Virus record (IMG/VR): IMGVR_UViG_3300006737_000114
Coordinates: 1 to 30,453 of that record
Strand: one strand, 5' to 3'
Length of the DNA: 30,453 nucleotides
DNA from: a virus
Shown: positions 1 through 30,453 of the stretch, in pieces
Numbering within the stretch: the stretch's first letter is position 1
Layout: every line of letters begins with the position of its first letter
Program-made: the position numbers and the translations under genes
Notes under the pieces: generated by a model
Told to the model about the DNA's origin: nothing
The model's input: only the letters and a program-made list of their open reading frames with translations
Databases searched by the model: none

Positions 1-318
1 GGTTCTGCTTGGAGTACAACATCTGATGGTAGATTAAAAGAAAATATTGAAAGTTGGAATGTAGGTTTAGATGCAATAAACAATTTAAGAATTGTATCAT
101 ATAACTTTAAAAAAGACAATCCTCATGGGTATGATTCTAAAAAGAAAAGACAAGGAATTATTGCTCAAGAAGCACAAAAAGTTTTGCCCGAAATGATTAA
201 AGATGATGGCGAATGGTTATCAGCTAATCAAGAACCTATGATTTGGGCATTAGTGAATGCAGTTCAAGAGTTATCTGCTGAAGTAAAACAACTCAAACAA
301 CAATTAGAGGACAAGTAA
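1..318 (+). CDS. Tail fibre, C-terminal fragment with S74 intramolecular chaperone
   Basis: Open from the first base to a TAA at 316-318, so the gene is cut by the window edge. The 105 residues carry the peptidase S74 (endosialidase-type chaperone) signature: the SDGRLKENI block at residues 8-16, followed by the IIAQEAQKVLPE block and a C-terminal coiled coil (LSAEVKQLKQQLEDK). In this family the domain trimerises the fibre and then cuts itself off at the Ser of the SD pair. The N-terminal part is almost surely the open frame at 29595-30453. The two ends do not join in frame directly, so some sequence is missing between them. Receptor binding is the family role; the receptor is unknown. Confidence 0.88.
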   Translation, partial: GSAWSTTSDGRLKENIESWNVGLDAINNLRIVSYNFKKDNPHGYDSKKKRQGIIAQEAQKVLPEMIKDDGEWLSANQEPMIWALVNAVQELSAEVKQLKQQLEDK

Positions 319-642
319 ATGAAAAACTATAAAGCAATGAAGTCTGCTAAAAGCTGGTCTGTAAAGAAAGCTAAAGTTGTTACTTCTAAAGCAGTTTCTG
401 AAGTCAAAGATGACGATGGAAATGTTGTTAGACAAGCACAAGCAGAACTATCACATGATGAATTACAACTAGTTAAAAAGCAATGGGATGCTAGTAGCGG
501 TAAAGCACTAGATGACTCAGTTCAATCTTATAGCTTAGAACAAGTTGCTAGAGAAATCCAATCTTGTAAAGATAGAGCATCTGAAGCTCAGTCTGAACAA
601 GCTGATTGGGAAGAACTAGAAAAAGATCTAAAAGCACTTTAA
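319..642 (+). CDS. Hypothetical charged helical protein
   Basis: 107 residues, starting one base after the fibre stop codon. The N-terminal third is Lys-rich, the rest is rich in Gln, Glu, Asp and Ala and looks alpha-helical or coiled-coil (roughly residues 40-105). No signal peptide, membrane segment or known motif. Its place directly behind the fibre gene would suit a fibre chaperone or accessory protein, but that is position-based inference only. Confidence 0.75.
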   Translation: MKNYKAMKSAKSWSVKKAKVVTSKAVSEVKDDDGNVVRQAQAELSHDELQLVKKQWDASSGKALDDSVQSYSLEQVAREIQSCKDRASEAQSEQADWEELEKDLKAL

Positions 643-666
643 TCAATAACCAAATAGGAGCATACA

Positions 667-891
667 ATGGCTAAAAAAGAAAAAAACGAGCCTCAAAAGT
701 TGAACCTATTCGACAAAGAGTATTTGTTGGATGACTTAACGGATGAGCAAAAAGCAATGGTAAATCATATCGCAGATTTAGAGAATAAAATATCTGGAAC
801 TGCTTTTAACCTAGACCAAATGAATATTGGAAAGGAAGCATTTATCAGTCGCCTTAAGGAATCTTTAGAAGAGGAGTCTGAAGAGGAATAA
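667..891 (+). CDS. DUF6447-like small acidic phage protein
   Basis: 74 residues, preceded by a good AGGAG about 8 bases before the ATG. The sequence has the look of the DUF6447 family seen in cyanophages and other marine phages: an L-F-x-x-K-E-Y-x-L-D-D-L-x-D-E start (residues 14-28) followed by a helical hairpin and an acidic tail. Family function is not known. The stop overlaps the next start by one base (TAATG). I recognise the pattern by eye only. Confidence 0.72.
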   Translation: MAKKEKNEPQKLNLFDKEYLLDDLTDEQKAMVNHIADLENKISGTAFNLDQMNIGKEAFISRLKESLEEESEEE

Positions 892-1175
892 TGCTTGTTC
901 GAAGGTCATCAAAAGGAAAGAAAATCTACATCTTTAAACCAAGAACTAAAGAAAATGTTTCTTATAAGTTTAGCGAAGATGAGGTGGTTTCTTTTGATGC
1001 TCAGAATAAGTCTTATATTGTAACAAGTGATGGGGCGGTAGTAAAAAGAACTAATTCTTGGATTACCGCTCAATCCAGTTATGATAAGGAATGCAAAAAG
1101 CATTACGATGATACACATGGTGCAATTAAAGTTGGAATACACACATTAATTGATGGAATAGCTACAGAATTATAA
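891..1175 (+). CDS. Hypothetical protein, basic, beta-rich
   Basis: 94 residues, start overlapping the previous stop by one base. The N-terminus is very basic (RRSSKGKK), followed by short alternating hydrophobic stretches that suggest a small beta fold. No membrane segment, metal site or family motif that I recognise. It sits between the fibre region and the membrane-protein run. Its own stop overlaps the next small gene (TAATG at 1173-1177), so it probably belongs to the same coupled operon. Confidence 0.7.
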   Translation: MLVRRSSKGKKIYIFKPRTKENVSYKFSEDEVVSFDAQNKSYIVTSDGAVVKRTNSWITAQSSYDKECKKHYDDTHGAIKVGIHTLIDGIATEL

Positions 1176-1291
1176 TGGATAAAGATTACACAGATTTAAT
1201 GAAAATAATAATTTTTGTAGGGTTGTTTTTTTTGCTCTTTATGTTTTTGGCTTGTGATAGTGGTTGGAGTGTAGCTGGTTATGAGGTATGA
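1175..1291 (+). CDS. 38-residue single-pass membrane or lipoprotein-like peptide
   Basis: Start codon overlaps the previous stop and the TGA at 1289-1291 overlaps the next ATG. A short polar N-terminus (MDKDYTDLMK) is followed by a hydrophobic segment at about residues 11-26 ending in FLAC-DSG. The Cys after L-A resembles a weak lipobox, so it could be a tiny lipoprotein of the outer-spanin type, or simply a one-segment inner-membrane peptide. The lysis-region neighbours make a role in host lysis plausible but unproven. Confidence 0.6.
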   Translation: MDKDYTDLMKIIIFVGLFFLLFMFLACDSGWSVAGYEV

Positions 1292-1614
1292 GTGATGGCA
1301 AACCTAAAACGGCAAGGTCGTATCGTGGAACTCTCGTTTCAGACAACGCTATTATTTCTATTAATATTAAGTGGGCTTTACAAGCTCTCGCACTTGTTGC
1401 TGGGCTTGTTTATTCGTACTTACAAATTGAGAACAGAATTGGAGAGCTTGAGCGAAGAGTTGAACTTGCTGATACCGAAATTGAAGAGCTTGTCAATAAA
1501 CATATAGAAAACGAAGAAGCAAAAATTGCTAAAATGGAAAAAGAAATAGAATGGTATTCAAAGGAATTAAACTTAAATCCTTTATCATGGGGAAAGAAAA
1601 AAAGAAAAAAATAG
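1288..1614 (+). CDS. Membrane-anchored coiled-coil protein (lysis-type candidate)
   Basis: 108 residues. A membrane segment at about residues 29-46 is followed by a long heptad-rich, Glu/Lys-rich helix (about 47-95) and a Lys-rich tail. This N-anchor plus coiled-coil design is shared by inner-membrane spanins and by several phage holin-associated proteins. The ATG overlaps the preceding stop (ATGA). With the upstream lipoprotein-like peptide it could form a spanin-type pair. No sequence family is recognised, so the assignment rests on architecture and on the endolysin 1 kb downstream. Confidence 0.68.
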   Translation: MSDGKPKTARSYRGTLVSDNAIISINIKWALQALALVAGLVYSYLQIENRIGELERRVELADTEIEELVNKHIENEEAKIAKMEKEIEWYSKELNLNPLSWGKKKRKK

Positions 1615-1709
1615 CACCTAATAATTGGTGGATGGAAGATATATGGGTAGAATTAGATGACATTGAGCATAGTTATTTTATTAACAAAGAGTTGCGAAGA
1701 GTTAAGTGA
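1587..1709 (+). CDS. 40-residue hypothetical protein
   Basis: Starts inside the end of the preceding gene at ATG 1587 and ends at TGA 1707-1709, overlapping the next GTG. Lys-rich N-terminus, then an aromatic, acidic stretch with WW and IW. There is no clear ribosome binding site, so expression would depend on coupling. Its main support is that it fills an otherwise empty gap between two coupled genes. Confidence 0.45.
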   Translation: MGKEKKKKIAPNNWWMEDIWVELDDIEHSYFINKELRRVK

Positions 1710-1828
1710 AATTAATCGATTTTATTTGTATGATATGTAATAAAAAATGTTTAAAACGCTTTAATGGCTTATGTAAAAAATGCCAAGAAGAAGAAGTAAC
1801 TGGATATAAAGGTAAGAAGAATGACTGA
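1706..1828 (+). CDS. 40-residue zinc-ribbon-like protein, GTG start
   Basis: Read from GTG 1706 to TGA 1826-1828, overlapping genes on both sides. Two Cys pairs, CMIC (residues 8-11) and CKKC (23-26), about 12 residues apart, form a minimal treble-cleft or zinc-ribbon knuckle; the rest is Lys-rich. Such tiny proteins often bind nucleic acid or act as adaptors, but nothing here tells which. The alternative start ATG 1730 would delete the first Cys, so GTG is preferred. Confidence 0.5.
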   Translation: MKLIDFICMICNKKCLKRFNGLCKKCQEEEVTGYKGKKND

Positions 1829-2114
1829 ATTAGCGGAATTATATTTACAATTAGGCAGTGCGGGGTTCATTGCGCTTTTGTTTGGATTTATGATCTATAA
1901 TCTTATACAAGAAAATAAAGACCAAAGTGAAGATTTAGAAGAAATAAAACAAAGTATTCATAAAATGGAAAATGTTCTAGACCAATCAATGCAAGTAAAT
2001 ATTAAATTAATTGATAGGTTAAATAAGTCTGATGAAAAAAGAGAAGAATTTTGGAGACAATTATCTGATGACCTAGCTTATTTAAAAGGTCGAATCAATG
2101 GAAATGCTAAGTGA
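1821..2114 (+). CDS. Membrane-anchored coiled-coil, holin-like protein
   Basis: 97 residues. One membrane segment at about residues 10-29 with a short outside N-terminus, then a continuous charged coiled coil (about 30-95) with W and R near the end. The layout resembles BhlA/UviB-type holin-like proteins, which also have one N-terminal membrane segment and a charged tail. Start overlaps the upstream zinc-ribbon gene and the stop overlaps the next ATG. It lies three genes before the endolysin, so a holin or holin partner is a reasonable guess. Confidence 0.68.
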   Translation: MTELAELYLQLGSAGFIALLFGFMIYNLIQENKDQSEDLEEIKQSIHKMENVLDQSMQVNIKLIDRLNKSDEKREEFWRQLSDDLAYLKGRINGNAK

Positions 2115-2326
2115 AACTAAATACAAACATATCAGTTGAAAATATTATAACGATAATCGCTCTTATTTGCTCCGTTACACTTGCTTTTGGGTTTATGCAA
2201 TACGATATAGACCTTATTGAAGAAAAGCTAGATTTAAAGGCAGATAGAGAGCTAATTGATTATAAGTTAGATATAATAATTCAAGACATTGCAGAAATCA
2301 AACAAACACTAAAGGAGATAAAATAA
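2111..2326 (+). CDS. Short membrane-anchored coiled-coil protein
   Basis: 71 residues, ATGA overlap with the gene before. The membrane segment spans about residues 11-29 and is followed by an amphipathic helix rich in Asp, Glu, Ile and Leu. It has the same design as its upstream neighbour at about two-thirds the length, so the two may be diverged copies or partners in one membrane complex. No family recognised. Confidence 0.65.
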   Translation: MKLNTNISVENIITIIALICSVTLAFGFMQYDIDLIEEKLDLKADRELIDYKLDIIIQDIAEIKQTLKEIK

Positions 2327-2327
2327 T

Positions 2328-2561
2328 ATGGATTGGTTAAATTGGGAAAATGCGGCGTATTTAATCGCAATAATTTTAGGTGGATTAGCAACAATGGTTG
2401 CAACTAAATGGAGAATGCTTTTGAAATCTTTGCAGGATGTAGCAGAAACATATAGAGAAGCAAAGGCTGATGGAAAAGTGACAAAAGAAGAAGAGCAGAA
2501 AATTGCAAAAGAATGTATGGACGTATTATCTGAGGCGATTAAAATGGTCTGGAGAAAATAA
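2328..2561 (+). CDS. Holin-like small membrane protein
   Basis: 77 residues starting one base after the previous stop, with GGAG upstream. Membrane segment about residues 8-25 rich in Ala, Ile and Gly, then a positively charged turn (KWR) and a cytoplasmic-type helix ending in basic residues. Directly precedes the endolysin, the usual holin position. Of the membrane proteins in this run this one is my best holin candidate, but several would fit. Confidence 0.65.
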   Translation: MDWLNWENAAYLIAIILGGLATMVATKWRMLLKSLQDVAETYREAKADGKVTKEEEQKIAKECMDVLSEAIKMVWRK

Positions 2562-2562
2562 T

Positions 2563-2979
2563 ATGCCAAAACTTGGTCGAAGAAGTATGAAAAGACTTAA
2601 GGGAGTAGATCCTAGACTTATATCTGTATTGCAAAAAGTTGTAAAATATTATGACATTACAATTATTGAAGGATTACGCTCTCAAGAAAGACAAAATGAG
2701 TTGTTGGCGCAAGGAAAATCTAAGACCAAGTTTAGCAAACACTGTATTGGAAAGGCAGTCGATCTTGCAATGTACCCTATAAATTGGGAAAATAGAGATG
2801 ATTGGCATATGCTTGGTGGATTTATTTTAGGGATTGCAGCTTCAATGGGTGTAAATATTCGCTGGGGTGGAGATTGGTCTTCTCCAAGTCTTGATAAAGA
2901 TGTGATGGCTGGAAAAGAAAAAAGAACAACGTCTGATAATTCTTTTGACGATTTATGTCATTTTGAAATAATAGAATAA
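2563..2979 (+). CDS. M15-family peptidase, endolysin
   Basis: 138 residues from ATG 2563, the start that leaves one base after the upstream stop; an in-frame extension to 2503 would run through the previous gene. The zinc site of the M15 (VanY/L-alanyl-D-glutamate peptidase) family is complete: S-x-H60 ... G-x-A-x-D67 with H133 in the FDDLCHFEI block, and D130 nearby as likely acid/base partner. It should cut peptide stems of the host cell wall at the end of infection. No signal peptide, so export depends on a holin. The stop overlaps the next gene (TAATG). Confidence 0.9.
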   Translation: MPKLGRRSMKRLKGVDPRLISVLQKVVKYYDITIIEGLRSQERQNELLAQGKSKTKFSKHCIGKAVDLAMYPINWENRDDWHMLGGFILGIAASMGVNIRWGGDWSSPSLDKDVMAGKEKRTTSDNSFDDLCHFEIIE

Positions 2980-4055
2980 TGATAAAACATCCAAATCAAT
3001 ATAATAAAAAACCACCAAAAGACGATAATGGAAATTTATTAGGTTGTCCTAATTGTGAAAATAATAATATTACTAAAGACGGGATGAGGACTTATGGAAA
3101 AACTGGTAAAAAAAAGCAAAGATATTTTTGTTCTAAGTGTCAAAAAAGTACAATAAAACCTAGAATAGTTGAGTTAAGTGAATTTGTAGTACAAGAAATC
3201 CCTGTTGAAGAAATGTCTATTGAAGATATTATTAAATATAGAAATAAAAAATACAATAAAAAATATCAAGCCTATAAAAATAAAAAACTAATAGATATTA
3301 AAATAAATTTACACGGACCTATTGGAATATGTCACTTTGGAGACCCTCACGTTGATGACGATGGAACAAACTTAGCAGAAATCTATGATTTATGTAATTT
3401 AATAAATAACACAGATGGTATGTTTGCCGGAAATTTAGGAGATGTACAAAATAATTGGATTGGTAGGCTGCAGGCTTTATATGGTCAACAATCAACCACC
3501 GCTAAAGAATCTTGGATTTTGTCAGAGCATTTTTTAAAATTAGTTAACTGGCTTTATTTAATAGCAGGAAATCATGATGTGTGGAGTGGTGATGGTGACC
3601 CGTTAGAATTTATTATGAGAGATAGACCTTCAGTGTTTGAAGCTCATGGAGCAAGGATGAATTTAAGATTTCCTAATGGAAAATCAGTTAGACTAAACTG
3701 CCGCCATCAATTTAAAGGTAATTCAATGTGGAATACTGCTCACGCAATTAGTAGGGCAGTTCAAACTGGATGGAGAGACCATATATTAACTGCTGGACAT
3801 ACTCACGTAAGTGGATATCAAGTTCTTAAAGACCCAGCTAGTGGATTAATTAGTCACGCAATTCAAGTTGCTTCTTTTAAGAACATGGATGAATATGCTA
3901 ATAAATTAGGATTAGATGATAAAAATATTTTTAATGCGCCAGTTACAATTATTGATCCTCAATATGATGATAATGATAATAAATTAATCACTACATTTTT
4001 TAATCCGTATGAAGCAGCAGATTATTTAACGTTTAAACGAAAAAGGTACAAATAA
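2979..4055 (+). CDS. Zinc-finger plus calcineurin-like metallophosphoesterase fusion
   Basis: 358 residues. An N-terminal four-Cys finger (C23, C26, C51, C54) looks like the insertion-element transposase type (InsA-like), followed by a Lys-rich linker and a full metallophosphoesterase core: GDPH (121-124), GD at 154-155 with NN, GNHD (197-200), H243 and GHTH (273-276). All metal ligands of the family are present, so an active phosphodiesterase or phosphatase is expected, likely on DNA given the finger. It lies between the endolysin and neck genes and overlaps both by one base, an odd spot for a DNA enzyme. The substrate is unknown. Confidence 0.88.
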   Translation: MIKHPNQYNKKPPKDDNGNLLGCPNCENNNITKDGMRTYGKTGKKKQRYFCSKCQKSTIKPRIVELSEFVVQEIPVEEMSIEDIIKYRNKKYNKKYQAYKNKKLIDIKINLHGPIGICHFGDPHVDDDGTNLAEIYDLCNLINNTDGMFAGNLGDVQNNWIGRLQALYGQQSTTAKESWILSEHFLKLVNWLYLIAGNHDVWSGDGDPLEFIMRDRPSVFEAHGARMNLRFPNGKSVRLNCRHQFKGNSMWNTAHAISRAVQTGWRDHILTAGHTHVSGYQVLKDPASGLISHAIQVASFKNMDEYANKLGLDDKNIFNAPVTIIDPQYDDNDNKLITTFFNPYEAADYLTFKRKRYK

Positions 4056-5044
4056 TGAGTACATACGAAATAAGTTATTGCAATACTACAACAGATTTGC
4101 TGTTTGTAGAGCCATATTTAGCCCAATTTGATGGTAAAAGAGTTTTAATGAGTAATTGGGTGGCTAGCGGCACAAGCCATCTATTTTACTTATATAATAG
4201 TGGTGATGTAAGTGGGCAATTATATTTAGATGGACAGGAGATGACTGTGGTAACAGATACTCCTAATGCTAATAATGAATATCGTTACACTGCTTCAACA
4301 GATTTATTAGAATTATATCAAAGTGGTGGGAGTGCTAATACATTAAATTCAAGCATGGTTGAATCTTCTACAGATTGGGCAACACTAAAATCCGATGCAG
4401 TAAAAAGAGCTAGTGATTTTATTCGCTCTTATTTACCGTTTCCAATATATCCTAATAAAGGAGTTGGAACACAAGATGCTTCTGGCTCTGATTACCCTGA
4501 AATAATTGTAAGAAGCTGCGCAATTATGACTGTAGAATCATTAATCCGTCCATATGACCAAGAAAAAGCTGATTTAATAAAAAATCAAGCAATAAATGAC
4601 CAAGGAACAGGATATTTAGATATGCTCAGAACTGGTCAAGTACACCTTTACTCTAGTGAAAGTGAATATAAAAAGCGTGGTATATTAAGAACTATAAGCC
4701 AAAATGCAAATTCAACGGGCGGTATTGTAGATGTAAAAGGAACACCATCTTATTCTTGGGATAAAATAAAAATTATAATTACTAATGGAGGTACGGTTCA
4801 AGAAGGAACTGAAAATACTTCAGTAACTTTTTCAAGTTATATTGGTAATGAAAATGGATTAAAACTTAATATAATGGCAAGTAACGAAGTAATAGATTGT
4901 TATTGGCAGTTAGTTGGTCATTCTATGTATATTCGTTTTAGTGCTGGAGTTTATACTACTAATGACGAGTTCGAGTTAGAAATTAGCGGTGTCACGGATC
5001 AAATGTTTACACCCATTAAGAGAGTTCAAATGACGAGAAAGTAA
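4055..5044 (+). CDS. Neck / head-tail connector-like protein
   Basis: 329 residues. The N-terminal 90 residues and the C-terminal 110 residues look beta-rich. The middle (about 115-200) is helical, with a DWATLKSDAVKRASDFI stretch and a conserved-looking helical bundle, typical of the adaptor class that docks beneath the portal. Position just before the tail terminator and tail tube genes supports this. The terminal domains could be extra decoration or carbohydrate-binding beta sandwiches. No specific family is certain. Confidence 0.6.
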   Translation: MSTYEISYCNTTTDLLFVEPYLAQFDGKRVLMSNWVASGTSHLFYLYNSGDVSGQLYLDGQEMTVVTDTPNANNEYRYTASTDLLELYQSGGSANTLNSSMVESSTDWATLKSDAVKRASDFIRSYLPFPIYPNKGVGTQDASGSDYPEIIVRSCAIMTVESLIRPYDQEKADLIKNQAINDQGTGYLDMLRTGQVHLYSSESEYKKRGILRTISQNANSTGGIVDVKGTPSYSWDKIKIIITNGGTVQEGTENTSVTFSSYIGNENGLKLNIMASNEVIDCYWQLVGHSMYIRFSAGVYTTNDEFELEISGVTDQMFTPIKRVQMTRK

Positions 5045-5466
5045 TGCCAACAGATTTTACAAATATATTATTCACAAACATCTTAAAGCCATTAGCTACC
5101 TTAATTAATAACGAATTTAATATTGTAGTGTTTTATGACGAGCATCGAGGAAACTCTTCTTTTGTTTTAACTCCTCAATCCGATGACTTAGTTACTCAAC
5201 TTTCTTACGGGACTCAAAGAGAGTATAATATAGAAATTAATTATCAATTAAAATTAGGTGGAAACTATAATAAAAATAGCATAAAACAAGTAAGTGGAAT
5301 TATGGAGCGCTTAAAAAAACTTATAAACAGTAATACTATCTCAAATAATGGAAGTGAGTTTTTTGATGCTAATATAAGTAGCATTAATTATGAACGAGAT
5401 GAAGAAGATTCTTCATTATTAAGAGGAGTAGCAATTTTTAATTGTCAAAACATAGAGGTGTTATAA
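5044..5466 (+). CDS. Tail terminator / tail completion-like protein
   Basis: 140 residues. An N-terminal helix, then alternating beta strands and a helix about residues 80-95, ending in a strand. This mixed fold, length and its place directly before the tail tube gene match tail terminator proteins that cap the tube at the neck. The call rests mainly on gene order. The stop overlaps the next ATG (TAATG at 5464-5468). Confidence 0.6.
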   Translation: MPTDFTNILFTNILKPLATLINNEFNIVVFYDEHRGNSSFVLTPQSDDLVTQLSYGTQREYNIEINYQLKLGGNYNKNSIKQVSGIMERLKKLINSNTISNNGSEFFDANISSINYERDEEDSSLLRGVAIFNCQNIEVL

Positions 5467-5657
5467 TGAAATTAAAGGCAAGATTAAATAAAATTCACAG
5501 ATTAAATCCAAACGGAGTTAAATGTGATGCAGGTTCACTTGATAAACTTCGGGCAGGTGAATCAGTAGAAATTCCCGAAGATGCTGCAAACGAACTTCTT
5601 TCAATGGGGTTTGTTGAGCTAGTAAAACAAAAACAAAAGAAAAAGGAGAGTAAATAA
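5466..5657 (+). CDS. Small basic protein before tail tube gene
   Basis: 63 residues from ATG 5466, which sits in a TAATG overlap and has GAGG upstream; an in-frame start at 5442 would overlap the previous gene further for no reason. It has a compact middle (CDAGSLDKLRAGESVEIPEDAANELLSMG-like layout) and a Lys-rich tail. Similar small proteins occur before tail tube genes in other phages, with no known role. Confidence 0.65.
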   Translation: MKLKARLNKIHRLNPNGVKCDAGSLDKLRAGESVEIPEDAANELLSMGFVELVKQKQKKKESK

Positions 5658-6739
5658 TGGCAGATACTCGCATACTCCCTGTAAGTAATGTTAAATATGG
5701 CTTAAAAGCAGAAACATCTTTCGGGGTAGGATTAGACATTGATGGTGCTGATGGCACTGCATACATAACACAACCAGCAGTTCAAGTTGAAAAACCTACG
5801 TTTAATATTTTGAGAGAATCAAGATTGTTAAGTGGAAGGGGTTTAGTAAAAAATGCTGCAGATACAATAACAAATACAAGAGGCGGTACAATTACTATGC
5901 CTTTTGATATGATTGCTACACCTAAAACGTTAGTTCAACACGCTATGTTAGCAGGTCAAGAAAATGGTCAATCAGGTTCTATTTTACATGAAATGGAAAT
6001 TGATGGATCTAGTAACCCAGCATCAATGGGTGAAGCAATTGGAGGTGACGCAATACCGCATAGTGTTAATTTGGCTTATTATCCAGCTGCAGGCGAAGGT
6101 ATAAAAGTTTGCGGTGTAATTTGTTCTGACTTAACAATAACAGGCGATATAGCAGCAAACAATGGTTTGGTTTCTATGAGTGGAAATTACTTCAGTGGTT
6201 TTAGTAATCCTGTAGCAGCTTCAACTACTTTAGAACAAACGTTTGATGGTACTTGGGTAGATGCTCAAACTCAATATTTTAATGTACTAGATTTTGACAC
6301 TAGAACTTTAGATGTTGAAGGAAATGCAGATCAAAACTTTATTATGAAAGCATTTTCATTTAATATTTCTAATGGAGTTAATAGAGTTGGAGCCGATGCA
6401 AATGGTAATGCTGAATTATACGCTTTTCCTGAATACGTTGTTACTGGAAGCATATCAATTAAATATGACGATTTATTTGATTATAGCGCTGGAACTAATG
6501 TTATTCAAGACTTTCTTGATGGCGATACAATGACGCTTAATCTAATTTGTGGAAATAGCGCACCAGATGCCGCAGGAGAAATGGAAATAACAGCGGAAAT
6601 TCAATACACTGGAGATCCAGGACAGGACTTAAGTGAAAGCGGTGTTTTTCATACGCTAGAATTTGAGTGTGTTCAAAACGGATCTAATGAAGCGTTTAAA
6701 CTTCAAGTGTTTGAAAATACCGCATTAACAGCAATGTAA
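5657..6739 (+). CDS. Major tail (tube) protein
   Basis: 360 residues, overlapping the preceding stop. Almost wholly beta-strand pattern with many Gly, Asn and Thr; the start IPVSNVKYGLKAETSFGVG-type layout and the repeated T-G-x-I/V strands (about 155-175 and 255-275) match tail tube proteins that oppose the initiator strand pairs of the HK97/lambda tube fold. At 360 residues it is longer than a bare tube domain, so it may carry an added surface domain. It lies right before the assembly chaperone and tape measure genes, the standard order. Confidence 0.8.
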   Translation: MADTRILPVSNVKYGLKAETSFGVGLDIDGADGTAYITQPAVQVEKPTFNILRESRLLSGRGLVKNAADTITNTRGGTITMPFDMIATPKTLVQHAMLAGQENGQSGSILHEMEIDGSSNPASMGEAIGGDAIPHSVNLAYYPAAGEGIKVCGVICSDLTITGDIAANNGLVSMSGNYFSGFSNPVAASTTLEQTFDGTWVDAQTQYFNVLDFDTRTLDVEGNADQNFIMKAFSFNISNGVNRVGADANGNAELYAFPEYVVTGSISIKYDDLFDYSAGTNVIQDFLDGDTMTLNLICGNSAPDAAGEMEITAEIQYTGDPGQDLSESGVFHTLEFECVQNGSNEAFKLQVFENTALTAM

Positions 6740-6762
6740 ATAAAAAAGAGGAGTGAATTAAA

Positions 6763-7038
6763 ATGATAGTTGATACAAAACATGGTCAATATGAATGTAA
6801 AGATATAACAAGAAAACAACGCAGAGATTTGTATAAAAAAGTAAAGCAAATATATGCTTCTGAAGACATGGAAAAAATGCATGATTTAGCAGATGAATTT
6901 GCTATATTAGCTTTTGGTGATGAGGGTAAAGCAAATGAGAAGCTTGGCAAATTAACTGCAATAGAAGAAGATGAAGTATTGATGACTATCATTAATGCGT
7001 ACATGGGTATTGAAACCCCTTTAGATATTGGCGGTTGA
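6763..7038 (+). CDS. Tail assembly chaperone, short form (gpG-like)
   Basis: 91 residues, preceded by a strong AGAGGAG site. Small, helical and acidic, lying between tail tube and tape measure genes where long-tailed phages encode the chaperone that coats the tape measure during assembly. Near its 3' end an in-frame slippery heptamer C CCT TTA (7017-7023) allows ribosomes to move to the -1 frame and make a longer protein with the next reading frame. The normal stop is TGA 7036-7038. Confidence 0.8.
   Translation: MIVDTKHGQYECKDITRKQRRDLYKKVKQIYASEDMEKMHDLADEFAILAFGDEGKANEKLGKLTAIEEDEVLMTIINAYMGIETPLDIGG
7017..7023 (+). promoter_or_regulatory. Candidate programmed -1 ribosomal frameshift site
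   Basis: C CCT TTA fits the X XXY YYZ rule in the zero frame of the gene starting at 6763 (codons ACC CCT TTA). After a one-base slip the two tRNAs still pair (CCC, TTT) and translation runs on into the 7035-7433 frame. The -1 frame is closed just upstream by TGA 7011-7013, so the window for slipping is only 7014-7036. I did not identify a clear downstream pseudoknot. Confidence 0.65.
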
Positions 7039-7433
7039 GAACTGCACTTTGGTTTTCCGCATTTGGAACGCCAAGCACTGGTTTACTCCTCCCATATACC
7101 GCTCAATCGCCAAGTCTTTTTAAGCGCATAAAATTTGAAAGTAAAAAGGATGTTTACGATGAAATTTATAGAATTTTATCAGAAGATAATGTTCAAAAGT
7201 TTGGAATTGGAAAAAGTTTATATTTTCAATTACCATTTTTTTGCAACCCATCTACTATTATTTCAGATTGGTGTTGGCAAATGATTGAAGATTACCACAT
7301 AATAAAAACATATAATGTTCCATTATGCACTAATTTAAATGAATTAGACGTTTTTACATCTGACTGCTTTATTCAAATAGAAAATGAATTAGAAGAAATT
7401 AAAAAATATAAGGCATCTGAAAATGGCAACTAA
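7035..7433 (+). CDS. Tail assembly chaperone extension, -1 frame (gpT-like)
   Basis: Reading frame of about 130 residues in the -1 phase of the preceding gene. It has no ATG at its head; the only early start is a TTG at 7035 with no good ribosome binding site. The frame is open upstream to 7014, just past the slippery heptamer at 7017-7023, so it is best read as the C-terminal part of a fusion: the junction would read ...ETPL then RYWRLRTALWF. The extension has a Trp/Phe/Cys-rich middle and an acidic helical end. In lambda the matching T part binds the tape measure. Overlaps the tape measure ATG at 7423. Confidence 0.75.
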   Translation: MRTALWFSAFGTPSTGLLLPYTAQSPSLFKRIKFESKKDVYDEIYRILSEDNVQKFGIGKSLYFQLPFFCNPSTIISDWCWQMIEDYHIIKTYNVPLCTNLNELDVFTSDCFIQIENELEEIKKYKASENGN

Positions 7434-9465
7434 AAATGTAATATTAAAAGTAGGAGCAAAAGGGGTAAAAGGTACTGTAGCAGGACTTAAAAACGTTTCA
7501 GGTGGTTTAGTAAGTATTGGAAAAAAAGCAGCTGTTGTCAGCGCTGGGTTTGCCGCATTATCTACTAAACTTGCAGGAGATTTTCAAAAAAACCTTTTAG
7601 AAATATCTACATTATTAAAGGGTGATGTAGATAAAAGTCTAAATACAATTAGCCAGTCTTTAAAAAATGCTGCAAGTGCATCTGGACTAGCATTAGACTC
7701 ACTTTCAAAAGCTCAATATGATATTATTTCAGCGGGGTTTAGTAACGCATCTGATAGTGCTATAGTTTTAGAACAATCGATGAAATTAGCTGTTGGTGGT
7801 GTTACATCAGCTGCTAGTGCAGCAGACTTATTAACCTCGGCTATAAATGCTTATGGAGGAACGTCTGCTGATGCTCAAAGAATTAGCGATGTTTTATTTA
7901 CAACTGTCAAAGAAGGTAAAACTACTATATCAGAACTTGGTGGAAGTATTGGATTAGTTCTTCCTTTTGCTAAATCTTTTAATTTAAGTATTCAAGATGT
8001 GGGTGCTGCTTTGGCTGTTTTAACTGCTGGTGGTATAAGTACATCTGAGTCAGTAACTGCATTAAAAGGAGCAATAAAAGGATTAGAATCACCTAGTGAT
8101 ACAGCTAGAAAAGCAATGGCTAGTGCAGGAGTAGAAGTTATAAGATTTGATGATGGAACTGTAGATCTTTTAAAAACAATAGAACAGTTCAAAGGATTAG
8201 ATGCTGAATTAATAGCTAAATTTGTTCCTGAAGCAACCGCTCAATTAGCTATAAAAACTCTTGCTAACGATACTAAAGGTTTAAAAGATAGTATGGATGA
8301 GTTTAAAGACTCTTCTGGAGCTACTGAAACCGCTTTTGACAAGATGCAAACAGGCATAAATACTCAATTAAGTCGATTAAAAAATAATTTTAGCAATATA
8401 ATGATTACTATTGGCGATGCATTAGTTCAAAAACTACAACCTAAAATAGAAGCAATTAATACTCAATTTACAAAATTAAATGAAATAGGTTTTGATAATT
8501 TAGCTAAATCTATAAAAGATAATATTCCTTTAATATTAGATACATTAGTTGGTGCTTTTAAAGAAGCATTTAGAATGATTGAATTACAAGCTGGTTTATT
8601 TGCTAGAATCGTTATGGATAAAATTATGTTTAAAGATAACGATGAGTTACATAAGGAATTACAAAAAGCATTAAACAAATCTTTTGCTTTTAGCACAGAA
8701 AAAATAAAAACTGATGTCGCTGATATGTATAATAAAATAGTTTCTGATGCTACAATAGCAAGTGAACAGCAAAAAGCATTATCTGAAAGCGTGGTTGAAT
8801 CTGAAAAAGAAAAAGCAGAAGCAACTGGAGAAGAAGGTAAAAAGATTCAAGAAAAAATTGAATTTATTACTTTAGAGCAAATGAAAAGACAAGAACATGC
8901 TAATGCAGTTGAAGAAACAATAAAACAATTAGAAGCTGCTAATGTTAGTGACGTAGAAATACAAAAATTTAGAGCAGAACAAATAGCAAATTTTGAAAGA
9001 AAAATTCTGGCTGCAAAACAAGCAAGTGTTGGACAATTAGTAGGTTCTTTAGGTAAATTAAATCAAGCCTCTAAGGGTGCTGCTATAGTATCTAAAAGAT
9101 TAGCACAGACTCAGGCGTTAATTGATTCATATGCAGGTTATAATAGAGCCTTAGCATCATCAGCTCCACCTTTTAATTTTATAAGTGCTGCTGCAGTATT
9201 TGCTGCTGGTATAGCAAATGTCGTTGCTATTGAATCTCAAAAGTTTGCAAAAGGTGGTATCGTTCAAGGAGATCCGTCAAAAGGTGATACTGTTCCAGTA
9301 ATGGCTACGGCAGGAGAGCTTATTTTAAATCAAGCGCAACAAAATAATTTAGCAGGTAGCATGAGCGGAGTGACTGTTAATATAAGCGGTAATATAATTG
9401 GAGAAGAGTCTTTTGTAAGAGACACTTTAATACCAGAAATAGAAAGAGCGACAACCCTCGCATGA
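7423..9465 (+). CDS. Tail tape measure protein
   Basis: 680 residues. N-terminal TP901/PhageMin-type tape measure domain (about 50-260), with the repeating helical pattern and the NAYGGTSADAQRISDVLFTTVKEGKTTISEL-type block near residues 142-172, each part of which is typical. A long charged helical middle (about 340-540) follows, then a hydrophobic stretch near residues 580-605 (FISAAAVFAAGIANVVAI) and a Gly-rich end with FAKGGIV and a PVMATAGELILNQAQ motif seen at tape measure C-termini. By the usual 1.5 angstroms per residue the tail would be near 100 nm. Confidence 0.93.
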   Translation: MATKNVILKVGAKGVKGTVAGLKNVSGGLVSIGKKAAVVSAGFAALSTKLAGDFQKNLLEISTLLKGDVDKSLNTISQSLKNAASASGLALDSLSKAQYDIISAGFSNASDSAIVLEQSMKLAVGGVTSAASAADLLTSAINAYGGTSADAQRISDVLFTTVKEGKTTISELGGSIGLVLPFAKSFNLSIQDVGAALAVLTAGGISTSESVTALKGAIKGLESPSDTARKAMASAGVEVIRFDDGTVDLLKTIEQFKGLDAELIAKFVPEATAQLAIKTLANDTKGLKDSMDEFKDSSGATETAFDKMQTGINTQLSRLKNNFSNIMITIGDALVQKLQPKIEAINTQFTKLNEIGFDNLAKSIKDNIPLILDTLVGAFKEAFRMIELQAGLFARIVMDKIMFKDNDELHKELQKALNKSFAFSTEKIKTDVADMYNKIVSDATIASEQQKALSESVVESEKEKAEATGEEGKKIQEKIEFITLEQMKRQEHANAVEETIKQLEAANVSDVEIQKFRAEQIANFERKILAAKQASVGQLVGSLGKLNQASKGAAIVSKRLAQTQALIDSYAGYNRALASSAPPFNFISAAAVFAAGIANVVAIESQKFAKGGIVQGDPSKGDTVPVMATAGELILNQAQQNNLAGSMSGVTVNISGNIIGEESFVRDTLIPEIERATTLA

Positions 9466-12400
9466 GTTTATCAAATACCAACTATTTAAATATTGCTAAA
9501 ACAAAAAATGTAGAAGAAAATTGGTTATTTCAATTATTTAATCAAAATTCGTATTTAGAGTTTGATGGTGATGATGATTATATAGATTTAGGAGCAACAA
9601 CTAGTTCGTCTCCAACCTCATTAACCGCTACTGAAGACATGTCCGTTTCTTTTTGGGTTAAATTTAACGGAACTAGTCAATGGATTTACATGAATAATAG
9701 CGTAGATAGTAAATATGCTGGAGTAAGTATATATGTAGATGAAGATAGAAAATTTTCATTTTTGTATGGCGACAATACTGGTGTGTCGGGTAGCGATTTT
9801 TTAAGATTTAAAACAAGTACAACTTATGAAGATAATACTTGGTATCATGTTACTATTACTACAAACTTTTTTCAAAGTGGCACAACATTTTATGTAAATG
9901 GTTCAAGTTCAGACATAACTACTAATGGCTCAGGTAGTTTATCTTCTTCGTCAATTCAATATACAAATGGGAATGCATACATCGCTAGATCTAATCCTCA
10001 AAATCCCGATTCTTATGGAAATATATGTTTAAGAAATTTAGCTGTTTGGTCAGGTGTATTAGATTCAGATAATGCTGTTGCTATTTATAATAGTGGCAAT
10101 TTTTTAAGTTTAATAAACGATTTTGGCAATTATAATCAATCAACAAATCTTGTAGGATATTGGGAATTTAATAATGGCGACAACATAGCAACCGACTTAA
10201 CTGGTAATAGCGCTGCTGGAACTATATACGGAGCTTACTACAAAGATTTTTTAGGTCTTTCATTTGCAAATACTAAAGTAAGTGATACATACTATAATGG
10301 CGTAATAAAATCTTCTCCATCAATAAGAGAAACACTTGATTTAAAAAACTCTATTGCAAAATCAAGTAATTTAAGAATAAGCGCAATAAATTCTAAATAC
10401 AAAGGATTTAATCTAAGCGAAGAAATATTAGGTGGAAGTAATTACTATTATAATCAAACAGTAAAAGTTTATTCTCAGTTAAATAAAACAGATAAAATAA
10501 ACGATTGTATGCAATTATATCATGGAAGATTGTCTGATGTCTCTCATGATATTGAAAGTATAAATATGAATGTTGTTCAGCAAAGACCTTGGGATTTTAT
10601 AACTATTCCAAATACTAAAACAACAGAAAGAAAATTATTAATTCCAATTGCTTATGGAGATTATACTAGAAATGGAGCAAGCACTGTAGCAAATCCAAAA
10701 TTTAGGTCTACTTTAACATCATATGCTTATAGAAAAGTTGAATACAATAAAATTTCAGACGGGTTTGCTATATACCCTAATGTAAATAGTGCGTCTAGTG
10801 AAGCAGAATTAGCAATTTATAATGACCAATTTGATATGTTTATCCCTTTATCAAATGCTCAAGCAACAACTGTAAACACAGATGGAGCATTTCATGGAAA
10901 GATAGAAACAAGAGCGCAAAGAATATTTGGAGTAAGACCTGATTCAATTAGCACTATAGGAACAGTAAATAGCAGAATTACTGTTAGCAATTTAGACAGA
11001 GTAATTGACGCTGATAATACTAATTATGCTGAATTTTCTGCTAATTTTACTACATTTGTAGTTGCTGGGGCAAATTATTATTTAAACATAGACACCCCAG
11101 AAGAAGATGTTAGCTTTTTTAATTTAAAAAACGATGATGGTGACAGAGTATTAATAAATGATTCAGGCGGAATAAGTTCAAGCGATACAACGCTTACAAT
11201 TGACGATGTTAGTAGTTTGTTTGTGGGTTCAATTTTAAAATTAAAAGAAGAAATAGTAACTGTAACAAGTATTAACCCTAGCACCAAAACTTTAACTATT
11301 TCAAGAGGAGATTATAATACAACTGCGATTGCTCATTCTGATGATGATGAAATTTTTACTACTAATAATTATAACATATTACATTTAAAATACCAAATTA
11401 ATGTTACTCAAGCTGGAACAAATAATAAATTTCTTTTAATTGTTGGAAATGAAGGAGCTTTTTTTGTAGAAGAAACTCAATCTAGTATTTCAACTACTAC
11501 TAAAAAAATACCATTTCCCGGATTTTGCAAAAGAATAGTTTTATCAGTTAATTTTGTAGGAGATGGAGCTACTCCAATAGTTGGCAATTTTAGAATTTTT
11601 GATGCTTTTATAGTTGCAAGTAGAGAAAGTAAAAAACCAGAAAAGAATTTATATATTGCAAATGATGGATTAACTACAACTTTATCAGATACAACAACTG
11701 TTAGTGGTTTAGTTTCTTCCGGTTTACACGTTCATAGAGATTTACTTGCAAGGTTTACTGGGTATGATGTCAGAGATTCTGATTTATATAATTGGTCATC
11801 TGGTTTAAATGTTAATTCAATTAGGTCTGCATGGCTATCAAGAATTAGCTTAATAGATGAAGTAGATTTAAAAAAGGTTCTTGAAAAAATTCAAAAAGAA
11901 TTTGGATTTATTTTTAAATTTAGACCTGATGGAACTGGCTCTTACTGGACAGTAAAAGCAAGTTATGCTTCTAGTGATGTTGTAGAAACGCTAACAAAAA
12001 ACGATATTTCAAATATTAAAATATCTCATACACCTTTTACTGATTTATTAACAAAAATGAATGTAAATTATGTAAAGCATCCTGCACAATCCACATATTT
12101 GTCTACCATAGTTTCTGAAGATATTACGACTTCACCAACACCAAGACAGAGAATGAATATTAGAGCAAAAGAAAATACTGCAACTGTAAATCTTGATTAT
12201 AATTATAATAAACCCGGTAATGTGGATATTGGAGCAACTGGTTCAGACCCAGCAGATGGATATAGCGATTATTATATGAATATTTTTGGAGATGTTAGAA
12301 AAATAATATCATGTAATATTATAAATATTGGTAAAGGTTATAAATTAGAAGCTGGTGATGTAATTAAATTTGATATAAGTGAAATAAAACCATATGGAAA

Positions 12401-12482
12401 TGACTGGTCTAATTACTATATGATTACATCTGTTCAAAGAGGAGTAAAAAATATAAATATACAATGTAGAGAGGTAGGGTAA
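9462..12482 (+). CDS. Tail hub/tip protein with inserted LamG-type lectin domain
   Basis: 1006 residues; the ATG overlaps the tape measure stop. The N-terminal tip-protein domain (ENWLFQLFNQN at 19-29) is interrupted at about residue 30 by a concanavalin A-like LamG/pentraxin fold (about 30-260; YLEFDGDDDYIDLG at the start, VSFWVKF at 62-68, YHVTITT, and RNLAVWSGVL near the end) and resumes at DFLGLSFANTKVSD (262-275). The remainder is beta-rich, with a second small inserted-looking domain around 565-625, then a hub-like C-terminal half (about 760-1006). Probably closes the tail tip and binds host surface glycans. Which distal-tail or hub protein it equals cannot be fixed by eye. Confidence 0.8.
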   Translation: MSLSNTNYLNIAKTKNVEENWLFQLFNQNSYLEFDGDDDYIDLGATTSSSPTSLTATEDMSVSFWVKFNGTSQWIYMNNSVDSKYAGVSIYVDEDRKFSFLYGDNTGVSGSDFLRFKTSTTYEDNTWYHVTITTNFFQSGTTFYVNGSSSDITTNGSGSLSSSSIQYTNGNAYIARSNPQNPDSYGNICLRNLAVWSGVLDSDNAVAIYNSGNFLSLINDFGNYNQSTNLVGYWEFNNGDNIATDLTGNSAAGTIYGAYYKDFLGLSFANTKVSDTYYNGVIKSSPSIRETLDLKNSIAKSSNLRISAINSKYKGFNLSEEILGGSNYYYNQTVKVYSQLNKTDKINDCMQLYHGRLSDVSHDIESINMNVVQQRPWDFITIPNTKTTERKLLIPIAYGDYTRNGASTVANPKFRSTLTSYAYRKVEYNKISDGFAIYPNVNSASSEAELAIYNDQFDMFIPLSNAQATTVNTDGAFHGKIETRAQRIFGVRPDSISTIGTVNSRITVSNLDRVIDADNTNYAEFSANFTTFVVAGANYYLNIDTPEEDVSFFNLKNDDGDRVLINDSGGISSSDTTLTIDDVSSLFVGSILKLKEEIVTVTSINPSTKTLTISRGDYNTTAIAHSDDDEIFTTNNYNILHLKYQINVTQAGTNNKFLLIVGNEGAFFVEETQSSISTTTKKIPFPGFCKRIVLSVNFVGDGATPIVGNFRIFDAFIVASRESKKPEKNLYIANDGLTTTLSDTTTVSGLVSSGLHVHRDLLARFTGYDVRDSDLYNWSSGLNVNSIRSAWLSRISLIDEVDLKKVLEKIQKEFGFIFKFRPDGTGSYWTVKASYASSDVVETLTKNDISNIKISHTPFTDLLTKMNVNYVKHPAQSTYLSTIVSEDITTSPTPRQRMNIRAKENTATVNLDYNYNKPGNVDIGATGSDPADGYSDYYMNIFGDVRKIISCNIINIGKGYKLEAGDVIKFDISEIKPYGNDWSNYYMITSVQRGVKNINIQCREVG

Positions 12483-13558
12483 TGAGTTATCAACGAGTAT
12501 TAAAACCAAGAGCATATTTAAACATGATTGCTCCATCATTAATAAATGGCAAAATGTCACTAACTAGCGGAACGTATAGTAATTCAGATATAAAAATTGC
12601 TGGATTATCTACAGCACAAAGCGATGTATTGCAGTTATTTGATAACAATCCTTCAAATTCAATAAGTCTTGGAGGTAATGGTACATCTACAACAACATAT
12701 ATAACTATAGATACACACATGGTTCCAACAGATACGCTTCTTGGAGAAACTATGTTTGTAGCAATATTAAATCATAATTTAAAAACAGCTGAAGCTGGTT
12801 TTAGAGTACAAATAAGTGATAATAGTAATTTTACTGCTACTGATGCAGGTAGTGGTGGAGATGTAGTTGTGAGACCTGAATTAACTGAGGTTTGTAATGC
12901 CGTAGATGATACAAGTACAGGTTATCATGAGCCTGATAATAATGGTTGGTCTTTAATTACTTATAGCTCTGCTTTATCTGGAAACCTTGCTAATAATAGG
13001 TATCAAAGAATTGCAATTACACCTAACTCAACTAATTACGCAGCCAATGTTGAAATAGGTTGTATTGTATGGGGAATAGTATATGACTTTCCACAATCTC
13101 CAGATCTAAAAATAAATCAAAGTTTTATTAATGATAGTTTAAATATTACTGAATCTTTAGGTGGTCAAGTTTATGGTCATCTTACTTATAGCAATAATCC
13201 CGCTTGGTTAAGTATGTCAGACCCATTTGACAATAAAACAAGTGCAAGCGCTATATCATTTAAAAGTGGGAAGAAAAAACTAGACATGAGTTTTTCATAT
13301 TTACCAGATACTGATGTGTTTACAGAAAAATTATACGATGTAGATGATTCTACCAGTGATGATTCTATGATAAGTAGATTAATTTGGTTTACTAATAATG
13401 GACTACATCCTATTTTATTACAATATGATAATTCTGATGTAACTGATTTAGATGGTGATGATGAATTTTTATTTTGCAGATTAACTAATACTCCAACTTT
13501 TGAACAAGTGGCATATAGGCATTACAGTACTAATTTATCATTTGTAGAAGAATTTTAG
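12482..13558 (+). CDS. Distal tail structural protein, possible receptor-binding partner
   Basis: 358 residues, TAATG overlap with the hub gene. Beta-rich throughout with many Ser, Thr, Asn and Asp and no membrane or metal motif; the strand-rich middle and end (about 210-350) suggest beta-sandwich domains. It is the last gene of the tail module, directly before a structured RNA/terminator, so it most likely sits at the tail tip. No named family recognised. Confidence 0.65.
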   Translation: MSYQRVLKPRAYLNMIAPSLINGKMSLTSGTYSNSDIKIAGLSTAQSDVLQLFDNNPSNSISLGGNGTSTTTYITIDTHMVPTDTLLGETMFVAILNHNLKTAEAGFRVQISDNSNFTATDAGSGGDVVVRPELTEVCNAVDDTSTGYHEPDNNGWSLITYSSALSGNLANNRYQRIAITPNSTNYAANVEIGCIVWGIVYDFPQSPDLKINQSFINDSLNITESLGGQVYGHLTYSNNPAWLSMSDPFDNKTSASAISFKSGKKKLDMSFSYLPDTDVFTEKLYDVDDSTSDDSMISRLIWFTNNGLHPILLQYDNSDVTDLDGDDEFLFCRLTNTPTFEQVAYRHYSTNLSFVEEF

Positions 13559-13780
13559 TTTTAATAATTAAAATTTTAAAGTAAATTTAATATTACAAAA
13601 TCTCTTTGAGGGGTGGTTTATCTAACCGCATCCCAGCGGTGACCTTCTTGTTTAGATAATCACACTTCCACCCCTCTATTATTTAACCCTTTATAAACCC
13701 TATAAAAAAAATACTTTATATTTTAAATAGTTATAGTATATTGTATAGTGGTTATTAACAAAAAAACAAGGAGTTAGATA
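13559..13780 (+). promoter_or_regulatory. Intergenic control region between tail and early modules
   Basis: 222 non-coding bases, the longest gap in the window. It holds the stem structure at 13608-13676, then a pair of AACCCT motifs spaced 11 bases apart (13685 and 13696), then very A/T-rich DNA with TATAGT at 13732 and 13744 that could serve as -10 elements, and an AAGGAG ribosome binding site before the GTG at 13781. No convincing -35 box. It is the best place for an early promoter, and possibly an origin, but neither is proven. Confidence 0.4.
13608..13676 (+). terminator. Multi-stem RNA structure closing the tail operon
   Basis: Three nested stems can be drawn: outer GAGGGGTGG (13608-13616) with CCACCCCTC (13668-13676); middle TTATCTAA (13618-13625) with TTAGATAA (13652-13659); inner ACCGC (13625-13629) with GCGGT (13636-13640) around a six-base loop. 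It lies 50 bases after the last tail gene and is followed by an A/T-rich stretch, so termination is the simplest role. The middle and inner stems go beyond a plain terminator and could make it a stable non-coding RNA. Confidence 0.65.
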
Positions 13781-14224
13781 GTGAGAAATATTAAAAGAAG
13801 TTGTACAGAGTGTTTATCAGTGCTGCCCATAACTGATTTTCCTAAATCAGGTGGAGGAGGAGGCAGGAAAGGACTTGACGCTAATGGTAATCCGTATCGT
13901 AGACACCAATGCAAACCATGTCATTGGGATAGAAAGAAAAAGCTACCTAGTGGTAGATATGGTAAAGCTAAACTACTAAAAGAATATAAGTCTAAGTGTA
14001 GTTGCGTTGTGTGTGGTTATTCTAAAGAAAAAAGAGGTAAAAAGTTTTCTACATCAGTATTAAACTTTCATCATCATAACTCTGATAAATTTGCAAATGT
14101 TGGTAACATGATTAAGCAATATGGTTGGAATAGAATATTAAAAGAAATTTCTAAATGTATTGTACTTTGTTTTAATTGCCATATGGAATTACATGGTCAC
14201 GCAGTACATGAAATTGAGGTTTAA
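13781..14224 (+). CDS. HNH-type nuclease-like protein with extra Cys pairs, GTG start
   Basis: 147 residues, GTG start with AAGGAG 7-8 bases upstream. Zinc-binding pairs C8/C11 and C44/C47 come first; a second unit holds C75/C78, a FHHH stretch (residues 96-99) and C130-x-x-C133-H134 with H138. The CVVCG ... NFHHHN ... VLCFNCHMELHG layout is the HNH (treble-clef) nuclease pattern with structural zinc Cys. Free-standing HNH genes are often homing nucleases; it may instead work in replication or packaging. First gene after the control region. Confidence 0.75.
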   Translation: MRNIKRSCTECLSVLPITDFPKSGGGGGRKGLDANGNPYRRHQCKPCHWDRKKKLPSGRYGKAKLLKEYKSKCSCVVCGYSKEKRGKKFSTSVLNFHHHNSDKFANVGNMIKQYGWNRILKEISKCIVLCFNCHMELHGHAVHEIEV

Positions 14225-14440
14225 ATGATAGCACCAACTAATTTATTTGAATTACAAAAGCTAAGAAAAGAATATGATAAATTGAGTAGCTTTATAAGAA
14301 GCTTAGATGTTCATTTTGCATTTAATTCTGACATAGACTTAGCTATGTTATTAACTGAATTATTACTTATGCAAAAGCGTATTGATTTTATGATTACAGA
14401 GATGGATGCTTTTGAACAAAACGAATTGGGGGAAAAATGA
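14225..14440 (+). CDS. Small helical hypothetical protein
   Basis: 71 residues starting directly after the previous stop. Leu-rich with heptad-like spacing over most of its length, so a helical hairpin or coiled coil is likely. No motif. The stop overlaps the next ATG (ATGA at 14437). Confidence 0.65.
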   Translation: MIAPTNLFELQKLRKEYDKLSSFIRSLDVHFAFNSDIDLAMLLTELLLMQKRIDFMITEMDAFEQNELGEK

Positions 14441-14601
14441 TAGGAGAAATAAAACCAATGGTAACAGATGATGATTTTACACCATTTTTAAGATGGTTAG
14501 TTAAGAATTATGATTATAACGAAGAGCAAATAATTCATGTTGTAGAAAAACCATATCGATATAATAACTTATATAAGGAGTTTTTTAATGAAGAAGTCTA
14601 A
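14437..14601 (+). CDS. 54-residue acidic hypothetical protein
   Basis: ATG 14437 overlaps the preceding stop, with GGGGG/GGAA upstream; TAA at 14599-14601, overlapping the start of the winged-helix gene by 14 bases. Mixed acidic and aromatic composition. Not recognised; it is supported by exact coupling with genes on both sides. Confidence 0.5.
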   Translation: MIGEIKPMVTDDDFTPFLRWLVKNYDYNEEQIIHVVEKPYRYNNLYKEFFNEEV

Positions 14602-14908
14602 ACATCAAAAAATAAAAGAGCACTTAGAATCAGGTAAGTCTATTACAAGCTGGCAAGCAATACAAGAGTATAATGTTACAAGACTTGCTTCTGTTATTTA
14701 TTATTTAAAAAAAGAAGGTTTATTAATTGAAACTAAAAACATTGTAGAAAAAAATAGCAGCGGTGACACTATTAAATATGCAAAATATAAGCTGCTAAAT
14801 GTTAATAAAAATAATGATCAAATAGGTATGTTTAGTAATAAGCCAAAAGAATTTAAAAGGTGGTTAGATGCTCCACCTGTCTTTGATAAAAAAAAGCATA
14901 TAAGATAA
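14588..14908 (+). CDS. Winged-helix DNA-binding protein (HTH_39-like)
   Basis: 106 residues, AAGGAG ribosome site before the ATG. Residues 4-50 form a winged helix: HQKIKEHLESGKSI, then SWQAIQEYNVTRLASVIYYL as the helix-turn-helix, then LKKEGLLIETK. This resembles the short phage helix-turn-helix family HTH_39. The C-terminal 50 residues are charged and unassigned. It could regulate early genes or mark an origin; it is the only clear transcription-factor-like gene in the window. Confidence 0.75.
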   Translation: MKKSKHQKIKEHLESGKSITSWQAIQEYNVTRLASVIYYLKKEGLLIETKNIVEKNSSGDTIKYAKYKLLNVNKNNDQIGMFSNKPKEFKRWLDAPPVFDKKKHIR

Positions 14909-14914
14909 TCACAT

Positions 14915-14970
14915 GGGCATGGGGTTTTCCTCACACAACGTCATGTTTGGATTTCGCTTTCCTCATGCCC
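14915..14970 (+). ncRNA. Long-stem RNA hairpin in intergenic gap
   Basis: GGGCATGGGG (14915-14924) pairs over ten positions with CCTCATGCCC (14961-14970), with one G-U pair, around a 36-base loop. The G/C-rich stem stands out in A/T-rich DNA and is followed by AATCATTTAA rather than a U run. Candidate attenuator, weak terminator or small RNA within the early operon. Confidence 0.5.
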
Positions 14971-14992
14971 AATCATTTAATAGGAGATAATA

Positions 14993-15079
14993 ATGAAGAA
15001 AAATCATCCACTTTATAATAAATATAAACATTTACTAGTTTTTCCAATCAGTAAGCGTAGATGGTTTATAAAACTTTAG
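14993..15079 (+). CDS. 28-residue basic mini-protein
   Basis: ATG preceded by the strong site GGAGATAATAATG, which is repeated word for word before the next two mini-genes. The product is basic with a hydrophobic middle (HLLVFPI) and no known motif. The strong and repeated ribosome site is the main evidence that it is translated. Confidence 0.45.
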   Translation: MKKNHPLYNKYKHLLVFPISKRRWFIKL

Positions 15080-15088
15080 GAGATAATA

Positions 15089-15157
15089 ATGGAAAACATA
15101 ACAGCTATAAATAAAAATGGTAATATATATTATATTTATAAAACAGGTTGGAGATAA
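15089..15157 (+). CDS. 22-residue mini-protein
   Basis: Follows the second copy of GGAGATAATAATG, nine bases after the previous stop. Very short and Tyr/Asn-rich, with no motif. It may be a translated leader or spacer peptide rather than a functional protein. Confidence 0.35.
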   Translation: MENITAINKNGNIYYIYKTGWR

Positions 15158-15159
15158 TA

Positions 15160-15270
15160 ATGAAAGACTTTTTTGAAAACTTTGAGATGTGGGTGTTTTT
15201 ATATATTACCGCAGCATTTACAGCTTTAATAATACAATTTTTAATTAAACTAATATATAGGAGTATATAA
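15160..15270 (+). CDS. 36-residue single-pass membrane peptide
   Basis: Third copy of GGAGATAATAATG, two bases after the preceding stop; its stop overlaps the next ATG (TAATG at 15268-15272). A hydrophobic segment covers about residues 11-29, with an acidic N-terminus and basic C-terminus (N-out or N-in undecided). Small early membrane peptides of phages often inhibit host functions or exclude other phages, but no such activity can be claimed. Confidence 0.55.
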   Translation: MKDFFENFEMWVFLYITAAFTALIIQFLIKLIYRSI

Positions 15271-15788
15271 TGCAAAACAACGAGCGTAAACCTAAGATTG
15301 ACTTTGAACAAGGAAAGAAATATAAGATTCAATTAATCTTTGATACTTGTAAATCTGGTAAAACAACTAAGCCTGATGGCAAATCATATAATTGGTATTT
15401 ATACCAATGCCAATATAATTCAAATGAATATACATTTTTTGCAGATTATGATTTACATGATGAATTAAAGAAATTTGGTCGTGGAGATATATTAGAAATC
15501 CAAGACAATTATGAGGGCGATAATCCTTATGGTCATGATTGGAGTGTTATGTCAGTTGGAGTTACAGGTTCATTAGATAAGATTATGAAAGATAGTAAAA
15601 ATAAAACCGAAGTTAAAATTGAATTATTTGCTTGTATGAAAGTGGCATCTTCATTTAGTAACTCATTAGATGAGTTAAAAGCCAACACTTATGTAGTACA
15701 ACAACTGCACAAAGAAATGGTTGATGAGGTAATTAATGAATCTTCACAAGCTCAGGCAGTCATTGACAAAACTGAGGATTTATTCTAA
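15270..15788 (+). CDS. Candidate single-stranded DNA-binding protein
   Basis: 172 residues. The first 105 residues show a strand-rich, OB-fold-compatible pattern with aromatic residues (YNWYLYQCQYNSNEYTFF near 40-57). The last segment is flexible and ends in an acidic, Phe-terminated tip (KTEDLF), like the SSB tail that recruits partner proteins. It sits right before a Holliday-junction resolvase-like gene, a common SSB neighbour. No family motif is certain, so this is a structural guess. Confidence 0.5.
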   Translation: MQNNERKPKIDFEQGKKYKIQLIFDTCKSGKTTKPDGKSYNWYLYQCQYNSNEYTFFADYDLHDELKKFGRGDILEIQDNYEGDNPYGHDWSVMSVGVTGSLDKIMKDSKNKTEVKIELFACMKVASSFSNSLDELKANTYVVQQLHKEMVDEVINESSQAQAVIDKTEDLF

Positions 15789-16162
15789 TGATTAATAGTC
15801 AAAAAAAAGGAAAGAGAGGAGAACTTGCAGTTGTTAAAATTATTAATAAATATCTTAGCACTAACTTTCGCAGGACTCCTAATTCTGGCGGTCTCAGTTT
15901 TAAAGGAGATATTATTGACATTGATAATACCAATCCCCTTTATGATTTCCACATTGAAATCAAGAATACTAACACACTTCAAATCCCTAAGTGGATGGAT
16001 CAAATAGATAGAGATCTACCACTTGGAAAAACTGGTCTTTTGATTGCAAAATTTAGAGGCAGCTGGTTTTCTTGGTTTAGTTTAGAAGACTTTTTATATT
16101 TAATTCATACAATAATGGAACTTCAAGAAAAGGTGCGGACTTATGAAGAAACCAATGATTGA
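15788..16162 (+). CDS. Hjc-like Holliday junction resolvase (PD-(D/E)xK)
   Basis: 124 residues. The archaeal Hjc-like signature is visible: K-x-K-R-G-E12 near the N-terminus, R-x-x-x-S-G-G (29-35), D41 after KG, and E57-x-K59. These form the PD-(D/E)xK metal site. Expected role is cutting branched DNA left by recombination or replication before packaging. The start overlaps the SSB-like stop by one base and the end overlaps the next gene. Confidence 0.8.
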   Translation: MINSQKKGKRGELAVVKIINKYLSTNFRRTPNSGGLSFKGDIIDIDNTNPLYDFHIEIKNTNTLQIPKWMDQIDRDLPLGKTGLLIAKFRGSWFSWFSLEDFLYLIHTIMELQEKVRTYEETND

Positions 16163-16409
16163 GTGGATTTTAGATGTAACTAATGAAGACTTATCTAATA
16201 GGAGAATCAAGAGTAAGAAAAAAGCTAGTGCATTTGAGCGATTACATCATAGGATAGATGACATATTATTTTATTGCAAGAGTTGTAATAGGGTGTGGCA
16301 AAAGAATCGTAAAATGATGTCTAGGGAGTGGGAATCATACCCATCTAACTACATACCAATAATAGGAAAACAAAAAAAGAAATGTCCAAATTGTAAGGAA
16401 AAAAAATGA
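16143..16409 (+). CDS. Zinc-ribbon protein, unknown function
   Basis: 88 residues, basic, start inside the resolvase gene with AAGGTG upstream. Two Cys pairs, CKSC (45-48) and CPNC (81-84), about 33 residues apart make a zinc ribbon; the N-terminal half is helical and basic. A DNA- or RNA-binding accessory role is likely by composition. No family recognised. Confidence 0.65.
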   Translation: MKKPMIEWILDVTNEDLSNRRIKSKKKASAFERLHHRIDDILFYCKSCNRVWQKNRKMMSREWESYPSNYIPIIGKQKKKCPNCKEKK

Positions 16410-16723
16410 TAGTTGATTGGAGTGCTACTAAAAAACGAAGAAGTGAATGTTTTGATTTAAATATTTCATACATATTTAATGATGATATAATGGAAGCAAC
16501 TTTATTAATACACCACTATAATTATCCTACTAGAAAAACATTTTTTAATTTTGGTAATTATATGAAAGATGAATTACTAGAGCTTATAATAGAACAACTT
16601 AAAGAAGATACAGATTATAAATTTGGTAGAGCTACATATCATTATCTTGGAGCGATTTTACCATCAACATTAGAATGGTTTGTTTTTGATAATAAAAAAA
16701 GAACATTAAGCGATAATGAGTAA
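16406..16723 (+). CDS. Hypothetical early protein
   Basis: 105 residues, ATGA overlap with the zinc-ribbon gene. Mixed alpha/beta pattern with aromatic residues and an acidic helix (about 52-70). No motif recognised. Overlaps the next start by eight bases. Confidence 0.62.
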   Translation: MIVDWSATKKRRSECFDLNISYIFNDDIMEATLLIHHYNYPTRKTFFNFGNYMKDELLELIIEQLKEDTDYKFGRATYHYLGAILPSTLEWFVFDNKKRTLSDNE

Positions 16724-16940
16724 ATCTAAAAGCGTTTTTATTGCTACATCTAAAGGTCTTTGTGTAAAAGTATATTTAGATTTAAAAAATAATTATGTTA
16801 GAGGTATGCAAAAAGGAGCTATTCCATTTTTAAGAAAATTAGGTTGGGATATAGGAAAGAGAAAAGGAAGATACATTAAAGACATTTATGAATTAAAAAA
16901 ATATAGAATTTTTAAACATCAAAATAGAATAAAAAAATAG
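16716..16940 (+). CDS. Small basic hypothetical protein
   Basis: 74 residues, strongly basic, particularly the second half (GKRKGRYIKDIYELKKYR-like composition). Predicted to bind nucleic acid on charge alone. Directly upstream of the replication initiator-like gene. Confidence 0.6.
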   Translation: MSKSKSVFIATSKGLCVKVYLDLKNNYVRGMQKGAIPFLRKLGWDIGKRKGRYIKDIYELKKYRIFKHQNRIKK

Positions 16941-16951
16941 AGGAGTGAATA

Positions 16952-17593
16952 ATGGCTAAACGATTTATAGATACTAAGATATGGGATAAGGCTTGGTTTA
17001 GAAAGTTAGATACAAATTCAAAATTGATATGGATTTATATATTAACTAAATGTGACCACGCAGGAATTTTAGATGCCGATTGGGAAGCAATGAATTTTTT
17101 TATCGGTACTAATATTAATGATTTTGATAAAATTCCAGAGTCAATTAAAAATAAGATGCAGATGATTGATGATAATCAGTTCTTTATTCCATCGTTTATT
17201 GAATATCAATATGGTACTTTAAGAATTAATTCTAAACCACATTTATCAGTTATTAAACGATTAGAAGAAAAAGGGTTAAATAACTATTTACAAAGGGTTA
17301 TGCTAACCCCTAAAGATAAAGATAAAGAAGAAGATATAGATAAAAGACAAGATAAGTTTATAGATAAAGTAAATGAAGTTATAAAAGACAAAAAATATAG
17401 CAACGATGAAACTAACAATTTTGTAGGATTTTGGACAGAGCGTAATAACTCTAATACTAAGATGCGGTTTGAACTTCAACAGACTTTTGATATTGTTAGA
17501 AGATTGGCAACATGGGTAAGAAATAATAAAGAGTGGAAAATAAACAAGAAGGAAAATAATGAGCGAGAAGAAATGCAGTTCACAGGAAGCTAG
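16952..17593 (+). CDS. Replication initiator / replisome organizer-like protein
   Basis: 213 residues, strong AGGAG site before the ATG. The N-terminal RFIDTKIWDKAWFRKL and the following KLIWIYILTKCDHAGIL pattern (about residues 4-40) is the hallmark of phage replisome organizer N-terminal winged-helix domains. A charged linker (about 120-150) leads to a second helical domain. In related phages it melts the origin and loads host helicase. No polymerase, primase or helicase gene is visible here, so this protein and the next gene are the likely link to the host replisome. Confidence 0.75.
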   Translation: MAKRFIDTKIWDKAWFRKLDTNSKLIWIYILTKCDHAGILDADWEAMNFFIGTNINDFDKIPESIKNKMQMIDDNQFFIPSFIEYQYGTLRINSKPHLSVIKRLEEKGLNNYLQRVMLTPKDKDKEEDIDKRQDKFIDKVNEVIKDKKYSNDETNNFVGFWTERNNSNTKMRFELQQTFDIVRRLATWVRNNKEWKINKKENNEREEMQFTGS

Positions 17594-17957
17594 TTTTTTT
17601 GTTAATGACTTATTTGATACATTAGATATAAAAGGAAATAATCAACTATTATTTAATCAATTCTGCAGCTTATTAATGAAGTTTGATAAAGAAACAATTA
17701 AAAAAGGTTGGAAGGATATTGTTTATAGTTGCGAGCCGCCTAATGGACAAATGGCAGGAAGACTACCTAAGATGTTTGTTATAGAAAAGATATTAATGAG
17801 TAATAGAATAGACTCTTTTAATATAGAACATAGAGCAAATAAGAAAAAAGAAGTAGAAGCAGGAACAATATCTAAATTATTTAATTGGGGTATTGAATAT
17901 CATGAAGGAAAAATAACTAAACAAGAACTAGAAAAAAGGATAAATGATAATTTATGA
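17559..17957 (+). CDS. Hypothetical helical protein, possible helicase loader partner
   Basis: 132 residues, AAGGA site within the end of the initiator gene. All-helical pattern with a WKDIVYSCEPPNGQMAG turn in the middle and an acidic helical C-terminus. Helical proteins next to phage initiators often act as helicase loaders, but there is no Walker motif here, so it would not be a DnaC-type ATPase. Start is chosen from the ribosome site; the stop overlaps the dUTPase ATG. Confidence 0.6.
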   Translation: MSEKKCSSQEASFFVNDLFDTLDIKGNNQLLFNQFCSLLMKFDKETIKKGWKDIVYSCEPPNGQMAGRLPKMFVIEKILMSNRIDSFNIEHRANKKKEVEAGTISKLFNWGIEYHEGKITKQELEKRINDNL

Positions 17958-18400
17958 ATAAAATATTTTTTACTAAAACAAGAGATGTTAAAAGCCCAGA
18001 AAGAACTGGTTTAAATGCAGGTATTGATTTTTTTATACCAAATGATTTTGTAAAAACAGTTTTACATGGTAAAAGTGATATATTAATACCAAGTGGAATA
18101 AAAATAAAACTACCTGAAGGTTTTGCTTTAATAGCTTTTAATAAAAGTGGTATAGCTACTAAATATAATATTATATCTGGTGCATGTGTTGTAGATGAAA
18201 ATTATACTGGTGAGATACACTTGCATTTAATAAATTTAAAGTCTGAGTATTTTAAATTAAAACCTGGTATGAAAATATTGCAATTTATTCCTATTAAAAT
18301 GGATTATATGAATCTGGAGATAACTTCTAATAAAGGATTAATAAGTATGCAAGATTTCTCTGAAAGAGGTGATAAAGGTTTTGGGAGTACAGGAATATGA
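17954..18400 (+). CDS. dut: dUTP diphosphatase (dUTPase)
   Basis: 148 residues with all five trimeric dUTPase motifs: I AGIDFF (22-27), II NKSG (63-66, where RSSG is usual), III GACVVDENYTGEI (76-88, uracil-reading hairpin with catalytic D81), IV GMKILQF (105-111), V RGDKGFGSTG (138-147). It turns dUTP into dUMP plus pyrophosphate, keeping uracil out of DNA and feeding dUMP synthesis. Overlaps both neighbours by four bases, forming a tight nucleotide-metabolism set with the next two genes. Confidence 0.95.
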   Translation: MNKIFFTKTRDVKSPERTGLNAGIDFFIPNDFVKTVLHGKSDILIPSGIKIKLPEGFALIAFNKSGIATKYNIISGACVVDENYTGEIHLHLINLKSEYFKLKPGMKILQFIPIKMDYMNLEITSNKGLISMQDFSERGDKGFGSTGI

Positions 18401-18669
18401 AAAAATCTATTTTAATTAAAGCAGAAGAAATAGTAAATAATAGATCTGAAGAAAAAGAAAGACAATATGGACCATTTTCAGAAGGTATGGAAAGAGCTGC
18501 TATGATTGCTTCTGGTGCAACAGGTAAAGATATTAATGCAAGTGATATGTATATAATGTTGGTTGCATTAAAACTATCAAGACAGAGTTATAATCACAAA
18601 GAAGATAATTTATTAGACGCAGTTGCATATTTAGCAGCTTTAGATAATTATAATAACAAGGAGGAGTAA
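18397..18669 (+). CDS. DUF6378, MazG-like helical protein
   Basis: 90 residues. It shows the DUF6378 layout seen in many phages: AEEIV-x-x-R-S-E-E-K-E-R-QYGPF, then a helix with DMY-x-x-x-x-x-LK-x-SR, ending DNLLDAVAYLAALDNY. The acidic helices and D/E pairs resemble the all-alpha MazG-type NTP pyrophosphohydrolases, so it may hydrolyse a dNTP. That activity is inferred, not shown. Four-base ATGA overlap with dUTPase; start of the next gene follows at its stop. Confidence 0.78.
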   Translation: MKKSILIKAEEIVNNRSEEKERQYGPFSEGMERAAMIASGATGKDINASDMYIMLVALKLSRQSYNHKEDNLLDAVAYLAALDNYNNKEE

Positions 18670-19364
18670 TGATAAATCATAGTTCAAACAATATAGATAA
18701 TTTATTTATAAATATATCTAAAGACCTTATCACAAAAGGAAATAAAATATCACCAAGGGGTTTAAAAACAATAGAACTGCAGCACGTTTGGCTTGAACTA
18801 ACTAATATGCAAAAGTGTATTGTTAATTTAAAATCAAGAAAAATGAGTAAGAAATATTTAAAAAATGAATTAAAATGGTATTTATCAGGCTCATTAAAAA
18901 TAGATAAAATAAAAAAATATTCATCATTTTGGCAAAGCTTAATTGATACTAATGGTACAATAAATAGTAATTACGGAAATATTGCTTTTATACAAAAACA
19001 AAATGGAAAAAGTCAGTTTGAATGGTGTGTTGATTCAATCAAAAAAGATAAAAATACAAGACAAGCTATAATAAATTATAATCAACCAATGCATAAATAT
19101 GATAATAATAAAGATTTTGTTTGTACTATAGCGCAGCATTTTATGGTTAGAGATGGTAAACTTGATACAACTGTATTTATGAGAAGTAATGATTTAATAT
19201 ATGGCTTAACTTATGATGCACCTTGGTTTTGTTTGTTATCTAAAAAAATAGCTAAAAAAACAAATTTAAAATTAGGTACTTATAGGCATTATGCAGCTAG
19301 TCTTCATGTTTATGAAAGACATTTTAATATGTTATTTGATATTTGTGCAGAAACCCTTAAATAA
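18669..19364 (+). CDS. Thymidylate synthase homologue, predicted dCMP (hydroxy)methylase-type
   Basis: 231 residues, GGAGGAG site upstream. It aligns without gaps to E. coli ThyA from the catalytic Cys onward: C152 (ThyA C146), R172-S173 (R166-S167), D175 (D169), H213 (H207) and Y215 (Y209). E67 (ELKWYL) matches E58 and R30 matches R21. The telling change is D183 in GLTYDAPW where thymidylate synthases have N177, the residue that reads uracil. T4 dCMP hydroxymethylase has Asp at this site, and the same swap in Lactobacillus enzyme favours dCMP. So the likely substrate is dCMP, made into 5-methyl- or 5-hydroxymethyl-dCMP. Plain ThyA cannot be excluded by eye. Confidence 0.82.
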   Translation: MINHSSNNIDNLFINISKDLITKGNKISPRGLKTIELQHVWLELTNMQKCIVNLKSRKMSKKYLKNELKWYLSGSLKIDKIKKYSSFWQSLIDTNGTINSNYGNIAFIQKQNGKSQFEWCVDSIKKDKNTRQAIINYNQPMHKYDNNKDFVCTIAQHFMVRDGKLDTTVFMRSNDLIYGLTYDAPWFCLLSKKIAKKTNLKLGTYRHYAASLHVYERHFNMLFDICAETLK

Positions 19365-19470
19365 CCCTTAAAAAATATGTAAAATAAATAAATAAAGGGT
19401 GTCCTCGTATTGCTTTTTTTTGTACTTTCTAGGTGTGATTATCGAAAACAAACAAGAAAGTGAAAATAAA
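19352..19470 (+). promoter_or_regulatory. Leader region before the amidoligase operon
   Basis: The gap holds two AACCCTT motifs 11 bases apart (19352, 19363), the same arrangement as at 13685, an ACCCTT/AAGGGT inverted pair (19364-19369 with 19395-19400), and a T8 run at 19413-19421. A weak terminator for the upstream operon and/or a promoter for the downstream one is likely. The first motif copy lies in the last codons of the thymidylate synthase homologue. Confidence 0.4.
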
Positions 19471-20505
19471 ATGAATAAAAAAGGACAATTTAACGACGAG
19501 AGAGGTTTTGGAGTTGAGATTGAATTTATCAGACCAAGAGGTACTTCAAAGCAAGATATATGTGATGCTTTAACATTAACTTGTAATGTTGAAGGTTATA
19601 ACCATATTACTAGACCAAATTGGAAGATAGTAAACGACGTTTCTGTTAGTGCTAATGGCCGCAGAGGTTATGTAGGTGAAAATGAACTTGTTTCGCCTAT
19701 ATTATATGGTGAAGACGGTTTTGCGCAGTTAAAGCAAATACTTGATACTCTTAATGAATTAGAATGTAAAGTTAACTATACTTGTGGTATTCATGTGCAT
19801 CACGACGTTACTAATATGATGGTTCAAGGTAAAGAAAAAAGTCAAAAATTCTTAGCTAATCTTGTAAAATTTGTTGCTAAGTATGAACATTTAATTTACA
19901 AATTAGTTTCACCTTCAAGGTTAGATAACAGATATTATAGTACTCCTGTTAGAAGAGAATACTTTGGGTATGATTATGACGTTAGTAAAAATGATGTTAA
20001 AAAAATGATTTCTAAAGTTAAAAGAGATTGTAATAGAAAATATAACACAAATGGTAATGCTATTGACAGGTATCAACCAAGTCCAAATGTTCAAACTAAT
20101 AGAGCTTGTGGGCTTAACTTTCGTAATGTTTGGACAAGAGGAGCTGTTGAATTTAGATACCATAATGGTTCATTAAACTTTGATAAAATAGTTTCATGGG
20201 TTGTATTTACTCAAGCTATAATCAACGCTGTTGAAGATACTAAAAGTGTTGCTATGTCGTTTGTACCAAATAATATAAAAGGCTTAGCAAGTTTAAGAGG
20301 TGCTATAGGTTTTATAAGAAGAAGTGGTATGGAACCAACTGAGAGAACAATATTTTCAAGAGACGAACGCGTTAATTCAGCTAATAAGTATGTACAAAAA
20401 AGGTATAAAGAGTTAAGCAGAAGAGAAGCTGACTATGAATTAAACAGACATTATGTTTTTGTAAAAAACGGTTTAACAACTAATCAACAAGGAGGTTTAG
20501 CATAA
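19471..20505 (+). CDS. Amidoligase (Amidoligase_2-like, glutamate-ligase fold)
   Basis: 344 residues from ATG 19471. A GTG 72 bases upstream is in frame but would add a Phe-rich stretch in the leader, so ATG is preferred, though its ribosome site is weak. Conserved parts: GVEIEF (14-19), V-G-E-N-E-L-V-S-P (68-76), CGIHVHHDV (105-113) and VEFRYHNGSLN (226-236). The Glu pairs and His are the metal and ATP ligands of the glutamine-synthetase/glutamate-cysteine-ligase-like amidoligases, which join an acid to an amine using ATP. Partners downstream supply ammonia and gamma-glutamyl chemistry. The substrate is unknown. Confidence 0.85.
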   Translation: MNKKGQFNDERGFGVEIEFIRPRGTSKQDICDALTLTCNVEGYNHITRPNWKIVNDVSVSANGRRGYVGENELVSPILYGEDGFAQLKQILDTLNELECKVNYTCGIHVHHDVTNMMVQGKEKSQKFLANLVKFVAKYEHLIYKLVSPSRLDNRYYSTPVRREYFGYDYDVSKNDVKKMISKVKRDCNRKYNTNGNAIDRYQPSPNVQTNRACGLNFRNVWTRGAVEFRYHNGSLNFDKIVSWVVFTQAIINAVEDTKSVAMSFVPNNIKGLASLRGAIGFIRRSGMEPTERTIFSRDERVNSANKYVQKRYKELSRREADYELNRHYVFVKNGLTTNQQGGLA

Positions 20506-20506
20506 T

Positions 20507-21409
20507 ATGTGTGGGCTAGCAGGAGTTATTTTAAAACAAAAAAACAGAAATACTGAGGCACTTAAAAATGTCTCAGTATCCTTTTCTAAAATGTTAACAG
20601 CAGCTAATATAAGAGGAGGGCATGCGACAGGTTTTGCATTGATTGATAAATATGGCGATTATGTAATATGTAAAAAACCCAAAGAAGCTTATGAGTTTTT
20701 TGATGATAAAGAAGTAAAAGACAATATTGATTTAGTTTATGATGGTATTACAACTATTATGGGTCATACAAGATATGCAACTTTAGGTTCTCCTTCTGTT
20801 AATAAAAATAATCATCCAATACGTACAGGTCAAACTATAGGTACTCATAATGGTTCTATATCAAACCATAAAGAGTTATTTCACAAATATGATATGAAAA
20901 GATACGCACAAGTTGATAGTGAGGCTATATTTAGACTATATGAAACGTCTAACAGTGTTGATGATTTTCTTACTAATAGATTACCAAGGGTGCAAGGTAG
21001 AGTTGCTATTGTTTGGGCTGATTTAGAACGACCAAATTATGTTTATATGATAAAAGCTAATAATCCAATTCAAATGGCTTATGTACCAGAGTTTGATTGT
21101 TTTGTCTATGGTAGTACTGATTCAATTATAGATGCTGGTTTTTGGGGCGAATATGAGCCAATAAACATAGCTGCTAATACTATGATACGAATTAACACTA
21201 AAACACTTAACTTTGATATAAAGAAAATAGAAATATCTAAACCTAAGTTTAAAAGATATAAAAAACTAAAATCTTACTATAATGAAAAAATAGGAGCTTA
21301 CGAAGAGGTAATTGATACTATTCCTAATTTTGTACCAAGGTTTTCATATAGTGACCAATTAAAAATGTTTAAAGCTAGTGATGGCTCAAAGATAAGGAAG
21401 GTAAAATAA
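20507..21409 (+). CDS. Class II glutamine amidotransferase, stand-alone
   Basis: 300 residues beginning Met-Cys2-Gly, so removal of Met exposes the N-terminal nucleophile Cys. The rest of the Ntn-hydrolase site is present: GHTRYATLG (86-94), THNGS (113-117) and D137 in QVDSEAIF. This matches the glutaminase half of GlmS/PurF. No sugar isomerase or phosphoribosyl domain follows; the last 100 residues are a basic tail. It should release ammonia or a gamma-glutamyl group from glutamine and hand it to the amidoligase next door. The stop overlaps the next ATG. Confidence 0.88.
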   Translation: MCGLAGVILKQKNRNTEALKNVSVSFSKMLTAANIRGGHATGFALIDKYGDYVICKKPKEAYEFFDDKEVKDNIDLVYDGITTIMGHTRYATLGSPSVNKNNHPIRTGQTIGTHNGSISNHKELFHKYDMKRYAQVDSEAIFRLYETSNSVDDFLTNRLPRVQGRVAIVWADLERPNYVYMIKANNPIQMAYVPEFDCFVYGSTDSIIDAGFWGEYEPINIAANTMIRINTKTLNFDIKKIEISKPKFKRYKKLKSYYNEKIGAYEEVIDTIPNFVPRFSYSDQLKMFKASDGSKIRKVK

Positions 21410-22029
21410 TGGATGATAAATTTATGGGTATAGAAGTATTTGTATATGGCACATTAAAAAAAGGTGGAATGAATCATCATTTTTTAAAAGATAGTGATTT
21501 TATTAGGCATGAGATTTTAATAGATCACTCTATTTACGTACCAAGAGGTATGAGATTTCCATTGATGCTTAAAAACAAAGGCGGCAAAGTTTATGGTGAA
21601 GTTTATCGCATTAGTAGTACAACGTTAGCTAAATTAGATATGTTAGAAAGTGAAGGACATTTGTATAATCGTGTTAATGATATTAAATTAGGTTATCAAT
21701 ATTATCTTTTTAATGAAACAGATGCATGGGAAATAAGTAAAGAAAATGATATAATTGATAATGGATATTGGAAAACAACAAGTGAAGTTGATTTAAATTT
21801 AATAATAGATAATCGTAATTATACAGATAAAGCAGATAAATTAGTATTTCACATGAGATTTTTTGACGGGCAGCGAGCACCAACTAATAAGATTTACATG
21901 GATTTAGTAAAAAGAAGAAGTTATTTAGACTTAAATACGGATAATGAGGAAATATTTTTAAGAGATTGTATAATAAATGGAGTTGTTAGTGAGTTTAGAG
22001 AGCCAATACATAAGTTCTATAATATGTAA
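21409..22029 (+). CDS. Gamma-glutamylcyclotransferase-like (AIG2/GGCT) protein
   Basis: 206 residues. The N-terminal half has the family core: VFVYGTLKKGGMNH (10-23) for substrate binding and LDMLESEGHLYNR (76-88), where E80 is the expected catalytic Glu. In this family the enzyme splits gamma-glutamyl-amines by making 5-oxoproline. The second half (about 100-206) is unrecognised. It overlaps the amidotransferase stop by one base, so the amidoligase, amidotransferase and this gene are one unit. It could trim or recycle the amidoligase product. Confidence 0.85.
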   Translation: MDDKFMGIEVFVYGTLKKGGMNHHFLKDSDFIRHEILIDHSIYVPRGMRFPLMLKNKGGKVYGEVYRISSTTLAKLDMLESEGHLYNRVNDIKLGYQYYLFNETDAWEISKENDIIDNGYWKTTSEVDLNLIIDNRNYTDKADKLVFHMRFFDGQRAPTNKIYMDLVKRRSYLDLNTDNEEIFLRDCIINGVVSEFREPIHKFYNM

Positions 22030-22135
22030 TATATGTGAAAAAAATGTAACAATTGTAAACAGGCAGGATAAAGGAAGTAAATCAAGATGGGTTTGCGAAA
22101 AATGTAGTTATAAATATCCAACATGGAACAATTAG
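21989..22135 (+). CDS. 48-residue zinc-ribbon protein, GTG start
   Basis: GTG with GGAG eight bases upstream, inside the end of the preceding gene in another frame; TAG at 22133-22135. Cys pairs CNIC (13-16) and CEKC (36-39), about 20 residues apart, form a small zinc ribbon; the centre is basic. No other start was seen. It is too short for most ORF callers but is well supported by ribosome site and Cys spacing. Confidence 0.55.
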   Translation: MSLESQYISSIICNICEKNVTIVNRQDKGSKSRWVCEKCSYKYPTWNN

Positions 22136-22287
22136 AGCAAATAGTAACAATAGTGTCTTTTGAAGAGTTTAATGATTTAATTAAAAAAATTGGCGATGAT
22201 GAATTAACTATAATGGAGTTAATAGATGCTATAGCAAGAATTAATGGAGAAATATATGAGCAAACAAACTCGATTGGAGAATGTTAA
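22123..22287 (+). CDS. 54-residue acidic helical protein
   Basis: ATG 22123 overlaps the end of the zinc-ribbon gene, and the TAA at 22285-22287 lies within the next gene. Two helices rich in Glu, Asp and Ile. No motif. Support is from the tight coupling chain rather than from a family. Confidence 0.45.
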   Translation: MEQLEQIVTIVSFEEFNDLIKKIGDDELTIMELIDAIARINGEIYEQTNSIGEC

Positions 22288-22528
22288 TCACAACTTTTTA
22301 TATCATGCTGAAATAATGTATGAAACAAAAGAAGCATTTAATTATAAAAGCGCGGTCGGAAACTCTCTTAAAGACTTACTAAATGATATAGACATACGAT
22401 TAAAACAATTAGCTGAAAGAAACCCTAAAATAGTTCAGGTGTTATACAAACCTCAAAAAGAATCTATAAATATAACTCCTAAGATATTATCCTTAATGAA
22501 ACTAAAACCGTTTTATAGCAGTAAATAA
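22256..22528 (+). CDS. Hypothetical helical protein
   Basis: 90 residues from ATG 22256, which has GGAG 6-7 bases before it; an in-frame ATG at 22244 overlaps that ribosome site and is less likely. Helical, with a YKSAVGNSLKDLLNDIDIRLKQL-like middle. No family recognised. Last gene before a 106-base gap. Confidence 0.6.
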   Translation: MSKQTRLENVNHNFLYHAEIMYETKEAFNYKSAVGNSLKDLLNDIDIRLKQLAERNPKIVQVLYKPQKESINITPKILSLMKLKPFYSSK

Positions 22529-22634
22529 ACAACAATAACAGTTGCTGCAGCCTCAATTATTTATTTAAAATAACCACTTTCATTAGTTTTAAAAGCGTTT
22601 TTAAATTTTACTATAACTAAAATGAGGTGATATT
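22529..22634 (+). promoter_or_regulatory. Gap before packaging genes, possible late promoter
   Basis: A/T-rich non-coding DNA with CTATAACT near 22611 that could be a -10 box and a GAGGTGAT ribosome site before the next ATG. There is no firm -35 box and no stable hairpin. A promoter for the packaging and head genes is likely here because a new operon starts, but the sequence alone does not prove it. Confidence 0.3.
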
Positions 22635-22736
22635 ATGCCTAAAGGTAAAGGAACATACGGATCCAAACGTGGAAGACCGTCTAAAAAATCTAAATCAATG
22701 AAGTCTAAAAAGAAAAAATTTGGCAAAAGAAAATAA
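22635..22736 (+). CDS. 33-residue highly basic protein
   Basis: Strong GAGGTGAT ribosome site. About half of the residues are Lys or Arg, with a MPKGKGTYGSKRGRPSKK start that has an RGRP AT-hook-like core. Tiny Gly-Lys-Arg proteins of this look occur upstream of terminase genes in other marine-type phages. DNA binding is likely from charge; role unknown. Confidence 0.55.
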   Translation: MPKGKGTYGSKRGRPSKKSKSMKSKKKKFGKRK

Positions 22737-22899
22737 AGCTTCTTTAAAAGCTGAATTAGTTGGTATAAAGAATTTAAAGATAGCTGGAGCCTGGCGAATA
22801 GAGTTTGATGTATATGAGTTTGAAACAGAGGCTGTTAAAGACTTGATGGATATGTTAAATAAGCCAGTAGCAATGGGATTAGTTCAAATAGATGACTAA
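22720..22899 (+). CDS. 59-residue hypothetical protein, TTG start
   Basis: Open from TTG 22720, inside the end of the basic mini-gene, to TAA 22897-22899, overlapping the terminase small subunit-like ATG by eight bases. Alternating strand/helix pattern (IAGAWRIEFDVYEF) looks like a real small fold. No ATG exists in this frame, so the start is by default; it probably relies on coupling. Confidence 0.5.
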   Translation: MAKENKASLKAELVGIKNLKIAGAWRIEFDVYEFETEAVKDLMDMLNKPVAMGLVQIDD

Positions 22900-23218
22900 A
22901 CAAACGCAGAACAAACGTAAGGATGGTAAGTTTGCTAAAGGTAATAAACTAGGCAATAGGTGGAAAAAAGGAGAGTCTGGTAATCCTAATGGTAGACGTA
23001 ATGCTTATAGTGATTTAATAAAACAGTTTAGCTTTCAAGAAGTAAATGGAAAAGAACGTAGAGAGATTATATTAGGCAAACTTTTTCAATTAGCAGAACG
23101 TGGAGATTTAAGAGCAATACAATTTATAGTTGAACGCATGGAGGGTAAAGCGTTAGAAAGACAAGAAAGAACAACTAAAAGCGAACCAATACAAGTAATG
23201 GTTATAGGAGAAGATTAA
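22892..23218 (+). CDS. Terminase small subunit-like protein (DUF5681-type N-terminus)
   Basis: 108 residues. The Gly/Asn/Lys-rich N-terminus (KGNKLGNRWKKGESGNPNGR, about 18-37) matches the DUF5681-type start seen in phage DNA-binding and small terminase proteins. Residues 40-95 are helical with an EIILGKLFQLAERGDLRAIQFIVERMEG-like repeat. Two genes ahead of the large terminase, so it most likely recognises the phage DNA for packaging. Confidence 0.7.
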   Translation: MTKQTQNKRKDGKFAKGNKLGNRWKKGESGNPNGRRNAYSDLIKQFSFQEVNGKERREIILGKLFQLAERGDLRAIQFIVERMEGKALERQERTTKSEPIQVMVIGED

Positions 23219-23341
23219 ATGGCTAAAAAAGTAAGTTGGAAATGGGGCAATAAACGCTATACAGGAACCTTAATAAGGGAAACAAAAACGCATAAGTTTG
23301 CAAGAACCACCAATGGTAAGATAAAAAAAATAAAAAAGTAA
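23219..23341 (+). CDS. 40-residue basic protein
   Basis: ATG shares bases with the preceding TAA region and the stop overlaps the large terminase ATG (TAATG). It is Lys/Thr/Trp-rich (VSWKWGNKRYTGT), looks like a small beta-hairpin and has no motif. Coupling on both sides supports translation. Confidence 0.5.
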   Translation: MAKKVSWKWGNKRYTGTLIRETKTHKFARTTNGKIKKIKK

Positions 23342-24543
23342 TGATTGAATGGCATATAAATCCTATAAGAAAAAAGATATTAAAGGATTCAAGCAGGTTC
23401 AAAGTTTTAGTATGTGGCCGCAGATGGGGAAAGACTGTACTATCACTTATGTATTTAATGAAAGACCAGTTCGAACCAAACGAAAGACGCTGGTTCATAT
23501 GTCCAACTTACCGCCAAGGGAAGATGATTGTTTTCCCTATATTAAGGCAAATGTTTCAAGGTTTTACTGGAGCAAAGCTTAATGAAAGCGAAATGTCTGT
23601 TGTATTTGATAATGGAGCAGAGCTTGCAGTTAAAGGTGCTGATAATGAGCATAATCTTCGTGGCGTTGAACTTACTAAATGTGTGATGGATGAGATGGCT
23701 TATATTAAACCTCATGTTTGGGAAGAAATTATTTATCCTATGCTAGCAACGACTCAAGGTACTGCTTTATTTATTGGAACTCCTAATGGATATGATACTA
23801 TGTATGATTTATATTCTAAAGGTCAAAGTGATTCTGATTGGAAATCTTGGCAGTTTAAAACAGTAGATGGTGGTTTTGTACCAGCTGAAGAGATAGCAAG
23901 AGCTAAGAAAACTATGGATCCAGTTAGATTTAGGCAAGAGTTTGAGGCTTCTTTTGAAACAACAGGGAACAGAGCAGCTTGGAATTTTGATCGAGATATA
24001 CATGTTAAAAAAGCTAAAGAAGTATCTAGTCATAAATGGTGGGGTTGTGATTTCAATGTGGATTATATGACAGCAGTGCTAGCATGTCAATATACCGATG
24101 GAACTATTCATTATTATGATGAAATAAGATTAAAGAATAGTAATACTGAAGAGATGGCGCGTAAAATGAAAGCTATTGAGCCTAATATAGAGGTTTATCC
24201 TGACCCTGCTGGAAGTGCTAGAAGCACAACAAGCAATAGGTCAGACCATCATATCTTAAGAGATTATGGATTCTTAATTAGGGCAAAGAAGTCTCATCCA
24301 AGTCATATAGACAGACTAAACGCATTAAATAGAAAATTATTAGATGCAGATGGTAATATTACAATGACCATTGAGCCTAAATGCGTTTATTTAATAAAAG
24401 ATTTAGAACAAGTGCAAAGAGATAAAAAGGGTGGAATTGATAAAACACAAATAGAGCTAACTCATTCATTAGATGCTTGTAGCTATGCAATTAGTTATAA
24501 GTTTCCTGTGATAAGTAGAGCAAGCAGAACAATGGACTGGTAA
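23341..24543 (+). CDS. terL: Terminase large subunit
   Basis: 400 residues. ATPase: Walker A GRRWGKT (26-32), Walker B CVMDE (114-118), coupling motif GTPNG (146-150). Nuclease (RNase H fold): D237 in WWGCDFNV, D288 in YPDPAG and D378 in HSLDAC are the metal-binding acids. It pumps DNA into the prohead and cuts it. It is at the short end for the family but complete. No intein or frameshift. Confidence 0.96.
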   Translation: MIEWHINPIRKKILKDSSRFKVLVCGRRWGKTVLSLMYLMKDQFEPNERRWFICPTYRQGKMIVFPILRQMFQGFTGAKLNESEMSVVFDNGAELAVKGADNEHNLRGVELTKCVMDEMAYIKPHVWEEIIYPMLATTQGTALFIGTPNGYDTMYDLYSKGQSDSDWKSWQFKTVDGGFVPAEEIARAKKTMDPVRFRQEFEASFETTGNRAAWNFDRDIHVKKAKEVSSHKWWGCDFNVDYMTAVLACQYTDGTIHYYDEIRLKNSNTEEMARKMKAIEPNIEVYPDPAGSARSTTSNRSDHHILRDYGFLIRAKKSHPSHIDRLNALNRKLLDADGNITMTIEPKCVYLIKDLEQVQRDKKGGIDKTQIELTHSLDACSYAISYKFPVISRASRTMDW

Positions 24544-24548
24544 TAAAT

Positions 24549-25913
24549 ATGTATAATTTTGGAAAAACAGTTAATCAAGTAGTAATTCCTGATTTATCTG
24601 AGCAAATAATTTTAAAGACTGTAGCAGCAGCAGAGCAAAAATTCAACGAAAATGAAGCCGCTGAACGAATGACTGCTTTAGATTTTTATTTTAATATTAA
24701 TATGGATAAACATATTGAACAATATTTTTCTAGTGAATCACTGCAGCAGATACCAACATACCCAAGCAAAGTTGTTCCAAGGTTTAGTAGAGCAAGGATG
24801 ATGCTTTATAAGCAAGCACCAAAAAGATTTTTTAATGGTGAAGAAAATGATGATTATAAAAATATTGCTTATATGTTAGACAGTCAAACAAAGCAATTTA
24901 GTGAATTAGCATGGCTGCTGGGTAGTTGTCACTTTAAAACTAAATATAATGAATATAAAGAACGGTTAGAATATGAAATACTACCTAATGTAAAAGAATA
25001 TTATCTTAATGGTGAATCAGAACCTTATGGGTATAGTTACGAAATAGACAAAGGTAATAATAAAGATAGACAGTATGTCTTTTGGTCAGAGGATAGAGAT
25101 GGGATGCCTGGAATGCACTTTAAATTTAATCAAAAAGGAAAAAGATATGCCGTATTAGGAAATGAGGATATGGTGAATCCTTTTGGTATTAATCCAATAA
25201 GTAGAGTCATTTATCCATCATCTAGTTTTGATGTAATTAGGACTGCTATTCAAATAGGTATAGCAATGACAGAAATTGCTTTAAGTGTAAGGTCTCGCTT
25301 AGGACAACCCGTATTTACTGGTATTGATGAAGGTCAGTCAGTTATTAAATCAGGAATTGATTCTGCTATAATTCTGCCAGAAGGTGGAACATTTCAGTAT
25401 GTTTCTCCTAATGGTGGATTAAACGAGATGATTGAAGCAGTTAAAATATTTGCTAATCAAACAGCAGAGAATAATCATCTCAGAATTAGATGGGGTGAAT
25501 CAGGTGGCAATGCTCCAAGCGGTGAAGCATTAAAAATATTAGAGATCGAAAATTTAGAATCACGTGAAAGTGATATACCTTATTTTAAAGAGTGGGAAAA
25601 ATCTAGATTTGAAATTGATAAACGAATATTAGAAGTTTATAATATCATGACTCTTCCTGATAATTACCATGTTGATTATGGTGAAGTAGCATATCCGACA
25701 TCTGTTAAAGAGGAATTAAACATGCTGCAATGGAAGCTAGATAATGGCATTATGACAAAGCGTGATTTGCTTTTATATTTTAATCCTGATATGAGTGATG
25801 AAGAATTACAGCAAAAACTTAATGATGTTGTAGAAGAAAAAAATCAAGAAGTAGAACAGCAAAGACAAAGTCAAGAGCCTATTAGTCAAGTTGAAAGAAT
25901 ACTAAATGCCTGA
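24549..25913 (+). CDS. Portal protein
   Basis: 454 residues, next after the large terminase. Helical stretches near the ends flank a central mixed domain (about 130-310); the IAMTEIALSVRSRLGQPVF and NAPSGEALKILEIE parts (about 237-255 and 319-332) resemble the crown/stem helices of long-tailed-phage portals. A Gln/Glu-rich C-terminal coiled region follows. It should form the dodecameric channel at one capsid vertex. The ribosome site is weak. Its stop overlaps the next ATG by eight bases. Confidence 0.85.
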   Translation: MYNFGKTVNQVVIPDLSEQIILKTVAAAEQKFNENEAAERMTALDFYFNINMDKHIEQYFSSESLQQIPTYPSKVVPRFSRARMMLYKQAPKRFFNGEENDDYKNIAYMLDSQTKQFSELAWLLGSCHFKTKYNEYKERLEYEILPNVKEYYLNGESEPYGYSYEIDKGNNKDRQYVFWSEDRDGMPGMHFKFNQKGKRYAVLGNEDMVNPFGINPISRVIYPSSSFDVIRTAIQIGIAMTEIALSVRSRLGQPVFTGIDEGQSVIKSGIDSAIILPEGGTFQYVSPNGGLNEMIEAVKIFANQTAENNHLRIRWGESGGNAPSGEALKILEIENLESRESDIPYFKEWEKSRFEIDKRILEVYNIMTLPDNYHVDYGEVAYPTSVKEELNMLQWKLDNGIMTKRDLLLYFNPDMSDEELQQKLNDVVEEKNQEVEQQRQSQEPISQVERILNA

Positions 25914-26610
25914 TAATATAGATAATACAGTTAATAGTTTTATGACTCAAGTTAAAAAGATCGAAGATAGCTTACGTAATGATTTAGAAAAGTTAGCTTA
26001 TAAAATGAATGATATGACTGATACTGAATTACTATTAACAACTAAACGCTTGAATTTTTTACAAGAATTAGTTGATAAAGGTTATGGTAAACAAGTAAAT
26101 AATTTAATGAGTGAATATGATACTTTATTATCTGAGGCAGCTAAAGAAGCTAAGATAAGAGGAATAGTACCAATGCGAACTGAAACAGTAGAAGCAATAC
26201 AAACATTAAAAGACCTTGATACAGAAAAGTTGCTAGGTAAGGCCAAAGCATGGGGTGATGAAATGAAGTCATTGATGTTTACCAATATATATGGCGGAGC
26301 TAGTATCAGAGATACAATTACGGCTATGGGTGAGATAAATCTTGCAAGTCATCAATTAAATGTAGCAGTAAATACTGGATTAAGACAGTTTAGCGATTTT
26401 AGTAGATATAACGTATTTAAAGGTGAAGATGTTAAATGGATTTATGTCGGGCCTGATGATGGTGTTACTAGACCTAAATGTCAAAACACTTTACTCAATT
26501 CTAAAAATAATTTAAATAAAGGTTTTAGTGAGTCTGAAGTAGGTGATAGTGGTACGCCATTTGGAGTAAGAGGTGGTTATAATTGCAGGCATAGTTGGAT
26601 GGTAGCATGA
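25906..26610 (+). CDS. Head morphogenesis protein (Mu gpF/SPP1 gp7-like)
   Basis: 234 residues. A long helical N-terminus is followed by the typical C-terminal block WIYVGPDDGVTRPKC, a Gly/Ser stretch and GGYNCRH (residues about 180-230) with conserved Cys/His. These residues mark the F-like minor head protein domain. It should sit near the portal inside the head. Gene order after portal fits. The next gene begins within its stop (ATGA). Confidence 0.82.
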   Translation: MPDNIDNTVNSFMTQVKKIEDSLRNDLEKLAYKMNDMTDTELLLTTKRLNFLQELVDKGYGKQVNNLMSEYDTLLSEAAKEAKIRGIVPMRTETVEAIQTLKDLDTEKLLGKAKAWGDEMKSLMFTNIYGGASIRDTITAMGEINLASHQLNVAVNTGLRQFSDFSRYNVFKGEDVKWIYVGPDDGVTRPKCQNTLLNSKNNLNKGFSESEVGDSGTPFGVRGGYNCRHSWMVA

Positions 26611-27095
26611 AATTATTTAATGTAGTAAAAACAGATGTTAAGGATTGGAAGATTTTAGGCGGTAAGTTAGCAACCAGAATTGTTATTGATGCAGGTAAAG
26701 GTATTAGTCAAGATGGTAAAGGTACTTCAAGAGATTTTGAATCATATGATTTTAAATATGCAAAAGCAAAAGCAACCGCTACAGTAAAGTTACCTAAACA
26801 ATTAAAAAGTATTTCTACAGACAGACAAATATCTCCTCCTAATTTAAGGTTAACAGGAACTATGTTAGATTCTATTAAATCTCAAAGACCTACTAAGACT
26901 AGTGTTGAAATATTATATGCTGATGGATTAAAAGTACAAGGTCATATGAAAAAAAGAGGTAATAGACCTAAAAGAAATATTTTTGGACTTAATGATAAAA
27001 ATCAAAAGTTTATAGAAGATTATCTTTCTAAAAAAATAGAAGATAATATTTTTAAGTTTGCAGCTAAAGATATAGAAATAATATTAAATATATAA
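26607..27095 (+). CDS. Virion morphogenesis / tail completion-like protein
   Basis: 162 residues from ATG 26607, which overlaps the upstream stop; a TTG at 26595 is in frame but less likely. Helix near the start, Lys-rich middle, then PPNLRLTGTMLDSI (about 86-99) and RPKRNIFGL (about 122-130), which resembles the R-x-F-x-GL motif of phage virion morphogenesis and neck proteins. It belongs to the head/neck assembly set. The exact family is not certain. Confidence 0.6.
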   Translation: MKLFNVVKTDVKDWKILGGKLATRIVIDAGKGISQDGKGTSRDFESYDFKYAKAKATATVKLPKQLKSISTDRQISPPNLRLTGTMLDSIKSQRPTKTSVEILYADGLKVQGHMKKRGNRPKRNIFGLNDKNQKFIEDYLSKKIEDNIFKFAAKDIEIILNI

Positions 27096-27403
27096 TGCCA
27101 AGTAAAAAAGATCCAAGATTAAAAAGAGCAGGTGTTAGTGCCTTTAATAAACCTAAAAGGACTCCTAGCCATAAAAGTAAATCACATGTCGTTGTTGCTA
27201 AAGAAGGTTCAAAAGTTCGTTTAATCCGGTTCGGTCAACAAGGAGTTAAGACAAATCAAACAGCTGGTCAACGTAAAGCATTTAAATCTCGTCATGCTAA
27301 AAACATAGCAAAGGGTAAGATGAGTGCGGCTTACTGGGCTAATAAAGTTAAATGGAGCCCAAGCAAAACAAAGTCTAAATCTACTAAATGGAAAAAAGGC
27401 TAA
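27095..27403 (+). CDS. DUF6321-like basic protein
   Basis: 102 residues, TAATG overlap with the gene before. It shows the DUF6321 pattern: DPRLKRAGVSAFNKPKRTP, then KSHVVVAKEG and VRLIRFGQQGVKTNQ, then HAKNI-x-x-GKMSAAYWANKVKW. Highly basic. The family is common in cyanophages and marine phages near head genes; role unknown, though DNA binding in the capsid is suggested by charge. Confidence 0.82.
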   Translation: MPSKKDPRLKRAGVSAFNKPKRTPSHKSKSHVVVAKEGSKVRLIRFGQQGVKTNQTAGQRKAFKSRHAKNIAKGKMSAAYWANKVKWSPSKTKSKSTKWKKG

Positions 27404-27434
27404 AGATTTTTAACAAAACAAAACGGAGGACAGA

Positions 27435-28004
27435 ATGTCTGAAATTAAATCAGGGATAAAGGTAGAAAAAGAAGTACCTAATCCAATGCAAGATAATGCA
27501 AAAGAGGTGGCAACTGATAGCCAGGATCAACAAGCTCAACCAAGCCCAGAGGTTGGCGATTTGATAGCAGAAAGCAAAAAGTACAGATCAAGGGCACAAA
27601 CTGCTGAGGATCAACTCTCAAAGCTTCAAAAACAACTTGAAGCAGATAAAGAAACTCAAATGGCTGAGCAAAATAAATGGCAGGAACTTGCTGAACAAAG
27701 AGGTTCAAAAATTCAAGAGCAAGAACCTATTATCGAAGCTGCTATGAAGCAATTAGAGTCTATGAGAGAAGAAATATTAGCAGACATGAGTGAAGAAGAC
27801 AGAGAAACGTTTGGCGATTTACCGCTAGATAAACTCAAGGCTATTCACAGTAAAATAAATATTCAAACTAAAGCCGAGGTTGCACCTACTGATGGAACAC
27901 CTGCTAGAACAGCTAATCCTAACAATAAAAGTTGGGTTGAAATGTCATCTGAAGAGAGACGTTCTAACTGGGGATCTATTTTGGATGCATATCGAAGGCG
28001 ATAA
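27435..28004 (+). CDS. Capsid scaffold protein
   Basis: 189 residues, GGAGGA ribosome site. Acidic, Gln/Glu-rich, with a central coiled coil (about residues 45-115) and a charged C-terminus, typical of scaffolds that guide HK97-fold capsid assembly and leave before packaging. It directly precedes the major capsid gene, as usual. No protease motif, so a separate maturation protease is not seen here. Confidence 0.85.
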   Translation: MSEIKSGIKVEKEVPNPMQDNAKEVATDSQDQQAQPSPEVGDLIAESKKYRSRAQTAEDQLSKLQKQLEADKETQMAEQNKWQELAEQRGSKIQEQEPIIEAAMKQLESMREEILADMSEEDRETFGDLPLDKLKAIHSKINIQTKAEVAPTDGTPARTANPNNKSWVEMSSEERRSNWGSILDAYRRR

Positions 28005-28021
28005 AATAGGAAATAATAATA

Positions 28022-28918
28022 ATGGCTATACATTATGATGGTGCGGCAAGTACCACAACAACAGACCAACATTTCATTCCTGAAATTTGGAGCGAAGGTA
28101 TATACAAGTTCTTTGAGCGTAAAAGTGTCTTTCGTGGATTAATTGATGATTACTCTGCAGTATTTAGTGGAGCTGGTTTTGGAGACGTATTACACGTTCC
28201 TGAGATTAGTTTAATTAGTGCTAGTGATAAAGGCGCTGGGGCTGATGTAACTTATGATGCTACTGCTACAACTGAAACTCAGTTAACTGTAAATAAGCAT
28301 AAATATGTTGCTAAGTTATTCGACGATGTAGTTGAAATCCAATCAAACGTCGACATGGTTGCTAAATATACTCAAATGATGGGTGAAGCTCTTGCTAGGC
28401 AGGTAGATGCAGATATTTGGGGTGAATTAGATGGTTTAAATTCATCTCAAGCTCTTTCTGCTGACGATACATTAACAGCTGCTGTATTTGAAGCTGCTCT
28501 TGCATCTTTAGGTGAAAATGACATACCTTACATGGATGGGGAATGCGCAATGGTTGTTAATCCAACACTTTTTGCTGACATTTTAAATCCATCTGCTGGC
28601 ATTGCTCAGTATTTCATCAGAAATGATGCTGTCGGTGAGGGAAACAGAGGTCTAAGGTCTGGCATGGTTGGTTCTTTATATGGTATCGACGTATATATGT
28701 CTAATACTGTAAGCACTGGCGGCACTGCTAGTACAATTCCTGGAGCTATCTTCCATAAATCTGCTGCAGCTATAGCAGTTCAGCAAGAGGTTAGAGTCCA
28801 GTCTGAGTATTCAATTGATGCTCTTGGTACTAAAGTTGTAGCTGATTTGCTATATGGTGTCAAGTTAATTGATGATTCTGACAACAAAAAAGGAATTAAG
28901 TTTACCAACGTATCTTAA
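28022..28918 (+). CDS. Major capsid protein (HK97 fold)
   Basis: 298 residues. The sequence has a start region (HFIPEIWSEGIYKFFERKSVFRGLI, about residues 19-43), then a P-loop/A-domain alternation with DADIWGELDGL and an A-domain with HKSAAAIAVQQEVRVQSEYS-like beta strands near the end. These are the features of HK97-fold capsid proteins of small siphoviruses. Preceded by scaffold, with a stem-loop just behind it. Confidence 0.88.
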   Translation: MAIHYDGAASTTTTDQHFIPEIWSEGIYKFFERKSVFRGLIDDYSAVFSGAGFGDVLHVPEISLISASDKGAGADVTYDATATTETQLTVNKHKYVAKLFDDVVEIQSNVDMVAKYTQMMGEALARQVDADIWGELDGLNSSQALSADDTLTAAVFEAALASLGENDIPYMDGECAMVVNPTLFADILNPSAGIAQYFIRNDAVGEGNRGLRSGMVGSLYGIDVYMSNTVSTGGTASTIPGAIFHKSAAAIAVQQEVRVQSEYSIDALGTKVVADLLYGVKLIDDSDNKKGIKFTNVS

Positions 28919-28934
28919 TAACTGATTAACGTAA

Positions 28935-28960
28935 GTGGGGCATGATTCGCTCTGCCCCAC
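28935..28960 (+). terminator. Hairpin after the capsid gene (attenuator-like)
   Basis: GTGGGGCA (28935-28942) pairs with TGCCCCAC (28953-28960), an eight-base perfect stem with a ten-base loop, 17 bases after the capsid stop. It is followed by A/T-mixed sequence, not a U run, so it may lower read-through or protect the upstream mRNA end rather than stop transcription fully. This would help keep capsid mRNA high relative to the genes behind it. Confidence 0.6.
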
Positions 28961-28977
28961 ATTTCAAGGAGAATAAA

Positions 28978-29169
28978 ATGCAATATTGGAAAAATTTTAA
29001 CAATAGTAAAGTAGAAAGATTAGAAGATGATGTTTTAAAAAAGCATCCAGAAAAGCTAGATTTATTAAAAAGCCAAGGTTATGTACGAATTAAGTCAGAA
29101 AATGATGATATGGAGTATTCTGGAGCTAAGAAACATATATTTAAAAAGAAAAAGAAATCTAAGAAGTAG
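28978..29169 (+). CDS. Small Lys-rich protein behind capsid gene
   Basis: 63 residues from ATG 28978, which has a strong AAGGAG; an in-frame ATG at 28942 would lie in the hairpin and is not preferred. Charged, with a very Lys-rich C-terminal end. No family recognised. Position behind the capsid gene suggests a capsid or head-completion accessory role. Confidence 0.65.
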   Translation: MQYWKNFNNSKVERLEDDVLKKHPEKLDLLKSQGYVRIKSENDDMEYSGAKKHIFKKKKKSKK

Positions 29170-29256
29170 TACTTTCAAAAACTTTACCTTTATTTTTAAT
29201 TTATAGTAGTAATTATAACTCATTCACGCTAACCATAGCTTAGAGAGGCAGAGAAA
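29170..29256 (+). promoter_or_regulatory. Short gap before decoration/fibre genes
   Basis: 87 A/T-rich bases with TATAGT (near 29202) and TATAACT (near 29214) as possible -10 boxes, and GAGAGG before the ATG. No -35 box is convincing. Possible promoter for the next operon; weak evidence. Confidence 0.25.
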
Positions 29257-29601
29257 ATGGCAGATATACACACTTATTCAGTACAAGAAGCATTAAACAC
29301 AACAGTTGGAGGAGAATGGACAGTTGCAAGCGCAGGAACCGCTGGTTCAAGTGCTAACGTAAATAATTCAACGCATTTAGCATTAAAAGCATCAAGTGGA
29401 ACTATTGGAATTTATAGCGCGGTTGAGATCTATTTTAATTTTGCGACTAGCGGAACAGATGTAAACGCATCAAATGATTTATTGCTTCCCAAAAATACAT
29501 TAACATTTATTACAGTTCCAAGAGGTTTGGGCAATACGATTTATTTTAATTACAATTCGACTTCAACAGCTACTGGGGCGGTTAGGATTGTAGAATGTTA
29601 A
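29257..29601 (+). CDS. Small beta-rich virion protein, decoration-like
   Basis: 114 residues, nearly all Ala, Ser, Thr, Asn and Gly between short beta strands. No signal peptide or membrane segment. Fits a small capsid decoration or fibre-base protein; its stop overlaps the fibre gene ATG at 29595 (TAA 29599-29601). The exact role is not clear. Confidence 0.6.
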   Translation: MADIHTYSVQEALNTTVGGEWTVASAGTAGSSANVNNSTHLALKASSGTIGIYSAVEIYFNFATSGTDVNASNDLLLPKNTLTFITVPRGLGNTIYFNYNSTSTATGAVRIVEC

Positions 29602-30453
29602 AAGGCATGATAAGTAATATTAGTGCAGGATTAGCGAGTGGGGGAACAGTAGATGGTGACCTAGTAATAACTGGAGATTTTAAAGTTGAGGGTGCTGGTA
29701 GTTTTACTTATGATGAGATGCTCAATGGCAAAATGAAAATCACGACAACGGATTCAGGTACAGCTTTATATGTTTACAATAATGCTAATCATAGTGGTAC
29801 TGGTTCAGGAGCGTTAGTTACATTAGAGCTTGATAATGCTTCTTCTAGTGGAACTGTTTTAGATATAAGGCATGATGGTAGTGGAGACTTTTTAAATCTC
29901 AGAGCTACAACAACAGAAGTAATGACTGTTACTTCCGCAGGTCGATTGGGATTAGGCACAGACTCGCCTAGTACACAATTGGATGTTAGAAGCAGTGCTG
30001 AAACAGTCATGCAAATTAAAAACTCAGGTAGTTCAAGAGCTAAACTTGTTCTAGATAGTGGTGCTAATATAGCTGAATTATGGTTTGCAGTTAGTGGTAC
30101 TGCTAAAACTGCCTTTTATCAAAAAGCTGACGGCAATTCTTTAGGTGTTTATAGTTTTGCTAATTCTGCTGATGTAATGACTTTTGACACTGCAAATCAA
30201 CGAGTTGGCATAGGCACAGACTCGCCTACAGCACCATTGCATCTTAAAACTGCAATGTCCACTAATACAAATACGGATGCTTTTAAAATATCAAATAGTG
30301 GTTATTTACTTGCAGTGTTGGGTGGAGATGACCTTGCATTTAATTCAGGTAAATTAGAATTATATCAAGATGGTAGTACAAAAAATATTAATTTAAGCGG
30401 TTCGTCACACGCTTCTTATCCGAGTTATATTTTAGGAAATCTTGGCATAGGTA
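29595..30453 (+). CDS. Tail fibre, N-terminal part (open at window end)
   Basis: Open from ATG 29595 to the window end with no stop, 286 codons plus one base. Gly/Ser/Thr/Asn-rich beta strands with recurring G-L/I-G-T-D-S-P modules, where each repeat has the layout LGIGT-D-SP-x-x-x-L (first near residue 120, next near 206, the third being entered at the window edge). This is a typical trimeric fibre shaft. The C-terminal S74 chaperone is at 1-318. The frame at the window end is one base into a codon while the start reads from base 1, so the two pieces do not join directly. Confidence 0.85.
   Translation, partial: MLKGMISNISAGLASGGTVDGDLVITGDFKVEGAGSFTYDEMLNGKMKITTTDSGTALYVYNNANHSGTGSGALVTLELDNASSSGTVLDIRHDGSGDFLNLRATTTEVMTVTSAGRLGLGTDSPSTQLDVRSSAETVMQIKNSGSSRAKLVLDSGANIAELWFAVSGTAKTAFYQKADGNSLGVYSFANSADVMTFDTANQRVGIGTDSPTAPLHLKTAMSTNTNTDAFKISNSGYLLAVLGGDDLAFNSGKLELYQDGSTKNINLSGSSHASYPSYILGNLGIG
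29953..30228 (+). repeat. Direct repeat in fibre gene
   Basis: An exact 18-base repeat, TAGGCACAGACTCGCCTA, occurs at 29953-29970 and 30211-30228. A third relative starts at the window end (TTGGCATAGG at 30442-30451, also at 30205-30214). It encodes the G-T-D-S-P part of the fibre repeats, so sequence similarity is partly protein-driven, but exact identity at synonymous positions suggests recent repeat exchange. Confidence 0.85.

Follow-up and report, generated by a model that had tools for sequence, protein, structure and literature searches.

The window, a viral record of 30.45 kb from IMG/VR whose coordinates are those of the whole stretch, contains a run of three genes, here called ALG, GAT and GGCT. 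The features of this triad and of the region upstream are the following.

17954 to 18669, plus strand: dUTPase and DUF6378 genes, which travel together with the hydroxymethylase gene (Pfam PF00692 and PF19905).
18669 to 19364, plus strand: probable dCMP hydroxymethylase, annotated as thymidylate synthase, in an exchangeable slot (PDB search, alignment of Cys and Asp).
19352 to 19443, plus strand: conserved promoter/operator-like element (single match in the window, relatives, edge of the slot exchange).
19471 to 20505, plus strand: ALG, an amidoligase (Amidoligase_2, PF12224), ATP-dependent COOH-NH2 ligase of the GCS/GS fold, 344 residues (Pfam, invariant residues, AlphaFold).
20507 to 21409, plus strand: GAT, a stand-alone class II (Ntn) glutamine amidotransferase with Cys2 as the nucleophile, 300 residues (GATase_6, GlmS profile match, conserved residues).
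20546 to 20583, plus strand: RNA hairpin and U-rich stretch, attenuator- or terminator-like, within the first 26 codons of GAT (stability, covariation).
21409 to 22029, plus strand: GGCT/GGACT, a gamma-glutamylamine-cyclotransferase-like protein with Glu80 as the catalytic residue, 206 residues (PF06094, Foldseek, alignment of E80).

The sequence-only reading had placed three adjacent coupled genes at 19471-22029, and these limits were exact. ALG and GAT are separated by 1 nt and the last nucleotide of GAT is the first of GGCT, all on the plus strand, whereas the gap between ALG and the upstream gene is about 106 nt. From this spacing, the triad looks translationally coupled and distinct from its upstream neighbour. 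An in-frame GTG at 19399 was judged less likely as the start of ALG. All three reading frames exceeded the curated cut-off of Pfam in the profile search. Where dN/dS could be computed for the triad, it was 0.06-0.29, showing that the genes are under purifying selection; decaying genes were thereby ruled out.

A terminal repeat was looked for in the 30.45 kb record and none was found. Since relatives reach 33-37 kb, the window record is probably slightly incomplete, which corrects the earlier description of a 30 kb genome. Positions 1-60 resemble the end of an S74-type intramolecular chaperone and the last gene (29645-30453) resembles the start of a tail fibre, and the two ends suggest a circular map opened inside a single fibre gene, with a short piece missing. 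Elsewhere in the window, a metallophosphoesterase (2979-4055) has an N-terminal zinc ribbon like a transposase finger (phrog_1191, E=0.0098).

The enzyme families named earlier were recovered in the profile searches for all three proteins. ALG matched Amidoligase_2 with E=5.7e-30, and its residues E16, E18, E72, H108, H110, D112, E227 and R229 were invariant in 20 relatives with 43-86% identity. The AlphaFold model of ALG had a pLDDT of 85, and its nearest solved folds were YbdK, glutamate-cysteine ligase (GCL), glutamine synthetase (GS) and PafA, at low TM-scores and high Foldseek probability. The model thus places ALG in the carboxylate-amine ligase superfamily. No direct experiment on a phage Amidoligase_2 protein, or activity of one, was found in the literature searched, and the main text of the MetaGPA paper gives no associations for amidoligases or amidotransferases. 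In bacterial genomes nine weak relatives were detected, mostly in uncultured genome bins, which yielded no informative operons or host call. A nucleotide search of isolated phages returned no relative of the region, and the triad proteins showed no match to a known anti-phage defence system in the PADLOC model search.

GAT matched GATase_6 (PF13522) with E=1.3e-15. Its profile match was to the glutaminase domain of GlmS and the synthase domain is absent, as had been read from the letters. The N-terminal Cys2 was found in 20 of the 21 aligned homologues, one of them called from an upstream start; the exception is the row of Vibrio phage 275E43-1. R89, N115-G116 and D137 are kept among the aligned homologues, and GAT thus has the N-terminal Cys, Arg, Asn-Gly and Asp of a class II Ntn glutaminase. 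GGCT matched GGACT (PF06094) with E=2.7e-19. Its model (pLDDT 88) was matched by Foldseek to 1v30 and 3jud/3juc and resembles human gamma-glutamylamine cyclotransferase. The YGTL loop is kept, and E80, invariant in the relatives, aligns with the catalytic E82 of GGACT. Outside the Pfam GGACT region, GGCT has a conserved C-terminal extension of about 80 residues (about residues 127-206) with a nearly invariant VFHMRFFDG..PTN motif (window 21787-22026). This domain is conserved in the group including L035 and is absent from the shorter GGCTs of PaP4 and GR1. The motifs from which complete-looking active sites had been proposed for the three enzymes correspond to conserved columns across the relatives, which supports the proposal.

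The linkage of the triad was surveyed in IMG/VR relatives that were recruited by ALG alone, and the partners were counted within 5 kb. All 30 close relatives whose sequence extends far enough downstream had both GAT and GGCT, in unchanged order and orientation and with all 60 partner genes on the same strand. Among the distant ALG loci, 26 of 31 had GAT and/or GGCT, the commonest pairing being GGCT without GAT (20/31). No GAT or GGCT match was found further from ALG in about 240 kb. Chance adjacency is ruled out by these counts, and the lack of linkage in relatives that would have spoken against the set was not observed. The cassette is also spread among phages of Pseudomonas, Vibrio, Arthrobacter and Bacillus and many uncultivated viruses. 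Bacillus phage 035JT001 has ALG and GGCT, and Arthrobacter phage Laroye has the order GGCT-ALG-GAT (a set also mentioned in PMC5513430). Pieces occur in a Faecalimonas phage and in Geobacillus GR1, and GAT, ALG and GGCT were detected in Planctomycetes Phage-ZRK32. In PaP4 (Pseudomonas) and LUZ24-like phages, Alcaligenes QDWS535 and Vibrio 275E43-1, components of the triad are accompanied by further ligases.

Upstream of ALG lies a predicted promoter/operator-like element that would serve the triad. It consists of AACCCTTA direct repeats at 11-bp spacing (19352-19371), the inverted half-site AAGGGT, a sigma70-like promoter and a TGTGATTATC leader. An 11-bp spacing of direct repeats is typical of OmpR/PhoB-type regulators. 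The element was matched once in the window and not at all in shuffled sequences. Every close relative examined had a related element before ALG: two AACYCTTA repeats 11 bp apart, degenerate in the more distant of these relatives, the inverted half-site, the sigma70-like promoter and then a leader resembling TGTGATTATC. In the relatives scanned, the double repeat occurred once per genome stretch, always upstream of ALG.

A second feature is located inside GAT, 40 nt past the start codon, where a hairpin runs into a stretch rich in U (dinucleotide z -4.8). The hairpin covaries: 5 of its 14 pairs were changed on both sides, one pair occurs as CG, AU, GC and UA, and none of 500 shuffles reached the covariation score. 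Synonymous recodings are less stable than the native sequence in the clade of the window (clade 1; z -2.1 to -4.0), and the same holds for L026-L028 and L031, where the hairpin lies at the equivalent place. It was not present in L029, L030, L033 and L034. A search of Rfam with the hairpin gave no match. We infer that it may serve for attenuation or processing between ALG and GAT-GGCT.

The gene directly upstream (18669-19364) is annotated in Pfam as thymidylate synthase. In the PDB search its product was closer to the T4 dCMP hydroxymethylase (1b49, E=9e-25) than to the best thymidylate synthase (6auj, 3e-17). Its Cys and Asp align with C148 and D179 of T4, and the D179-equivalent Asp, which replaces the Asn of thymidylate synthases, is kept in all members of the group. 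The gene therefore probably codes for a dCMP hydroxymethylase. The dUTPase and DUF6378 genes both occur in the hydroxymethylase-type relatives L004, L031 and L032, and the DUF6378 protein (18397-18669), which travels with dUTPase and hydroxymethylase, may be a nucleotide pyrophosphatase.

In other relatives this slot is filled by a TET-associated glycosyltransferase (TAGT), in some cases accompanied by an NAD-dependent epimerase, by an N6/N4-type methylase (L010, with homologues in L045 and L021) or by a C5-methylase (CmoX) with CmoA. TAGT (PF20691) was found in the slot of 10 of 24 relatives (L007:8196-9044, with equivalents in L009, L011, L024, L026-L030 and L034) and by sequence likeness in an eleventh, L082. 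Hydroxymethylase, TAGT and C5-methylase were mutually exclusive in the 24 records searched. No C5-methylase or hydroxymethylase was recognised in the TAGT records (up to 34 kb); a search for TET/JBP in the TAGT phages also gave no match, which carries little weight since the control was without match as well. In L008 (8096-9893) and L033 (6137-7956), CmoX and CmoA lie directly upstream of ALG-GAT-GGCT. The nearest PDB entry of the C5-methylase is 8yf3, with R350 of SpCmoX aligned, an Arg at the position of N304 of HhaI that marks CmoX. This Arg recognises the carboxyl of carboxy-SAM (PMC12783734). CmoA was identified by a profile match in L008 and by likeness in L033, and CmoY (Asn-synthetase-like, PF00733) was absent from the 24 records while the search controls were positive.

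Comparison of closely related records showed how the slot is exchanged. Between L008 and L007/L009, whose TerL proteins are 97-100% identical, identity is about 40% from 8099, where the conserved reading frame on the left has its stop codon, and recovers at 9892. This right edge of the exchange coincides exactly with the promoter-like element of ALG. ALG hardly changes among L007, L008, L009 and L010, whose slots hold TAGT, CmoX-CmoA or the N6/N4 methyltransferase. Between L033 and L030 (TerL 99%), the exchanged block takes in ALG (52%) and GAT (61%) along with CmoX-CmoA and stops close to where GAT meets GGCT (GGCT 84%). These breakpoints show that the slot is a modular exchange site and that the triad mostly stays, but can be replaced together with the slot. 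All close relatives with same-strand sequence upstream of ALG have a DNA-modification or glycosyltransferase gene adjoining; L035-L037 and L068, which are more distant, have their upstream C5-methylase on the opposite strand. On the ALG tree the slot labels change six times among 19 rows and the branches are long, and co-evolution of ALG with the slot type is not claimed. The parent contig of L010 is 80.8 kb long, more than twice the length of its relatives, with a single TerL, and is possibly a chimera or a larger phage with the same module. The hydroxymethylase-like gene, the exchangeable slot, the dedicated promoter element and the GAT hairpin had all been missed in the sequence-only reading.

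The best explanation, to which we give somewhat less than an even chance, is that the triad is a minimal amidoligase cassette that remodels gamma-glutamyl or amide bonds of a host envelope peptide. ALG would activate a carboxyl group with ATP (of the gamma-glutamyl type, by analogy of the fold) and join it to an amine, GAT would supply ammonia and/or glutamate by hydrolysis of glutamine, and GGCT would remove the gamma-glutamyl amide as 5-oxoproline and a free amine, leading to reversal or trimming. The modify/unmodify pathway suggested from the letters would be reasonable in its chemistry. The target would most likely be a peptidoglycan stem peptide or precursor that is altered early in infection, and the change would shield the infected cell against competing phages or against lysis at the wrong time. 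A conserved promoter of its own would drive the triad, the hairpin early in GAT would probably tune it, and the adjoining slot would be a separate, exchangeable anti-restriction module. An envelope target is favoured since the cassette is common to phages with no annotated DNA modification nearby and since ALG is indifferent to the slot chemistry. With its sequence kept across the slot chemistries and a promoter element of its own, ALG need not serve the slot enzyme. Against a role in peptidoglycan, the endolysin is the only recognised peptidoglycan-related gene in the window, and the role is a prediction that was repeated between papers (PMC5498523; PMC10580990). The modification or glycosyltransferase gene upstream of ALG in these close relatives and the co-exchange in L033 could also point to a functional coupling.

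In a rival reading, the product is a hypermodified DNA base: ALG and GAT would form an amide on a modified cytosine, the task of CmoY, and GGCT would trim or recycle. The base could be 5-carboxymethylcytosine from CmoX-CmoA in L008 and L033, or 5-hydroxymethylcytosine with an added group in the window phage. We regard a DNA-base target as unlikely and keep it mainly because of L008 and L033, where CmoX and CmoA provide a carboxyl handle, CmoY is missing and an amide ligase and a glutaminase are directly next to them. The joint exchange of ALG and GAT with CmoX-CmoA between near-identical backbones and the DNA-modification-type genes in the slot argue in the same direction, and the CmoY-type ligation of glycine onto 5cxmC by an amide bond is proven (PMC12783734). 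However, ALG stays nearly constant although only CmoX, among the exchanged slot enzymes, yields a carboxyl handle, LUZ24-like and other phages carry the cassette in regions where, as far as read, no neighbour is annotated for DNA modification, and the triad has its own promoter element. It is quite improbable that the constant ALG-GAT-GGCT is the amide-forming partner of the exchangeable cytosine-modification slot throughout, with ALG-GAT replacing CmoY on 5-carboxymethylcytosine and acting on further-derived carboxyls in the hydroxymethylase and TAGT members. If true, this would be an Amidoligase_2 enzyme that acts on DNA bases.

A soluble metabolite or a protein might instead be gamma-glutamylated and de-glutamylated, which we also consider improbable; candidates include a polyamine, a signal in host defence and a protein of the host. 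The many distant loci with ALG and GGCT only make a ligase and a gamma-glutamylamine cyclotransferase look like the core, and the fold of GGCT is close to that of GGACT, which acts on gamma-glutamylamines. In butirosin biosynthesis, a precedent from general knowledge, a gamma-glutamyl protecting group is added by a ligase and removed by a cyclotransferase. On the other side, a dedicated amine or peptide substrate gene was not recognised in the neighbourhood, and the triad was without a PADLOC match. Most doubtful is an auxiliary nitrogen or glutamate metabolism, in which nitrogen of glutamine is channelled and glutamate recycled for amino acid supply, since glutamine turnover needs no dedicated ligase and we know of no Amidoligase_2 enzyme with free amino acids as its product. 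It was proposed for ZRK32, which has GAT, amidoligase, glutathione synthase and GGCT and is associated with improved growth on nitrate or ammonium, a claim based on whole-phage effects and not on these enzymes (PMC10945688).

The triad, with three genes and a promoter of its own, is a minimal unit that lends itself to reconstitution. The exchange site with hydroxymethylase, TAGT, CmoX-CmoA or methyltransferase offers natural comparisons of differing modules on one backbone, by which a role of the cassette in DNA modification can be told apart from another function.

Among the known systems, MurT-GatD of S. aureus amidates the glutamate of peptidoglycan with two proteins (PMC3267633), a precedent for the best explanation. 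It is a functional analogue in that a ligase works with a separate amidotransferase, but the families are unrelated (a Mur ligase and a GatD-type amidotransferase). The product of 18669-19364 has T4 gp42 (1b49) as its nearest PDB homologue, with the dCMP-specifying Asp present; the identity is low, and no glucosyltransferase adjoins the gene in the window phage. TAGT fills the slot in relatives whose records, as described above, differ in having no recognised C5-methylase or hydroxymethylase. In the literature searched, no paper joined TAGT with an amidoligase, which limits but does not prove novelty. Synechococcus phage S-B43 has CmoA-CmoX-CmoY (PMC12783734), and in L008 and L033 CmoX and CmoA likewise adjoin a gene for an ATP-dependent amide ligase. 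Here, however, the ligase is an Amidoligase_2 of the GCS/GS fold with a separate GAT instead of the Asn-synthetase-like CmoY, and the window itself has neither CmoA nor CmoX.

The closest known system is the cassette of phiEco32, LUZ24 and RIO-1-like phages, for which PMC5498523 cites Iyer 2009 and Hardies 2013. In that paper on Pseudoalteromonas phages, the RIO-1-like version, with seven genes, is called a peptidoglycan modification cassette that presumably changes the host surface to counter superinfection, and it is conserved in phiEco32, LUZ24, PaP3, tf and others (PMC5498523). The superinfection idea was repeated for phiEco32 (PMC10580990). Both sets have Amidoligase_2, a class II GAT and GGCT in one operon-like run in the early/replication region. 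In contrast, the window set has only three genes, with no COOH-NH2 ligase of type 2 (PF14395) and no ATP-grasp gene seen, and differs in the C-terminal extension of GGCT, its own promoter element and the adjoining DNA-modification slot. PF14395, the second amidoligase, was above the cut-off in PaP4, QDWS535 and ZRK32 and weak in 275E43-1, and was absent from 16 records of the group. Since it is missing, the triad is described as a minimal, reduced form of the phage amidoligase cassette and not as a full member. The triad has thus already been treated in the literature, its fuller podovirus version being the peptidoglycan-modification and superinfection-exclusion cassette (PMC5498523; PMC10580990). 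New here are the exchangeable slot beside the triad, the combination of CmoX-CmoA with an amidoligase where CmoY is absent, the promoter element dedicated to the triad and the hairpin with its covariation.
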